A stretch of 64,000 nt of DNA from Malaciobacter molluscorum LMG 25693. GTDB lineage: Bacteria; Campylobacterota; Campylobacteria; Campylobacterales; Arcobacteraceae. The translations under genes and the position numbers were made by a program. Below the pieces are notes generated by a model, which saw nothing but the letters and a program-made list of their open reading frames with translations, was not told where the DNA came from and made no database searches. Positions 1 through 64,000 of this stretch are shown piece after piece. Positions within the stretch are counted from its first letter, which is position 1. Every line of letters starts with the position of its first letter. Where the stretch lies: contig NZ_CP032098.1 of the NCBI RefSeq assembly GCF_003544935.1, positions 806,001 to 870,000 of the forward strand. The letters run 5' to 3'.

Positions 1-1238
1 ATTGGGATGTAAATGATTTTTATTTACAAGAAAAAAACTCTAAAAATGAAGGTGATATAAAAAATGATATAGAGAAAATTCTAAATGATGCTATTAATCT
101 TAGAATGGTATCAGATGTACCTGTAGGGGTATTTTTAAGTGGTGGTTATGATAGTTCTTTGGTAGCCTCTATATTGGCTAAAAAACAAGGAAAAAAAATC
201 AATACTTTTACTATAGGTTTTGATGATGAAAAATATAATGAAGCAAAACATGCTAAAACAATAGCTGAGTATCTTGGTACAAATCATACAGAATATTATA
301 TGAAAAATAGTGATATGTTAGATTTAGTAGAGAAATTGCCATTTTATTATGATGAACCTTTTGGTGATAGTTCTGCTCTTCCTACTATGATAGTATCTAA
401 AATAGCAAAAAAAACTGTAACAGTTGCATTAAGTGCAGATGGTGGAGATGAAGCTTTTTGTGGATATAGCAAATACTTTTTTCTTAATAAATTTCAAAAT
501 ATATTTTCAAATAGTTTTAAAAGAGAAGTATTAAAAACAGGATTAAACCTCTTTAGTGCAGATAGTGTTGAATATATAAATGAAAAACTGCCTAAAAATT
601 TAAAACAAACAAATATTAAAGATAAATATACTAAATTTCAAAGAGCTATAAATAGTGATAGTTTGGAAGAGATGTTTGAAAATGCAAGTAGTTATGTAGA
701 TAAGAAAGAAATAAAGAAGTTTTTATCTATAAGTAAAAATGAGAAATTATTTAAAAAATGGCAAAATATAGGAAATATTGAGTTTCTAAATCAGATGATG
801 GCTATTGATTATAAACTCTTTATGAATGATGATGTTCTTACTAAAGTTGACCGTGCTACTATGAGTGTGAGTCTAGAAGGAAGAGAACCCTTACTTGACC
901 ATAGAATTATAGAGTATATGGCAAGAGTTCCTTTAAATATAAAATATAAAAATAATCAAGGAAAATATATATTAAGACAAGTACTTTATAAATATCTTCC
1001 AAAAGATATGGTTGATAAACCTAAGTCAGGATTTCAAATACCTCTTAATGAATGGCTTAGAAAAGAATTAAAACCTTTAGTAATAAAGTATTTAGATAAT
1101 ACTAAACTCAATGAAGATATTTTTAATATAAAAGAAATAAATCTTTTAAAGAAAAAATTTTTTGCTGGAGTTGATGTAGGTACAACTATATGGTTTATTT
1201 TAATGTATCAAATGTGGAAGGAAAAATGGTTTGACTAA
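1..1238 (+). CDS. asnB: asparagine synthase (glutamine-hydrolysing) family, 5' end missing
   Basis: The reading frame is open to the window edge, so the gene starts upstream; only the synthetase half and a short linker are present, and the N-terminal glutamine amidotransferase domain is not visible. The PP-loop (SGGYDSS) that binds ATP is clear, followed by the family motifs SADGGDE and LTKVDRATM and a C-terminal LEGREPLLDHR stretch. The family makes an acyl-adenylate and amidates a carboxylate with ammonia from glutamine. Next to glycosyltransferase and sugar-modifying genes it more likely amidates a sugar or serves polysaccharide synthesis (WbpS-like) than general asparagine supply; that is inference from context. 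It overlaps the next gene by 8 bases, so the two are co-translated. Confidence 0.9.
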   Translation, partial: WDVNDFYLQEKNSKNEGDIKNDIEKILNDAINLRMVSDVPVGVFLSGGYDSSLVASILAKKQGKKINTFTIGFDDEKYNEAKHAKTIAEYLGTNHTEYYMKNSDMLDLVEKLPFYYDEPFGDSSALPTMIVSKIAKKTVTVALSADGGDEAFCGYSKYFFLNKFQNIFSNSFKREVLKTGLNLFSADSVEYINEKLPKNLKQTNIKDKYTKFQRAINSDSLEEMFENASSYVDKKEIKKFLSISKNEKLFKKWQNIGNIEFLNQMMAIDYKLFMNDDVLTKVDRATMSVSLEGREPLLDHRIIEYMARVPLNIKYKNNQGKYILRQVLYKYLPKDMVDKPKSGFQIPLNEWLRKELKPLVIKYLDNTKLNEDIFNIKEINLLKKKFFAGVDVGTTIWFILMYQMWKEKWFD

Positions 1239-2343
1239 AAAAATATTATTTGTAATAAATGTTGATTGGTTTTTTATATCTCATAGATTACCAATAGCAA
1301 TTGAAGCAATGAAAAAAGGCTATGAAGTTAATCTTGCTTGCTCAATAACAGACAAAAAAGAGTATTTAGAAAGTCTTGGAATAATTGTTCATCCCTTAAA
1401 ATTATCTCGAAGTGGAACAAGTATTTTATCTGAAATAAGTATTTTTATCAAAATTTATAAATTATTAAAAGATCTCTCATCAGATATTACACATTTTGTG
1501 ACAATCAAACCTGTACTTTATGGTGGCATTGTATCAAGATTTTTAAATTTAAATAAAAAAGTATTCTCTATTTCTGGATTAGGTTTTATATTTATTAATC
1601 AAGGATTAAAAGCATCACTTGTAAGAAGTGTAGTAAAACTAATGTATAAAGTTGCATTAAAAGGTAAGAACTCACATGTTATAGTTCAAAATCCAGATGA
1701 TAAAAAAATAGTAAATTCTTTAGTTAAACAACCTATTTCATTGATAAGAGGTTCTGGCGTAGATTTAAATAAGTATAAATATAAAGGAGAGAATAATACT
1801 GAAGATATTAAAATTTCAATGGCTTGTAGATTATTAAAAGATAAGGGAGTTTTTGAATATATTGAAGCCGCAAAAATTATAAAACAAAAGTTGCCAAATG
1901 TTAATTTTGAACTTTTTGGAGATATAGATATTCATAATCCTGCAAGTTTAACTCCTACAGATATAGAAAATATAAAAAGTGATGGATTTGTAAAAGTATA
2001 TGGATTTATTAATAATATATCTGAAGTATTTAGTGAATCAAATATAGTAGTATTACCTTCATATAGAGAAGGATTACCTAAAGTTCTTATTGAAGCTGCA
2101 GCTTGTGGTAGAGCTGTAGTAACAACTGATGTTACAGGATGTAGAGATGCAATAGAGCCAAATAAAACTGGACTTTTATGTAAAGTAAAAGATGCAAAAT
2201 CATTAGCTGAAAATATAGAAAAATTAATAAAAGATAAAGAACTCAGAAATAGTATGGGAAAAGAAGGAAGATTATTAGCTCAAAAAGAGTTTGATATAAA
2301 TATAGTCGTTAAAAAACATTTTGAAATATATGAGGGTAAATGA
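1231..2343 (+). CDS. glycosyltransferase family 4 (GT-B)
   Basis: The predicted 370-residue enzyme has the GT-B layout of family 4: an N-terminal Rossmann half beginning KKILFVINVDW, and a C-terminal nucleotide-sugar half with the E-x7-E motif in SYREGLPKVLIEAAACG followed by VVTTDVTGCRDAI. It probably adds a hexose or N-acetylated sugar to the growing lipid-linked O-antigen or capsule unit on the cytoplasmic face of the inner membrane. The start is TTG and lies inside the end of the asparagine-synthase gene; its stop overlaps the next gene by 4 bases. The arrangement GT4, epimerase, WbpL-like, WbpM-like recalls the wbpU-V-L-M block of Pseudomonas O-antigen loci. Donor and acceptor sugars cannot be read from sequence. 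Confidence 0.88.
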   Translation: MTKKILFVINVDWFFISHRLPIAIEAMKKGYEVNLACSITDKKEYLESLGIIVHPLKLSRSGTSILSEISIFIKIYKLLKDLSSDITHFVTIKPVLYGGIVSRFLNLNKKVFSISGLGFIFINQGLKASLVRSVVKLMYKVALKGKNSHVIVQNPDDKKIVNSLVKQPISLIRGSGVDLNKYKYKGENNTEDIKISMACRLLKDKGVFEYIEAAKIIKQKLPNVNFELFGDIDIHNPASLTPTDIENIKSDGFVKVYGFINNISEVFSESNIVVLPSYREGLPKVLIEAAACGRAVVTTDVTGCRDAIEPNKTGLLCKVKDAKSLAENIEKLIKDKELRNSMGKEGRLLAQKEFDINIVVKKHFEIYEGK

Positions 2344-3200
2344 TGAAGAAACTTCTAATCACAGGCTCATCAGGTTTTATTGGAAGCTACTTTATAAATA
2401 AGTATAAAAAAGATTATCATATAAAAACTTTTAGTTTTAGAAATAATGATATTAATTCTTTAGATTGTAGTGAAATTGATGTAGTTGTTCATTTATCTGC
2501 ATTAGTTCATCAAATGGGTGGAGCTACTATTGATGAGTATGAAAAAATAAATGTAATACAAACTCTAAAACTTGCAAATAAAGCAAAGCAGTCGGGAATA
2601 AAACATTTTATTTTTATGAGTACTGTTAAAGTTTATGGAGAAGAAACAAGTAATTGTTATAAGCAAGATACTTTATGTAATCCAGTTGATGAATATGGAG
2701 TAAGTAAATTAAAAGTAGAAAATGAATTATTAAAACTTCAAGATGAAAACTTTAAAGTAAGCATCATTAGAACTCCTATTGTTTATGGTTATGGTGTAAA
2801 AGCAAATATCAAATCTCTTGTAAGTTTAGTAAATAAAGTACCTATTTTACCACTTGGTAAAATTAAAAATAGTAGAACTATGATTTATATAGGGAATTTG
2901 TGTTTTTTTATAGATGAAATAATAAAGCAAAAAAAAGAAGGTACTTTTTTAGTAGGAGATGATGAGTCTTTAAGTACTACAAAATTATGTGAAGAGATAG
3001 CAAAATCATTAAATAAAAATGTTTGGCTGATAAAAGTACCATTTTTTGAAAGTTTATTAAAACTACTTAAGCCATCATTTCATAAAAGACTTTATAAAAG
3101 TTTAGAAGTTGATAACAGTGAGACAAAAAAGAGACTTAAAGTTGAGTTACCATATAATACAGCTGATGGAATACGATATATGATAAAAGGTGAAAAATAG
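2340..3200 (+). CDS. NAD-dependent sugar epimerase/dehydratase (WbpV/GalE-like)
   Basis: This is an extended short-chain dehydrogenase. The glycine-rich nucleotide site TGSSGFIG is at residues 8-15 and the catalytic Tyr-x3-Lys pair is Y119/K123 in EYGVSK, with the serine/threonine of MSTVKVYGE upstream. At 286 residues it is shorter than GalE (about 340) and close to the WbpV/WbpK type, which act on UDP-N-acetyl amino sugars such as UDP-QuiNAc or UDP-FucNAc. It therefore probably makes the sugar that the next gene's product transfers to undecaprenyl phosphate. It overlaps the upstream gene by 4 bases and sits 5 bases before the downstream one. Whether it is a C4-epimerase or a reductase is not decided by these motifs. 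Confidence 0.85.
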   Translation: MMKKLLITGSSGFIGSYFINKYKKDYHIKTFSFRNNDINSLDCSEIDVVVHLSALVHQMGGATIDEYEKINVIQTLKLANKAKQSGIKHFIFMSTVKVYGEETSNCYKQDTLCNPVDEYGVSKLKVENELLKLQDENFKVSIIRTPIVYGYGVKANIKSLVSLVNKVPILPLGKIKNSRTMIYIGNLCFFIDEIIKQKKEGTFLVGDDESLSTTKLCEEIAKSLNKNVWLIKVPFFESLLKLLKPSFHKRLYKSLEVDNSETKKRLKVELPYNTADGIRYMIKGEK

Positions 3201-3205
3201 AATTT

Positions 3206-4168
3206 ATGATTTATTTAGGATTATTTATATTATCTTTTGTGTTGACTTATTTGATTAAGAATTTTTATATCAAAAAGTCACTTGTTGCACAAGTAAATGA
3301 GAGAAGTTCTCATACTACTCCAACTCCTCATGGTGGTGGTATTGCAATTGCTATTTGTTGGTTTATTGGGCTTTTTATTTTATATTTTGAAAATAGTATA
3401 GATACAAGTCTTTTTTATTCACTTTTAGTAGGTATTATCATCTCTTTTGTTAGTTTTTTTGATGATTTATTTGAGTTAAGTCCTAAATTAAGACTTTTTG
3501 TTCAAGCTTTAGTTGCAGTATTAGGTATTTATTTTCTTGGTGGATTTAATAGTTTAGATTTTGGATTATTTAGTATAGAAAATCAAATTTTTACGAATAT
3601 TTTTGCTTTTTTTATGATTATATGGTTTATAAATCTTTATAATTTTCTTGATGGTATTGATGGGTATGCAGGAAGTGAAGCCATATTTTTAGCACTTGCA
3701 GGATTTGTATTGTTTGCAGATAGTCACTTTTTAGTAATTGTTGCTTGTGTTGCAGGATTTTTAATATTAAATTGGCATAAAGCAAAGATATTTATGGGTG
3801 ATGTTGGAAGTACTCTTTTGGGATATAATGTTGCTATTTTTACAATATATTACTCAAATTATGAGAGTTCAAATTTTTGGGTTTGGATAATTTTGTTTTC
3901 TCTTTTTTGGTTTGATGCAACTTTTACTCTTATTAGAAGAAAATTAAATAAAGAAAAACTATCTCAAGCACATAAAAAACATGCATATCAAAGACTTCAT
4001 CAATCAGGATGGAAACATGATAAGATTGTAATAGCTTCTATTTTTGTAAATATATTACTTTTTGGATTAATTTTTTCTATATCTAATGTTTTTATTTCTT
4101 TTATATTTGCTATGATTATGTTATATGCTATTATGAAATATATAGATAAACGAAAGGCTTTTAATTAA
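3206..4168 (+). CDS. WbpL/WecA-like undecaprenyl-phosphate sugar-1-phosphate transferase
   Basis: A 320-residue polytopic membrane enzyme of the MraY/WecA superfamily, which starts glycan assembly by moving a sugar-1-phosphate (GlcNAc or FucNAc type) onto undecaprenyl phosphate. Visible motifs are HGGG near residue 42, the metal-binding DD pair at 86-87, NFLDGIDG at 146-153, MGDVGS at 197-202 and the basic loop HAYQRLHQSGW from 259, all in the expected order between hydrophobic segments. The start ATG follows the epimerase by 5 bases and the stop overlaps the ATG of the 4,6-dehydratase gene. Its presence supports a Wzx/Wzy-type or ABC-type O-antigen route in this organism. Confidence 0.92.
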   Translation: MIYLGLFILSFVLTYLIKNFYIKKSLVAQVNERSSHTTPTPHGGGIAIAICWFIGLFILYFENSIDTSLFYSLLVGIIISFVSFFDDLFELSPKLRLFVQALVAVLGIYFLGGFNSLDFGLFSIENQIFTNIFAFFMIIWFINLYNFLDGIDGYAGSEAIFLALAGFVLFADSHFLVIVACVAGFLILNWHKAKIFMGDVGSTLLGYNVAIFTIYYSNYESSNFWVWIILFSLFWFDATFTLIRRKLNKEKLSQAHKKHAYQRLHQSGWKHDKIVIASIFVNILLFGLIFSISNVFISFIFAMIMLYAIMKYIDKRKAFN

Positions 4169-5895
4169 TGTTTAGTATTGATAAGAGAGTTTTAAATTTC
4201 TTTGTTATTTTGATATTGTCTTTTATTACATTTTGGTGGACTTTTTTTATATTTCATCTTCCTTTTTCTTATGATGTAATTCTTGGTGTTATTTGTGTTA
4301 GGCTTATTGCCTCACTTTTAATATTTAAAGATTTTTCATTATCTTGGAGTAAAGCAACACAAAAAACTTTTTTGATGAAAAGTATAGTATATATTGTAGC
4401 TTTTATAGTTTATATGCCTTTTTATTATGGAAATTATAGACTTGCTTTTATGGCATCAGAGCTTGCATTTTATCTTTTTGCTATAAATTTTTCTATGTAT
4501 GCGTACTATTATTTTATCAATAGATGTAAAATAGATAAGACGAAAGTTGTTGTTATTTATGGAGCAGGAAAAGCTGGAATTAAACTTGAAGAAGAGTTTA
4601 GAAATAGTGAATATAAAATAAAGTATTTTGTAGATGATGAAAAAATTTTACAAAAAAGAACAATTGATGCAATTCCTATTCTTTCAAAAAAAGTTTTAAA
4701 AAGAAAAATGGCCAATGAAAAGTATGATTTACTTGTAATTGCAATGCCTAGTGCCCCTAAAGAAAGAATAAAAGAGATTTATAACAGTTTAAGTGATTTT
4801 TTTAAAGAAATTAGAGTTTTACCTTCTCTTGAGGAGATACTTGAAAATAAAGATTTTAGTTCTCAACTAAAAGATATAACAGTAGAAGACCTGCTTGCTA
4901 GACATCCACAAGATTTAGATAAGCAAAAAATACAAGATTTTATAAAAGACAAAGTTGTATTAATCACAGGAGCTGGTGGAAGTATTGGTAGTGAAATAAG
5001 CAGACAATGTAAAAAATATGGAGCAAAGCAGTTAATCCTTTTAGATCATAGTGAATTTAACTTATATAAAATCACAGAAGAGTTAGGTTGTTCTTTTGTA
5101 ATTCCTGTCATGCAAACAGTAAGAAATTTAGGCTTTGTTGAAAACACTTTTAAAAAGTACAAACCGCAAATTGTTATTCATGCAGCTGCATATAAGCATG
5201 TACCATTAGTAGAAGAAAATGTAATTGAAGGTATATCAAATAACATTATGGGTACAAAAAATTGTATTGATTTATCTATTAAATATGAAGTAGAAAAGTT
5301 TGTACTTATTTCAACTGATAAAGCAGTAAGACCTACAAATGTTATGGGAACAACTAAACGTATTTGTGAACTTTATGCTCAAAATGTAAAATCAAATAAA
5401 ACAGAAATTGTTGCAGTAAGATTTGGAAATGTACTTGGAAGTAGTGGAAGTGTTATTCCTAAATTTAAATCACAAATACAAAATGGTGGACCAATTACTG
5501 TAACGCATCCTGATATCACAAGATACTTTATGCTTATTCCTGAAGCTTGTGAATTAGTGCTACAAGCTGCAAGTATAGGAAAAGGCGGTGAGATATTTAT
5601 TCTTGATATGGGGGAACCTGTAAAAATTGTAGATTTAGCTAAAAAGATGATAACGCTAAGTGGAAATGACGATATAAAAATAGAGTTTTGTGGTCTAAGA
5701 GCTGGTGAAAAACTTTATGAAGAACTTCTTATTAATGATAGTGATAAAAAAACAGATTATGATTCTATTATGGTTGCCAAACCAACACCTTACGAAATTG
5801 ATAAATTAAATGATGATATAAATGAACTTTTAGTTTGTAAAGATAAGATAAAAAAACTAAAAGAGATAGTTCCCGAATTTACTCACAAAGCATAA
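4168..5895 (+). CDS. UDP-N-acetylglucosamine 4,6-dehydratase (WbpM/PglF family)
   Basis: A 575-residue membrane-anchored nucleotide-sugar dehydratase. Four hydrophobic segments fill residues about 8-115, then come a first Rossmann motif (GAGKAG, 132-137) and a second, catalytic SDR domain with TGAGGSIG at 267-274. The catalytic region has STDK at 382-385 and M393-x3-K397 where other SDRs have Tyr-x3-Lys, the known Ser/Thr-Met-Lys variant of WbpM, PglF and FlaA1. The enzyme converts UDP-GlcNAc to the 4-keto-6-deoxy sugar used for QuiNAc, FucNAc or diNAc-bacillosamine. It is the last gene of the cluster and is followed at once by a strong hairpin terminator. A role in protein glycosylation (PglF) instead of O-antigen is possible. 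Confidence 0.93.
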   Translation: MFSIDKRVLNFFVILILSFITFWWTFFIFHLPFSYDVILGVICVRLIASLLIFKDFSLSWSKATQKTFLMKSIVYIVAFIVYMPFYYGNYRLAFMASELAFYLFAINFSMYAYYYFINRCKIDKTKVVVIYGAGKAGIKLEEEFRNSEYKIKYFVDDEKILQKRTIDAIPILSKKVLKRKMANEKYDLLVIAMPSAPKERIKEIYNSLSDFFKEIRVLPSLEEILENKDFSSQLKDITVEDLLARHPQDLDKQKIQDFIKDKVVLITGAGGSIGSEISRQCKKYGAKQLILLDHSEFNLYKITEELGCSFVIPVMQTVRNLGFVENTFKKYKPQIVIHAAAYKHVPLVEENVIEGISNNIMGTKNCIDLSIKYEVEKFVLISTDKAVRPTNVMGTTKRICELYAQNVKSNKTEIVAVRFGNVLGSSGSVIPKFKSQIQNGGPITVTHPDITRYFMLIPEACELVLQAASIGKGGEIFILDMGEPVKIVDLAKKMITLSGNDDIKIEFCGLRAGEKLYEELLINDSDKKTDYDSIMVAKPTPYEIDKLNDDINELLVCKDKIKKLKEIVPEFTHKA

Positions 5896-5898
5896 TTT

Positions 5899-5927
5899 AA
5901 AAGTGCGAATAAAATCGCACTTTTTTT
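5899..5927 (+). terminator. rho-independent terminator of the polysaccharide cluster
   Basis: An 8-bp perfect stem (AAGTGCGA / TCGCACTT) with a 6-base loop is followed directly by a run of seven T. It starts 5 bases after the dehydratase stop codon. Confidence 0.9.
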
Positions 5928-6004
5928 ACTATTAAATACTTTCAGCCTTCAACAAGTCAAATTTAGATAAAATCACCCATAATTATAGAACAAAAAGGAA
6001 ATAG

Positions 6005-7108
6005 ATGGGATTAGGTGTAGGTATAGTAGGACTTCCAAATGTAGGTAAAAGTACAACATTCAACGCATTAACTAAAGCACAAAATGCAGAAGCACAAAAC
6101 TATCCATTTTGTACAATTGAACCAAATAAAGCAATTGTTCCAGTACCAGATAAAAGATTAGATGAGTTAGCAAAAATTGTTAATCCAGATAAAATTCAAC
6201 ACTCAACAATTGATTTTGTAGATATTGCAGGTCTTGTAAGAGGTGCAAGTAAAGGTGAAGGACTTGGAAACCAGTTCTTATCAAATATTAGAGAAGTTGA
6301 AGTTATTTTACATATGGTAAGATGTTTCGAAGATGGAAATATTACTCATGTGGAAGGTGATGTAAATCCTATTAGAGATATTGAAATCATAGAAACAGAA
6401 CTTATTTATGCTGATATAACTCAAATTGAGAAAAAAATAGATAGATTAAAAAGACAAGCAAAAGGTTCAAAAGAAGCAGCTGCACAATTAAATATTTCAG
6501 AAGCATTACTTGCTCATCTTTCAGAATTACAACCAGTAAAAACTTTTGAAGATATTGAAAATGAACATTTTATTACTTTAGATAAAGAGCTTAGATTTTT
6601 ATCTAATAAAGATGTTATTTATGGTGCAAATGTTGATGAGGATTCTTTAGCTGATGGTGGAAATAAATATGTTGATGAACTTAAAGCTCATGCAGCTTCG
6701 GTTGGTGCTGATGTTATTATGTTATGTGCAAAAATTGAAGAAGAGTTAGTTGGTCTTGAAGATGATGAAGCAAAAGAGTTTTTAACTGATTTAGGTGTAC
6801 AAGAGTCTGGATTAGAGCAAATAATTCATACTGCTTTTGATAAATTAGGATTACAATCATATTTTACAGCAGGAAAAGTAGAAGTTAGAGCATGGACAAT
6901 TAAGAAAAATACAAAAGCTCCACAAGCTGCAGCAGTAATTCATAATGATTTTGAAAAAGGGTTTATTAAAGCTGAGGTTATTTCATATGATGATTTTGTA
7001 AACTTAGGTGGAGAGTCTAAGTGTAAAGAAGCAGGTAAATTAAGACTTGAAGGTAAAGATTACATTGTTCAAGATGGTGATGTAATGCACTTTAGGTTCA
7101 ATGTTTAA
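6005..7108 (+). CDS. ychF: YchF/Obg-family ribosome-binding ATPase
   Basis: Full-length YchF (367 residues; E. coli 363). The P-loop GLPNVGKST is at residues 7-15 and the switch motif DIAGLVRGASKGEG follows. The base-recognition motif reads NVDE, not NKxD, which is the YchF hallmark that lets it use ATP rather than GTP. The C-terminal TGS domain is evident from FTAGKVEVRAWTIKK onward. YchF binds ribosomes and has been linked to oxidative-stress responses. The ATG is preceded by AAAAAGGA and a TAAAAT-type -10 element about 35 bases upstream, and a terminator separates it from the polysaccharide cluster, so it is its own transcription unit. Confidence 0.96.
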   Translation: MGLGVGIVGLPNVGKSTTFNALTKAQNAEAQNYPFCTIEPNKAIVPVPDKRLDELAKIVNPDKIQHSTIDFVDIAGLVRGASKGEGLGNQFLSNIREVEVILHMVRCFEDGNITHVEGDVNPIRDIEIIETELIYADITQIEKKIDRLKRQAKGSKEAAAQLNISEALLAHLSELQPVKTFEDIENEHFITLDKELRFLSNKDVIYGANVDEDSLADGGNKYVDELKAHAASVGADVIMLCAKIEEELVGLEDDEAKEFLTDLGVQESGLEQIIHTAFDKLGLQSYFTAGKVEVRAWTIKKNTKAPQAAAVIHNDFEKGFIKAEVISYDDFVNLGGESKCKEAGKLRLEGKDYIVQDGDVMHFRFNV

Positions 7109-7165
7109 TTTTAAGTAGATATAACATAAGTTATAATCAATGTATAAATAAAGTAGGAGTTTCAA

Positions 7166-7987
7166 GTGTCGCAAAATATTTTAGAAAAAATTGAATCATT
7201 ACCACCTTTACCAAAGACAATTACAGAAATTGAAGAGTTTAGACAAAAAAGTGAAAAAGATCCATTTGAATTATTAAAGATAATAGAGAAGGATGCACTT
7301 ATTATTTCAACTTTATTAAAAGTTTCAAACTCTGCTATGTTTGGATTTAGAAGTAAGGTTGAAACTCCAAGTAGGGCAATAAATCTTTTGGGAATTAACT
7401 TTACAATATCAATTGCAATTGGTGGCACTGTTCAGAATTTATTGAAAGCAAACTTGTCTGCATATGGAATAAATAGCGATGACTTTATGAAAATATCAAA
7501 TATGTCAACAACTCTTGCAAACTTATGGTTAGGTAAAGTATCTTATGATTTAAAAGAAGAATTAATCCTTCCTGCACTTTTACAAGAAGCTGGAAAGTTT
7601 GTAATTGCAGATATTTTAGAACTTGAAAATAAAACACCTGAATTTAAGACTTTATTACATGATGGATATTCAACTGCACAAGCAGAAAAAGAGATTATAG
7701 GAATAACTACATCTCAAGTTACTGCTCAAATATTCAAACATTGGAAATTGAGCGAAAATCTTATTAACTCTATTGAATATGTAGATGATATTTCAAATGT
7801 ACCAGATGAGTATAAACAAAAAGCACAAATATTAGATGTAATTAAAACAGCTTGTGAAGTCACAGATCCCTTAAGCGATGATAAAATAGGAAAAGCAGTT
7901 AATAAAGCAAAAGCTTACTCTTTAGATGAAAAATATTTACTAGATGCAATAGAAAAACTTCAAGATAGACTTCTTGATGAACAATAA
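7166..7987 (+). CDS. HDOD-domain signalling protein
   Basis: A 273-residue protein made almost entirely of one HDOD domain, a catalytically dead relative of HD hydrolases found in signalling proteins. Typical features are the opening EKIESLPPLPKTITEI, the block LLKIIEKDALIISTLLKVSNSAMFG (seen as overlapping short motifs), and the GINFTISIAIG helix. There is no GGDEF or EAL domain attached. HDOD proteins often link c-di-GMP or phosphorelay signals to motility or stress, but the partner here is unknown. The start is GTG at 7166 with TAGGAG eight bases upstream. It stands alone between ychF and a convergent gene, separated from that gene by a short hairpin. Confidence 0.85.
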   Translation: MSQNILEKIESLPPLPKTITEIEEFRQKSEKDPFELLKIIEKDALIISTLLKVSNSAMFGFRSKVETPSRAINLLGINFTISIAIGGTVQNLLKANLSAYGINSDDFMKISNMSTTLANLWLGKVSYDLKEELILPALLQEAGKFVIADILELENKTPEFKTLLHDGYSTAQAEKEIIGITTSQVTAQIFKHWKLSENLINSIEYVDDISNVPDEYKQKAQILDVIKTACEVTDPLSDDKIGKAVNKAKAYSLDEKYLLDAIEKLQDRLLDEQ

Positions 7988-7988
7988 T

Positions 7989-8010
7989 AATTAAGAGTTA
8001 CCTCTTAATT
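7989..8010. terminator. bidirectional hairpin between convergent genes
   Basis: A perfect 9-bp stem (AATTAAGAG / CTCTTAATT) with loop TTAC lies between the HDOD gene and the convergent degenerate GGDEF gene and includes the latter's stop codon. There is no long T run, so termination strength is uncertain. Confidence 0.6.
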
Positions 8011-10399
8011 ATTTAAACTCATAATACTTATTTTCATCTTTTAGTGCAATAGCCATACAATATGCAGATTTTTCAAGTATATTATTTCTATCTCCCCATG
8101 AAACAGCAAACGTTATATCAAAATTAACTTTTTTACCATTAAATGAAACAGGACTACTCTTAATTCTTTTTATATATGTATCAATATTTGAATCAAGAGG
8201 TAAAATAACACCAAATTTAGGTCCTGCCATTCTATATACATTAGCAAAAGAATCTATTATATTTGCAAAACTTTTTAATATTTCATCTGCTTTTGCATAT
8301 CCATATTTTGTATTGATTTCATCTATATTATTTAAATAAAATTCGATAAATATAAAATCATTTTTTATCTCTTCTAAATCTTTTTGTAATTTATTTACAT
8401 TTCTAAGACCTGTTTTTTTATCAAAAAACATTGGTATTGTTCTTTGATATGTTATTATTGCCGTTGTGATATTTTTTTCAATAAAGTCTTTACTTTGTGA
8501 AAACATATTATTGAAAATATTTTTATATATAGTAGAGTATGATATTTTCAGTTTATATTTTCCAAATAATTCTATTATTATTGTTTCATATCCTAAATCT
8601 AAAATGTCACATTTTTTATGACATAGACCTTCAACGAACACATTTGCTAATCCATGAAAAATATCTTCAGAAACAAAATTCCCTATATATCTATTTACCT
8701 TTTCATCATCAAGATTTTTTTCATTTAATATTGTAGTAATAAGATTAGAAAATTTCTGATTCATATAATATGTTTTATTTATTTTATTTTGATGAATATG
8801 TCTTGATACACTCTTTTCTCCAAGTTCTAAATACTTACTATCATCAATATCTTTATTTGTTAAGTTAAGTTCACTAACTAATGCTTTTCCATAATTTATA
8901 AATATCTCATCATTTATCTTTTTATATTCATTTTTAAGTAATACTTCTCCATTTATATTTTTATATGCAGCAAAGTAGTTTTTTGATAATTCTGATGATT
9001 TAAAGTCACTAAAATAAGAGTAATAAAGACTTAATGACAAAAATATTTTAGTATAAGTAGAAATTAGATGTGATGCTATACTGTTTTTATTTATATACTC
9101 TATTAATCTTTTTACTAATTCTTCATCTAATATAAAATCTCTTTGTCTAATTAATTTATTTATTATTACATCACAAATATTTAATTTATAAAATTCTAAG
9201 TAATCATTTTCAAACTTAGGCATGGATGTAAATTTCTTAATAAGATTTACTAATGTATCATTTTCAATTTTTGATGAGTATAAAACGGCACAATATATTA
9301 TTGATATATTAGAATTATCAAAAGATTTATTTTCAAAAAAATCATTAATCACAAGATCTATATTAAACTCCGTAGAGTTGCAGTAGATAAAGACATAGTT
9401 GTTTATTAGATGTTCTTTAAACTCAATAACTGTTTTAAAATCGTCCACAACTGTATGACTAACTGTTTTTTTATAAAGTTCTAAAATATTATTAAAGATT
9501 TCAATACTTTTGTACTGATTATAATCATATTGTATTTGTAATTTATATATTAAATTTGAAAGTAAAGTTGTTATTGTGTTTAAGTATATTTTATATTCAT
9601 TAAGTTCATTGGAATTTCCAAAATTTGTACTTTTAGATAATTCATAACCACTAAATGCTTTTTCAAAATAAAAATAAAACTCTTCTATTAAATTTTCTAC
9701 ACTTTTATTTTCTGTTTCAATAAAAGGAATATGAGCGTAATAAAATAGTAATTTTCCTAAAATATTATTAAGGATATTTAATCTATTTTCATTAAGTTGT
9801 AATTTAAATTTTAATATATTAATTGTCTCTGTAAGAATTTCTAAAATGATATTTATAGTTTTTTTTCTTTCTACTTCATTTGAATTTATTTTGCAAAGTA
9901 CATTTATTGTTTCAATCAAAAGAGTATAATGTTCAAATATTAAGTTAAATTCTTCTTCTTTTTCTTTATTCTCTTCTAATTTTTCTTCATAATCTCTAAA
10001 TAAAGAAGAGAGGTTTTCTAAATTATAGTTTATATAGTTTTCAAAAATCTTATAGTTTTTTCCAAATGATAATAGATTTACTATTGTTACTATTTCTTTA
10101 AAAACAAAAGTCTCTTTGTCATAAAAAATATTATCTATTCTTGTTTTTATATTTTTGATTAAATATCTTTTAAAGTTTATATTATAATTCAACTCATGAT
10201 TTATATCAGCAGGCAGTGTTTCTTCTTTTATATACAAATTACTAATGTATTCTATTAATGTTTTATAGTCATTTTCTATACTAAATAAAAATGAGTCATT
10301 TTCAGAATTTAATTCATATTTATTTATAATATTTGAAACAGTTATATCTTCATCTTCTATATCTAAATATGATGTTGGATTTTTTATTTCATTTAACAT
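8009..10399 (-). CDS. large protein with degenerate C-terminal GGDEF domain
   Basis: About 796 residues. The first ~620 are helical, rich in Asn, Ile, Lys and Glu, without membrane segments or a domain I recognise. The last ~150 form a GGDEF fold: DKKTGLRNVNKL matches the usual D-x-LT-x-x-NR start and FIEFYLNNIDEINTKYG the second strand-helix, but the signature site reads AGPKF (about residues 725-729) instead of GGDEF. It should therefore lack diguanylate cyclase activity and may bind a nucleotide or a partner. I chose the ATG at 10399 because GGGAG lies 6 bases before it; a TTG five codons upstream (10414) overlaps that Shine-Dalgarno sequence. It is alone between convergent and co-directional neighbours. 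Any role in c-di-GMP signalling is inference. Confidence 0.75.
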   Translation of the reverse strand: MLNEIKNPTSYLDIEDEDITVSNIINKYELNSENDSFLFSIENDYKTLIEYISNLYIKEETLPADINHELNYNINFKRYLIKNIKTRIDNIFYDKETFVFKEIVTIVNLLSFGKNYKIFENYINYNLENLSSLFRDYEEKLEENKEKEEEFNLIFEHYTLLIETINVLCKINSNEVERKKTINIILEILTETINILKFKLQLNENRLNILNNILGKLLFYYAHIPFIETENKSVENLIEEFYFYFEKAFSGYELSKSTNFGNSNELNEYKIYLNTITTLLSNLIYKLQIQYDYNQYKSIEIFNNILELYKKTVSHTVVDDFKTVIEFKEHLINNYVFIYCNSTEFNIDLVINDFFENKSFDNSNISIIYCAVLYSSKIENDTLVNLIKKFTSMPKFENDYLEFYKLNICDVIINKLIRQRDFILDEELVKRLIEYINKNSIASHLISTYTKIFLSLSLYYSYFSDFKSSELSKNYFAAYKNINGEVLLKNEYKKINDEIFINYGKALVSELNLTNKDIDDSKYLELGEKSVSRHIHQNKINKTYYMNQKFSNLITTILNEKNLDDEKVNRYIGNFVSEDIFHGLANVFVEGLCHKKCDILDLGYETIIIELFGKYKLKISYSTIYKNIFNNMFSQSKDFIEKNITTAIITYQRTIPMFFDKKTGLRNVNKLQKDLEEIKNDFIFIEFYLNNIDEINTKYGYAKADEILKSFANIIDSFANVYRMAGPKFGVILPLDSNIDTYIKRIKSSPVSFNGKKVNFDITFAVSWGDRNNILEKSAYCMAIALKDENKYYEFK

Positions 10400-10513
10400 T
10401 TCAACTCCCTGCAAAACTTAACTCATTATATAATTTTTTAACTTATAAAACTTGAAGTAATCTTAATATAATATTGACACTAATTAAAATTAATTTATTT
10501 TTAATAAATTATT

Positions 10514-11131
10514 TTATAAACCTTGCAGTAAAATATTCCATAAATAATCAATCTCTTCTTCATCAAAGCTAATTAATGAGTTTTCTTCAAACATCTCTTT
10601 TACTTTGTATAAATCAAATTTCTTAGCAAATGTACATTGTGGATGTGCAGGAACAAAGCTTCTTACTAGCGAAATCTTATCTTCTATCTCAATATCACAT
10701 AAAAAGCAATTATAATCAGTATGAAGTCTCCCTTCATGTTCTAGTAGTTTTAGATAAGCTTGTATTATTGATCTTCTTTCATTTTGCTTTATCATTAGAT
10801 GGCTTAATGCATCAAGTAATTTAAAATAAAAATTATCAATATCTTCTATATCTCTAAAATGAGAATAAAAAAGTTTAATAAATCTTTGCCAACAATACAT
10901 TTTTTTTGCATCTAAAATCCATTGATAATTTAGTTGCATAACATCTCTTAATCTTCCAATATCACTTCTTAATGTATTTTCTAATTCAAAATCAATCTTA
11001 TATCCTACATTTATATTTGAGTGTTTAGCTCCATAAAATCTGTAAGTAGTATATATTTTATTTTCAGTTAAGATAGTTACTATTAAATCATCATCTTTAA
11101 CAGGCTTAGTATCTAAAATGTATCCTTGCAT
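10514..11131 (-). CDS. recO: recombination mediator RecO (short Campylobacterota form)
   Basis: 205 residues, close to the short RecO of Campylobacter and Helicobacter and shorter than the ~240 of E. coli. The N-terminal OB-fold is recognisable from MQGYILDTKPVKDDDLIVTIL and the following FYGAKHSN segment; the helical middle (HLMIKQNERRSIIQAYLKLLEHEG region) is typical. A Cys pair (CFLCDIE) and later Cys resemble the zinc-binding remnant seen in some RecO proteins. RecO works with RecR to load RecA on SSB-coated DNA in RecF-type repair. It is divergent from ppnP and separated by about 120 bases that should hold both promoters. Assignment rests on my recognition of the family pattern. Confidence 0.8.
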   Translation of the reverse strand: MQGYILDTKPVKDDDLIVTILTENKIYTTYRFYGAKHSNINVGYKIDFELENTLRSDIGRLRDVMQLNYQWILDAKKMYCWQRFIKLFYSHFRDIEDIDNFYFKLLDALSHLMIKQNERRSIIQAYLKLLEHEGRLHTDYNCFLCDIEIEDKISLVRSFVPAHPQCTFAKKFDLYKVKEMFEENSLISFDEEEIDYLWNILLQGL

Positions 11132-11252
11132 CTATATAAACTCTTTTCGGTGTTACTTTTATATATAAAAATTATAACAAATATAATATAGATATATGCT
11201 TCAAATAAAAAATATGATAATATATTATTTAAATGATAATAAAGGAAATTTA

Positions 11253-11564
11253 ATGGCAAAATTTGAAAATGTAAGTATCGCAAAAGCTGCAAATATTTTC
11301 TATGAAGGTAATATCACAAGTAGATCAATTGAATTTCAAGATGGTTCAAGAAAAACGTTAGGAATTATGCTTCCAGGTGAATATGAATTAAATACTATAA
11401 ATAAAGAAATTATAGATATTCAAACAGGTCAATTAGAAGTAATGTTACCTGCTGAAGATTGGATGGAAGTTAGTGCTCCTGCATCTTTTGAAGTACCTGC
11501 AAACTCAAAATTTAAATTAAGAGTTAAGAAATTAGTTGATTATTGTTGTACTTTTGTTAAATAA
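11253..11564 (+). CDS. ppnP: pyrimidine/purine nucleoside phosphorylase PpnP
   Basis: A 103-residue single cupin domain of the PpnP (YaiE, DUF1255) family; E. coli PpnP has 94. Family features visible are the start FENVSIAKAANIFYEGNITSR (in two blocks), the SRKTLGIMLPGEYEL strand and the ending FKLRVKKLVDYCCTF. The E. coli enzyme phosphorolyses several nucleosides to base and ribose-1-phosphate. I chose ATG 11253 because AAAGGA sits six bases upstream and the family starts there; an in-frame ATG at 11196 would add 19 residues that do not fit. A hairpin follows the stop codon. Confidence 0.92.
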   Translation: MAKFENVSIAKAANIFYEGNITSRSIEFQDGSRKTLGIMLPGEYELNTINKEIIDIQTGQLEVMLPAEDWMEVSAPASFEVPANSKFKLRVKKLVDYCCTFVK

Positions 11565-11577
11565 TAATTGTCATTGA

Positions 11578-11603
11578 CAATGCGATTATTTAATCGCATT
11601 GTA
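11578..11603. terminator. hairpin between convergent ppnP and NosL-like genes
   Basis: A long inverted repeat (arms ACAATGCGATTA and TAATCGCATTGT, almost no loop) lies between the two convergent stop codons. It probably ends transcription in both directions, though the T run is weak. Confidence 0.65.
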
Positions 11604-11611
11604 TAAATGTT

Positions 11612-12727
11612 TTAATATAATATATCTTCTTTTACTTCATGAAATTTTAATACTTTTTTACCATAATGATTTTTCATAAATGTATTTGCTTCTTTTTGTG
11701 TTTTAAAAGGAATCAACTCTTTACCCATTGGTCCATATACATTTGAACCAATAACATAAAAAGCTTTCTTTGCATCAATTTTTTCCAATGTATAATAATC
11801 ACTTACAATTATATTTTTCATCTCATCTTTTGTATGAGAATGTGAAAATTTAGAAGGATTTAAATAGAATTTAAACATATCTTTTGCACCATCAAAATAG
11901 TGAGTATGGCTATTATTTACTTCTATTAAAGCTGCCCATTTTGGATGTTTTGCTACATACATTCCACAAACTGGACATTTTGCATCTTTTGGAATAGATA
12001 TTTTTTTATTTGTATTGTCTGCTAAACTTGGATCAAATTTGTATATAGCAACAGCTTGAATCATCATTGGTTTTACATTTTTACAAATATTATTATCAAT
12101 TAAATATTTTTTTGCTTGCGCAACTGTATGAAATTTTGGTGTATCTGTTTTTATACACATTGTTTCATATATTTTTTTACCTTTTTTTGCCATTTTTACT
12201 CTTTTCTTGTCTATCATAGTATTATCTTTTGGCAAACTATTTATAGCAATGTTTAAAGCTTCTTCAAATGTTTTTATCTCTCCACCAAACTTTTTTTGAA
12301 AAGATGTAGCATTCTTTTTATCTTTAAATGCATATTTACTTATCATACTCATTGTTCCTGGTTTTGAGCTACCTACAACATAATAAGCTTTTTTTGCATC
12401 AATTAAATTAAGTGTTTTTGTATCTACTACTTGAATAGACTTAATATTATTTTTATGATTTTTATAAACTTCTGATAAGCAGTGTAATGAACAATATTGT
12501 TGTTTTTTTCCATCTTTAAATTCAACAGCATGAGATGTTTTATTGAATTTTATAAGGTTCATTCCACATATATCACATGAATATTTTGTTTTATCTGTTT
12601 TTACTAATTTTGCATCTTTTTTCTCAACAGTTTGGAACATCATGTGATTATGCTGATGATTCATATCCATTGCAGCAAATAAACTAAGATTAAAAAGCAA
12701 GAAAAAAAGTATTACTTTTTTTAACAT
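11612..12727 (-). CDS. two-domain NosL-like exported metal-binding protein
   Basis: 371 residues with an N-terminal signal peptide (hydrophobic residues 5-18, cleavage near LFAA). A His/Met-rich stretch (MDMNHQHNHMM) follows. Two NosL-type domains are present: the first with CDICGM and then CSLHC, the second with CPVCGM; each continues with the family pattern IDAKKAYYVVGS / IDAKKAFYVIGS and a KNATSF-like helix. NosL delivers copper to nitrous oxide reductase. Between the domains is a segment with two isolated cysteines (ETMCIK, NNICKN). No nos genes are in this window, so the role could be general periplasmic copper handling. GGAGAG precedes the ATG. The 242 bases upstream hold no gene I can support. 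Confidence 0.85.
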   Translation of the reverse strand: MLKKVILFFLLFNLSLFAAMDMNHQHNHMMFQTVEKKDAKLVKTDKTKYSCDICGMNLIKFNKTSHAVEFKDGKKQQYCSLHCLSEVYKNHKNNIKSIQVVDTKTLNLIDAKKAYYVVGSSKPGTMSMISKYAFKDKKNATSFQKKFGGEIKTFEEALNIAINSLPKDNTMIDKKRVKMAKKGKKIYETMCIKTDTPKFHTVAQAKKYLIDNNICKNVKPMMIQAVAIYKFDPSLADNTNKKISIPKDAKCPVCGMYVAKHPKWAALIEVNNSHTHYFDGAKDMFKFYLNPSKFSHSHTKDEMKNIIVSDYYTLEKIDAKKAFYVIGSNVYGPMGKELIPFKTQKEANTFMKNHYGKKVLKFHEVKEDILY

Positions 12728-12969
12728 ATAACTCTCCTATATTTTTTTTTATTTTATAAAATTAGAGTTAATTATGTGTTAACTGATTAAAAAAGTGTCT
12801 ATACTTTCGGGGTTATTCCGCGTATTAGTATTAATAGAGGATTGATTTTATTTAATGTTTTATAAAATTTAATTGTGGCTCTATAAAAAAAGTAATATAT
12901 TATATTGTAAAAATATTCTATTTCTTTCAATTCCCTTCCTTTAATGGATAATAATATGCTTTATTTATA

Positions 12970-13338
12970 CTATTTCATATATTTTCTTGCATAAAAAACT
13001 ATTCCACCACCTAAAAATATTAAAAGCATATCCATAAAGAAAAAATAATTTATTTCATTTATATTAAAATATAATCCTATAAAACTTATAATATACCCAA
13101 CTGTTTGTAATATAGATTTTTTATCTATATAATTTCTTTTTTTTTCTATGTTTTGTGTATCTTTATATTTAAAAACTTCATATATATATGGATTTATAAG
13201 AACTATAGAAATAATAATTGTAATATAAACTAAAATATTCTCAGTATTATTTAATTGAGTATCATATTTAGATATGAAATAAATACTTACAAAAAGTAAT
13301 ATTATTCCAATTATTGCTTTATTTTTATTTGTAATCAT
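12970..13338 (-). CDS. small membrane protein, probable T6SS immunity protein (copy 2)
   Basis: About 122 residues with four predicted membrane segments. I chose the ATG at 13338, which has GGTGA just upstream; the TTG five codons earlier is less likely. The first half resembles the protein of the gene before it: both have K-AIIG at the start of the first segment, an IIIS segment in the middle and a P-x4-8-KY end, so the pair looks like a duplication, with this copy extended by two more membrane segments. It follows its paralogue by 17 bases and ends the island. Position after an effector-like gene suggests an immunity role. No database family is recognised. Confidence 0.6.
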   Translation of the reverse strand: MITNKNKAIIGIILLFVSIYFISKYDTQLNNTENILVYITIIISIVLINPYIYEVFKYKDTQNIEKKRNYIDKKSILQTVGYIISFIGLYFNINEINYFFFMDMLLIFLGGGIVFYARKYMK

Positions 13339-13355
13339 TTTGTTTTCACCCAATA

Positions 13356-13562
13356 TTAATTATATTTTTCAATACTTCTTAAATAAGGGAATAAAAGATA
13401 CATTCCATATATTCCAAATATTAAAGAAATAATTATAGTAAAATCACCAAAAAAGTTATTGATTGGATCGTTTAAATCAATTAATAAAATAAAATTTAAA
13501 AATATTAAAACTACACCTATAATTGCTTTTTTGCCTAAATTATTATTTGTATCTTTTTTCAT
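13356..13562 (-). CDS. small membrane protein, probable T6SS immunity protein (copy 1)
   Basis: 68 residues with two hydrophobic segments (about 14-29 and 41-58) and a short charged tail. AAGGA lies five bases before the ATG, which sits inside the 3' end of the effector-like gene (20-base overlap), so the two are translationally coupled. Membrane immunity proteins of this size commonly protect against effectors that attack the inner membrane or act in the periplasm. It is similar to the first half of the downstream gene product. Function is inferred from position only. Confidence 0.6.
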   Translation of the reverse strand: MKKDTNNNLGKKAIIGVVLIFLNFILLIDLNDPINNFFGDFTIIISLIFGIYGMYLLFPYLRSIEKYN

Positions 13563-14613
13563 TTTTATCCTTTGAAATATTATCTACTATATAAGTTAAG
13601 TATGGTTTTACAAAAAGTTCATTTGCTATTGATAATCGTTTGTCTCCATCTATAAAAATATCTAAAGTAGTATTTAACCCTAATTTTGTAATGTAAATAC
13701 TTCCATCTTCTTGTGCTAATCTAGATTTTATATAATTTGATATTCCTCCTACAATCGCAAAAAAAACTTTTGAATGAGGTATTGGAGGAGAACTCAAAAA
13801 AGCAACAGTACAAAAATTTTCTACATGTCCTAAACCTCTTATAGTACCACTTTTCAATTGAGATAAAAACTCTTCTTGATTCTCTTCATATATTTTATTT
13901 AAATAATCTTTTCTTTTTATATTATTATTAATTATATTTCTTGCTTCTTCTATATTCATATCATTTGGAATATAAGGTTGTGCCAAGTTATTTATCCAAT
14001 GATTACTTGTATCAATATGAGTTTCTTTTTTATGTCCTTTTTTTTCTTTAAATAGTTCCGCAAATAGTTCTACTGTTTTTACTTCTACTTTTATATTATC
14101 ACTATTTTCTTTAATTTTATTTTTTACAAATTTTAAAATTTCAGAAGATGTTTTTACTTCCTTTTTATATACTATATCAATTTTATTATTATAGTTTTTA
14201 TTTTCTTTAATTATTTTCTCTTTTAAATTTACTTGTTGTATAAATATTTCATCATTTTTTGAGCCAGTTAGAGTATAAAATAGGAAGTGAAGTTTTTTCT
14301 TTTCTTCCTCTACTTCTATCCAAACTTCTTTTTCATACTCTCTTGTTATTTCTTCATTATTATCTACATCAATCCATCCTGAAACATATTTGACTTTTGA
14401 GGAGTCTATTTTTAACTCATCTGCTAAGCTTAAGATTGTAAAGTTTTTCTCTACTTTTGTATTCTCTTGTACTTTTTCTTCATACTCTTTTTGTGCTAAT
14501 ACTTTTTTATTTTTATCAAAAAGTTTTAAAATTACTTTTACTTCTTGTCCTATTTGTACATTTACTGTTTTTGCTGTTAGTTTTATCTTATCATCTAGTT
14601 TCTTAGTTATCAT
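13543..14613 (-). CDS. putative T6SS effector with N-terminal Ig-like adaptor domain, activity unknown
   Basis: 356 residues, no signal peptide or clear membrane segment. Residues about 9-85 form a beta-rich domain that resembles the last 73 residues of the active VgrG upstream: shared landmarks are a V-x-VILK strand, N then AQ, a Q-x-N motif and a closing SG-x-I-x-V. The middle (105-215) is charged and alternates strands and helices; the end contains a Gly/His/Cys stretch (GLGHVENFC, about 261-269) and a hydrophobic run FFAIVGGI. I do not recognise a catalytic family. The ATG at 14613 overlaps the end of the orphan VgrG-tail frame, with AGGA eight bases upstream. It is followed by two overlapping small membrane genes, the usual effector-immunity order. 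Confidence 0.6.
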   Translation of the reverse strand: MITKKLDDKIKLTAKTVNVQIGQEVKVILKLFDKNKKVLAQKEYEEKVQENTKVEKNFTILSLADELKIDSSKVKYVSGWIDVDNNEEITREYEKEVWIEVEEEKKKLHFLFYTLTGSKNDEIFIQQVNLKEKIIKENKNYNNKIDIVYKKEVKTSSEILKFVKNKIKENSDNIKVEVKTVELFAELFKEKKGHKKETHIDTSNHWINNLAQPYIPNDMNIEEARNIINNNIKRKDYLNKIYEENQEEFLSQLKSGTIRGLGHVENFCTVAFLSSPPIPHSKVFFAIVGGISNYIKSRLAQEDGSIYITKLGLNTTLDIFIDGDKRLSIANELFVKPYLTYIVDNISKDKNEKRYK

Positions 14614-15547
14614 CTTCAAATCCTAAACTACTTATATATTTCCCTTTTTCATCATATGTTAATTTACTATTTGCACCATCTTGAATTTTACCTTCAATGT
14701 ATGCTAAGAAGTTAATCTCATATACTTTTTCTTCTTTTAGATTATGAATGATTGTCTCTTTTCCATTATAAATCTCTCTTTGTGTATCTTCTATTTGCCA
14801 TCTAATTTGTGCTAACTCTTCTTGTCTTGGTTCTTCTACATTTAATATAACTATACATTCACCTTCTTCTTGTGATACATGAGAACTAAGTATATCTTCA
14901 ACTTCTAAATATCTTGCAAGTTGTGTTTGTGTATATCCTTCTTCTTCACTATTACTTACAAAACAGTGTGCATGTCCTATTTTAAAGATATTTTCTTCTT
15001 CTAAAGTAACACTCATTTTTAATCCATTAATAGTGATATTATCATTTGTTGGATTATCTGTTAAAATATCTTTGTCTGCTTCATCATTGTTTTTAATAAA
15101 ATACCATTGTAATTGAGCTTCTTGAGTAGGAGTTAAATCAGTAGTTTTGCTCCAAACACCATTATAAAACTTCTCGACAATAGCTTCATACTCTAAAACT
15201 TGTGTTATATCATCTTGTTTTGTAATTGTAGGAATTAGTTCAACTACTCTTACTTTTTCATATAATGGTTTAGGTATTTCTACTTTTGCTACATCTTTTG
15301 CACTTACTCCACTATTAGCACTATTATCTACAAAGTTTGAGGTATTAAAGTGAATACCACTTGCATCTACTGTTAGGATATTACTTCCACATTTAAAGCT
15401 TATACCATTTGCTCCATCAAATAAGCAGTTATCTGAAGCTTGCACTTTCAAATCACTTGTATTTAGATGAAATCCATCTTCTATATCAACTCTTAACTCT
15501 TTCCCTATTTTTACAAATAGATTTTGTAAGTATTTATCTGTTATATT
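14603..15547 (-). pseudogene. orphan VgrG tail cassette without a start codon
   Basis: An open frame of about 314 codons begins right after, and in the same frame as, the stop codon of the LRR gene. Its first ~80 codons repeat VgrG residues 647-725 nearly exactly, then it diverges into about 230 residues with two beta-rich Ig-like stretches (WYFIKNNDEADKD and IRWQIEDTQRE areas) and ends overlapping the second effector gene. There is no ATG or GTG with a ribosome site at its head; a TTG at 15451 could start a 282-residue product but has a weak upstream signal. It looks like a silent replacement tail for VgrG, comparable to orphan Rhs tips, rather than random debris, because the frame is intact for 945 bases. 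It could also be expressed from the TTG. Confidence 0.75.
15301..15538. repeat. VgrG-tail direct repeat, copy B (silent)
   Basis: Aligned by eye with 18784-19021: 238 bases, no gaps, about 10 mismatches, same orientation. The offset is 3,483 bases, divisible by three, so crossing over keeps the reading frame. Homology ends sharply at the 3' end of the LRR gene. Confidence 0.93.
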
Positions 15548-16579
15548 TTATAATCCAAACCATCTTTTCCACCAAGGTTTTAACGTTTTACCATCTTTTT
15601 CAAAACAAGATTTTCTTTCTCGTACTTCTTCCATATTTTTAGGTGAACAATGTGCTAATGATCTATTAAAATACTCTTCTATTAGTTTTTCACTCAAATC
15701 TTCTGCAAATTTGATTGACTTTGATTCTTTTAAAGGACTTAAATATTTGATTTTTGTTTTAGTAAATAAAATTGAATTAAGATTTTTCATTTTTGCAAGT
15801 GGTGATATATCTTTTACTGGCATATCATGAAAATCAAATTCTTCTATACTATCTGCATGGATTAATGGTGTTAAATCTGTGATTGGGCTTCTTTCAATTC
15901 TAAGTTTTTTTAAATTTGGAAATTTATCTATACATTCTAAAGATTTTAGACTATTATCAAATAGTCTTAATTGTTCTAAGGATTGTAAACCTTTTAAATC
16001 ACATAAACTATTAATTTTTATAGATAACAAAGACAAATATTTTAAATTTATTAAATTATTAAGTGATTTGACATTTTTCCCATTATACACAGATAAATTC
16101 TCTAGGGTTCTAATTTTTCCTATATATTTTAAATCAATATCATCAGTAATATCTATACTAAGTTCTTTTAGTGGTAAATTTTCTAAGCTTTCCACACCTT
16201 TTGAAACATTATTAGAACTTAAGTCTAATTTAGTAAGTTTTGTGAGATATTTTAATGCAGTTATATCACTAATTTTATTATCCCATAAATTTAAGCTTTC
16301 ATTTGCTGAAAAATATTTAATAATACTAAGATCTGAGATATCTTTATTCGTAATATTTGGAAAGCCTTTCCCTTTTGCTAATTTTTCACAAATGAGAGGA
16401 TCATTTGGATCTAACAATGGTCTATTTATATCCATCTTTCTAAACTCATTATATCCTTCTATTAATGCATTAATAGTCTTTTGTTGTTCTATTGTAGGAT
16501 TCTTACATATATTTATAAAACTATCTTTACTTAATAAAAATGTGATGTTTAAAATTAATATTATAACTGTTTTTTTCAT
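15548..16579 (-). CDS. exported leucine-rich-repeat protein, probable immunity protein for the lipase effector
   Basis: 343 residues starting with a signal peptide (MKKTVIILILNITFLLS). From about residue 80 to 300 there are leucine-rich repeats of 20-23 residues, for example LTKLDLSSNNVS and LEQLRLFDNSLK, like the bacterial internalin-type repeats. The ATG overlaps the effector stop (ATGA, 4 bases) with GGAG seven bases upstream, so it is made in step with the effector. Lipase effectors of T6SS act in the periplasm and their immunity proteins are usually exported, which fits. No catalytic motif is seen. LRR proteins as immunity factors are not the common type, so the role is a strong positional inference, not proven. 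Confidence 0.7.
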   Translation of the reverse strand: MKKTVIILILNITFLLSKDSFINICKNPTIEQQKTINALIEGYNEFRKMDINRPLLDPNDPLICEKLAKGKGFPNITNKDISDLSIIKYFSANESLNLWDNKISDITALKYLTKLTKLDLSSNNVSKGVESLENLPLKELSIDITDDIDLKYIGKIRTLENLSVYNGKNVKSLNNLINLKYLSLLSIKINSLCDLKGLQSLEQLRLFDNSLKSLECIDKFPNLKKLRIERSPITDLTPLIHADSIEEFDFHDMPVKDISPLAKMKNLNSILFTKTKIKYLSPLKESKSIKFAEDLSEKLIEEYFNRSLAHCSPKNMEEVRERKSCFEKDGKTLKPWWKRWFGL

Positions 16580-18483
16580 TTATTCTCCATAACTTCTTTT
16601 AAAAATTCTTTTATTTTGGGATGAAGTATCCTTCTACTTGTAGAATGTGATTCTTGTAAAAAATAGATTAAACTTCCCATATTAAAAGCTTCTAATTTTC
16701 CTACAAATCTTTTTTTTAAAACTCTTTTTAATTTATTCATTATTTCTTTTAATTTATTTAAATTTGTTTCAATTTTATTATCTAATAAAACTTCTGCTAC
16801 AAATATTCCTACATTTGCCCATTTATCTATAAATGTATGAATTGAACTATGTGCAATTAAAGTAAATAGTATATCCATAAGGTTTGTTTGATTTGGACTA
16901 TTCGTATAGTTTTTTTCCATCTTTTTTATATTTTCTAAAAGAGTATAGTATCTTTTTGAAAATATTGCTGGATTCATTATATCTTCCATTTGTTGTTGCA
17001 TTCCATATTGTGGAGTAGTATGTGATAAAATAATCGCTTGAGTAAATTTACCAGTTGGAGCTGTTTGAACTGTTTTTTTATCATAATCATCTTCTTTTGT
17101 AACATCTAAAGCTTTTATATTCCTTTCTAAGAATGTTCCTTTAAATTGTTTACTTGGATCAACATATGTATCATCAAATTGATCAATATTATTATCTAAT
17201 ATTTTAAATAATATGTTCCAAAGAGAATTTGTGTTATTAGAGATTAAAGAGTTTTCATCTATATCTAAGAATGAATTAAGAGTTTCTATAAGTTTTTTTG
17301 AACCATTTAAATTATCTATATATCCTTTTCGAGAATAACTTGCATCTTCTTCATCTACTGTTCGTTTTGTTTCAATAAACACTGCTTTTAGTGCTCTAAT
17401 TCCCTCTAAAATCTCTTCCAATGAAGCTAATAGTTCTTGATATACATCATCTTTCAAAATTTGCCGTTTTATTTTAAGTTCATCTTTTGGGATAGTCTCT
17501 TTTAAAAAATCTGATACTTTAAATTCAATTTCTTTATTAATTTCTTTAAGGGATATAAATATACCAGATTCTATTTGTGTTTCATTATCTTTTTTATAAA
17601 ATACATTTTCAACAGATGTTAAAAAATTAATGGTTTTTTCATATAGAAGCTCTCCTTCACTATGACTCAACCAAAGATCTGTAAATTTATTAGTAGGAAT
17701 TTCTTTAAGAGCATTTATTGCTTTATCTATTAATCCTTCTTTGATTAACTCTCCTTCTTTATTTGCTTTATTAGTTGGTAATTTACTTCTAATAGAAAGT
17801 ACATTCTTTTCCTCTAGAACTTTTTGAATTAGAGATAAATCAAATAGAGAAAAATCAGCTAAAAAGTTTTGAGTAAGATCATAATCATTATAAGCATGCA
17901 TTATCTTTGTATTAGTATGAAATACTTTTGGTGTAACTTTTACTTGATGAAGATTGTTAAAAAATGGAGTTAATAAATAAGTAATAGACTTTATTTTCCA
18001 TTTTTTAGGCCATTGTTCTAATTTATCAATCTCTTTTGTCATTTCATTTATAACATTTCCACCGTGTGAATGACCTATTAGATGAAAATAAACTATTTCA
18101 TTTTTTATTGGCTCATAATAACCTTGATCATTATAGTTATCTTTCATACATAATCTTCTTACTAAATACTTACCCGCAGTCTCTCTATTTGATACACAAT
18201 TATCTCCACTCCAACCAAATTTATCAAAAACTATAAAATCAGTTATACTTTGTTCTAATTTTTTCATATTATCATAGAATGCTTTATCCCAATATTGTGA
18301 TGAAGATTGATAACTATTTGCTCTATGTGTTGTTTCATTAAAATTCAATCGTTTATTATTATCATATTGTATATTTGCAAAACTATTTACAGGGTCAGTT
18401 GTTCCAGGTACTAATATATAAATGTTTCTTGCATTTGGAACAGTTGTTTCATTTATTGTTTGAATTTTAAAATTCTTAGACAT
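16576..18483 (-). CDS. T6SS lipase-type (Tle-like) effector, alpha/beta hydrolase
   Basis: 635 residues, no signal peptide. The N-terminal third is an alpha/beta hydrolase: ARNIYILVPGTTDP is the first core strand with the oxyanion loop, and the nucleophile elbow GHSHGG puts Ser at 139 (residues 137-142). A plausible acid lies in the YNDYDLT segment and histidines follow, but I cannot fix the triad. The rest is helical and charged, with no membrane segment. G-x-S-x-G lipases encoded directly after vgrG are the Tle effectors that cut phospholipids in the target periplasm. The ATG overlaps the vgrG stop by 8 bases and has AGGAGAG five bases before it. The GHSHG elbow does not let me name one Tle subfamily. 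Confidence 0.78.
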   Translation of the reverse strand: MSKNFKIQTINETTVPNARNIYILVPGTTDPVNSFANIQYDNNKRLNFNETTHRANSYQSSSQYWDKAFYDNMKKLEQSITDFIVFDKFGWSGDNCVSNRETAGKYLVRRLCMKDNYNDQGYYEPIKNEIVYFHLIGHSHGGNVINEMTKEIDKLEQWPKKWKIKSITYLLTPFFNNLHQVKVTPKVFHTNTKIMHAYNDYDLTQNFLADFSLFDLSLIQKVLEEKNVLSIRSKLPTNKANKEGELIKEGLIDKAINALKEIPTNKFTDLWLSHSEGELLYEKTINFLTSVENVFYKKDNETQIESGIFISLKEINKEIEFKVSDFLKETIPKDELKIKRQILKDDVYQELLASLEEILEGIRALKAVFIETKRTVDEEDASYSRKGYIDNLNGSKKLIETLNSFLDIDENSLISNNTNSLWNILFKILDNNIDQFDDTYVDPSKQFKGTFLERNIKALDVTKEDDYDKKTVQTAPTGKFTQAIILSHTTPQYGMQQQMEDIMNPAIFSKRYYTLLENIKKMEKNYTNSPNQTNLMDILFTLIAHSSIHTFIDKWANVGIFVAEVLLDNKIETNLNKLKEIMNKLKRVLKKRFVGKLEAFNMGSLIYFLQESHSTSRRILHPKIKEFLKEVMENK

Positions 18484-20959
18484 TTATCTCTCCTGAGTAT
18501 TTCTTTATTGCATCTTCTTCTAAATTATTATCTTTTTTTAATTTTTCAATATCAAATTCTTGTAATATTCTATTTTTTTGAATAGTAGTTGTTTTTATTT
18601 CTTGTGCAATAATTTCTCCATTTGTATTAAGTCCTTTAAGTATTACATCTACACTTCTTCCATCTTTTAATAAACTATCTGCTTGTATAAAAAGAGTATT
18701 TTCTAACTGTTTAGTTATTGTTGTTCCATAATGATTTGTAATTCTCAGATTAATAATATCACCTTCTGTTACTACATCCTCAACACTTACTCCACCATTA
18801 GCACTATTATCTACAAAGTTTTGAGTATTAAAGTGAATACCACTTGCATCTACTGTTAGGATATTACTTCCACATTTAAAGCTTATACCATTTGCTCCAT
18901 CAAATAAGCAGTTATCTGAAGCTTGCACTTTTAAATCATTTGTATTTAGATGAAATCCATCTTCTATATCAACTCTTAGTTCTTTTCCTATTTTTACAAA
19001 TAGATTTTGTAAGAATTTATCAGATACATCTTTTTGAATATATTTATGCAAGATATTTTTGATTCTAAGTTCTACATCTCTTTCTAAATATGTCTTTTCA
19101 TTTTGTTTTATTAGTGTTTCTAAGTTTTGTTTATAGTGTTCTTCACAATCATTTTTAATAGTAGTAATAGATTCTTTCTCAACAGTTAAAATCTTGTTTG
19201 CTTTTATACTCTTTCTTTCCTCTTCTCCTACTGTTATGATTGAGTCTTTTTGGATTGTCTCTTCTTTATCATTTTCTACTAATAGTTTTGAGTTATTCTC
19301 TACATGTTTATATTCATCATTTAACACATGGGTTTTTAAATCTTTTTGTGCTCTAAATGATAGTAACTCTTCACCTTGTTTATCTTCAAACAGTATCTCA
19401 TTATACCCTTGTTTATGTTCATATTGTGGCATTGAGTTTGTTTTGATATAACTCTTTGTTTTATCTTTTGGAAGGTTATATGGTACTTTATTCTCTCCAT
19501 TATACAAGCTTCCTATTATTATTGGTTTATCTACATCTCCATTTACAAAACTTACTATTACTTCACTATTTACTCTTGGTAGAAATTGTGCTCCATAATT
19601 ATTACCTGCAAAGAAGTTTGAGTATCTTAAATAACAAGATATTGTTTTATTCTCTTCAAAGTGAAACAATACTTTTATTCTTCCTTGTTCATCTACATCT
19701 ATTGTATTCGCATCTTCTTTTGTATTACTATTACTACTTGCTACTATTGCTGTTTGTACTGAGTTTATTTTTGGTTTTATTATTGTATATGCTGGAACAT
19801 AATCTATATCTTTTGGAATTGAAGTAAATTCTACTTCATATTGCAGTTCATGTTTTTTCTTTTCATTTACATTTTGTATATATTCATCCAATGCATTTGG
19901 AAAGATCCCATTATATTTTACTTCAAGGATAATTACATCAAATACTTTTTTTGCTCTTTCATCTTCTAATTCTATATTCAAACTATCATTTATTACTAAT
20001 TCTTGGCTAGTTCCTTTTATCAAGTTTGATTTTACATATTCTCTTTTAGCTTCTATTTTATTATATTTATCCAAATCTTTATAAAGACTCTCATCTAGCA
20101 CATTTAGTTTATCTCTTAGGTTATTTCTTTTTATATCTACTCTTAATTGACTTGTTGATTGATTATCTTTTATACTAGAAGTTATTGCTGCTCCTGTTTG
20201 TATCTTATATTCCAAGCTTGGATTTGAGTAATCATAATAATCTTCTATTATATTAGTTGCTGTGAATCTTTTACTATGATTAAATTGGCTTACACTACTA
20301 TAGCTATTTATTATTGCATGTTCTGTTAGTTTACAAAGCACTATATTATATGGATTATTTGATGAGTATTCTACTATAAAGCTATAACCTTCTTCTTCAC
20401 ATAGCATTGTTAGAAATTCTAAATCACTTTGATTATATTGGGTTGTATATTCTCTTGTTACTTCATTTTTTATATCTATTTTTACATCTACATTTATATT
20501 TAACAGTTGGTTATATTTATTTATTATTTCACTAAATATTGTACTTACTTTTTTTTCATGATATATCTCATATCTATTATTTAATCCAAGATAATACAAA
20601 GGAGATACTATTTTTATTTTATAAAGGTATTTTTTTGCTACTACACTATCTTCACTTGCTTCATAAATCTTTCCATAGATACTTTTTTTATCTATTGGGT
20701 TTATTTCATCTTGTATTATTAGTTCTACATCTGTATCTACTATATCTTCTATTTCTATAAACTCTTCACTTACAAATACTACTTCAAATTCATATGGACT
20801 ATTTACTTTACTAATACCATTTAGTTTATATACACTCAAACTCTCATTTAGTATATCTGGCAAGTCACTTCTATAGTTTATTAGTCTTATTCTTGCTTTT
20901 ATGTTTTGGTTGATTTCTGATCGCAGTTGTTTAGTAATATTTTCTATTTTGCTAGACAT
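18476..20959 (-). CDS. vgrG: T6SS spike protein VgrG with Ig-like C-terminal extension
   Basis: 827 residues. Residues about 20-370 match the gp27-like base (SVYKLNG start, YTTQYNQSDLEFLTMLCEEEGY block), about 420-500 the OB domain (DEQGRIKVLFHF, LPRVNSEVIVSF and GDVDKPIIIGSLYN motifs), and about 500-725 the beta-helical needle with charged repeats. Residues 726-827 are an added tail ending in a beta-rich domain (755-827) similar to the N-terminus of the second effector. VgrG sits on the Hcp tube and carries effectors; the tail is the likely docking site for the lipase encoded next. No DUF2345-fused enzyme and no PAAR gene are visible nearby, and no other T6SS apparatus gene is in the window. 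Confidence 0.93.
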   Translation of the reverse strand: MSSKIENITKQLRSEINQNIKARIRLINYRSDLPDILNESLSVYKLNGISKVNSPYEFEVVFVSEEFIEIEDIVDTDVELIIQDEINPIDKKSIYGKIYEASEDSVVAKKYLYKIKIVSPLYYLGLNNRYEIYHEKKVSTIFSEIINKYNQLLNINVDVKIDIKNEVTREYTTQYNQSDLEFLTMLCEEEGYSFIVEYSSNNPYNIVLCKLTEHAIINSYSSVSQFNHSKRFTATNIIEDYYDYSNPSLEYKIQTGAAITSSIKDNQSTSQLRVDIKRNNLRDKLNVLDESLYKDLDKYNKIEAKREYVKSNLIKGTSQELVINDSLNIELEDERAKKVFDVIILEVKYNGIFPNALDEYIQNVNEKKKHELQYEVEFTSIPKDIDYVPAYTIIKPKINSVQTAIVASSNSNTKEDANTIDVDEQGRIKVLFHFEENKTISCYLRYSNFFAGNNYGAQFLPRVNSEVIVSFVNGDVDKPIIIGSLYNGENKVPYNLPKDKTKSYIKTNSMPQYEHKQGYNEILFEDKQGEELLSFRAQKDLKTHVLNDEYKHVENNSKLLVENDKEETIQKDSIITVGEEERKSIKANKILTVEKESITTIKNDCEEHYKQNLETLIKQNEKTYLERDVELRIKNILHKYIQKDVSDKFLQNLFVKIGKELRVDIEDGFHLNTNDLKVQASDNCLFDGANGISFKCGSNILTVDASGIHFNTQNFVDNSANGGVSVEDVVTEGDIINLRITNHYGTTITKQLENTLFIQADSLLKDGRSVDVILKGLNTNGEIIAQEIKTTTIQKNRILQEFDIEKLKKDNNLEEDAIKKYSGEINV
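18784..19021. repeat. VgrG-tail direct repeat, copy A (in active vgrG)
   Basis: This stretch encodes VgrG residues about 647-725 and is the counterpart of 15301-15538 (about 96 percent identical over 238 bases by eye). The sequence between the two copies carries the active tail, the lipase gene and the LRR gene. Confidence 0.93.
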
Positions 20960-21052
20960 AAAAATAGCCTTTATAAAAGTAATAGAAAATATTATCTAAA
21001 AATAAATTAAAAAATTATTAATATTTGATGAAAATTAATTTGCACTAGCTAT

Positions 21053-21079
21053 AAAAAGCTCGAAAAGTTTCGAGCTTTT
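21053..21079 (-). terminator. hairpin terminator after the decayed superoxide reductase gene
   Basis: A 12-base inverted repeat (arms AAAAGCTCGAAA and TTTCGAGCTTTT) lies just past the pseudogene stop; on the minus strand it ends in a T run. It is the intact terminator of a now broken gene. Confidence 0.8.
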
Positions 21080-21084
21080 AAAAA

Positions 21085-21352
21085 TTACGCTTCTACTTCA
21101 ACTGTTACGGGTGTTGATTCCTAAATCACGTGTTTTGTACAGTAACCATGTGCAACTAAGTTAAGTTTTTTACCAGTTGGAATAATTGTAAAAATTGTAG
21201 TGTTATGGGCTTTAATATTTCCTAGTGTTCCTGGAACATAAGTAGCTTTTGCAGTTTTTTCACAGTGGATAAATGGCGAGTGTCTATCAATAAGATCTTT
21301 TTTCGCTTCTCTCAACAGTATAAATGTCAACATATTTATTAATTTTTGGCAT
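21085..21352 (-). pseudogene. decayed class II superoxide reductase (desulfoferrodoxin-like) gene
   Basis: Reading from ATG 21352 gives MPKINKYVDIYTVER, the normal start of these small iron proteins. Two bases of a GA repeat are then missing, shifting the frame; the next frame continues EAKKDLIDRHSPFIHCEK. After ...KTAKA the sequence jumps to TYVPGTLGNIKAH, leaving out roughly 45 residues that normally hold the HP..HYI iron-ligand histidines. Near the end, YCTKH is followed by V-I-stop-E-S where relatives have G-I-W-E-S, so the Trp codon became TAG; the true end STPVTVEVEA and a normal stop follow. Superoxide reductase detoxifies superoxide in microaerophiles. With three lesions this copy cannot be functional. 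The comparison sequence is from memory of the family. Confidence 0.88.
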
Positions 21353-21470
21353 TATTTCTTTTTTTAAAATCGATATTATTATATAATAAAAATTATTAAT
21401 TGATAATCCTACTTAAAATTATAAAATAATAATTTAAGTTAAAAATTAGAATTATAGTCTTATTTTTAGA

Positions 21471-21476
21471 TATAAT
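21471..21476 (+). promoter_or_regulatory. -10 element placing the thiL transcript start at or next to its ATG
   Basis: TATAAT ends only 6 bases before the thiL ATG and no Shine-Dalgarno sequence is visible, so the mRNA is probably leaderless or nearly so. Confidence 0.5.
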
Positions 21477-21482
21477 TTCGCC

Positions 21483-22325
21483 ATGAATAAAGAAGATCAT
21501 TTTATACAACAATTTACAAATCAAACAAATTTAATAGGTGATGATGCTGCTGTTATTGGAGAAATGGTTTATTCTCAAGATGCATTTTTTGAAAATGTTC
21601 ATTTTAAAAAGGATTGGATGAGTTTAAAACAAATAGCTGCAAAATCAATGCTTGTAAATATTTCTGATGCAATCGCAATGAATGCAATACCGCAATATGC
21701 CCTTTTAACTGTTGCAATTCCTGCTTATTATTCTACATCTGATATGAGGAAATTAGCAAATGGATTTAAAAAAGTGGCAAAAGATTATAATATAAAAATT
21801 ATAGGTGGAGACACTATAAGTAATGAAAAGCTTGATATTTCAGTAACAATAATTTCAAAAAGTGAAAATCCTATATTTAGAAATGGAGCAAAAAAAGATG
21901 ATTTAGTTTGCTATACAGGAGATTTAGGAACTTGTAAAAAAGATTTAAAAAAACTTTTTAAAGGTAAAAAAATCTCTTCAAAATCAAAATTTATAAAGCC
22001 AAAATTAAAAGATAATTTTTTTTATGAAATTGCAAAATACGTAAATGCTTCATTAGATATTTCAGATGGATTATTCTTTGAGCTTGAAAGATTATCTAAA
22101 TCAAGTAAAGTAGGCTTTGAGTTCTTTGATAAAATATCAGAAAATATTGGAACTTCAGGCGAAGAGTATGAGATGTTATTTACTTTTCCTAAAAAATATT
22201 TAGAAAAAATAATGGCAGCATCTAAAAAACATAATATTGCATTGAATATTTTTGCAAAAGTAATTGAGGGAAAATATGAAACAAAGTATAAAAATCATCA
22301 TTTTAATAAAAGGGATAATAATTGA
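21483..22325 (+). CDS. thiL: thiamine-monophosphate kinase
   Basis: 280 residues (family 300-330; Campylobacterota forms are short). The ATP/metal motifs are visible: IGDDAAVI near residue 18, SMLVNISDAIAMNAIPQYAL in the dimer strand region, IIGGDTIS, and LDISDGLFFELERL with the final GEEYEMLFTF block. The enzyme phosphorylates thiamine phosphate to the active cofactor thiamine diphosphate in the cytoplasm. Its stop overlaps the TTG start of truD by four bases, so the two form an operon. There is no visible ribosome-binding site and the -10 box is almost adjacent. It lies directly beside the superoxide reductase pseudogene, transcribed divergently from it. Confidence 0.95.
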   Translation: MNKEDHFIQQFTNQTNLIGDDAAVIGEMVYSQDAFFENVHFKKDWMSLKQIAAKSMLVNISDAIAMNAIPQYALLTVAIPAYYSTSDMRKLANGFKKVAKDYNIKIIGGDTISNEKLDISVTIISKSENPIFRNGAKKDDLVCYTGDLGTCKKDLKKLFKGKKISSKSKFIKPKLKDNFFYEIAKYVNASLDISDGLFFELERLSKSSKVGFEFFDKISENIGTSGEEYEMLFTFPKKYLEKIMAASKKHNIALNIFAKVIEGKYETKYKNHHFNKRDNN

Positions 22326-23389
22326 ATAACTTACAAAGATACTTAAATCACTCAAAAATAGATGTACTTTTCAAGCAAAATAAAGATGATTTTGTTGTAA
22401 CAGAAGTACCATTATATGATTTTACAAATGAGGGTGAACATTTAATTATAAAATTTAGAAAAAAAGATTTGACAACTTGGGATGCAGTATCTATTTTTGC
22501 TAATCATTTTGGCTGTTCTACAAGAGATATTGGATATGCAGGTTTAAAAGATAAAAATGCAATGACAATACAAAGCATTTCAATAAATAAAAAATATGAA
22601 GAAAAACTTTCAAGTTTTGAACATGACAAAATTAAAATTTTAGAGACTACCTATCATCAAAATAAGATAAAAATAGGACATTTAAAAGGTAATAAATTTT
22701 TTATTAGATTAAAAAGAGTTTCTACTATTGATGCAAGAATAATTGAACAAGTTTTAGCACAATTAGCAATTTTTGGTATGCCTAATTATTTTGGATTTCA
22801 AAGATTTGGAATTGAAGGAGATAATTATAAAAAAGGTGAAGAAATAGTAAATGGTCAAAGAAGAGAAAAAGATAGAAAATTAAGACAAATGTATGTAAAT
22901 GCATACCAAAGTTTTTTATTTAATAACTGGTTATCTAAAAGAATTGAAATATCAAAATTAATAGAAGCATTTGAGCCAAAAGAGATTTATCAGAAATTAC
23001 ATTTACCGCAAGATTTAGTAAAACAAATGAAAGAACAAAAACACCCATTTAAAATTATGCTTGGAGATTTACTTAGCCATTATCCTTTTGGTAAGATCTT
23101 TTATGCAGAAGATTTAGAAAGTGAAGCAACTAAATTTTTTGATAAAGATAGAGTTCCGACGGGTTTATTATGTGGTAAAAGAGTAAAAACTGCACAAGAT
23201 TATGCACTTGAATATGAAAAAGATTTTACTAAAACTTTAAAAGAAGATGGAGCAAGAAGATTTGCATGGGTTTTTCCAATTGATATTGAAAGTAATTATA
23301 AAGAGGATAAAAACTGGATGGAGTTATCCTTTTATCTTCCAAAAGGATCTTATGCTACTGAATTTATTGCTGAGTTAATTCATCAATAA
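22322..23389 (+). CDS. truD: tRNA pseudouridine(13) synthase TruD
   Basis: 355 residues, similar to E. coli TruD (349). The N-terminal motif DDFVVTEVPLY and the catalytic block GYAGLKDKNAMTIQ are clear; Asp77 is the expected catalytic aspartate that attacks uridine. Later motifs FGMPNYFGFQRFG-like (IFGMPNYFGFQRFG) and the C-terminal LPKGSYATEFIAEL complete the family pattern. It modifies U13 in tRNA-Glu. The start is TTG overlapping the end of thiL. A dyad with a possible promoter for the next gene follows about 45 bases after the stop. Confidence 0.96.
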   Translation: MNNLQRYLNHSKIDVLFKQNKDDFVVTEVPLYDFTNEGEHLIIKFRKKDLTTWDAVSIFANHFGCSTRDIGYAGLKDKNAMTIQSISINKKYEEKLSSFEHDKIKILETTYHQNKIKIGHLKGNKFFIRLKRVSTIDARIIEQVLAQLAIFGMPNYFGFQRFGIEGDNYKKGEEIVNGQRREKDRKLRQMYVNAYQSFLFNNWLSKRIEISKLIEAFEPKEIYQKLHLPQDLVKQMKEQKHPFKIMLGDLLSHYPFGKIFYAEDLESEATKFFDKDRVPTGLLCGKRVKTAQDYALEYEKDFTKTLKEDGARRFAWVFPIDIESNYKEDKNWMELSFYLPKGSYATEFIAELIHQ

Positions 23390-23432
23390 TTAAAATATAT
23401 TAATTTTTTGTTATTTATGTTAAGTAAAAAAA

Positions 23433-23460
23433 AGATAGACTTATATAATAAAGTCTATCT
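23433..23460 (+). promoter_or_regulatory. perfect 10-bp dyad surrounding a TATAAT box upstream of the CheZ-like gene
   Basis: Arms AGATAGACTT (23433-23442) and AAGTCTATCT (23451-23460) flank an 8-base centre that holds TATAAT (23444-23449). AAAAGG follows at once as ribosome-binding site. It may be an operator over the -10 box, or a hairpin in the 5' leader. Confidence 0.5.
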
Positions 23461-23472
23461 AAAAGGTCATAT

Positions 23473-23835
23473 ATGAAATATGAAGAGCTTATAAAAGAAT
23501 TGTGTGATGTTATTAAAGAATCAGAAAAAAATGCAAGTTTGATTTATGATAATTTTGAATCAATTCAAGAACATATAAATACTTCCTCTTTATTAATGAA
23601 AGAAAAAAATAAAATTTCAGAAATAATCTCAAATTCATTAGGTTTATTACAACACCAAGATATGCATAGACAAAAAATAGAAAGAGTTGTAAATTTTGTT
23701 TGTGAAAAAAATAATATTGATAAATCTCAATATAATTTAGCAGATTCTGCTAAAACAATAGATAAAAATGATTGTAATGATATTGTTAATGATGATGAGC
23801 TAGAAGCATTGATTAAACAAATGCAACAAAACTAA
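23473..23835 (+). CDS. short CheZ-like chemotaxis phosphatase candidate
   Basis: 120 residues, mostly helical. The motif LLQHQDMHRQKIERV places Asp63 and Gln67 four residues apart, as in the catalytic helix of CheZ (Asp143 and Gln147 in E. coli). The acidic C-terminal end DDELEALIKQMQQ resembles the CheY-binding tail of CheZ. Full CheZ has about 214 residues, so this is a shortened version, as described for the remote CheZ homologues of Helicobacter and Campylobacter. It would remove phosphate from CheY-P in the cytoplasm. A chemoreceptor gene lies close by on the other strand. AAAAGG is seven bases before the ATG. Assignment is by motif only. Confidence 0.55.
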   Translation: MKYEELIKELCDVIKESEKNASLIYDNFESIQEHINTSSLLMKEKNKISEIISNSLGLLQHQDMHRQKIERVVNFVCEKNNIDKSQYNLADSAKTIDKNDCNDIVNDDELEALIKQMQQN

Positions 23836-23861
23836 TATAAACAAATTTGTTTTATATTATT

Positions 23862-24116
23862 ATGATACAAATTAAAGAATTAGAATATAACCTTGAAAAG
23901 TTAGAAAAATTAACAACATCAAGAGACTCAATTCAAGGTCTAAAAATTTATAAAGATGCTTTAACTAAATTAAAACAGATAAAAAGAATTGATGACTTTC
24001 ATGAAATATTAAATCAAGTATTAAAAGCCTTAAGTGGCATAGAAGCTCATGGATTCTTTACAGATGAAGAATATGCATATGTAACAAAAATAAGAAAAAT
24101 AAAAAGAAGAGATTAA
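23862..24116 (+). CDS. small helical protein of unknown function
   Basis: 84 residues from the ATG at 23862 (an in-frame TTG five codons upstream is possible). The sequence is charged and predicted all-helical, starting MIQIKELEYNLEKLEKLTTS, with no cysteine or membrane segment. It follows the CheZ-like gene by 26 bases and has no obvious ribosome-binding site of its own. Its end overlaps the convergent chemoreceptor gene by four bases. I do not recognise a family; the coiled-coil character and position suggest, weakly, a chemotaxis link. Confidence 0.55.
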   Translation: MIQIKELEYNLEKLEKLTTSRDSIQGLKIYKDALTKLKQIKRIDDFHEILNQVLKALSGIEAHGFFTDEEYAYVTKIRKIKRRD

Positions 24117-26290
24117 TCTTCTTTTATTTTTATATTATTTAGTTCTTTAAATATTTTTGATGATGTAACTTCCACATCTTTTGCTTTTTCATTCAAAGAG
24201 TTGTTATCTTCTTTATTAGCATTTGCATCTACTAGTTTTTGTAGTTTATCTTCTAAAATATTATTTAAATTTTTAATTGTTTCGATATTATCAGTTTTTG
24301 GATTTTCTGTTTGTGCATAAGTATCTAACCAATCATTTAACGAGTTTTTACTTTGTACTTTCCATGATTTATAATTACCTAGTTTTGAATAAACTTCATT
24401 TTTCTTTTTAAGTATTTCAACTTTTACTTTTGCTGTATCATATACTAAATCTACATTAGATACACCCGCTCTTGCTTCTTCTAAAAAGCTTGCTTTTGAA
24501 GCAGCAGTTACAAGTGAATCTGACATACTTGCAATATATGAAGACATTTTTGAAATATCTTCTGCGACTTTTGCATTGTTTTGAGTAGCTATATCTAAGT
24601 TATTTACGGCATCATTAATTTGAATAATACCTTTTTCTTGCTCTCTTGATGCAACAGCAACACTATCTATCATTTCAATTGTACTTGAAATATGAGTATT
24701 AAGCTCTTTGTATCCTTCAATCATATTATCAGATATTGTTTTACCTTCAGTTGTTTTTAGTGTAGCATCTTCTACAAGTTCTTTAATCTCTTTAGCTGCT
24801 TGGGCACTTCTACTTGCAAGATTTCTAACTTCTTGTGCAACCACGGCAAAACCTTTTCCAGCTTCACCTGCTGTTGCTGCTTCAACTGCTGCATTTAGCG
24901 ATAAGATATTTGTTTGAAATGCAATTTGGTCAATAACTTCAATAGCTTCATTAATAGCCGTTACTTTTTCATTTATTTTTTCCATAGAAGAAGCAGTGGT
25001 ATTTGCTAAATCCATACCTTTTTTAGCTGAACCAGTTACATTTTGAGCAAGTTTTGACATATTTACTGTTGCTTCTGTATTGCCTTTGATATTTGCAGTA
25101 ATTTCTTCAAGTGCAGAGGCTGTCTCTTCTAAACTTGCAGCTTGTTCCGTTGATGAACTTGACAAATTATTTGAGGCTTTTGATAAAAGATGAGTGCTAT
25201 TACTTAATTGATCACCCGTATTCATAATCATCGCTAAAATTTCAGATGTATTATTACCAACTAGTTTTATTCCCGCAGCTAATGTTCCTAAATCCCCATA
25301 AATTCCATTATCATCAATTTTATAATCAAATTTAGATTCTGAATATTGTTTTAAAGTATCATTGATTTTATTAAGTGTTTCTCTTGTTGATAAAATCATT
25401 TTATTTAATTTATTTTTCAAATCTTCAACATATGGATTTGCAGCAGTTGATTTAACATCATAAACAAAGAAACCATTACTTGTTTTTTCTAGAATATCAT
25501 TTGCTTCTTCTATAACAATTTCATCTTTTTTCATCCCTTCTCTTACTTTATCCATATATTGATTAAATAAAGAGGCAACTTCACCAATTTCATCTTTTGA
25601 TTCAATTTCTAGTTTTATATTAGTATTATTTGAAGTAAGTAAATTTTTAAATCCAACTTTTAATTTATTTATTGGATTTGTAGCTTTTTTAACTACTATT
25701 AAAATAAGACCAATTGTTATCCATCCAAGTATTGTAGAAATTATTAATATTTCAACAACTAAATCAAAAACTCTAGAATCAGCATCATTAAGTGAAAAAG
25801 TTAAATCCATAACTCCTATAATATCACCTTTTTGTTGATTTGCATGGCACATCAAACACTCTTGAGTTGCAATCATTGGTTTTATCATTCTAAGATTATG
25901 TTGTTCTTTATTTTTTAGTTCAAGAATTTGAGATTTTTTAGTTTCAAATGATTTTAAAATATCTTTATCATTTGTAAACTTTGTCTCTGGTGCATATAAT
26001 TCAATTAAAGGTTGACTTTTTGCAACAACTAATTTTTTTACACCTTTTATTCCTCTTGCTTCTTCTTCTGCTTTTTGGATATGCTCTGGAACACCAGTAT
26101 TCATTGCATTTCTTAAGCTTTGAAAAATTGCAGTATTTAACATTTCAAGGTTTTCTTTTGTAACAGCAATAGAATCTTTTTTTACACTTTCTGTTGTAAA
26201 ATAAACAATCGTTAAACTGCTCATTGTCATAAGAATCAGTAAAGAAAATATTATTTTATTACTGATCTTTTTCATTACAATATCGAGCAT
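24113..26290 (-). CDS. methyl-accepting chemotaxis protein with periplasmic heme-c-type sensor domain
   Basis: 725 residues from ATG 26290, which has AAGGGG upstream (a TTG two codons earlier is possible). Membrane segments lie near 10-30 and 175-200. The periplasmic domain between them contains one CLMCH motif (Cys145, Cys148, His149), the covalent heme site, in the arrangement of DUF3365-type sensors (..KPMIATQECLMCH). A HAMP region follows and then a long signalling domain with the hairpin core IDQIAFQTNILSLNAAVEAA and GKGFAVVAQEVRNLA. There is no C-terminal CheR-binding pentapeptide. Such receptors sense redox, oxygen or NO. Convergent with the small helical gene and divergent from ruvA. 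Confidence 0.93.
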   Translation of the reverse strand: MLDIVMKKISNKIIFSLLILMTMSSLTIVYFTTESVKKDSIAVTKENLEMLNTAIFQSLRNAMNTGVPEHIQKAEEEARGIKGVKKLVVAKSQPLIELYAPETKFTNDKDILKSFETKKSQILELKNKEQHNLRMIKPMIATQECLMCHANQQKGDIIGVMDLTFSLNDADSRVFDLVVEILIISTILGWITIGLILIVVKKATNPINKLKVGFKNLLTSNNTNIKLEIESKDEIGEVASLFNQYMDKVREGMKKDEIVIEEANDILEKTSNGFFVYDVKSTAANPYVEDLKNKLNKMILSTRETLNKINDTLKQYSESKFDYKIDDNGIYGDLGTLAAGIKLVGNNTSEILAMIMNTGDQLSNSTHLLSKASNNLSSSSTEQAASLEETASALEEITANIKGNTEATVNMSKLAQNVTGSAKKGMDLANTTASSMEKINEKVTAINEAIEVIDQIAFQTNILSLNAAVEAATAGEAGKGFAVVAQEVRNLASRSAQAAKEIKELVEDATLKTTEGKTISDNMIEGYKELNTHISSTIEMIDSVAVASREQEKGIIQINDAVNNLDIATQNNAKVAEDISKMSSYIASMSDSLVTAASKASFLEEARAGVSNVDLVYDTAKVKVEILKKKNEVYSKLGNYKSWKVQSKNSLNDWLDTYAQTENPKTDNIETIKNLNNILEDKLQKLVDANANKEDNNSLNEKAKDVEVTSSKIFKELNNIKIKED

Positions 26291-26414
26291 CCCCAAGCCC
26301 CTTTTTTTTAAGTTTATTTATTATATAATGAAAAATATTTATAATAGATTATTGACACTGTAAAATATAATTTTTTTTTAAAATTGTTTAAAAATATAAC
26401 AAAAGAGTAAATTG

Positions 26415-26978
26415 ATGATTGTTGGAATAGAAGGTAAAATAGAGAAAAAAGAACCGACACTTTTACATTTAAATGTAAATGGACTTATTTATGAAGTTTT
26501 TGTTTCTATAAATTGTAGTTCAAAAATAACTAATAATGAAGTTAAACTTTTTACTACTCACATTATTAGGGAAGATGCACAAACTTTATATGGATTTTTA
26601 GATATAAATGAAAAAAAACTTTTTGATACTGTAATAAAAATAAATGGAGTTGGACCTAAAGTTGCATTAGCTATTTGTTCTACTTTTACTCCTTCTTCCT
26701 TTGCTCAAATTGTTAGTGCAAATGATGTTTCGATGTTAAAAAGAGTTCCAGGAATTGGTCCAAAAGGTGCAAGTAGAATATTAGTTGAATTATCTGGTTT
26801 TGTTGTAGATGCGGATGCAAGTGATGATAATACAAATGCAACTATTACACTTGAAGCTTCATTAGCATTAGAATCACTTGGATTTAAAAAAGATATAGTT
26901 GCAAAAATTTTAAAAACATGTACTTCTACAAATACAAGTGATCTTGTAAAAGAAGCATTAAAAAAATTACAAAAATAG
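26415..26978 (+). CDS. ruvA: Holliday junction branch-migration protein RuvA
   Basis: 187 residues (E. coli 203). The N-terminal OB domain MIVGIEGKI, the middle pair of helix-hairpin-helix motifs ([13 protein letters not shown] and [17 protein letters not shown]) and the C-terminal RuvB-binding domain ending in LVKEALKKL are all present. RuvA binds four-way junctions and loads RuvB. I use ATG 26415, one codon inside a possible TTG start, because the family begins MIVG. It heads a run of cell-wall genes, an order (ruvA, ddl, hydrolase, murF) also known from Campylobacter. Confidence 0.96.
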
Positions 26979-26992
26979 TTTAGGAGATTGGA

Positions 26993-28033
26993 TTGAAATT
27001 AGGTATAGTTTTTGGTGGAGTTTCATATGAACATGAAATCTCAATTGTTTCAGCAATAGCAATGAAAGATGTAATACATACGCAATTGGTTTATATATTT
27101 TTAGATCAAAATAGAGATTTTTATTTAATCCCAACTGATATAATAAAATCAAAACTTTTTAGTAGTGGTGAATATAAAAAGTGTGAAAAACTTACTCTAG
27201 AGAAAGGTGCTTTCTTTACTCAAAAAGCATTTTTATCTAAATCAAAAAAAATAGAAGCAGACTTATTATTAAATATGATGCATGGTGGCGATGGTGAAGA
27301 TGGAGTTATTGCATCACTTTTAGAATTTAATAATATAAAATATATAGGTCCAAGAAAAGAAGCTTGTAGTGTAAGTTTCAATAAGTTTTTAACAAAAGGT
27401 TATGCTTCAAGTGTAAATATTAAAACAATCGACTATAAATATTTTACAAAAAATGATGAAGTTAAAATTGATAATTTTCCTGTTATTATTAAACCAGTAA
27501 GACTAGGAAGTTCTATTGGAGTATCAATAGTAAAATCTGAAAAAGAGTTATCTTATGCTTTAGATGTAGCTTTTGAGTTTGATGATGCAATACTTGTTGA
27601 GCCTTTTATCTCTGGTATAAAAGAGTATAATTTAGCAGGTTGTAAAATAGATGGAGATTTTGAATTTTCTATTATAGAAGAACCTCAAAAAGCTGATTTT
27701 TTAGATTTTGATAAAAAGTATTTAGATTTTGCTAGAACAAGTACAGCTTTAAAAGCTGATATTTCAGATGAACTTGCAACAAAGATAAAAGATAGTTTTA
27801 AATCAATTTATAATACTTTATTTGATGGTGCATTAATTAGATGTGACTTTTTTGTAAAAGATAATGAAGTTTATTTAAATGAAATAAATCCAGTTCCTGG
27901 AAGTATGGCAAACTATCTATTTTCTGATTTTGATGGTGTTATTAAAAAATTATCAAATAACCTACCAAATACAAGAAATATTGTAATAAATTATGAATAT
28001 GTAAATAAAATACAAGCGAGCAAAGGTAAATAA
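26993..28033 (+). CDS. ddl: D-alanine--D-alanine ligase
   Basis: 346 residues with the ATP-grasp layout: N-terminal FGGVSYEHEISIVSA, central PVIIKPVRLGSSIGVS, and the magnesium-binding end CDFFVKDNEVYLNEINPVPGS (in parts). It joins two D-alanines for peptidoglycan. The start is TTG with TAGGAG six bases before it, 14 bases after ruvA. The following hydrolase gene starts on the very next base after the stop. Together with murF downstream and alr at 57 kb it supplies the D-Ala-D-Ala branch of the pathway. Confidence 0.96.
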   Translation: MKLGIVFGGVSYEHEISIVSAIAMKDVIHTQLVYIFLDQNRDFYLIPTDIIKSKLFSSGEYKKCEKLTLEKGAFFTQKAFLSKSKKIEADLLLNMMHGGDGEDGVIASLLEFNNIKYIGPRKEACSVSFNKFLTKGYASSVNIKTIDYKYFTKNDEVKIDNFPVIIKPVRLGSSIGVSIVKSEKELSYALDVAFEFDDAILVEPFISGIKEYNLAGCKIDGDFEFSIIEEPQKADFLDFDKKYLDFARTSTALKADISDELATKIKDSFKSIYNTLFDGALIRCDFFVKDNEVYLNEINPVPGSMANYLFSDFDGVIKKLSNNLPNTRNIVINYEYVNKIQASKGK

Positions 28034-28753
28034 TTGGCTGTAAAAAATATAGCAATTTTTGAAAAAGATTTTGATATTTCTTATGAGATTGTAAACCCAA
28101 CTGCAAAAAAAGATATAGTATTTTTGCATGGTTGGGGTAGCAATAAAAGTATAATGAAAAATGCGTTTTCAAATACTTTAAAAAATTTTAGACATATCTA
28201 TATTGATATGCCAGGATTTGGAAAAACTTCAAATGAATATGTTCTTCAAACAACTGATTATGTTATCATTATTGATAAATTCCTTCAAGCAATAGACTCA
28301 GTGCCAACTGCAATTGCTGGACACTCTTACGGAGGGAAAGTTGCAACTTTATTAAAACCTCAAAATCTTATACTTTTAAGTACGGCTGGAATTTTAGAAG
28401 AAAAAAGTTTAAAAGTGAAATTAAAAATATTTTTTGCAAAAATTTTAAATATGTTAGGTCTTAGAAATATTACAAAAACTTTCAGAAGTAAAGATGTTGA
28501 ATCTATGAATGAAAATATGTATGAAACTTTTAAAAATGTAGTAAATGAAGATTTCACTATCTATTTTAAAGAATTTAAAAATAATGCTCTAATTTTTTGG
28601 GGTGAAGAAGATACGGCAACTTCTTTGCAATCTGGTAAAAAAATATCACAATTAATAGAAAAATCAACTTTCAAATCATATAAAGGAGATCACTATTTCT
28701 TTTGTAAAAATGCAGAAGATATAGCAAAGTGTATAGAAGATGGAATACTTTAA
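28034..28753 (+). CDS. alpha/beta hydrolase of the ddl-murF block
   Basis: 239 residues with the classic fold order: oxyanion strand FLHGWGSN (30-37), nucleophile elbow AGHSYGG with Ser98, and a late GDHYFF histidine. The lid between them is helical. It starts with TTG immediately after ddl and overlaps murF by 14 bases, so it is tightly co-expressed with two cell-wall enzymes. A homologue at the same place is known in Campylobacter. The substrate is not known; an esterase acting on a cell-envelope compound is possible but unproven. Confidence 0.88.
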   Translation: MAVKNIAIFEKDFDISYEIVNPTAKKDIVFLHGWGSNKSIMKNAFSNTLKNFRHIYIDMPGFGKTSNEYVLQTTDYVIIIDKFLQAIDSVPTAIAGHSYGGKVATLLKPQNLILLSTAGILEEKSLKVKLKIFFAKILNMLGLRNITKTFRSKDVESMNENMYETFKNVVNEDFTIYFKEFKNNALIFWGEEDTATSLQSGKKISQLIEKSTFKSYKGDHYFFCKNAEDIAKCIEDGIL

Positions 28754-30176
28754 TTTATTTACTGAGATAATTTTTATTATGGCTTTAGGTTGGTATTTGA
28801 TTACTAACTTACAATGGTATAACTATAAGTTAGATAGAGTTGTCTTAAAACATCATAAACAAGAATGGCACTTCACTTATTTTGTATTTCCAATTTTAAT
28901 ATTTTATTTGTTAGAGCCTATTGCTTTTGATATTTTCTTTTATGTATTTTATGCAGGATTATTTTATTTTTGGAATAAAAGACTTGATAGACCTTTAGTT
29001 TTGACTTCTAGAGTAAAAAGATTTTTAGCAATTTTACTTTTTATTACTTTTGCTATACAAGCACTTTGTTTAGCAAGTGAAAGTTGTTCATTTTCACCTA
29101 TATTTATTCCTTTAATTTTAGCATATGTAATCTCTATGATATTAGAAAAACTATTTTTTATCTCTTTTAAGAATCAAGGTAAAAAACGTGTACAAAGTAT
29201 GAAAGATTTAAAAATAGTTGCAATTACTGCTTCATATGGTAAAACTTCTATGAAAAACTATTTATATCAAGTGCTTAGACACAAATTTATAACTTATAAA
29301 ACTCCAAGATCAGTAAATACTATTGCTGGAATAGTTTTAGATGTAAATAGAGATTTACCAGCAAATACACAAGTTTATATAGTTGAAGCTGGAGCAAGAC
29401 AAGAGGGTGATATTTTAGAAATAACTGAATTTCTTGAACCTCAATATTGTGTAATAGGAAGTGTTGGGGAACAACATATTGAATATTTTAAAACTTTAGA
29501 AAATATTATAAGAACTAAATCAGAGCTTTTACAATCACCTAGAATGAAAAAAGGTTTTGTACATGAAAGTGTACCATTACAAGCACATCCATCAATTATA
29601 AGATTTCCAGATAACTTAAATATAACACATAGCACTCTTAATGGGATATGGTTTGATGTCCAAATAAATGGTCAAATAGAACATTTTCATGCACCATTAT
29701 TGGGAAGTTTTAATGCAATAAACCTTACAGCAGTTATTCATGTAGCTTTAGAATTAGGTATGAGTTTGGATGAAATTAAAGTAGCTTTTGAAAAACTAGA
29801 ATCAGTTCCTCATAGACTACAACTAATAAAAGCTGGTGGAAAAGTAATAGTAGATGATAGTTTCAATGGAAATCTAGAAGGAATGCTTGAAGCTGTAAAT
29901 ATCTGTTCTAGTTATGAAGGTAGAAAAATAATAGTTACTCCAGGATTAGTTGAATCAACTGATTCTGCAAATATACTTTTAGCAAAAGAGATTAATAAAC
30001 ATTTTGATATTGCAATTATTACAGGAAAATTAAATTCACATTTATTAAGTGATAATATAGATAAAGAGAAAGTTATTATTTTAAAAGATAAATCAATTTT
30101 AGAAGATACTTTAGCTAAACAGACTAGAACAGGAGATTTAATTCTTTTTGCAAATGATGCACCAAATTTTATTTAA
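28740..30176 (+). CDS. murF: UDP-N-acetylmuramoyl-tripeptide--D-alanyl-D-alanine ligase with membrane N-terminus
   Basis: 478 residues. The first ~140 contain four to five hydrophobic segments, an addition found in Campylobacterota MurF and absent from E. coli (452 residues, soluble). The Mur ligase core follows: P-loop TASYGKTS at 163-170, the EAGARQEGDI and GEQHIEYF motifs, and the C-terminal domain with VIVDDSFNGNLEGM. It adds D-Ala-D-Ala to the UDP-MurNAc-tripeptide. The ATG lies inside the hydrolase gene. A 63-base direct repeat begins right at its stop codon. Confidence 0.93.
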   Translation: MEYFNLFTEIIFIMALGWYLITNLQWYNYKLDRVVLKHHKQEWHFTYFVFPILIFYLLEPIAFDIFFYVFYAGLFYFWNKRLDRPLVLTSRVKRFLAILLFITFAIQALCLASESCSFSPIFIPLILAYVISMILEKLFFISFKNQGKKRVQSMKDLKIVAITASYGKTSMKNYLYQVLRHKFITYKTPRSVNTIAGIVLDVNRDLPANTQVYIVEAGARQEGDILEITEFLEPQYCVIGSVGEQHIEYFKTLENIIRTKSELLQSPRMKKGFVHESVPLQAHPSIIRFPDNLNITHSTLNGIWFDVQINGQIEHFHAPLLGSFNAINLTAVIHVALELGMSLDEIKVAFEKLESVPHRLQLIKAGGKVIVDDSFNGNLEGMLEAVNICSSYEGRKIIVTPGLVESTDSANILLAKEINKHFDIAIITGKLNSHLLSDNIDKEKVIILKDKSILEDTLAKQTRTGDLILFANDAPNFI

Positions 30177-30239
30177 TTTTATAAATCCTGCTAAAAGTAG
30201 AGTGATAAGATAAAGGTCCCTTCAAAACTGGGACAGTTT
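30177..30239 (+). repeat. 63-bp direct repeat, copy 1
   Basis: Identical over 63 bases to 30291-30353. It holds a small dyad GTCCC / GGGAC with a 9-base loop. The two copies and a 51-base spacer fill most of the murF-HIT gap. No open frame. Confidence 0.95.
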
Positions 30240-30246
30240 ATAATAA

Positions 30247-30268
30247 AAAACAACTCGTTGTTTTCTTT
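30247..30268 (+). terminator. hairpin between the two 63-bp repeats, possible murF terminator
   Basis: AAAACAA and TTGTTTT arms around CTCG, followed by CTTT. It is the only terminator-like structure after murF. Confidence 0.5.
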
Positions 30269-30290
30269 AGAGTTTGCTACTTTAAGGATT

Positions 30291-30353
30291 TTTTATAAAT
30301 CCTGCTAAAAGTAGAGTGATAAGATAAAGGTCCCTTCAAAACTGGGACAGTTT
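30291..30353 (+). repeat. 63-bp direct repeat, copy 2
   Basis: Perfect second copy ending 15 bases before the HIT gene ATG, so it lies in that gene's leader or promoter. Its left end can pair with the sequence just upstream (CTACTTTAAGGATTT against AAATCCTGCTAAAAGTAG, imperfect). Confidence 0.95.
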
Positions 30354-30368
30354 TTAAGGATAGAAAAA

Positions 30369-30857
30369 ATGGAACATTTATACGCACCTTGGCGATATTC
30401 ATATGTTACAGATGAAAAAATAGATGGATGTATTTTTTGCCATATTTCAAAAAATGTTGAGGAAGAAAAATATCAAGTTCTTTTTCATGATGAGTTATGT
30501 TATGTAGTGATGAATAAATTTCCTTATTCTCCTGGCCATTTGATGGTAATACCACATTTTCATACAGATAAAATAGAAGAACTTTCTGATGATATATGGG
30601 CAAGAATGAGCATAAGAATAAGACAATCAGTAAAACTATTAAAAGATATTATGCCTTGTGAAGGTGTAAATATTGGTATGAATTTAGGTAAAACAGCAGG
30701 AGCAGGAATAGCTCAACATGTACACTATCATGCTTTACCAAGATGGGCTGGTGATACAAATTTTATTTCAACTATTGCAGGAAATAGAGTATATCCAGCT
30801 GATTTTGATGAGATATTTATAAAGCTTAAAAAACAAGCTTCTAATTATTTTCTTTAA
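30369..30857 (+). CDS. HIT-family nucleotide hydrolase/transferase
   Basis: 162 residues with the histidine triad QHVHYHALPRW (His117, His119, His121) and the upstream NIGMNLGKTAGAGI block. A CIFC pair at 21-24 may bind zinc with a later histidine. Bacterial proteins of this form (Ap4A phosphorylase-like) act on dinucleoside polyphosphates or nucleotide amidates in the cytoplasm. AAGGA lies ten bases before the ATG. It is monocistronic by layout, with the copy-2 repeat directly in front. Confidence 0.92.
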   Translation: MEHLYAPWRYSYVTDEKIDGCIFCHISKNVEEEKYQVLFHDELCYVVMNKFPYSPGHLMVIPHFHTDKIEELSDDIWARMSIRIRQSVKLLKDIMPCEGVNIGMNLGKTAGAGIAQHVHYHALPRWAGDTNFISTIAGNRVYPADFDEIFIKLKKQASNYFL

Positions 30858-30917
30858 TATATAAGAAAATTCTTTATAATTGATGAAATTATTATGAATA
30901 TAAAAGCAGTTTAAAAT

Positions 30918-31397
30918 ATGATTAAAATTTTAATATTATTTTTATTATTAATACACTCAACAAATCTTTTTGCTCAAGTAGATTTAGTAAAAGTTATTAA
31001 ATCAAAAAATCTTATGTATTTAATGGATGGAAAAAAAATTATAAAAACATATAAAGTTTCACTTGGAGCTAATCCTAAAGGTCATAAGGAAAAAGAGGGG
31101 GATGAAAAAACTCCAGAAGGAACTTATATATTAGATTATGTGAAAAGTAATTCTTCTTTTTATAAAGCGATGCATATTTCATATCCAAATAAAAAAGATA
31201 AAATAAATGCGAAAAAGAGAGGTGTTAGTCCAGGTGGATTTATAATGGTTCATGGACAAAAAAATGGATTTTCATTTTTTTCATTTATATCACAAAATTT
31301 TAACTGGACTAATGGTTGTATTGCAATAACAAATAAGCAAATGGATGAATTTTTGTCTTTAGTTAAAGTGGGAACTAAAATAAATATTGTTTATTAA
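30918..31397 (+). CDS. exported L,D-transpeptidase (YkuD domain)
   Basis: 159 residues: signal peptide to about residue 19 (ending LFAQ), then a YkuD catalytic domain. The active-site pattern is MVHGQ (His112) and NWTNGCIAI (Cys134), matching HG..S/T-x-GC-I. The TPEGTY motif is also typical. The enzyme acts in the periplasm, either cross-linking peptidoglycan 3-3 or trimming peptide stems; in Campylobacterota related proteins shape the cell. A hairpin follows the stop and separates it from the convergent small gene. Confidence 0.92.
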   Translation: MIKILILFLLLIHSTNLFAQVDLVKVIKSKNLMYLMDGKKIIKTYKVSLGANPKGHKEKEGDEKTPEGTYILDYVKSNSSFYKAMHISYPNKKDKINAKKRGVSPGGFIMVHGQKNGFSFFSFISQNFNWTNGCIAITNKQMDEFLSLVKVGTKINIVY

Positions 31398-31401
31398 TTG
31401 A

Positions 31402-31423
31402 AAAAGAAGAGTTTTTACTCTTC
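31402..31423. terminator. bidirectional terminator hairpin
   Basis: Arms GAAGAGT and ACTCTTC with a TTTT loop, preceded by five A (T run for the minus strand), between two convergent genes. Confidence 0.75.
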
Positions 31424-31690
31424 CATATTTTCTTGACTCTCTTCAAGTAGTTTTTCTATTTTTTCATAAACTTCTTCAGCTTGCTTATCATCCATTTTAT
31501 TTTCATTTATAGCTTGTACAATATTTTGAAGTTCTACTAAGAAATCTTCCATCTCTTTTACTTCTTCTTTATTGTCATCTGTTTGCTCACCTTTTTCTAT
31601 TATTTCGTGTAAGTCATCAATATAAGCTTCAACTTCTGGTATCATAACTGTTTGAACTACTTCTAATAAGTCTTCTTTTATTTGGCTCAT
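31415..31690 (-). CDS. small acidic coiled-coil protein of unknown function
   Basis: 91 residues, strongly acidic (many Glu and Asp), almost certainly all-helical with coiled-coil heptads, no cysteine, no membrane segment. The product begins MSQIKEDLLEVVQTVM and ends ESQENMEE. The gene stands alone between terminator and an A+T-rich gap. I do not recognise the family; its clean codon use and hairpin at the end support a real gene. Confidence 0.65.
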   Translation of the reverse strand: MSQIKEDLLEVVQTVMIPEVEAYIDDLHEIIEKGEQTDDNKEEVKEMEDFLVELQNIVQAINENKMDDKQAEEVYEKIEKLLEESQENMEE

Positions 31691-31854
31691 TTATATTCCT
31701 AATTTTTTTCTTGATTATATAAAAGATACTCTTAATGTTACTGATTTATAAATAAGTAAATAAAAATATTTCTATATACGATTATTATTTTTGTTATTCA
31801 CAATTTTTTAGTATGATACATATTATTAATAATATAGTTTGTAAAGGATACTTT

Positions 31855-33099
31855 ATGAAAAAAGATATAGTAATAATTGGTGGAGGAATAGTTGGACTTA
31901 ATTGTGCATATTTTTTACAAAAAGCTGGAAGACAAGTTACAATAATAGATGAAAATGATATTACAAACTCTACATCATTTGGAAATGCTGGTTTATTATC
32001 TTCTTATGATAAAACACCTTTAAGTTATCCTGGTGTAGTTACAAATACACTAAAACTTATGTTAAAAGGGCAATCTCCTGTTATATTACATCCAACTACT
32101 GATTTGAAAATATATAATTGGCTTACTAAGTTTATATTAAGTGCAAATGAAAAAAGATGTAAAAAAACTATGATGTTATTTGAAAAATTTGGTGAAATAT
32201 CTTTGCAGTTTTATGAAAAAATGATTAAAGAAGACAATTTGGATTTTGATTATCATAGAGATGGAATGTTATCTGTATTTACAGAAGATAAAAGTTATGA
32301 AGATAAGTTAAAAAAATATAATATTTCAGATGATGATAGATTTGAAATATTAAATCACTTACAAATTAAAGAATACGTACCTACAATCACATCAAAAGCA
32401 AAAGGTGCAATACTATTCAAAAAGAATGCTCATTTTGATTCTAGACGTGTTATGAGTGAATTAAAACGACATTTAGAAGAGATTGGAGTTGAGTTTATAC
32501 TAAATGAAAGAGTAGAGCAGTTAGATATAAAAAATGATAAAATAAAATATATAATAACATCAAGTGGAAATCTGTACAAAGCAGAACATACTATCATGTC
32601 AACAGGTTATCAAACATTACTAGCAAGGCAGTGTAACAAAGAGTTAGTTATGACCCCTGCAAAAGGATATAGTATTACTTTTGATATGCCAATAGAACTT
32701 AAACCAAAAACTTCTACACTATTTAATGATTTGTTTATTGTAATGACTCCAAGAAGAGATAATGTAAGATTAACATCAAAATTAGAAATTGGTAGCACAG
32801 ACCCAAAAGTAATACAAAAACAAATAGATAGTATAAAAAACAACTTTTTTGCATACAATGAATCTTTTGATATGAAAAATGAAGTTACATGGACAGGCTT
32901 TAGACCTCTAACACCAAATGATATACCACTAATAGGAAAAGATGAAAAGATATCAAATTTAACTTATGCTATGGGACTTGGATGGCTTGGAATGACCTTT
33001 GCTCCTGCAATTGGCTCTATTATTAGTGATTTAGTAGCAAATGATAAAACAAATGCACAAAGTGATGGAATATTAATGTTCTCTGGATTTTATCAGTAA
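31855..33099 (+). CDS. dadA: D-amino acid dehydrogenase-like FAD oxidoreductase (DadA family)
   Basis: 414 residues from ATG 31855, which has AAAGGA upstream; an in-frame ATG 14 codons earlier is less likely. The FAD-binding GGGIVGLNCAYFLQKAG motif starts at residue 8, and the C-terminal GLGWLGMTFAPAIGSIISDL matches the DadA subgroup. Such enzymes oxidise D-amino acids (mainly D-Ala) to keto acids and feed electrons to the respiratory chain at the membrane. D-Ala is also made by alr in this window, so it could recycle cell-wall D-Ala. Glycine oxidase or proline-related substrates cannot be ruled out. Confidence 0.85.
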   Translation: MKKDIVIIGGGIVGLNCAYFLQKAGRQVTIIDENDITNSTSFGNAGLLSSYDKTPLSYPGVVTNTLKLMLKGQSPVILHPTTDLKIYNWLTKFILSANEKRCKKTMMLFEKFGEISLQFYEKMIKEDNLDFDYHRDGMLSVFTEDKSYEDKLKKYNISDDDRFEILNHLQIKEYVPTITSKAKGAILFKKNAHFDSRRVMSELKRHLEEIGVEFILNERVEQLDIKNDKIKYIITSSGNLYKAEHTIMSTGYQTLLARQCNKELVMTPAKGYSITFDMPIELKPKTSTLFNDLFIVMTPRRDNVRLTSKLEIGSTDPKVIQKQIDSIKNNFFAYNESFDMKNEVTWTGFRPLTPNDIPLIGKDEKISNLTYAMGLGWLGMTFAPAIGSIISDLVANDKTNAQSDGILMFSGFYQ

Positions 33100-33159
33100 G
33101 AAGTAAGTTTAATATTCTAACTTTATAAATTAAAACTAATTATTTATATTAGAAGTATA

Positions 33160-33187
33160 TTTAGATAATCAAAAATGATTATCTAAA
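33160..33187. terminator. perfect 12-bp hairpin between convergent genes
   Basis: Arms TTTAGATAATCA and TGATTATCTAAA with an AAAA loop, located 60 bases after dadA and covering the stop codon of the convergent small gene. Confidence 0.7.
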
Positions 33188-33599
33188 ATACAAAAGCTAT
33201 ATCTTTAAGACTTAGTTGATACATAGTAACTTTAACACCATCAGAATCGACTATATTATATATAATAGTATATTCATCTGCATTTTCAATGTCTGGATTG
33301 CTTTTTGCAAACTCTTCAAATTTTTTGTTATCTATTATTGAATAGATAAATTGTGCTTTTTCTTTAAACTTATCATTATTAATATATAAATCAAATATTT
33401 GTTTGTGTTCTACATTGTCATATTTATTTACAAAGTTTTTATTATATAACTCTTCAACTAAATCTGATTTATTGAAATTTTTTGTGTTATATACATAATA
33501 ATCTTTGTGTAAAAGTTCATTTAGATTTTCAGTAATTAAAAAGTGATTATATTTTTTATAATTATCTTCATTTGAAATTTCACTAATATATTCAATCAT
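33183..33599 (-). CDS. hypothetical soluble protein
   Basis: 138 residues, no signal peptide, membrane segment or cysteine motif. It starts MIEYISEISNEDNYKKYN with AAAGGAG before the ATG and mixes charged helices with a few strands near the end (YTIIYNIVDS, VTMYQLSL). No family recognised. It is divergent from the ribosomal operon, with about 295 bases between them that hold two related dyads and the operon promoter. Confidence 0.6.
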   Translation of the reverse strand: MIEYISEISNEDNYKKYNHFLITENLNELLHKDYYVYNTKNFNKSDLVEELYNKNFVNKYDNVEHKQIFDLYINNDKFKEKAQFIYSIIDNKKFEEFAKSNPDIENADEYTIIYNIVDSDGVKVTMYQLSLKDIAFVF

Positions 33600-33660
33600 A
33601 TTACTCCTTTGATTTATAAAAGTTTATTCAAATTTTACTTTTATATATATAAATAGAGTT

Positions 33661-33684
33661 TTTATCCTTTATAAAAGGAATAAA
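33661..33684. promoter_or_regulatory. dyad 1 in the gap upstream of the S10 operon
   Basis: TCCTTT-ATA-AAAGGA core with near-symmetrical TTTAT / ATAAA flanks. A second copy of the same design lies about 80 bases on. Possible binding sites for a dimeric regulator, closer to the divergent hypothetical gene. Confidence 0.4.
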
Positions 33685-33740
33685 ATAAGAAAAATAGCAT
33701 TAAAAATGACAAATTACTTAAATATTAACAAAAAAATAGT

Positions 33741-33767
33741 TTTATTCCTTTTTTAAAGGAAATAAAT
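33741..33767. promoter_or_regulatory. dyad 2 in the gap upstream of the S10 operon
   Basis: TTCCTTT-TTT-AAAGGAA core with TTTA / ATAAA flanks, ending 33 bases before the -35 box of the S10 promoter. Related to dyad 1. Confidence 0.4.
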
Positions 33768-33799
33768 TTCAGTATTTATTTTAAGAAGCCCCATAATTA

Positions 33800-33828
33800 T
33801 TGACTTTTTGTTGAAAATAAGTTATAAT
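33800..33828 (+). promoter_or_regulatory. sigma70-type promoter of the S10-spc operon
   Basis: TTGACT at 33800-33805, exactly 17 bases, then TATAAT at 33823-33828. Transcription should start near 33835, giving a leader of about 60 bases in which GTTAG / CTAAC (33847-33874 area) can pair. Confidence 0.85.
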
Positions 33829-33894
33829 CCGCGTCCATAAATTTTAGTTAGGGTGCTTTTTTAGTACGTCTAACGAGTTCTTTAAAGGAAAAAA

Positions 33895-34209
33895 ATGGAA
33901 AAAATTAGATTAAAGCTTAAAGCTTATGATCATAGAGTTTTAGACAGAAGTGTTGCTTCTATTGTTGAAGCTGTTAAAAGAACTGGTGCTGAGTTAAGAG
34001 GTCCAATTCCTCTTCCAACAAAAGTGAGAAAATATACAGTTCTTAAAGGACCTCACGTAAATAAAGACGCTAGAGAGCAATTTGAGATCAGAGTACACAG
34101 CAGAATTATTGATATTATTGCTGCAACTCCAGATACAGTTGATTCTTTAATGAAACTTGATTTAGCTCCAGAAGTGGACGTTGAAGTTAGATCAATGGGT
34201 CAAGAATAA
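33895..34209 (+). CDS. rpsJ: ribosomal protein S10
   Basis: 104 residues (E. coli 103). Start [16 protein letters not shown] and the loop region [19 protein letters not shown] are typical. S10 sits in the 30S head and also works with NusB in antitermination. It is the first gene of the operon, about 60 bases downstream of the predicted transcription start, with AAAGGA before its ATG. Confidence 0.98.
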
Positions 34210-34225
34210 TAAGAAAGGGTAAAAA

Positions 34226-34804
34226 ATGGAATTCATAGTTGAAAAAATCGGTATGAGCAGAACTGTTTCAGTTCCAAGTGTTCCTGTTACACTTTTAAAA
34301 GTTCTTGATACAAAAGTATGTGAGATCTCTGAAAACGGTAAAGCTATCGTTGCTTATAGCAATGGTAAAAAATTCAATAAAACAATTGAAGGTCAACAAA
34401 AAAAGTTTAATTTAAGTAAAGAGTTTAATAGATTTGCAACAATTTCTGTAGCAAATACTGAAGCTGGAGACTTAGATTTAGCTGGTTTATCAGAAGCTAA
34501 GGTATTAAAATCTACGTTTAAAACTAAAGGTAGAGGTTTCCAAGGTGGAGTTAAAAGATGGAACTTCGCTGGTGGTAGAGCTTCACACGGTCACAGAATG
34601 GGTAGAAGAACAGGTTCTATCGGTAACTGCGAATGGCCAGGAAGAGTTATGCCAGGGAAAAAGATGCCAGGTCAATACGGAAATACTAACGTAACAGTTA
34701 AAAATGAAGTTGTTTCATTTGATGCTGAAACTGGAATTTTAGTTGTAAAAGGTTCAATATCTGGGCCAAACGGTGCATTAGGAAAAGTAAAGGTTGCTAA
34801 ATGA
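34226..34804 (+). CDS. rplC: ribosomal protein L3
   Basis: 192 residues (E. coli 209). The glycine-rich [12 protein letters not shown] loop that reaches the peptidyl-transferase centre and the [10 protein letters not shown] motif are present. L3 is an early assembly protein of the 50S subunit. Its last base triplets overlap the ATG of rplD by four bases. Confidence 0.98.
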
Positions 34805-35412
34805 GTAAAGCAATAGTATTAAACGAAAAATTTGAAAATAACGGTGAATTAGAATTACCTGCAAGTTATGCTGAGATTAACTCTCACAACTTATACGTTT
34901 ATGTAAAGTCACATCTTGCTTCTTTAAGAGCAAATACTGCTAGAGTTAAGAATAGAACTGAAGTTAGAGGTGGTGGTAAAAAACCAAAAGCTCAAAAAGG
35001 TTCAGGTGGTGCTAGATGGGGTTCTAAAAGATCTCCTTTATTTGTTGGTGGTGGACAAATTTTCGGACCAACAAAAAGAAACTACAATCAAAAAGTTAAT
35101 AAAAAGCAAAAAGTATTAGCATTATCTTATGCTTTAAATGCTCATGCTAATCAAAACTCACTTTTTGTAGTTGATTCTGTAAAAGTTGAGTCAGGTAAGA
35201 CTAAAGATGCAGTTGCGGTTTTAAATAAATTAGCAAAAAGAGATACATTAGTTGTAGTTGATACAATTGATGAAAAAACTTATTTAGCATTTAGAAACAT
35301 TAAAAACTGTTATGTTATTGAGAAGCAAGAAGTTAATGCTTATTTAATTTCTGCATACCATTCAATACTAATTGAAAAATCAGTATTCGATGCACTAACA
35401 AAAGAGGCGTAA
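34801..35412 (+). CDS. rplD: ribosomal protein L4
   Basis: 203 residues (E. coli 201). The extended loop that lines the exit tunnel is visible as [20 protein letters not shown]. In E. coli L4 represses its own operon by binding the S10 leader; whether the short leader here allows that is unknown. Starts by ATGA overlap with rplC. Confidence 0.98.
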
Positions 35413-35414
35413 AA

Positions 35415-35696
35415 ATGGCAGATATTACAGATATTAAAGCAATATTATATACAGAAAAAACTATTGAACTTCAAGAAAACGGTGTTATCGTTGTTCAAAC
35501 TAGTCCTAGAATGACTAAGGCTGGTTTAAAAGAAGTTTTTAAAGAGTATTTTGGTGTAACACCTTCAAAGGTTAACTCATTAAGACAAAGTGGTAAAGTT
35601 AAAAGATTTAGAGGAAGATTAGGTAAAAGACCTGATTTCAAAAAATTCTATGTAACATTACCTGAGGGCGCTGAAATAGCGAACCTATCAGCATAA
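35415..35696 (+). CDS. rplW: ribosomal protein L23
   Basis: 93 residues (E. coli 100). Recognised by the TEKTIELQ start, the [15 protein letters not shown] loop and [12 protein letters not shown] end. It borders the exit tunnel and is the docking site for trigger factor and SRP. Two bases after rplD. Confidence 0.97.
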
Positions 35697-35708
35697 GGAG
35701 TATAAAGT

Positions 35709-36536
35709 ATGGCATTAAAAAAATTTAGACCAATAACTCCTGCAAGAAGATTCATGTCAGTTATGGATACTTCTGATATTACTTCTAAACCAACAGTAAG
35801 AAGCTTACTTAAAAGAGTAAAAGCAAGTGCTGGTAGAAATAATAACGGTAGAATCACTTCTAGACATAAAGAAGCAGGTGCTAAAAAATTATATAGAATT
35901 ATAGATTTCAAAAGAAACAAGTTTGGTGTTGAGGGTACTGTATCAACAATAGAGTACGATCCATACAGAAATTGTAGAATTTGTTTAATCTCTTATGCTG
36001 ATGGTGATAAAAGATATATTTTACAACCATCTGGATTAAAAGTTGGTGCTAAAGTTCAAGCTGCTGAGTCTGGATTAGATATTGTTCCAGGTAATGCAAT
36101 GAAACTTAGTAGTATCCCTGTTGGTACTATGGTTCATAATATTGAATTAAAACCAGGTAAAGGTGGTCAAATTGCAAGATCAGCTGGTGGTTATGCACAA
36201 ATCATGGGTAGAGAAGATAAATATGTTATCTTAAGATTACCTTCTGGAGAAATGAGAAAAATCCTAGGTGTTTGTATGGCGACTGTTGGTATTGTTGGAA
36301 ATGAAGATTTCATCAATATGGTAGTAGGTAAAGCTGGTAGAAGTAGACATCTTGGTATTAGACCTCAAACTAGAGGTTCTGCAATGAACCCAATTGATCA
36401 CCCACACGGTGGTGGTGAAGGTAAAACTAACTCAGGAAGACATCCAGTTACTCCATGGGGTATGCCAACTAAAGGTTACAAAACTAGAAAGAAAAAAGCT
36501 AGTGATAAATTAATCATTTCAAGAAGAAAGAAGTAA
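35709..36536 (+). CDS. rplB: ribosomal protein L2
   Basis: 275 residues (E. coli 273). The signature [20 protein letters not shown] with the histidine important near the peptidyl-transferase centre is intact, as is the basic tail [13 protein letters not shown]. Needed for subunit association. Standard operon position. Confidence 0.98.
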
Positions 36537-36545
36537 GGGTTTAAG

Positions 36546-36824
36546 ATGGCAAGATCAATTAAAAAAGGTCCATTTGTAGACGCGCACCTAATGAAAAAAG
36601 TTATCAAAGCAACTGAAGCTAATGATAAAAAACCTATCAAAACATGGTCAAGAAGATCTACAATTTTACCAGATATGATTGGATTAACATTCAACGTGCA
36701 CAATGGTAGAAACTTTGTTCCTGTATTAATTACAGAAAATCATGTTGGATACAAATTAGGTGAATTCGCACCAACTAGAACTTTTAAGGGACATAAAGGT
36801 TCTGTACAAAAGAAGGTAGGTTAA
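36546..36824 (+). CDS. rpsS: ribosomal protein S19
   Basis: 92 residues, same as E. coli. Start [17 protein letters not shown] and end [12 protein letters not shown] are the family blocks. It binds the head of the 30S subunit with S13. Nine bases after rplB. Confidence 0.98.
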
Positions 36825-36827
36825 GAA

Positions 36828-37160
36828 ATGGGTAAAGCAATATTAAAATTTATTAGAGTTTCTCCAACTAAAGCAAGATTAATTGCAAGAGAAGTTCAAG
36901 GTATGAATGCTGAATATGCAATTGCTTCATTAGAGTTCACTCCTAATAAAGCTGCAGGAATTATTTCAAAAGTTATCGCATCTGCTGTTGCAAATGCAGG
37001 TTTAGAGCCAGAAGAAGCAGTTATTACTTCTGCTAGAGTAGATAAAGGTCCAGTTCTAAAAAGATTTACTCCAAGAGCAAGAGGTTCTGCTTCACCTAAG
37101 CATAAACCAACTGCACACATTATGATTGAAGTGGCTGCTGCTGAAAAAGGAGATAAATAA
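36828..37160 (+). CDS. rplV: ribosomal protein L22
   Basis: 110 residues, same as E. coli. The hairpin tip that enters the exit tunnel is [13 protein letters not shown]. Macrolide resistance changes map to this loop in other bacteria; the sequence here looks ordinary. Stop overlaps the rpsC start by one base. Confidence 0.98.
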
Positions 37161-37858
37161 TGGGTCAAAAAGTTAATCCAATAGGTTTAAGATTAGGTAT
37201 TAATAGAAATTGGGAATCAAGATGGTTTCCTTCATTCGATAAAATGCCAACTAACGTTGCTGAAGATGATAAAATTAGAAAATTCGTTAAAAAAGAATTA
37301 TACTATGCAGGTGTTGCACAAACTATCGTAGAAAGAACTGCTAAAAAAGTTAGAGTTACTATCGTTGCTGCTAGACCAGGTATTATCATTGGTAAAAAAG
37401 GTGCTGATGTTGAGAAATTAAAAGCAAGTCTTTCTAAATTAGTTGGTAAAGAAATTGCTGTTAATATCAAAGAAGAAAGAAAACCACAAATCTCTGGTCA
37501 ACTTGCTGCTGAAAATGTTGCTCAACAATTAGAAAGAAGAGTTGCATTTAGAAGAGCTATGAAAAGAGTTATGCAAAATGCACTTAAATCTGGTGCAAAA
37601 GGAATTAAAGTTTCTGTATCTGGTAGACTTGGTGGAGCTGAAATGGCAAGAACTGAGTGGTACTTAGAAGGTAGAGTTCCTTTACATACTTTAAGAGCAA
37701 GAATTGATTACGGTTTTGCTGAAGCTCATACAACTTATGGTTGTATTGGTATTAAAGTTTGGATTTTCAAAGGTGAGGTACTTGCTAAAGGTATTCCTAC
37801 AGAAAAAGCTGAAACTTCTAAACCAAAAAGAAGACCAAGTAAAAGAAGAGGTAAATAA
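37160..37858 (+). CDS. rpsC: ribosomal protein S3
   Basis: 232 residues (E. coli 233). The KH motif [17 protein letters not shown] and the C-terminal [14 protein letters not shown] block are clear; a basic tail ends the protein. It forms part of the mRNA entry channel and helicase. Confidence 0.98.
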
Positions 37859-37860
37859 TC

Positions 37861-38286
37861 ATGTTAATGCCTAAAAGAACAAAATACAGAAAGCAAATGA
37901 AAGGACGAAATAGAGGTAAAGCTCAAAGAGGTAACTTCTTAGCTTACGGTGATTTCGGACTTAAAGCTTTAGAACATGGTAGAATTGACTCAAGACAAAT
38001 TGAAGCTGCCAGAATTGCAATGACAAGAAAGATCAAGAGACAAGGGAAAGTTTGGATTAAAGTATTCCCTGACAAACCTCTTACTGCTAAACCATTAGAA
38101 ACAAGAATGGGTAAAGGTAAAGGTGCAGTTGACAAATGGGTTATGAATATTAAGCCTGGTAGAGTTTGTTTCGAGATGGCTGGTGTTAGTGAAGAGTTAT
38201 CAAGAGAAGCTTTAACTTTAGCTCAACATAAATTACCATTTAAGACTAAAATTGTAAGTAGAGATAGCGAAAATGAATTATACTGA
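37861..38286 (+). CDS. rplP: ribosomal protein L16
   Basis: 141 residues (E. coli 136). Starts [11 protein letters not shown] with the family motif [16 protein letters not shown] and [10 protein letters not shown] later. It organises the aminoacyl-tRNA site of the 50S subunit. It overlaps rpmC by 14 bases. Confidence 0.98.
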
Positions 38287-38458
38287 TTTAAAAGATAAAA
38301 GCTTAACAGAGTTAAACGAGTTATTAAAAGAGAAAAAGGTGCTTCTTTTTGAATTAAAAGCAAAGCTAAAAACTATGCAGTTAACAAATACATCTGAATT
38401 AAAAGCGGCTAAAAAAGACATCGCTAGAATTCAAACAGCTATTACTGCAGCTAAGTAA
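38273..38458 (+). CDS. rpmC: ribosomal protein L29
   Basis: 61 residues (E. coli 63), an all-helical protein with the motif [11 protein letters not shown] and the closing [11 protein letters not shown]. It lies near the exit tunnel. The start is inside the rplP gene, so translation is coupled. Confidence 0.96.
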
Positions 38459-38472
38459 CAAGGATCTAAAGT

Positions 38473-38727
38473 ATGAGTACACATAAAAGAGAGATTCATG
38501 GTGTTGTGGTAAAAAGATCTGGAGATAAAACTGCTTCTGTATTAGTTACAAGACAAGTTTTACACCCTAAATACCACAAAACTGTAAAAAGATTTAAAAA
38601 ATACTTAGTTCATGATGAAAAAAATGAATTAAACGTTGGTGACACAGTAGTTGCTATTGAGTGTAGACCACTTTCAAAAACTAAGTCTTTTAGATTAAAG
38701 AAAATTGTAGCTACAGGAGTTAAATAA
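38473..38727 (+). CDS. rpsQ: ribosomal protein S17
   Basis: 84 residues, same as E. coli. Recognised by [19 protein letters not shown] and the [13 protein letters not shown] end. A primary 16S rRNA binder. Stop overlaps the rplN start by one base. Confidence 0.97.
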
Positions 38728-39095
38728 TGATTCAAAGTTTTACTAGATTAAATGTAGCTGATAATACTGGTGCTAAAGAGATTATGTGTATCAAAGTTTT
38801 AGGTGGTTCTAAAAGAAGATACGCAACAGTTGGTGACGTTATCGTTGCTTCTGTAAAAAAAGCTCTTCCAACTGGTAAAGTTAAAAAAGGTCAAGTTGTT
38901 AAAGCAGTAGTTGTAAGAACTCATAAAGAAGTTCAAAGAGAAAATGGATCTTTAATTAGATTTGATGATAATGCTGCTGTTATCCTTGATGGTAAAAAAG
39001 AACCAATTGGAACGAGAATTTTTGGACCTGTAGCTAGAGAAGTTAGATATTCAGGTTTTATGAAAATTGTTTCACTTGCTCCGGAGGTATTATAA
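38727..39095 (+). CDS. rplN: ribosomal protein L14
   Basis: 122 residues (E. coli 123). The start [18 protein letters not shown] and the block [11 protein letters not shown] are diagnostic. L14 forms an intersubunit bridge and is the target of RsfS silencing. Confidence 0.98.
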
Positions 39096-39097
39096 TT

Positions 39098-39334
39098 ATG
39101 GCTATTAAATTAAAAATCAAAAAAGGTGATACTGTAAAAATTATCGCTGGTGATGATAAAGGTAAAACTGGTGAAGTTTTACAAGTATTACCAAAACAAA
39201 ATAAAGTAATCGTAAAAGATTGCAAAGTAGCTAAAAAAACTGTTAAACCATCAGAAGATAATAAAGATGGTGGATTTGTTAACAAAGAGATGCCTATTGA
39301 TATCTCAAATGTAGCAAAAGTAGAAGGTAAATAA
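39098..39334 (+). CDS. rplX: ribosomal protein L24
   Basis: 78 residues, shorter than E. coli (104), as in other Campylobacterota. The KOW motif [20 protein letters not shown] is at the N-terminus. It starts 50S assembly near the exit tunnel. Confidence 0.97.
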
Positions 39335-39336
39335 TT

Positions 39337-39885
39337 ATGGCAGCAAGATTATTAGAAAAATATAAAAATGAAATTAGACCAGCTTTAGAAGCAGAATTTC
39401 CAAAAAACAAAATGCTAACTGCAAAAGTAGAAAAAGTAGTTATCTCTGTTGGTGCAGGTGAAGCTATGAAAGATAGTAAATTAATGCAAAACATTCAAGA
39501 TACTATCTCTTTAATTTCTGGTCAACATGCGGTAAAAGTAATTGCTAAGAAATCAGTTGCTGGTTTTAAAGTAAGAGAAGGTTCACCAGTAGGAGTTAAA
39601 GTAACTCTAAGAGGTGAAAATATGTATAATTTCTTAGATAAACTTTGTTCAATTGCATTACCTAGAGTAAAAGACTTTAGAGGTCTTAAAAGAAATGGAT
39701 TTGATGGTCAAGGAAACTTTAACTTTGGTTTAGACGAACAGTTAATGTTCCCAGAAGTAGTTTATGATAACATTATCAAAACTCACGGTATGAATATTTC
39801 AATTTCTACAAGTGCAGATAACGATGCTGAAGCTTTCAGATTATTAGAGCTTGTTGGAATTCCATTTACTAAAGGAAGAGCGTAA
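39337..39885 (+). CDS. rplE: ribosomal protein L5
   Basis: 182 residues (E. coli 179). Family blocks [36 protein letters not shown] and [11 protein letters not shown] are present. It contacts 5S rRNA and P-site tRNA. Stop overlaps the S14 start by one base. Confidence 0.98.
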
Positions 39886-40070
39886 TGGCAAAGAAATCTA
39901 TGATTGCTAAACAAAAGAGAACTCCTAAGTTCTCTTCAAGAGCATATACAAGATGTTCAGTGTGTGGAAGACCACATTCAGTATACAGAGATTTTGGTCT
40001 TTGTAGAGTTTGTTTAAGAAAAATGGCTAACGACGGGTTACTTCCTGGTGTTAGAAAATCTAGTTGGTAG
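39885..40070 (+). CDS. rpsN: ribosomal protein S14, zinc-binding type
   Basis: 61 residues, the short zinc form (the zinc-free E. coli S14 has 101). Four cysteines are intact: CSVC at 24-27 and CRVC at 40-43. It sits in the 30S head. Confidence 0.98.
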
Positions 40071-40083
40071 GAGAATTTAAGCT

Positions 40084-40482
40084 ATGATGAATGATTTAAT
40101 CGCAGATGCTTTAACTAGACTTAGAAATGCTGCAATGAGAAAATTAGAAGTTGCAACATTATTACACTCTAATACAGTTGTAGGTATTTTGGAAGTATTA
40201 CAACAAAAAGAGTATATTGAAAGTTACAAAGTTATTGATGGTGAAAATAATAAGAAAACTGTGCAAGTTACATTAAAATATGATGATAATGATAACTCTG
40301 TAATAAATGAACTTAAAAGAATTTCTAAACCAGGAAGAAGAGTTTATAAATCTTTTGATGAATTAAAAAACTTTAAAAGTGGATACGGTACTATTATTGT
40401 TACAACTAACAAAGGTATCATTGCTAATGATGAAGCTTATGCTTCAAAAGTTGGTGGTGAAGTACTGTGTACAGTATGGTAG
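40084..40482 (+). CDS. rpsH: ribosomal protein S8
   Basis: 132 residues (E. coli 130). Start [15 protein letters not shown] and the [13 protein letters not shown] segment are typical. In E. coli S8 represses the spc operon. Two adjacent ATG codons open the frame; the second gives the usual start. Confidence 0.97.
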
Positions 40483-40491
40483 GAGAGTGTA

Positions 40492-41025
40492 ATGTCTAGA
40501 ATTGGAAAAAAACCTATCTCAATACCAAATGGAATTGAAGTATCTGTTGAAGGTACAGTTGTAAATGTTAAAAAAGGAAGTAAAGTTTCTTCAATTGAAA
40601 CTCACGGTAGAGTTGGTATTGAAGTTGCTGATAGTCAAGTAGTTCTTTCAAAAGTTGGAGAAGAAAAAGAATCTGCAGCTTTCTGGGGAACTTATAGAGC
40701 ATTAATTAATAACGCTGTAGAGGGTCTAGATAAAGGATTCTCTAAATCTTTAGAAATCAACGGTGTTGGTTATAGAGCAGCTGTTAAAGGTAAAGTTCTT
40801 GAGCTACAATTAGGATACTCTCACCCAATTAATTACGATATTCCAGAGGGATTAGAAATTACTGTTGAGAAAAACTTAATTCACGTAAAAGGTGCTGACA
40901 AACAACAAGTTGGTCAAGCTGCTGCAATTATTAGAGGCTTTAGAAAACCAGAACCATACAAAGGTAAAGGTGTTAAGTATACTGACGAGCATATCGTTAG
41001 AAAAGCCGGTAAAACTGCGAAGTAA
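40492..41025 (+). CDS. rplF: ribosomal protein L6
   Basis: 177 residues, same as E. coli. Recognised by [16 protein letters not shown] at the start and [19 protein letters not shown] at the end. It binds the sarcin-ricin loop area used by elongation factors. Confidence 0.98.
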
Positions 41026-41035
41026 GGTGTGAGTA

Positions 41036-41395
41036 ATGAGTAGAGCAAAAGAAATAGCAAAAAAGAATGCTTTAAGATTAAAAAGAAAAAAAAGAGTTAG
41101 AGGTAATATCACTGGTACTAGTGAAAAACCAAGAGTTACTATTACAAAATCTAACAAGTATGTTTCAGCACAAGTTATTGACGATGTTGCTGGTAATACT
41201 TTAGCTGCAGTTAATTCTAGAACTTTAGGATTAAACGTAACTAAAGAGAGTGCTTCTAAAGCAGCTGCTAAATTAGCAGAAGATTTAAAAGCAAAAAATA
41301 TAGATACTGTTGTTTTTGATAGAAATGGATATCTGTATCATGGTGTGGTTGCAGCATTTGCTGATGCACTTAGAGAAAATGGAATTAAACTATAA
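41036..41395 (+). CDS. rplR: ribosomal protein L18
   Basis: 119 residues (E. coli 117). The basic start and [20 protein letters not shown], and the end [19 protein letters not shown], fit the family. It binds 5S rRNA together with L5. Confidence 0.97.
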
Positions 41396-41401
41396 GGGTT
41401 A

Positions 41402-41848
41402 ATGATGGCAGCAGTAAATAGAGAAGATTTTCAAGAAGCAATCGTTAAAATCGGAAGAGTAACAAAAGTTGTAAAAGGTGGTAGAAGATTCAGATTTACA
41501 GCTTTAGTTGTTGTTGGTGATAAAAATGGTACAGTAGGTTTTGGAACTGGTAAAGCAAAAGAGGTTCCAGATGCGATTAAAAAAGCTTTAGATGATGCTT
41601 TCAAGTCATTAGTAAAAGTTTCTATTAAAGGAACTACTATTGCTCATGATATTGAACATAAATATAACTCAAGTAAAATTTTACTTAAACCAGCATCAGA
41701 AGGTACAGGACTTATCGCAGGTGGTGCAGCTAGACCAGTACTTGAATTATCAGGTGTTAAAGATATTATTGCAAAATCTTTAGGATCAAACAATCCAAAT
41801 AACCTTGTACAAGCTACAGTAGAAGCTTTAGCTAGAATAAAAGGATAG
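41402..41848 (+). CDS. rpsE: ribosomal protein S5
   Basis: 148 residues, shorter at the N-terminus than E. coli (167). The [16 protein letters not shown] and [15 protein letters not shown] blocks and LARIKG end are typical. S5 takes part in decoding accuracy. It is followed directly by rplO; the usual rpmD gene is missing between them. Confidence 0.98.
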
Positions 41849-41852
41849 TTAG

Positions 41853-42251
41853 ATGGAATTAAATAATTTACAACCAGCTGAAGGTAGTACTAAAAACGTA
41901 AAAAGAGTTGGTAGAGGTCAAGGTTCAGGAATGGGTAAGACTTCTACAAAAGGTCAAAAAGGTCAAAAATCTAGATCTGGATTTAAAAACAAAAGAGGTT
42001 TCGAGGGTGGTCAACAACCAATCCATAGAAGACTTCCAAAAGTAGGATTCTTTTCAAGAGTTGCAAAACCTTATTCAATTAATGTTGATAAAGTTAAAGC
42101 AATTGCTGAATTAGATGAAATTACTTTAGAAAATATTAAATCAGTACATAAATTATCTAAAGCAGTTACAAAAGTTAAATTAATTGGAGCGACTGCTAAA
42201 GATTTAGCATCAAAAATTAAAGACGAAAACGTAACAACTACTGGAAAATAA
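41853..42251 (+). CDS. rplO: ribosomal protein L15
   Basis: 132 residues (E. coli 144). The Gly/Lys-rich start [19 protein letters not shown] and the [17 protein letters not shown] motif are clear. A late 50S assembly protein. It starts 4 bases after rpsE and ends 2 bases before secY. Confidence 0.97.
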
Positions 42252-42253
42252 TT

Positions 42254-43516
42254 ATGAGTAAAGATCTTATAAATAAGATTCTTCTTACTTTAGGATTTAT
42301 ATTCCTTTACCGGTTACTGGCATATGTGCCAGTACCTGGTGTTAATATAGATGTAGTAAAAGAATTCTTTGATTCAAATGCAAATAATGCATTAGGTCTT
42401 GTTAACATGTTTAGTGGTAATGCTGTATCACGATTAAGTATTATTTCACTAGGAATTATGCCTTACATCACAGCTTCTATTATTATGGAACTTCTAGCAG
42501 CAACTTTCCCAGCACTTGGTAAAATGAAAAAAGAGAGAGATGGGATGCAAAAATATATGCAAATCATCAGATATACTACTATTGTTATTACATTGATTCA
42601 ATCAATTGGTGTTTCAATGGGATTAAACTCTTTAACTGGAAAAGGTGGAGAAAGCGCAATTTCTATTGATATGGATACTTTTATTGCAGTATCTTCTATA
42701 TCAATGTTAACAGGAACAATGTTATTAATGTGGATTGGTGAACAAATTACTCAAAAAGGTATTGGGAATGGTATTTCTTTAATTATCTTTGCAGGTATTG
42801 TTTCTGCAATTCCAGGTGCAATTGGTGGTACAATTGATTTAGTAAATAATGGACAAATGAACTTTTTAACTGTAATTGCAATATTAGTAGTTATTTTGGC
42901 TACTGTTGGTGCAATTATTTATGTGGAACTGGGCGAAAGAAGAGTACCTGTTTCATATTCTAGAAAAGTTATGATGCAAAATCAAAACAAAAGAGTTATG
43001 AATTATATTCCTATTAAAGTAAATCTTTCAGGTGTAATTCCAGCAATCTTTGCATCAGCAATTTTGATGTTCCCTGCAACAGTGTTACAAGGAAGTCAAA
43101 ATAAAATTTTAATGGCTATTGCAGACTTTTTAAGTCCAAGTAGTTATACATTCAATATTATTATGTTTTTATTAGTAGTATTCTTTGCATTCTTTTATGC
43201 AAGTATTACTTTTAATGCAAAAGATATTGCAGACAATTTAAAAAGACAAGGTGGATTTATCCCAGGTGTTAGACCAGGTGCATCTACATCTAACTTCTTA
43301 AATGAAGTAGCTAGTAGATTAACTTTATGGGGTTCTTTATATCTTGCAGCAATTTCAACATTTCCATGGTTATTAGTTAAAGCTATGGGTGTTCCATTTT
43401 ATTTTGGTGGTGTTGCAGTTCTTATCGTTGTTCAAGTTGCAATTGATACAATGAGAAAAATTGAAGCACAGCAATATACAAGTAAGTATGAAACGCTAAG
43501 TGCAGTTGGTCTATAA
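42254..43516 (+). CDS. secY: Sec translocon channel protein SecY
   Basis: 420 residues (E. coli 443) with ten predicted membrane segments. Start motif YRLLAYVPVPGV, the plug and pore ring region ISLGIMPYITASIIMEL, and the cytoplasmic loops with GERRVPVSYSRKV and QGGFIPGVRPG needed for SecA and ribosome binding are all intact. Encoded, as usual, at the end of the spc operon. Confidence 0.98.
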   Translation: MSKDLINKILLTLGFIFLYRLLAYVPVPGVNIDVVKEFFDSNANNALGLVNMFSGNAVSRLSIISLGIMPYITASIIMELLAATFPALGKMKKERDGMQKYMQIIRYTTIVITLIQSIGVSMGLNSLTGKGGESAISIDMDTFIAVSSISMLTGTMLLMWIGEQITQKGIGNGISLIIFAGIVSAIPGAIGGTIDLVNNGQMNFLTVIAILVVILATVGAIIYVELGERRVPVSYSRKVMMQNQNKRVMNYIPIKVNLSGVIPAIFASAILMFPATVLQGSQNKILMAIADFLSPSSYTFNIIMFLLVVFFAFFYASITFNAKDIADNLKRQGGFIPGVRPGASTSNFLNEVASRLTLWGSLYLAAISTFPWLLVKAMGVPFYFGGVAVLIVVQVAIDTMRKIEAQQYTSKYETLSAVGL

Positions 43517-43518
43517 TT

Positions 43519-44295
43519 ATGGCAATTGCAATTAGAAAACCAAATGAAATACAAAAACTTCGCGACGCTAATGTTATCGTCGCGAAAACTTTAAATTATC
43601 TAAGAGAAAATGTTAAACCTGGAATGACTTTGAAAGAAGTTGATAAAATGGGTGAAGATTTTATTCTTGAGCATGGTGCTAGACCATCTTTCAAAGGACT
43701 TTATGGTTTTCCTGGTGCTATTTGTACATCACTAAATGAAGTTATTATTCATGGTATTCCTGATGAAACTGTTTTAAAAGAAGGCGATATTTTAGGTCTT
43801 GATATAGGAACAGAGTTAGACGGATGGTATGGTGATGCTGCTATTACAATGCCAATCGGCAAAATTTCAAAAGAAGATGAAGAACTTATCGCTTGTTCAA
43901 AGGACTCATTGCTTTATGCAATTAGTATAATTAAAGAGGGTATGAGATTTAAAGAACTTTCTAAAGCAATAGAGGACTTTATAGTTGCAAGAGGTTATCA
44001 ACCACTTGTAAGGTTTTGTGGACATGGTATTGGTAAAAAACCACATGATGAACCAGAAATTCCAAACTATTTAGAAAATGGAAGTCCAAAGTCTGGACCA
44101 AAAATTAAAAATGGAATGGTTTTTTGTTTAGAACCTATGATTTGTCATGAAGGAAGAGAACCAGTTATTTTAGAAAATGATTGGGATGTAGTTTCCGAAG
44201 ATGGATTAAGAGGTAGTCATTATGAGCATACAGTTGCTGTTATTAATGGTAAAGCAGAAATTTTAAGTACAGTAGATAATCAGGGAGAACACTAA
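43519..44295 (+). CDS. map: methionine aminopeptidase type I
   Basis: 258 residues (E. coli 264). The five metal ligands fall in [17 protein letters not shown] (two Asp), CGHGIG (His), and the later FCLEPM and HYEHT regions (Glu). It removes the initiator methionine. Two bases after secY and one base before infA, so it belongs to the operon. Confidence 0.97.
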
Positions 44296-44296
44296 A

Positions 44297-44515
44297 GTGG
44301 CAAAAGATGATGTAATTGTAATTGATGGTAAAGTTGTAGAAGCATTACCTAATGCAATGTTTAGAGTAGAATTAGATAATGGACATATTGTATTATGTCA
44401 TATTTCAGGTAAGATGAGAATGCATTATATTAAAATCTTACCAGGTGATACTGTGAAAGTAGAAATTACACCTTATTCATTAGATAAAGGTAGAATTACT
44501 CACAGATATAAGTAA
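44297..44515 (+). CDS. infA: translation initiation factor IF-1
   Basis: 72 residues, same as E. coli, a single S1-type OB fold: [20 protein letters not shown] and [17 protein letters not shown] (each within one strand set). The start is GTG. It is the last gene of the operon; rpmJ, rpsM and the alpha operon do not follow, because a strong terminator stands directly behind it. Confidence 0.98.
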
Positions 44516-44523
44516 ATTTAATA

Positions 44524-44562
44524 AAAAGAGGTAGTAACTTATAATTCTTACCTCTTTTTTTT
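44524..44562 (+). terminator. terminator of the S10-spc-infA operon
   Basis: An A run, arms AAGAGGTA and TACCTCTT, and eight T's, starting nine bases after the infA stop. The loop of about 15 bases can pair further. Confidence 0.88.
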
Positions 44563-44616
44563 ATATTTTTAGAATAATCTTGATAAAATAACCTAAAAAA
44601 ATATTAGAGTTTATTT

Positions 44617-45873
44617 ATGAAAGATATTAAAAAAATTATAAAAGCCGCAATCAAAAATTTAACTAAAAATGACAAACTTCCTACTCCAGAATATTATGAA
44701 AAAGAATTCTTTAATCAAGCAAAATTATTTAATTATCAATTTAATGAACAAAATGAATTTGAAAATATATTTAAAAGCTTAAGTGAAGAAGAACAAATAT
44801 TTATAAGAGAAAATAATATAACTACTTTTTATGAACTTACTTTTTTACTTTTAAAGCGAGTAAAAAATAGAGATATAATCAATTTTTTAGAACATTTAGA
44901 TTATTTTTTAATTCCTTCAATTGATCATAATATTGAAGATAGAATAAAAATACTAAAAGAAGAATTGTTAAATGAACCAGAAAAACTCGTAAAAAATAGC
45001 ACAATAAATAGATTAAGAAAGTTTACAACAGAAAGAATACAAAGAGATAAAGTTGTAGTTCAAGAAAAAGCTAAAGATGTAAAAAAAGTAATAAGTTTAA
45101 TGGGTAAATATTTTGATAAATGTATATTACAAAGTGATGATACATCAAGAGAATTAAAAATGATAAAATCAGAATTAGAAGCTCTTGAATTATCAGAACA
45201 TTCAGCTCGTGATATAGCTATGATTCAAAGTAGATTAATTGATAGTGTTTATAAATTAGAAAATAATATTGAAGATACTCAAAAAGAGTTATTTAAAGGT
45301 CAAAAAGATTGTGTATATCTTCAAAAACAAGTTAATAAATTGCAAAAAGAATTGGATGAAGTTAGTCATGAAAAAGATATTGATTTTTTAACTGGTATAA
45401 ATAATAGAAGAGCTTTTATTTCAGAAATTGATAAAATAGAAAATGAGTATGAAATATTTAAATCAAAATATGCAATTATATTTTACGATATTGACCACTT
45501 TAAATCAATAAATGATAATTATGGATTTGATTGTGGAGATACAGTGCTTTCTACTTTTGCTACTATTTTAAAAAAACTTACAAGAGAAGAAGATGTAGTT
45601 TGTAGATATGCAAGTGAAAAATTTGTATCTTTAATTCACTATACTCAAGAAAATGAAGTAATTACTTATTTAAAAAGAGTACAAAATATAATTTCTACAA
45701 ATAAATTTGTTCATAAAGATATAAAATTAAAAGTAAAATTTTGTGCTAGTTTAGCATTTAGAAATAAATATGCAAGTTATAAAGAAGCAATTGAGTATGC
45801 AGAAATACTTTTAAATAAAGCTAAACATGAAGGAAGAAATAAAATCATATTAGACACTGGTTTTTGCCTGTAA
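44617..45873 (+). CDS. GGDEF-domain protein with degenerate active site
   Basis: 418 residues, no membrane segment. The N-terminal half is helical with a coiled coil (about 140-255, ..LEALELSEHSARDIAMIQSR region). The GGDEF domain begins DFLTGINNRRAF and has FYDIDHFKSINDNYG, both well conserved, but the signature is ASEKF (332-336) rather than GGDEF, so cyclase activity is unlikely. Proteins of this layout are common in Campylobacterota. It follows the operon terminator with its own leader and is convergent with a small HTH gene five bases away. A function as c-di-GMP receptor or scaffold is speculation. Confidence 0.82.
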   Translation: MKDIKKIIKAAIKNLTKNDKLPTPEYYEKEFFNQAKLFNYQFNEQNEFENIFKSLSEEEQIFIRENNITTFYELTFLLLKRVKNRDIINFLEHLDYFLIPSIDHNIEDRIKILKEELLNEPEKLVKNSTINRLRKFTTERIQRDKVVVQEKAKDVKKVISLMGKYFDKCILQSDDTSRELKMIKSELEALELSEHSARDIAMIQSRLIDSVYKLENNIEDTQKELFKGQKDCVYLQKQVNKLQKELDEVSHEKDIDFLTGINNRRAFISEIDKIENEYEIFKSKYAIIFYDIDHFKSINDNYGFDCGDTVLSTFATILKKLTREEDVVCRYASEKFVSLIHYTQENEVITYLKRVQNIISTNKFVHKDIKLKVKFCASLAFRNKYASYKEAIEYAEILLNKAKHEGRNKIILDTGFCL

Positions 45874-45877
45874 AAAA

Positions 45878-46093
45878 CTAGTGCATTTTTGATTTTATAT
45901 AGTTTATCTCTTCTTCCAACTTGTTTTTATGTTTAATCATAATTTGCAAATTTTTGTTTAATAACTCTTTTTGCTTATATGATTCTAAAATAAAGTTAAA
46001 TAATTTAGGTCTAGTTTTTTTCCAATTATGTAGAGTTGTTTTATTTACACCTAAATCTTTTTCTAACTTTCTTAGACTTGGTAAAGTCATCAT
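45878..46093 (-). CDS. small helix-turn-helix protein
   Basis: 71 residues. The first ~35 read as an HTH: SLRKLEKDLGVNKTTLHNWKK, the pattern of resolvase/transposase-like or phage-type DNA-binding helices, followed by a lysine-rich coiled coil. AGGA lies ahead of a double ATG. It is convergent with the degenerate GGDEF gene and divergent from the glycosylase gene. It may be a small regulator of a neighbour; no target is evident. Confidence 0.6.
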   Translation of the reverse strand: MMTLPSLRKLEKDLGVNKTTLHNWKKTRPKLFNFILESYKQKELLNKNLQIMIKHKNKLEEEINYIKSKMH

Positions 46094-46219
46094 TTATCCT
46101 GTATTGTTGCTTGATTATAATTGTACAATATATTGGAACAAAAATCAACTAATAAAAAATTATTGTATAAATATATGGAATAAATAAGTGTGAAAGTAAA
46201 AATTCTGTAAAATAGCTTT

Positions 46220-46885
46220 ATGACAAAAGCAGTTAAAAATAAAATCTTATATCAATTAAATTTTTTAAAATCTATAGGGTATGATTATCATAATAATATT
46301 GATTTAGGAAATAATGAGATTATTGATTCCTCTTTGCCCAATAATATAAATGAATTAAAAGATATTGTACAAAATTGTTATTTATGTGATTTATGTAAAA
46401 CTAGAAAAAATGTCCTTTTTGGGCAAGGAAATAGCGATGCATCAATTATGTTTATATTAGATGAACCAAGTACAAGTGAAGATGATATAGGTGAATTTTA
46501 TGTTGGTAAAAGTGGTGAGATATTAAAAAATATGATTCAAAATGTTTTGAATCTTGATATAAATGATATTTTTATTACAAATATCGTAAAGTGCAGAGGA
46601 CATGAAAGCTTTACAACTGCACATGCAAATAGTTGCAGTTTATATTTAAGTAAACAAATTGAGATTATAAATCCTATGTTAATTGTAACATTTGGAGAAA
46701 AAGCGTATAAATACTTATCAAATGATAAGAGTAATTTTGAGCAAATAAGAGGTAATATATTACCATATAAGTATTATAATATTTTACCTACATTTTCTCC
46801 TAGTATTTTACTTAGAAATCCCTCTTTAAAAAAACAGGCCTATTATGATATGTTAAAAATTAAATCTATAATGGAGATAAATTGA
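46220..46885 (+). CDS. uracil-DNA glycosylase family 4/5-like Fe-S protein with altered motifs
   Basis: 221 residues. Cysteines of the 4Fe-4S cluster are present (C56, C59 in LCDLCKTR, C125 in NIVKCRG, C139), and the EDDIGEFYVGKSGEIL block aligns with the family's ED-x-x-G-x-x-FVG-x-x-G. However, the first catalytic motif GE(A/G)PG reads LDEPS (80-84) and the second, HPS, reads SPS (193-195, followed by ILLRNPSLKK as in relatives). It may still bind DNA or excise a different base. No Shine-Dalgarno is seen; a TAAAAT box lies close to the ATG. Its stop overlaps the TTG start of the lipoprotein gene by four bases. Confidence 0.75.
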   Translation: MTKAVKNKILYQLNFLKSIGYDYHNNIDLGNNEIIDSSLPNNINELKDIVQNCYLCDLCKTRKNVLFGQGNSDASIMFILDEPSTSEDDIGEFYVGKSGEILKNMIQNVLNLDINDIFITNIVKCRGHESFTTAHANSCSLYLSKQIEIINPMLIVTFGEKAYKYLSNDKSNFEQIRGNILPYKYYNILPTFSPSILLRNPSLKKQAYYDMLKIKSIMEIN

Positions 46886-47997
46886 AAAATATAATTTTTA
46901 TTTTAGTTTCAATATTTTTATTTTTTGGATGTGCTCCTAAACAAGAAGTGCAAAAAGTACAAAAAACTAATAAACAAGTTATCAAAGATACTTCTAAAAG
47001 AATAGATCAAGAGAGTCAGACTTTTGAAAATCAAACAAAAATAAATGAAGCAAAATCAATAAAAGATGAAGACTTAGATTCTGATGTTTTTAAATTAGCA
47101 ATTATTTATCCTTCAAATGTTGTTGGAAAATATGCAAATAATACAGTAAATACAATTACTGGTTATTTATTATATAAAAATCAAAAATTTATGATTGAAA
47201 GCTTTGATACTTCAATTGAAAGTATTGAATCTATACAAAAAGCATACGATGATTTGAAAGCAAAAGGGTTTAAAAAAGTAATTGCACTTTTTACAAAAAC
47301 AGGTTATGATATTATGTCAAGTTTTTCATATTCTAGTAATCTAAAAGTATATTTTCCTTTGATAAACTCATCTGAAGTATTAGCAACAAAAGAGAATTTT
47401 ATTTATGGTGGAATTTCATATGTAAATCAAATAAAATTATTACAAACTTTATCTAATCAGAAAAATATAATGTATTATCAAGATAATTATCTTGGTAAAA
47501 GATTAAAAAACTATTACGAAAATATTGTAAATAATATAGATTTAGTAAGAGAAATAAAAGTTAGAAATAATGATTATAAAGCATTAGTAAATGATGATAA
47601 ACTTTTAAATTCAACAATTACTTTAAATACTTCAATTATTCAAACATCAATACTTTTGTCACAAATTAGAGCTTTTGAAAAAGAGCCTAAAGTAATTTTG
47701 TCAACGCAAATTAACTATAATCCATTATTAGTTTCTTTAACTCAAGCAGAAGATAGAGTAAATTTTGTTATTGCAAATTCTATTGATAAAACAGAAGCAA
47801 AATTAGAAGATATTTTAGATTTACTTGGAGTTGATATTGTATATGATTGGGTAAATTATTCTTCTTTAATTGGAGTAAATCAACTTTTTGATAACAATAA
47901 TAAAGAATTAATTAAGACAAAAATTGATAATAATAGAGTTGTTTATGATCCTAAATTATATAAAAATACTGAATATGGATTTCAAAAGATTAAGTAA
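46882..47997 (+). CDS. lipoprotein with periplasmic-binding-protein-like fold
   Basis: 371 residues. A lipoprotein signal peptide ends in FLFFGC, so Cys17 is the likely lipidated residue. After a Lys/Gln-rich linker the domain starts FKLAIIYPSNVVGKYANNTV and alternates strands and helices in two lobes (KKVIALFTKTGYD, MYYQDNYLGKRL), which recalls the type I periplasmic-binding fold and LpoA-like activators of penicillin-binding proteins. This is a fold-level guess. The start is TTG overlapping the glycosylase gene. The aspS promoter follows within 10 bases of the stop. Confidence 0.65.
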   Translation: MKNIIFILVSIFLFFGCAPKQEVQKVQKTNKQVIKDTSKRIDQESQTFENQTKINEAKSIKDEDLDSDVFKLAIIYPSNVVGKYANNTVNTITGYLLYKNQKFMIESFDTSIESIESIQKAYDDLKAKGFKKVIALFTKTGYDIMSSFSYSSNLKVYFPLINSSEVLATKENFIYGGISYVNQIKLLQTLSNQKNIMYYQDNYLGKRLKNYYENIVNNIDLVREIKVRNNDYKALVNDDKLLNSTITLNTSIIQTSILLSQIRAFEKEPKVILSTQINYNPLLVSLTQAEDRVNFVIANSIDKTEAKLEDILDLLGVDIVYDWVNYSSLIGVNQLFDNNNKELIKTKIDNNRVVYDPKLYKNTEYGFQKIK

Positions 47998-48005
47998 ATC
48001 TTAGT

Positions 48006-48011
48006 TATAAT
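48006..48011 (+). promoter_or_regulatory. -10 box of aspS
   Basis: TATAAT followed by CGCGA, 30 bases before the aspS start; no convincing -35 box, as is common in this phylum. Confidence 0.55.
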
Positions 48012-48041
48012 CGCGAATATTTAAAATACGGAGTTTAGAAA

Positions 48042-49796
48042 TTGAGAACGCATTATTGTACACAAGTAACTGAAAAAAACATTGGTGATACTGTTACTGT
48101 TGCTGGTTGGGTTAACAGTAGAAGAGATCACGGGGGTATTATATTTATTGACCTAAGAGATAAAGATGGATTAGTTCAATTAGTATGTGACCCACAAGAT
48201 AGTAAAGAGTCTTTAGAAAAAGCAGAAACTGTAAGAGATGAATTTGTTTTAATCGCAACAGGAAAGGTTAGAGCAAGAGGTGAAGGTCTGGAAAATCCAA
48301 ATTTAATCACTGGTAAAATTGAAATTGTTGTAAGTGAATTAACAATTGAAAATAAATCAAAACCTATGCCATTTGAATTAGGTGATGAAAAAGTAAATGA
48401 AGAGATTAGATTAAGAAATAGATTTTTAGAATTAAGAACACCAAAAGCATATGATATTTTCAAACTTAGAAGTAAAGCAACAATACAAGTAAGAAATACT
48501 TTAGATGAATTAGGTTTTCTTGATGTTGAAACTCCAATTTTAACAAAATCTACTCCAGAAGGTGCTAGAGATTATTTAGTTCCAAGTAGAGTTCATCCAG
48601 GTGAATTTTATGCATTGCCTCAATCACCTCAATTATTTAAACAATTATTGATGGTGGCAGGATTTGATAAATATTTTCAAATTGCTAAATGTTTTAGAGA
48701 TGAAGATTTAAGAGCAGATAGACAACCTGAATTTACTCAAATAGATGTTGAAATGTCTTTTTGTGATCAAGAAGATGTTATGAAAGTAGCAGAAAAATTA
48801 ATTTATGATGTATTTACTGCTTGTGGAAAAGAAAATATTCCTACATCTTTTCCTAGAATGACATACAAAGAAGCAATGGAAAAATATGGTTCTGATAAAC
48901 CTGATTTAAGATTTGAAATGCCAATGGTAGATGTAATTGATATTTTTGAAAAATCATCAAATGAAATTTTTTCTTCAATTGCAAAAGATAAAAAGAACAA
49001 TAGAATTAAAGCTTTAAAATGTCCAAATGGAGATAATATTTTCTCAAAAAGACAAATGAAAGGTTTTGAAGATTATGTAAGAAAATTTGGAGCTAAAGGT
49101 TTAGGTTACTTTCAAATGAAAGAGGATGGACTAAAAGGTCCTTTAACTAAATTCTTTACAGAAGAAGATTTAGAAGAGATTATTAAAGTAACAGAACTTG
49201 AAGTTGGTGATGTTGTATTCTTTGGTGCAGGGGATAAAAAAACTGTATGGGATTATATGGGTAGATTTAGACTTTATCTTGCAGACCAAATGGATATTGT
49301 TCCTGCAAATACTTATAAATTTTTATGGGTTGTTGATTTCCCTATGTTTGAAGTTGAAGATGGAAGAACAAAAGCATTACACCATCCATTTACAATGCCA
49401 AAAGATTTAAACAAAGATGATTTAGAAGATATTGAGTCTGTTGCATATGATATTGTATTAAATGGTACAGAACTTGGTGGAGGATCAATCAGAATTCATA
49501 AAGAAGAGATTCAATCAAAAGTATTTGAACTTATGGGAATAAGCCAAGAAGAAGCAGAAGCTAAATTTGGATTCTTATTAAACGCTTTACAATATGGAGC
49601 TCCAAGTCATGGTGGATTTGCAATGGGTCTTGATAGAATGATTATGTTACTTGCTGGAACTGATTCTATTAGAGATGTTATTGCATTCCCTAAAACTCAA
49701 AAAGCTCAATGTTTATTAACAGATGCTCCAAGTCCTGTTGATAATGAACAATTAAAAGAGTTAAGTCTAAGAATTAGACAAACTCAACAAGCATAA
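48042..49796 (+). CDS. aspS: aspartyl-tRNA synthetase
   Basis: 584 residues (E. coli 590), the bacterial class II type with OB anticodon domain ([13 protein letters not shown]), catalytic core (motif 2 [18 protein letters not shown], motif 3 [14 protein letters not shown]) and the bacterial insertion domain between. It charges tRNA-Asp and, in Campylobacterota, probably also tRNA-Asn for later amidation by GatCAB; that is from knowledge of the group. TTG start with CGGAG upstream. Followed 19 bases later by the ZnuA-like gene. Confidence 0.97.
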
Positions 49797-49815
49797 TTTT
49801 ATATAAAGAGAAGAT

Positions 49816-50604
49816 ATGAAAAAAGTATTAATAACACTTTTTTTTCTATCTTTTTCTTTTCTTTTTGCACAGAGTAAAATCTCTGTTGCAATACCTCCTT
49901 TGCAATTTATAGTAGAAAAAATTGCTAAAAATCATATTTTTGCAGATTCTTTATTTTCCGAAAATTATTTTGAAGATTATCCTTCTAAAAGCTATTTAAG
50001 AAAGTTGTCTTATTCTCCCATTTATTTATCATTAAATTTACAAAGAGAAAAAAGTTATATTGCAGATTTAAAAGCGATAAGTCGTATTAAAATTATTGAT
50101 GTAACAAAAGGTATAAATAAAATTGATGGTAATCCTTATTTATGGATGGATCCTTTATCTTTTAGAAAAATTGTTATTAATGTTTATGATGAAATCGTAA
50201 AATTAGATAATAAAAATGAAAAACTTTATAAAGCAAATTTAGATAAGTTTTTAAGAGATATTGATGCAATATTTTTATCTATTAAAGAACAATTATTTTC
50301 ATTAAGTAGTTATGATTTTTATACTTTTAATGATTACTGGGATTATTATGCCAAAAGGTTTAGACTTAATCTTTATAAAAAGAAAAAAGAAACTTTAGAT
50401 GCAAAAGAAATATCTGATACTATTACTTTTACACGAAAACATGATATTAAATATTTTTTAATAGATCCAACAGATCCTAAAAAAATAGTTGATTTTTTTG
50501 CTAAAAATTCAGAAGCAAAACCTTTAGTTAATAATATATTTGAAAAAAACTGGCAAGCTAATATTTTTATTTTTACTCAAAAAATATACGATATGTATAA
50601 GTAG
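49816..50604 (+). CDS. ZnuA/TroA-family exported protein lacking the metal histidines
   Basis: 262 residues with a signal peptide (to about residue 19, LLFAQ). The overall pattern is that of the metal-ABC-transporter binding protein family, but each histidine ligand is replaced: the first site reads YPSKSY (Ser57) where PH is usual, the second NPYLWMDP (Tyr108) instead of NPHxWLDP, the third TFNDYWDYYAKRF (Asn172) instead of FHD. The His-rich loop of ZnuA is also missing. It is an orphan, with no permease or ATPase gene near. It may bind something other than Zn or Mn, or act as a partner protein. Confidence 0.75.
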   Translation: MKKVLITLFFLSFSFLFAQSKISVAIPPLQFIVEKIAKNHIFADSLFSENYFEDYPSKSYLRKLSYSPIYLSLNLQREKSYIADLKAISRIKIIDVTKGINKIDGNPYLWMDPLSFRKIVINVYDEIVKLDNKNEKLYKANLDKFLRDIDAIFLSIKEQLFSLSSYDFYTFNDYWDYYAKRFRLNLYKKKKETLDAKEISDTITFTRKHDIKYFLIDPTDPKKIVDFFAKNSEAKPLVNNIFEKNWQANIFIFTQKIYDMYK

Positions 50605-50704
50605 ATACGAAAAACTATACAAATGTATATTTACTAATCACTTCTAACCCTTTTATTCTTTTTTTATAATATATAATATTAATAGATTATTTGGGGAGAA
50701 AATA

Positions 50705-53293
50705 ATGTCCAGTTTGATAAATTATAAAGGAATAGATGTAAAAAAAGAGTTATATCCAATAATAAAACATATTGAAGATGTAGATAAATATAGAGAAGAA
50801 TTAGGAAGATTAAGTTCATCTTGGGATATATTCGCACTTTTAGGACAACTTGGCGATATTAATATAGATATAGGAAAAACTAAAGAAAATTTTTTAAACC
50901 TTACTTCAATTTTATTAAATCATTTAAGTGAACAAACAATAAAAAAAGTAACGCAAGAGATGAATTTTAAAGCGCAAGTTGCAATTGATGTGGTAATTAG
51001 GAATTTATTTGAAAGAACAGCAGATATTGGCTTTTTAGCAACGGATGATGATATTAGATATTTTATTGAAAATTATGTATCAGAATATAATGAAGATAGT
51101 ACAAAATTAAAACAAAAAATACAAAAAAGATTTAAAGAGTATGTTGCAAAGTATTCTGTATATTTTGATATTGTATTAGTAAATACAAAAGGTAAAATTT
51201 TAACAAGACTTGATGAGTCTTTAAAAATTGAAAAAATAGATTTGAATTTTGTAAATGAAATATTAAACTCTAGTGATGAATATGTGGAAACATTCAAACA
51301 TCATGATTTTATACCTCAGTATGAAAATAGTTTAGTTTATTCATATAAAGTAACAAAAACAAATGACCCAGACTCTGAAAAACTTGGAGTTTTATGTTTA
51401 TGTTTTAAGTTTCAAAATGAGATGAAAGGAATATTTTCAAATATAATTGATACTAAAAATAAAGAAGCTATTACAATTTTAAATAAAGATGGTGTAGTTA
51501 TTTCATCAAGTGACACAGAGCATATTGCTTTAAATTCAAAATTAGAAGTTGTGTTAAATGATGATTATAAAATAGTTTCATTTGCAGGTAGAGATTATAT
51601 TGCTAAAACTTGTAAAACTAATGGTTATCAAGGATTTAAGGGACTTGATTGGTATGGACATATTATGATACCAATTGAATATGCTTTTTTAAGTAATGAA
51701 TTAAATTCAAAAGAAGTAAATATAGAAATTATAAATGCAATGATGGGAAATGAACAACATTTCTCAAAAGATTTACAAGAAGTTTTTACAAAAAGTAAAA
51801 CTATTCAAGATAACCTTAATAGAGTTATTTGGAATGGTAACATTTCTCAAAGTAAATTAAACTCTTCAAATAGAGAGTTCTCAAAATCACTTTTAAATGA
51901 GATTGGAGTTACAGGAGTTAAAGCTAATTCCTCTTTAAATAATCTAACTCAAACAATTATAAGTTCAATATTAAAAGATAGTGAGTTTTTATCTTCTTTA
52001 GCAATAGATATTATGGATAGAAATTTATATGAAAGAGCTAATGATTGTAGATGGTGGGCTTTGACTTCTTATTTTAGAGAAGCTTTAGATGATATGGATT
52101 CTCTTAGTTATAAAAAAGAAAAATTAACTTCTATTTTAAAATATATAAATGATTTATATACTGTATATACAAATCTATTAATATTTGACAAAGATGGAAA
52201 AATAGTAGCTGTATCAAATAAAAAACAAGAGTATTTAATAGGAAAAGTTTTAACAAATGAATGGGTTGAAAAAACATTAAATTTGAAAAATACATCAAAG
52301 TATTGTGTATCAAAATTTGAAAAAACAAATTTATATGAAAACAATGCAACTTATATTTATTGCAGTGCGATTAGAAGTTTAAAAGATGAAAATCAAATAA
52401 ATGGTGGAATTGCAGTTGTTTTTGATTCATCTCCACAGTTTTCTGCGATGTTAGATGAAACATTACCAAAAGATAGCAATAATAAAAGAATTGATGGTGT
52501 TTATGCTTTTTTTACAAATAAAGATAAAACAATTATTTCTACTTCAAATAGTAAATATGAAGTAGGAGCAACTTTAGATATTGATGATAAATTTTTTAAT
52601 TTAAGTAATGCTCAACAACATAGTGAAATTATTGAATTCAATGGAAAATATTATGCTGTTGGTTCTAGATGTTCAAATGGTTATAGAGAGTACAAAAGTC
52701 TAAATGATGATTATAAATATGATGTTTTATGTATAGTGTTTATTTTTATAGGTTTTACAGATTCAAAAAATAGATTAAGATATAAAACAAAAGATAATTT
52801 TATAAGTACATCAACTAAACACATGAGTAAAAATAGTATTGATTTAGCTACATTTCATTTGGGTGAAAAGTTTTTAGCAGTTCAAGCAAAAAACGTTGTA
52901 TCTTCAATTGGAATAGATAAATTAGAAAAATCAATAGATATGGATAAGAAAAATCATTTTAAAGGGATGGTTTTATATAAAGAAAAATTGATTTCTGTAT
53001 TAGATATACGAGATTTTATAAATGAAGATATTGGTGATGAAGAATTAGAGAATATTATATTACTTGAATATGACAAAAATAATACTCAGCATTGTATAGG
53101 TATATTAGTATCATCTTTAGAAAATATAACAGTAGTTGAAAAAGATTTAATTCAACATATACAAAATCACTTTTTAGGTGCAGGAACTTTAGTGGAAAGT
53201 TTAGTAGATATAAAAGAGAATAATGAATCAAGAGTTGCAATGATTCTTGATATTAAAAAAATTGATGATAATTTAAATCAAAAAGTAAGCTAA
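50705..53293 (+). CDS. soluble double-Cache-like sensor with C-terminal CheW domain
   Basis: 862 residues without signal peptide or membrane segment, so cytoplasmic. Two related sensor units are visible: each opens with an RNLFERTADIGF / RNLYERANDCRW helix and continues with a Cache-like strand set (residues ~100-330 and ~420-660, e.g. DIVLVNTKGKIL and NLLIFDKDGKIV). From about 710 to 855 comes a CheW domain (DLATFHLGEKFLAVQ, GMVLYKEKLISVLDIRDF), the adaptor that couples receptors to CheA. It would bring a cytoplasmic ligand signal straight to the CheA array. Start ATG has GGGGAG seven bases upstream. There are no receptor or cheA genes next to it. Confidence 0.82.
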   Translation: MSSLINYKGIDVKKELYPIIKHIEDVDKYREELGRLSSSWDIFALLGQLGDINIDIGKTKENFLNLTSILLNHLSEQTIKKVTQEMNFKAQVAIDVVIRNLFERTADIGFLATDDDIRYFIENYVSEYNEDSTKLKQKIQKRFKEYVAKYSVYFDIVLVNTKGKILTRLDESLKIEKIDLNFVNEILNSSDEYVETFKHHDFIPQYENSLVYSYKVTKTNDPDSEKLGVLCLCFKFQNEMKGIFSNIIDTKNKEAITILNKDGVVISSSDTEHIALNSKLEVVLNDDYKIVSFAGRDYIAKTCKTNGYQGFKGLDWYGHIMIPIEYAFLSNELNSKEVNIEIINAMMGNEQHFSKDLQEVFTKSKTIQDNLNRVIWNGNISQSKLNSSNREFSKSLLNEIGVTGVKANSSLNNLTQTIISSILKDSEFLSSLAIDIMDRNLYERANDCRWWALTSYFREALDDMDSLSYKKEKLTSILKYINDLYTVYTNLLIFDKDGKIVAVSNKKQEYLIGKVLTNEWVEKTLNLKNTSKYCVSKFEKTNLYENNATYIYCSAIRSLKDENQINGGIAVVFDSSPQFSAMLDETLPKDSNNKRIDGVYAFFTNKDKTIISTSNSKYEVGATLDIDDKFFNLSNAQQHSEIIEFNGKYYAVGSRCSNGYREYKSLNDDYKYDVLCIVFIFIGFTDSKNRLRYKTKDNFISTSTKHMSKNSIDLATFHLGEKFLAVQAKNVVSSIGIDKLEKSIDMDKKNHFKGMVLYKEKLISVLDIRDFINEDIGDEELENIILLEYDKNNTQHCIGILVSSLENITVVEKDLIQHIQNHFLGAGTLVESLVDIKENNESRVAMILDIKKIDDNLNQKVS

Positions 53294-53363
53294 TTTAAAA
53301 TTTATAGAATAAGTTAAAAGATATTTAGGCACAATACAAAAAAATATTAAGGCCAAAATATAT

Positions 53364-55121
53364 ATGAATAAAAATGAATTTTTACCAACTACAATGCAAG
53401 AGGTAAGAAAAAGAGGTTGGAATGAACTTGATGTTATTCTAATCTCTGGAGATGCCTATATAGATTCTCCTTTTATGGGGATTGCTGTTGTTGGAAGAAT
53501 ACTTGAAAATATAGGATTAAGAGTAGGTATCATTGGTCAGCCAGATATAAACTCAGATGTTGATATTAAAAGACTAGGAGAACCAAAACTTTTTTGGGGA
53601 GTTAGTGGTGGAAGTATTGACTCAATGGTATCAAACTATACTGCAACTAAAAAATTTAGAAATAGTGATGATTATACTCCTGGTGGAAAAAATAATAAAA
53701 GACCTGATAGAGCTACTATTGCATATACAAATCTAATAAGAAGATTTTATAAAAATACTGTTCCAATTGTTTTAGGTGGAATAGAAGCAAGTCTTAGAAG
53801 ATTGACTCATTATGATTATTGGTCAAATAAATTAAGAAAACCAATTTTATTTGATACAAAAGCTGATTATATGATTTATGGTATGGGAGAACAAGCAATT
53901 ATTGATTTGGGAAATTATCTAAAAGAGGGTAAAGATCCAAGAACAATAAGAGGACTTTGTTATATTTCAAAAGAGCCTGTTGAAGAGTTTTTACAAATCC
54001 CAAGTCATGATGAATGTCTAAAAGAAAAAGAGAAATATATTGACCTTTTTAAAGTATTTTATGACAATAATGACCCAGTTTATTCAAAAGGGCTTTGTCA
54101 AAAAGTAGATTCAAGATATTTAATTCAAAATCCGCCATGTGATTATTTAGAAGAAGATGGAATGGATAAAATTGCATCTTTACCTTATCAAAGAGATTTA
54201 CATCCTTATCATAAAAAAGATGGAAATGTTAAGTGCTTAGAGACAATAAAATTCTCAATTATGACTCATCATGGATGTTGGGGTGAGTGTAACTTCTGTG
54301 CAATTGCTGTTCATCAAGGAAGAACAATTAGAACAAGAAGTGAAAAGAATATTATTCAAGAGGCAAAAGATTTTACAAAAATAAAAGACTTTAAAGGAAT
54401 TATATCTGATGTTGGTGGTCCAACTGCAAATATGTATGGTTATGAGTGTAAGAAAAAACTTAAAAAAGGTACTTGCATTGATAATTATAGATGTGTAGAT
54501 GATAAAAGACTTTGTAAAGCAATGAAAGTTGATCATAGTAGAAATATACAGCTTTTAAAAGATATTAGAGAAGTTCCCGGTGTAAAAAAAGCTTTTGTTG
54601 CTTCAGGTGTAAGATATGATTTAATTACTGCTGATAAAAAGCATGGATATGAGTATCTAAAACAGATGGTTAATCATCATATTTCAGGTCAAATGAAAGT
54701 TGCTCCTGAACATACAAGTGATGAGGTTCTATACCATATGGGAAAACCTGGTAAACAAACATTAATTGATTTTAAAAAGATGTATGATACTTTGAATAAA
54801 GAAGCTGGAAAAAAACAGTTTTTAACTTATTATTTAATTGCCGCACATCCAGGTTGTGAAGATAAACATATGCATGATTTAAAAAACTTTACAACACATG
54901 AATTAAAAATGAATCCAGAACAAGCACAAGTATTTACTCCTACTCCTGGAACATACTCTTCAGTTATGTATTATACAGAAATGGATCCATTTACTAAAAA
55001 GAAAATATTTGTTGAAAAAGATACAAAAAGAAAAGAAAAACAGAAAGATATAGTAATAAAAAAACAGAATTTTAGAACTAATCATAAGAAAAATGTGCAC
55101 TCTTATGGTATGCAAGGATAG
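53364..55121 (+). CDS. YgiQ-family radical SAM protein
   Basis: 585 residues. N-terminal B12-binding-like region (DVILISGDAYIDSPF) followed by the radical SAM core with HHGCWGECNFCAIAVHQGR, the CxxxCxxC site for the 4Fe-4S cluster. Family motifs LGGIEASLRRLTHYDYW and APEHTSDEVLYHMGKPG are present. The reaction of YgiQ is not established. It is likely an iron-dependent cytoplasmic enzyme. Length is within the usual 580-740 range, at the short end. The basic C-terminal tail is ordinary for the group. Confidence 0.93.
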   Translation: MNKNEFLPTTMQEVRKRGWNELDVILISGDAYIDSPFMGIAVVGRILENIGLRVGIIGQPDINSDVDIKRLGEPKLFWGVSGGSIDSMVSNYTATKKFRNSDDYTPGGKNNKRPDRATIAYTNLIRRFYKNTVPIVLGGIEASLRRLTHYDYWSNKLRKPILFDTKADYMIYGMGEQAIIDLGNYLKEGKDPRTIRGLCYISKEPVEEFLQIPSHDECLKEKEKYIDLFKVFYDNNDPVYSKGLCQKVDSRYLIQNPPCDYLEEDGMDKIASLPYQRDLHPYHKKDGNVKCLETIKFSIMTHHGCWGECNFCAIAVHQGRTIRTRSEKNIIQEAKDFTKIKDFKGIISDVGGPTANMYGYECKKKLKKGTCIDNYRCVDDKRLCKAMKVDHSRNIQLLKDIREVPGVKKAFVASGVRYDLITADKKHGYEYLKQMVNHHISGQMKVAPEHTSDEVLYHMGKPGKQTLIDFKKMYDTLNKEAGKKQFLTYYLIAAHPGCEDKHMHDLKNFTTHELKMNPEQAQVFTPTPGTYSSVMYYTEMDPFTKKKIFVEKDTKRKEKQKDIVIKKQNFRTNHKKNVHSYGMQG

Positions 55122-55147
55122 TAAAATATATATAAGTTGTATTTTGC

Positions 55148-55153
55148 TATAAT
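55148..55153 (+). promoter_or_regulatory. -10 box of adk
   Basis: TATAAT followed by GCGCAC, 43 bases before the adk ATG; preceded by TTGC context but no clear -35. Confidence 0.5.
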
Positions 55154-55195
55154 GCGCACTTCGAATATGTTTATAAAACTTAATAAGGGACTTTT

Positions 55196-55765
55196 ATGAA
55201 AAAACTTTTTTTAATTATTGGTGCACCAGGTAGTGGTAAAACAACAGACGCTGAATTAATTGCTGAAAAACATGAAAATATTACTCATTATTCAACAGGT
55301 GATATGTTTAGAGCTGAAGTTGCAAGTGGAAGCCAAAGAGGGAAATTAATAGATTCTTATGTATCAAAAGGGAATCTTGTGCCAATAGATATTGTTATTG
55401 AAACTATTGTAGGAGCTATTAAAAAAGCACCAACTGATGTTGTTGTAATTGATGGTTATCCAAGAAGCCAAGAGCAAATGACTGAACTTGACAAATATTT
55501 AGAAACAGAAAGTGAAGTAGAATTAGTAAATACTATTGAAGTTGAAGTATCTGAAGAAGTTGCGAAAGATAGAGTTTTAGGAAGAGCTAGAGGGGCGGAT
55601 GATAATGTTGAAGTATTTAACAATAGAATGAAAGTTTATACTGATCCATTAGTTGATATTCAAGAATTTTATACAAATAAAAATATTTTAAAGAAAATTA
55701 ATGGTGAAAGAACTATTGAAGAAATAGTTTCAGAAATGGATGAATTTATTCAATCAAGAATATAA
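55196..55765 (+). CDS. adk: adenylate kinase
   Basis: 189 residues, a short form without the full LID domain of E. coli (214), as in other Campylobacterota. P-loop [12 protein letters not shown] at 8-19, the [14 protein letters not shown] nucleotide motif and [12 protein letters not shown] are clear; the LID region is the short GRARGADDN. It keeps AMP, ADP and ATP in balance. AAGGGA precedes the ATG. The CinA-like gene starts 4 bases after its stop. Confidence 0.96.
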
Positions 55766-55769
55766 ATAA

Positions 55770-56525
55770 ATGAATCAACCTAATTTTTACTCTGTAATAA
55801 TAGGAACAGAATTATTAAATGGGCGTCGAAAAGATGCTCATTTTTCTTTTTTAAATCATGAACTTCTTTTACGAGGTTGGACTCATAAAGCATCTTTTGT
55901 AATAGAAGATGATCCTTTTTTGATGGAAAATACTTTTAAACTTATTAAATCAGATGAAAACTCAGTTATGTTTTGTTTTGGTGGAATTGGTTCAACGCCT
56001 GATGATTTAACAAGACAAATAGCAGCAAAAGTTTTTAGAGATAATAAGATGAGTTTCCATCCTGATGCTAAGCAGTTAGTTGAAAATGAATTTAAACAAA
56101 AAGCCTATCCACATAGAATAAATATGGCTTATTTACCTATTAATTCAAAATTATTAGATAATGTAGTAAATAATGTACCTGGATTTTATTTGGATGATAG
56201 ATTTTTCTTTACTCCTGGATTTCCATCAATGAGTCAATCTATGGTTTTACAAGCTTTAAATACTTTGTATCCTAAAAATTGTATAAATAAATATAGATTA
56301 TCTTTAACTGCAAATTGTGGAGAAAGTGATTTAATTGATATAATGAATCAAATGCCAAAAGAGATTGAGTTGTCATCTTTACCTAAGTTTGTAGAAATTG
56401 GAAGACAAACTGTAATTTCACTTAGTTCAACAAATGAAAAGATACTTAATGAATCTTTTCAAAAATTTATTGAACATTTGCAGAAATTAAATTTTAGTTA
56501 TGTTTTAAGAGATATTAATTTTTAG
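55770..56525 (+). CDS. CinA/MoaB-like molybdopterin-binding domain protein
   Basis: 251 residues consisting of the MoCF-biosynthesis fold: IIGTELLNGRRKDAHFSFL, then VMFCFGGIGSTPDDLTRQIAA (the GGxGxTPDD motif) and a C-terminal extension. This is the N-terminal half of CinA-type proteins without the deamidase half. In full CinA that domain hydrolyses ADP-ribose-like compounds; here the substrate is unknown. It follows adk by four bases, so the two are probably one unit, and it is convergent with the Sel1 gene, only one base separating the stops. Confidence 0.85.
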   Translation: MNQPNFYSVIIGTELLNGRRKDAHFSFLNHELLLRGWTHKASFVIEDDPFLMENTFKLIKSDENSVMFCFGGIGSTPDDLTRQIAAKVFRDNKMSFHPDAKQLVENEFKQKAYPHRINMAYLPINSKLLDNVVNNVPGFYLDDRFFFTPGFPSMSQSMVLQALNTLYPKNCINKYRLSLTANCGESDLIDIMNQMPKEIELSSLPKFVEIGRQTVISLSSTNEKILNESFQKFIEHLQKLNFSYVLRDINF

Positions 56526-56526
56526 A

Positions 56527-57195
56527 TTACTCTGGTTTAGTATAAAAATTAAATTTAAAACCTTTGTCTTCTGGATATTTTTTTAGGTTATAGTCTTTAT
56601 AAACTTTCTGACATAATTTAATATTGTGTTTCATTCCTTCTTTTGCAAAAATATGGGCTCTACCAAAATTAACAAACACACCTTTTCCTGTAGCATACAT
56701 ATATGATAAATAACAATGAGCTAAAGGATAGTTTTGTTTTGATGCTCTTTCAAAATATTTAACTGCTTGTTTATAATCTTTTTGTACAATCATTCCTTTT
56801 AAAAATAATACACCTATCAAGTTTTCAGCGGGTGCATATTTTGCATTTGCTAAATCTGATAATAAATTATAAGCATTCACTTCATCATAATAGATTGTAT
56901 CTTTATTTAAATATAGTTTTGCAAGGTCATATGCACATTTATAATCACCTAAAGTAGAACCTTTTAGTAAAAATATATAACTATATTCATAGTTTTTAGG
57001 TACACCTTTTCCATTTGCATATAAATAAGCAAGTCTATTAATTGCAGCAGTATTATCTTGTTGCGCAAGTTCTTTATATAATTTAAGAGCTTTTATTACT
57101 CCATCTTTTTCTTCAATTTGCATAGCCTCATCAAATGTTATTGAAAAACATAAATTAAATAAAAAACATATTAAAAGAAAATACCTAAAAATCAT
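56527..57195 (-). CDS. exported Sel1-like repeat protein
   Basis: 222 residues with a signal peptide (to about 19, LCFSI). Four to five Sel1/TPR-like repeats follow, for example [23 protein letters not shown] and [22 protein letters not shown], with the GKGV turn typical of Sel1. Such proteins are protein-interaction scaffolds in the periplasm or cysteine-rich HcpA-like factors in Helicobacter, but this one lacks paired cysteines. Its start overlaps the end of alr by four bases. Confidence 0.85.
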
Positions 57196-58214
57196 ATGAC
57201 CTCTTTTTTTATATTTGGATTTAATGTTGCTAGAATTTCATATCTTATTGTATTATGAATATCTGCTAATTTTGATACATCATCAAATATGCAAACTTCT
57301 TCATCTTCACTATTTATACTTAAATTATCCATTGATACTTTTCCTAATATTTCATAACCTTTTGGAGTTAAATATTTATGTTTACCATCTAATCTCAAAA
57401 AGCCATCACCATACCCAACATCATAAGTTGATGTTATCATATTTTTAGGTGCTTCATATACACCTCCATAACCAACTCTTTGACCTTTTTCTAAAACACG
57501 TGTTGCTATTTTTTTTGCCCATAATGACATAACTGGTTTTAATTCTGGGTTTTTAAAGATAGTGTCTGTATCTAAATATCCATAAGTTGCAATCCCAACT
57601 CTAGCAAAATCTTCATCAAAATTCTTAATTCTAAATAAAGCTGATGAATTAGCAGAATGAAACTTAGGAAGTGGTAAAAAAAGTTGTTCACATATTTCTT
57701 TCACTTCTTGTTTTATTTGTGAAAAATTAGACCTTTGCCAATAAAATTCTGTTGATAAAATATCAGAAGCTCTATGGTGTGTGAATAACCCTGTGAAATT
57801 TAAGTTTTGTCTGCAGATACCATGAATAGCCTCTTTAAGCTGGTTTTTAGCTATCCCATTTCTATGCATTCCTGTATCAATTTTTAGATGAACATTCGTA
57901 TTTTTGGGCAATTTTTTAAGTTGTTCAATATTGTTTACAGCTATGTGAAAAGTGTGTGAATAAGTGTGAATTTCCTCTTCAGCTAAAATTAATATTTGTT
58001 CAAATAGTTTTTCAATTTTTATTGCTTCATCTAGTGTTTGCACTACTGCTTTTTTTATACCAAACTCATTTGCTAATGTTGCAATTTCTAAAAGTCCATG
58101 TCCATATGCATTATCTTTTAATACAACAGCAACTTTATCTTTTCCATTTGCTTTTTTTGAAATAATATCTAAATTATGAAATAAGTTTGATTTATTTATA
58201 ACAATCTTTCCCAA
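57192..58214 (-). CDS. alr: alanine racemase
   Basis: 340 residues from TTG 58214, chosen because AAGGA lies eight bases before it and it follows uvrC by four bases; the longer frame from 58262 would overlap uvrC. The PLP lysine is Lys33 in [10 protein letters not shown], and the second catalytic residue is the tyrosine of GYGGVYEAP. The DTGMHRNGI motif and GYGDGF block fit. It makes D-alanine for ddl and murF in this window. VLKDN differs from the common VVKAN, a small variation. Confidence 0.93.
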
Positions 58215-58218
58215 GATT

Positions 58219-60048
58219 TTATTCCTTGATTTCTTTAAAATAGTTAAATAGTACCTTAGCATCTTTTTCGTTTAATACAGCTTTTAAATCCTCAATTGAA
58301 GCTGTCTTAATTTTCTCAAATTCACCAAAGTATAAAAGAAGCTTTTTAACTTTTGCTTCACCTATTCCTTTTATTTGTAATAACGATATTTTACTATCTT
58401 CTTTTCTTTTTTGTTTTTTGTGAAATGATATTGCAAATCTATGTGCTTCATCTCTTAATCTTTGTACAAATTGTAATCTTTTATCACTTGGAAGTAAATC
58501 AACTCTTTGTATTGTATTGTCTTTTTCAAAATAGATGATGTCTTTTGCACTACCTTTTGCTCTATGTGCTTTAAAATCAAGTTTTTCTTTTGCAATAGCA
58601 ATAATATCTAAGTTTACTCCAACAGAATTTCTTATATCAATAGCTAGATTTAAAAGAGTCGCTCCTCCATCTATTACCCAAACATCAGGTGCTGGATTTT
58701 TTTCAAAACTATCAACTCTTCTCATTAGAGTCTCTTTCATTTGAGAATATTCATCTTTTGCTTCTAAATTATAATGTCGATAATCTTTTTTTAAAAATTT
58801 TTCTTCCCATGTAATCATACCACCAACTGTTGCTTGTCCCATCATATGTGAATTATCATAACACTCAAATCTAGTAGGTATATTTGCAAAATGAAATAAC
58901 TCTTTTAATTCTTCATAAATATTTGAAGTGTTTACATTTTGAAGTCTTAATAACTCTTTACAATTATTTAATGCTACTTCAACTATTTTTGTTTTTTTAC
59001 CTCTTTTAGGATAAACAATTGGAATATTTTTTTCAAATCTATCTTTTAAGAACTCTTCTAAATCTTCTATTTCTTCTAGTTCATGCGCAACAATAATCTC
59101 TTTAGGAAGTAGGGGAATTTCATTATCATAGTAATTTATAATTGCTCTTTTATAGGCTTCATTTAAATCAATATCAAGTTCTTTTTGATTTATTTTTAAA
59201 TAATCATGGTTACTTGAAGCTAATTTTCCTTCTCTAAAAAACATTCTAACTAAGACTGCTTTTTCTTTAGAAACTTCTATTGCAAAAAGATCTATATTTT
59301 CATGTGTAGCAAGATCCATTCCTGTGTGAATTTGAGATTTTTCAATTGTTTTTATTCTATCTCTGATTTTCATTGCATCTTCAAATCTAAATTCTTCAGA
59401 ATATTGCATCATTCTTTCATTTAATTTTCTTAATAATTTATTTTTATTATAAATATATTCTAAAGCTTCATCAACTATTTTACTATATTCTTCTTTTGTG
59501 ATTTTTCCAACACATGGTGCATAACATTTTTTTATTTGATGAAATAGGCATGCTTCTTTAGCTTTTACACATGATTTTTTTTGAACCAAAGGAACAATTT
59601 CATATATACTATCAAGCATATCTCTTGCTCCTGTTGAATATGGACCAAAATATTTAATATTTTTATCTTTTAAAACTTTTCTTGTAATCTCTAATCTTGG
59701 AAAATCTTCTTTATAATCAATTATAATGTAAGGGTATGTTTTATCATCTCTTAATAAAATATTATATTTGGGTTTAAGTTGTTTTATAAGTGAATTTTCA
59801 AGTATTAAAGCATCATGTTCACTTGGAACAACAATCCATTCTAAAGATTTAACTTCTGTTATCATCTTATATATTCTAGGGCTTAATTTATCAGCAGGTC
59901 CTAAAGTAGGTATAAATTTAAAATATGATTTTACTCTATTTTTTAATACTTTTGCTTTTCCTACATAAAGAAGGTGCCCATCTTTATCAAAGTACTGATA
60001 GACACCTGCATCTTTAGGTAGCTCTTTTAATTTCTCTTCTAAGTTCAT
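58219..60048 (-). CDS. uvrC: UvrABC excision nuclease subunit C
   Basis: 609 residues (E. coli 610). GIY-YIG domain at the start ([19 protein letters not shown]), the Cys-rich region [17 protein letters not shown], a UVR helix pair ([14 protein letters not shown]), the RNase H-like domain with [10 protein letters not shown], and a C-terminal helix-hairpin-helix ([16 protein letters not shown]). It cuts both sides of a lesion in nucleotide excision repair. Upstream is a DUF2059 gene nine bases away on the same strand; alr follows. Confidence 0.97.
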
Positions 60049-60057
60049 ATAGTTAAA

Positions 60058-60522
60058 TTAATTGTTATTGATTTTTTGTTTTTCTTTCATTAATTCAACT
60101 TGTTTTTGTAACATTTGTTTTAATTCTTCTTGGTGTGCTTGTACTTTTCTTATTCCTATTTGATTACTCTCATATGTAATTTTTGGAAGTTCTGTTATTG
60201 TTTTTTTACCAACTGGCGATTCGTAAAATTTTCTAATTTCTTTTAACTCATCTGCTGTAAATCTATTTGTATATAAAGAGATAAGATCCTCTTTTATTGA
60301 ATTAAAATTTATATATTTTGCAAAAAATTCTCTTAGTACATTTTCAAAAGGTCTAAGTTGTGGTTTTATTTGCATTTGTACTTTTAATAACTGTTCTACA
60401 ATTTTGTCATAATTGTTATTTTTATTTATTAATGTAATTATTTTTTCTGCTTCATCATGAGCTTCATTTGCATATAAAGATAAAGCTAAAAAAAGAGGTA
60501 GGATTATTTTTCTTAGTTTCAT
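60058..60522 (-). CDS. exported DUF2059-family protein
   Basis: 154 residues with a signal peptide (to about 18, LSLYA). The helical domain with FTADELKEIRKFYESPVGKK is the DUF2059 signature: a short C-terminal helical repeat found in periplasmic proteins of unknown role. It ends in a coiled coil. Directly upstream of uvrC on the same strand, and divergent from the lipoprotein gene. Confidence 0.85.
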   Translation of the reverse strand: MKLRKIILPLFLALSLYANEAHDEAEKIITLINKNNNYDKIVEQLLKVQMQIKPQLRPFENVLREFFAKYINFNSIKEDLISLYTNRFTADELKEIRKFYESPVGKKTITELPKITYESNQIGIRKVQAHQEELKQMLQKQVELMKEKQKINNN

Positions 60523-60626
60523 ATGATTCCTTTTAATATTATAATTTGTATTATAATGAAATTCTTATAAAAAGGAGATTTTAATAAATATAATGCAATA
60601 TTATAAGAAATATTTGTGGAGTTATT

Positions 60627-62234
60627 ATGTATTTAAAAAGATTAATTAGTTTGTTTTTTATTGTTGTATTTTTTGTAGGTTGCTCAAATACACAGTTAAA
60701 TAACACAGCTATGAAAAAAGCACATAAAAATTTAGGTGAAGTTGCAATTATTTCTTATAAGGGAGCATATAAGATTAAATATAAAAGTAAAGTAGAACCT
60801 AATATATGTAAGAAAAATATGGATTATTTATTTAGTCAAATATTTAATAAAACAAAAGATTTTGTTGATGATTTTAAACTTGGAGATGTAAAAGTAAAAA
60901 ATTTTGATTTTAAAAGTAAAGTGAAAAATTTATTAGTTATTCGACCTTATGAATATGTATCCACTTCTGCTTATACCTGTGATGCAAATAGTTTTGTAAT
61001 TGATGTCTTTTTATATAATAGTGAAAATTTAACTAAAAATTGGACAAAAACAAATAAAGGAAATTTAAGACAGATACATGATTTGCCTTCTCATAAATTG
61101 ATTTGGATGAAACAAATAACTATAAATTTTAATAATTATAATAAAAATTCTCAAATAAATAAAATGCAAGAATTATTTCCAATTATAATAAAAGGTTTAC
61201 AAAAAGATGGAATAATTAAATCTATTAATAAAGAAGAAATAAAAAAATTATCTATACAAAGAAGTTTGAAAAGAGTTGATTGTATTCCCTATACAAAAAA
61301 TTTTACAATAAGAAGTTCAAAAAATATTTTGTGTTTAGGTAATCTTGGGTTTTCAAATATTAAACTAAATAGAAAAGTTTCAAATAGTAATGTAATTAAT
61401 GCATCAAATGGCTTGTATGAATACTCTTTAGATAATAGCTCTTGTAAAAATATTGTTACATCTTTTTCTGTGGGTAATAATGATAATTCTACAGTTAGTT
61501 TCAAAAATACATATAAAGAACAAATATTGGACTTTTATAATAATAAATGTGTTGTCAAAAATAAATCTAATATAAACTTTTTAGAATGCACAAAAAATGA
61601 TAAAACACAATACTTTTTAGAAAACTCAAAAAAGATTAAAAATAAAATTTATGAGAAGTATTTAATTCAAGTAGATAATATGTGTTTTAATAGTATTTAT
61701 AATAATTTTGACAGTAAAGAAAAATTATGGAGAACTCCTTATGGTTATAATAGTGAAGGTTGGAATGCATTTGGAATAAATAAATATACAAAAACAAAAT
61801 ATGATAAAGATGGTTTTAATTATAACGGTTGGAATAAACAAGGAATAAATAAATATACAAAAACAAAGTATGATAAAGATGGTTTCTCTTTAAATGGTGA
61901 AAATATATATGGAGTAGATAAAGATGGATGGAGCTCAAAATTAAAAAAATTTATAAAAATGAAAAGAAAAACTGATAAATCATTTAATATAATAACTTTC
62001 AAATCCGTAGCAAAAAATAAAATTTATAATCGAAGCTTTTACGATAAATATTATATATTGATGACTAAAAATGGAACTAGATTAATTGGAGAAAAAAGAT
62101 ATCCTAAATTGGGAATAATAAAAAAATACTACTTTGTTAAAAGTGATGGTAAAGAAGTAATTAACTTTAAACAAAAAGGTTCTAGATTAAGTAATGATAT
62201 TAAGCTTGAAAAAATTGTTGAAGAAAAAATTTAA
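60627..62234 (+). CDS. lipoprotein with C-terminal tandem repeats, function unknown
   Basis: 535 residues. A lipoprotein signal ends in FFVGC, so Cys19 is probably lipid-modified. The middle (40-370) has several cysteines (CKKN, YTCDAN, CIPYTK, CLGN) that could form disulfides. From about residue 370 a 23-residue unit appears: GINKYTKTKYDKDGF occurs twice, 69 bases apart, inside a run of G-x-N and DKDGW motifs similar to other bacterial Gly-Asn-Asp repeats. A beta-rich tail follows. It is divergent from the DUF2059 gene. I cannot name a family. Confidence 0.7.
   Translation: MYLKRLISLFFIVVFFVGCSNTQLNNTAMKKAHKNLGEVAIISYKGAYKIKYKSKVEPNICKKNMDYLFSQIFNKTKDFVDDFKLGDVKVKNFDFKSKVKNLLVIRPYEYVSTSAYTCDANSFVIDVFLYNSENLTKNWTKTNKGNLRQIHDLPSHKLIWMKQITINFNNYNKNSQINKMQELFPIIIKGLQKDGIIKSINKEEIKKLSIQRSLKRVDCIPYTKNFTIRSSKNILCLGNLGFSNIKLNRKVSNSNVINASNGLYEYSLDNSSCKNIVTSFSVGNNDNSTVSFKNTYKEQILDFYNNKCVVKNKSNINFLECTKNDKTQYFLENSKKIKNKIYEKYLIQVDNMCFNSIYNNFDSKEKLWRTPYGYNSEGWNAFGINKYTKTKYDKDGFNYNGWNKQGINKYTKTKYDKDGFSLNGENIYGVDKDGWSSKLKKFIKMKRKTDKSFNIITFKSVAKNKIYNRSFYDKYYILMTKNGTRLIGEKRYPKLGIIKKYYFVKSDGKEVINFKQKGSRLSNDIKLEKIVEEKI
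61773..61885 (+). repeat. 69-bp tandem repeat coding for a 23-residue unit
   Basis: Two copies starting at 61773 and 61842 share at least 43 of 44 bases. They encode GINKYTKTKYDKDGF twice in the lipoprotein. Slippage could change the copy number in frame. Confidence 0.85.
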
Positions 62235-62236
62235 TT

Positions 62237-62261
62237 ACTAAGAGTAAATTATACTCTTAGT
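62237..62261. terminator. bidirectional hairpin between convergent genes
   Basis: Perfect 10-bp arms ACTAAGAGTA and TACTCTTAGT with a 5-base loop, between the lipoprotein and the convergent exported protein, covering the latter's stop. Confidence 0.7.
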
Positions 62262-63153
62262 GATAGTTTATATAGTATGGTTTTACCATAATCTTTTGAT
62301 TTCCTACTGGTTCTAATCCCATTATTTGTTTAGGCGTCATTATTGGTTTTTTATCATTGTTATAAAATATTTTAAATCCACCTACTGCTTTATTTGTTTG
62401 ACTAATTGCATATAGTCCATTATAAATTTTTACTTTAACTTGTCCTGTTCCATGTCCATCAATATTATAAATTAGTTCTATATTATCATGTGTTTTTACT
62501 TCATCTTTATTTCTTAACATTCTTTTATGAAACATATGAACTATTAATTTTTTTCTTTGGATTATGTTATTTGCAATTAAATAATCACTAATTAAATCTT
62601 GAGCTTCGTTTAGTTGCCATGCAAAAATATGTCCAATATATTTGCCTGGAGGATATCCTCTATGTTTTGGAATTTTAAATTCAGGATCAATTGCTAAATG
62701 AACATTTTCATATTTTAAATATTTTAATACAGGTTTAATTGCTTCTGCTGGAGTTTGCGTTCCAAGTTGCAAATCAATAAAAACTAAAAAATTCTCTTTT
62801 TGTGCTCTTTTTATATATTTCATTAAAATTGAATCACTCATTGTTAAAAGATAATCTTTTTTTCTACCTGGATCTTTTGTTGCAAGTGAATATATAATAT
62901 GAAAAGCTAATTTTACATCCATTTTATAATTTAATTCTTTATCAAAATAAGCTTTCTTTTTTTTCATTTTTTTTACAAGTTCATCAATATTATTTTCACC
63001 TAAAATTCCTAAAGATGCAGCATGTGGTCTTCCATAATATCCTATTAAAACTTCACCTTTTTCTTCTTTTTGAATAGTGGGTTTTGAAATATTTGCAAAT
63101 AGTATTTGTGTTATAAAAATTAGTGATAAAAATATTTTAAAAGTTTTAATCAT
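62257..63153 (-). CDS. exported protein of unknown function, TIM-barrel-like character
   Basis: 298 residues with a signal peptide (to about 20, ILFA). It opens VLIGYYGRPHAASLGILGE, then alternates helices with strands such as KLAFHIIYSLA, FLVFIDLQLG, VHLAIDPEF and KLIVHMFHKRM, and ends NIDGHGTGQVKVKIY. The strand-helix order and acidic residues at strand ends (FIDLQ, AIDPEF) recall glycoside-hydrolase-type barrels; similar proteins with the GYYG start occur in Actinobacteria, function unknown. No enzyme class can be claimed. Confidence 0.65.
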   Translation of the reverse strand: MIKTFKIFLSLIFITQILFANISKPTIQKEEKGEVLIGYYGRPHAASLGILGENNIDELVKKMKKKKAYFDKELNYKMDVKLAFHIIYSLATKDPGRKKDYLLTMSDSILMKYIKRAQKENFLVFIDLQLGTQTPAEAIKPVLKYLKYENVHLAIDPEFKIPKHRGYPPGKYIGHIFAWQLNEAQDLISDYLIANNIIQRKKLIVHMFHKRMLRNKDEVKTHDNIELIYNIDGHGTGQVKVKIYNGLYAISQTNKAVGGFKIFYNNDKKPIMTPKQIMGLEPVGNQKIMVKPYYINYH

Positions 63154-63274
63154 TCTCGCTTACTTATTATCCATAGTTGTTTTCATGAAAGTATAATATA
63201 TTTTTTTAAAACAAAATTTAAAAATAGACTTAATAGTATATAAGTTTAAAAAGTTGATATTGTAAGATACTAAT

Positions 63275-64000
63275 TTAAGAACATATAACTATATTTCTAC
63301 CATTTTCTTTGGCTAAATATAGTGCTGAATCAGCTCTATTTAAAATAGTTTGAAAAGTATCATCATTTTTTATACACGAAACTCCAGCACTTACTGTTAC
63401 TTTTATAATTACATCTTCATATATAATTTTTGTATTTGCAATTGCATCTCTTATTTTTTCTGCAAATTTTAATGCTCCATCAATATTTGTATTATTTAAT
63501 ACAATTGAAAACTCTTCTCCTCCTGTTCTTGCTAAAATATCTGATTCTCTTGTATGAGTATTTAAAATATTTGCTATTTTCTTTAGTATAATATCTCCTG
63601 CATGGTGTCCATATTTGTCATTTATATTTTTGAAAAAATCAATATCTAAACAAACCATACAAAAATTAGTTTTTTCTCTTTTTGCTAAGAAAAATGTTTT
63701 TTCTCCAACCTCAAAAAAATATCTCCGATTTGGTATTTTTGTTAAATAATCAGTTACAGCAGTTTTTAGTAATTTTTTATTTAATTCTCTAAGTTCTTTT
63801 GTTCTTCTTTGTACTTTTCTTTCAAGTGTTGAGTTTAAAATTCTTATATCTTTATTCTTCTTAAAAATAGAGTTAATTGTAAAAACAATAAGTGCAATAA
63901 ATGATAAAGAAGTAAAGATGATAATAAAATAGATATTATCTGTTTTTGATTCAATTAGTTCAATACTTTTTTCATATGTATCAATAGGAAGAGTAACTCT
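63275..64000 (-). CDS. membrane diguanylate cyclase (GGEEF), 5' end outside the window
   Basis: The reading frame stays open to the window edge, so the N-terminus is missing. Visible from the start: a linker, one membrane segment (IIIFTSLSFIALIVFTI), a basic coiled coil (STLERKVQRRTKEL) and a complete GGDEF domain: YLTKIPNRRYF, DIDFFKNINDKYGHHAGD and an intact signature GGEEF in ARTGGEEFSIVL. Unlike the other two GGDEF-type proteins of this window the active site is complete, so it should make c-di-GMP. No RxxD inhibition site is seen directly before it (DILARTGG has R but the spacing differs). The sensor domain lies outside. Confidence 0.9.
   Translation of the reverse strand, partial: RVTLPIDTYEKSIELIESKTDNIYFIIIFTSLSFIALIVFTINSIFKKNKDIRILNSTLERKVQRRTKELRELNKKLLKTAVTDYLTKIPNRRYFFEVGEKTFFLAKREKTNFCMVCLDIDFFKNINDKYGHHAGDIILKKIANILNTHTRESDILARTGGEEFSIVLNNTNIDGALKFAEKIRDAIANTKIIYEDVIIKVTVSAGVSCIKNDDTFQTILNRADSALYLAKENGRNIVICS

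What the first reader, a model, noticed from the sequence alone, without database searches (positions are those of the whole stretch)
21085..21352. Superoxide reductase pseudogene with three separate lesions
Normal start MPKINKYVDIYTVER, a 2-base loss in a GA repeat, an internal loss of about 45 codons apparently between short AKA-coding repeats, and Trp to TAG near YCTKH. Promoter-side and terminator sequences remain, so the loss looks recent. Loss of this oxygen-defence gene may mark a change in lifestyle or replacement by another enzyme.
Basis: partly seen in the sequence, partly recalled or inferred. Interest (0 to 1): 0.55.

Follow-up and report, generated by a model that had tools for sequence, protein, structure and literature searches.

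The report
Decayed superoxide reductase gene
An Arcobacter relative carries a broken copy of an oxygen-defence gene that related species keep intact; it still has an ordinary superoxide dismutase, so this looks like routine loss of a spare gene caught part-way.

Summary
Window 21085-21352 (minus strand) is a decayed 1Fe superoxide reductase (sor) gene, divergent to thiL; the five other genomes held for the genus (one is Malaciobacter halophilus) all have it intact there. Against the closest, G005, there are three coding lesions: one GA unit lost; a 117-bp (39-codon, not ~45) deletion between 9-bp direct repeats, removing two predicted iron-ligand histidines; and Trp117 to TAG. A fourth was missed: the Shine-Dalgarno site conserved in all five is gone. 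The native terminator has not remained: an 8.3-kb VgrG cassette lies right behind the stop codon, with a different hairpin. Independent lesions plus relaxed amino-acid change argue against assembly error. Decay looks recent (about a quarter of the time since the split from G005; 0.09-0.47). No second sor was found in this single-contig genome. Its Fe/Mn-type SOD is intact and genus-wide, so a resident partner and no newcomer. SOR is also absent from 26 other of 104 family genomes; no relic was seen beside thiL in the 21 checked. SOR absence does not track SOD presence across the family (20 of 27 vs 49 of 77, p = 0.36). Best reading: ordinary loss of a dispensable gene; a lifestyle change is not shown.

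The parts
21085..21352 (-). sor pseudogene (1Fe superoxide reductase), 268 bp left against 387 bp in five relatives
21358..21363 (-). Degenerated Shine-Dalgarno site; the AAGGAG present in all 5 congeners is lost
   Evidence: upstream lines of six genomes
21378..21406 (-). sigma-70-like promoter match (TTATCA-17-TATAAT) ahead of sor; a consensus match only (2 found in the region, 5.4 expected from shuffles)
21308..21313 (-). GA tract, one unit shorter than in G005; frameshift at codon 14
21244..21252 (-). Junction of the 117-bp deletion: the single GCAAAAGCT left where G005 has two copies
21121..21123 (-). TAG in place of Trp117, just after the Cys111/His114 pair
21054..21079 (.). 11-bp hairpin behind the sor stop; not the hairpin found there in G005
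   Evidence: the simple terminator scan, lists none here
12787..21080 (-). 8.3-kb VgrG/effector-like cassette array, absent at this place in G005, between sor and the NosL-domain gene
21483..22325 (+). thiL (thiamine-monophosphate kinase; name recalled), divergent neighbour that anchors the orthologous position

Best explanation
This is a true, irreversibly inactivated pseudogene of the family's 1Fe superoxide reductase. A lost GA unit (probably slippage), a deletion between short direct repeats, a nonsense change and loss of the ribosome-binding site have each damaged it. Shown: lesions, orthologous position, conservation of intact copies in the genus, relaxed amino-acid change, no second copy found. 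Inferred: the loss was tolerated because the resident Fe/Mn-type SOD already removes superoxide and rubrerythrins (and possibly other peroxidases, not searched) handle the peroxide.
For: Intact SOR (PF01880, no stop inside) in 5 of 5 other genomes of the genus. Divergent sor-thiL arrangement in these five and in 24 of 80 thiL loci from named records. Lesions by alignment. The deleted 39 codons contain His53 and His59, invariant in 16 of 16 aligned SORs (their role as iron ligands is recalled). Amino-acid-changing codons against G005: 8 of 13 changed codons, versus 4 of 24 for G002-G005 and 2 of 15 for G003-G004 over the same 89 codons (Fisher p = 0.010 and 0.016), and compatible with no constraint (expected 0.78, p = 0.18). 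No other copy: PF01880 and protein searches of the single-contig genome find only this locus. SOD is a full-length frame in this genome; a rubredoxin and two rubrerythrin-family genes are present.
Against: The number of substitutions is small, so the relaxation test is modest. Raw reads and other strains of the species could not be examined. The functional reason is inferred from gene content only, and the family-wide count gives it no support: SOD is in 20 of 27 SOR-lacking and 49 of 77 SOR-bearing genomes (p = 0.36), and 7 SOR-lacking genomes show no PF02777 match (two of these 7 are only 54% and 74% complete).
Confidence: 0.92

Rival explanations
1. Assembly or sequencing error in an intact gene.
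For: A two-base change in a short repeat is a typical long-read error (recalled); no reads could be checked.
Against: A precise 117-bp repeat-to-repeat deletion, a nonsense change, a lost Shine-Dalgarno site and about six further amino-acid changes on this branch would have to be wrong together, while thiL and truD next door are normal open frames.
Confidence: 0.02
2. The remaining 70-aa open frame (21121-21333) is a shortened gene that still makes a useful protein.
For: It starts with ATG and covers the first His region and the YCTKH pair.
Against: It lacks His53 and His59 and about three strands of the predicted fold, scores below the PF01880 cut-off (17.9 vs 22.2 bits), has lost the conserved Shine-Dalgarno site, and changes like unconstrained DNA.
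Confidence: 0.04
3. Insertion of the VgrG cassette triggered the loss by separating sor from its terminator or by disturbing the locus.
For: The junction with G005-like sequence lies a few bases behind the sor stop.
Against: The insertion lies outside the coding sequence and a hairpin is still present. In G003 and G004 about 4 kb of other DNA lies on the same side of an intact sor, so the site varies without harm to sor. Order of events unknown.
Confidence: 0.1
4. SOR was lost because of an ecological change (for example in oxygen exposure) rather than simple redundancy.
For: The published mirror case: Sulfurimonas pluma lost SOD, kept SOR, and this was read as an oxygen adaptation (PMC10066037, passages). 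SOR loss in this family does not follow SOD presence, so something other than SOD may matter.
Against: Nothing about habitat was tested. SOD, rubredoxin and rubrerythrin content resembles that of the genus; catalase is absent here and in 4 of the 5 relatives.
Confidence: 0.15

Closest known systems
1Fe superoxide reductase / neelaredoxin, PF01880, of Arcobacteraceae
   Same: Same start, position beside thiL, promoter region and remaining codons; the intact orthologue's predicted fold matches neelaredoxin structures best
   Different: Here frameshifted, internally deleted, nonsense-mutated and without its ribosome-binding site
SOD/SOR turnover in Sulfurimonas pluma (PMC10066037; passages read)
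   Same: A Campylobacterota species left with only one of the two kinds of superoxide enzyme
   Different: Mirror image: S. pluma lost SOD and has SOR; here SOR is lost and SOD kept
SOR absence elsewhere in the family (26 other genomes, 16 of them in genus group g11)
   Same: No PF01880 match; 19 of these 26 have SOD
   Different: No remnant beside thiL in the 21 genomes that could be checked; only the window shows a relic

Membership tests
Superoxide reductase (PF01880), as the ancestor of this locus | Profile match of the intact orthologue above the curated cut-off | tested here: met
   83.6 bits vs 22.2; but NCBIfam TIGR00332 gives 46.1 vs 61.9 and TIGR00320 18 vs 146.9, both below cut-off
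Superoxide reductase (PF01880), as the ancestor of this locus | Neelaredoxin fold | tested here: met
   Model of G005 SOR (pLDDT 86, pTM 0.79); the six best PDB matches are SORs, E 4.6e-9 to 9.6e-6, followed by other folds
Superoxide reductase (PF01880), as the ancestor of this locus | Four His and one Cys as iron ligands (recalled), here H25, H53, H59, C111, H114 | tested here: met
   All five invariant in 16 of 16 aligned SORs, one of them the C-terminally short L022
Superoxide reductase (PF01880), as the ancestor of this locus | Superoxide reductase activity of the intact protein | not testable with these tools
   needs an enzyme assay
Functional superoxide reductase, for the window copy itself | Open frame with all five ligands | tested here: not met
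   Frameshift at codon 14, H53 and H59 deleted, stop at codon 117
Pseudogene | Several independent disabling lesions and relaxed constraint | tested here: met
Pseudogene | No functional product | not testable with these tools
   needs RNA and protein measurement

The most novel reading that the evidence does not exclude
In Arcobacteraceae, SOR is shed again and again, and this genome catches one such loss in progress; the MAG G034, whose SOR frame stops just after Trp-Glu near the end, may be at an earlier stage. SOD presence may permit the loss but, on the counts here, does not predict it, so another factor would have to be found.
Probability: 0.22. Interest if true: 0.3.

Novelty: new member of a known kind. 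Interest (0 to 1): 0.17.

Why it matters
It is a clean, roughly datable example of a bacterium dropping one of two superoxide-removing enzymes, the reverse of a published case in the same phylum. With related species that keep SOR it offers a natural comparison, but pseudogenes of dispensable genes are common and no new mechanism is involved.

Tried and rejected
Phase variation through the GA run: rejected, because the run is only three or four units and the other lesions could not be switched back. RNA element: no Rfam match in 20900-21700 at gathering scores. A second SOR: none found. Newly acquired replacement SOD: rejected, because PF02777 is in 6 of 6 genomes of the genus and Cu/Zn SOD in 0 of 6.

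Recombination tract: between the window and G005 the stretch 21121-21540 is 404 of 420 identical (96%) while 21541-23400 is 1660 of 1860 (89%) (sums of the rows), and third positions in sor differ at 4 of 89 vs 67 of 274 in thiL (p = 1e-5). In the control pair G003-G004 sor is also slower at third positions (11 of 89, vs 69 of 274). A short imported tract is therefore possible but not shown; if real, the dating of the decay is less certain.

Recounted over all 104 (from the match tables): SOD in 20 of 27 SOR-lacking and 49 of 77 SOR-bearing genomes, p = 0.36, so no association. The 16 g11 losses may share ancestry; no test on a tree was made. I lowered the probability of the novel reading from 0.30 to 0.22 and the overall confidence from 0.93 to 0.92 for this.

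Literature: 'superoxide reductase + Arcobacter' (3 papers), '+ pseudogene' (18 papers, 10 listed), 'Malaciobacter + superoxide' (4 papers), a five-term gene-loss search (92 papers, 10 listed), '+ Campylobacterota' (2 papers). No title or abstract start that I saw was about this pseudogene; only passages of PMC10066037 and two reference-list passages of PMC3116461 were opened. The library does not hold most subscription journals.

Full report
Setting. The window lies at 806001-870000 of a single-contig genome of 2,800,582 bases. The sor remnant reads on the minus strand, 21352 to 21085, divergent to thiL (21483-22325, plus).

Observation. Reading the region in three frames and aligning it with intact genes shows a normal start, one GA unit fewer at codon 14 (frameshift), a 117-bp in-frame deletion whose junction is a single GCAAAAGCT where G005 has two copies, and TAG at codon 117. 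A translated search of the whole genome with the intact protein finds these three pieces and nothing else up to E = 10; PF01880 has no match at E <= 0.001. Two further points were missed. The AAGGAG ahead of the start codon in all five relatives is degenerate here. And the sequence behind the stop differs: in G005 39 bp separate the two conserved blocks where the window has 8,294 bp (12787-21080) of VgrG and effector-like genes. The hairpin now behind sor is not the one in G005.

What it was. The intact orthologue is a 128-aa protein with PF01880 at 83.6 bits. Its 7 PDB sequence matches are named superoxide reductase, desulfoferrodoxin iron-binding region or NEQ011, and its predicted fold is closest to Ignicoccus neelaredoxin. 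NCBIfam's two desulfoferrodoxin models match below their cut-offs. H25, H53, H59, C111 and H114 are invariant in 16 of 16 aligned sequences; that these bind the iron is recalled. The deletion removes H53 and H59. Before the first His these proteins have Asp-Arg where Thermotoga SOR has Glu-Lys (whose printed alignment starts at that Asp; the Glu is recalled).

Is it real decay? Over the 89 codons that can be compared, 8 of 13 changed codons between window and G005 alter the amino acid, against 4 of 24 (G002-G005) and 2 of 15 (G003-G004); the window value fits no constraint. Seven of the changes, the nonsense change included, I place on the window's branch from the codon list (codons 32 and 33 are ambiguous there). 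Per amino-acid-changing site this is 0.034, against 0.148 per branch at third positions of thiL, a ratio of 0.23 (0.09-0.47). So decay began well after the split from G005, if the two regions share one clock; a possible recombination tract or slow locus weakens this dating.

How widespread. PF01880 is in 77 of 104 genomes of the family, the window's own not among them, and in all five congeners. In 22 of the 26 other SOR-lacking genomes I looked for thiL: 21 have it, and none shows a sor relic in the roughly 1.5 kb fetched beside it at a loose threshold (the weak hits there are short and not beside thiL's start). The other four (G021, G075, G082, G114) were not looked at, and relics elsewhere in these genomes were not sought. 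The window is the only relic seen. One MAG (G034 = L022/L056) has a stop right after Trp-Glu; it may be early decay or an error.

Why tolerated. A Fe/Mn-type SOD (PF02777) is a complete frame in this genome with the conserved His and Asp-Val-Trp-Glu-His motifs (motif role recalled) and present in 6 of 6 of the genus. Rubredoxin is in 6 of 6 and rubrerythrin-family genes in 6 of 6. Catalase is absent here and present in only 1 of 6; Cu/Zn SOD in 0 of 6. Overlap with SOD is the simplest explanation, but it is inference, and the family-wide count does not support a link: SOD in 20 of 27 SOR-lacking and 49 of 77 SOR-bearing genomes, p = 0.36. A published Campylobacterota case went the other way: Sulfurimonas pluma lost SOD and has SOR (PMC10066037, passages).

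Verdict. It is an ordinary, recent, irreversible loss of a dispensable enzyme, with two refinements (ribosome-binding site lost, native terminator gone and a VgrG cassette in its place). Interest is low.

Noticed in passing
window 12787-21080: 8.3-kb array absent at this place in G005: VgrG (18476-20959), a 635-aa frame with no Pfam or NCBIfam family above cut-off and no PDB match, a leucine-rich-repeat protein, a frame (14603-15451) whose start repeats the C-terminal part of the VgrG, a 358-aa frame and a small membrane-type frame; looks like a type VI secretion effector cassette array.
   Followed up: partly
L022 (G034:C5) and L056: Otherwise conserved sor with TAA directly after Trp-Glu near the C-terminus; possible independent early decay or MAG error.
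   Followed up: partly
window 21121-21540: sor, intergenic region and the first bases of thiL are 96% identical to G005 while thiL and truD beyond are 89%; slow locus or short recombination tract.
   Followed up: partly
G002:C6:39573-39848, G094:C167:5677-5952, G110:C2:48564-48842: Second, divergent PF01880 protein (54-58 bits) in a few relatives.
   Followed up: no
L173 (G000:C1:1843900-1845200): 222-aa protein with an N-terminal CxxC...CC domain, a rubrerythrin domain and a C-terminal rubredoxin-like part; resembles desulforubrerythrin (recalled).
   Followed up: no
G089:C29:4619-7746: Two thiL copies about 2.3 kb apart in one genome, with part of a truD-like gene between them; duplication or assembly artefact.
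   Followed up: no
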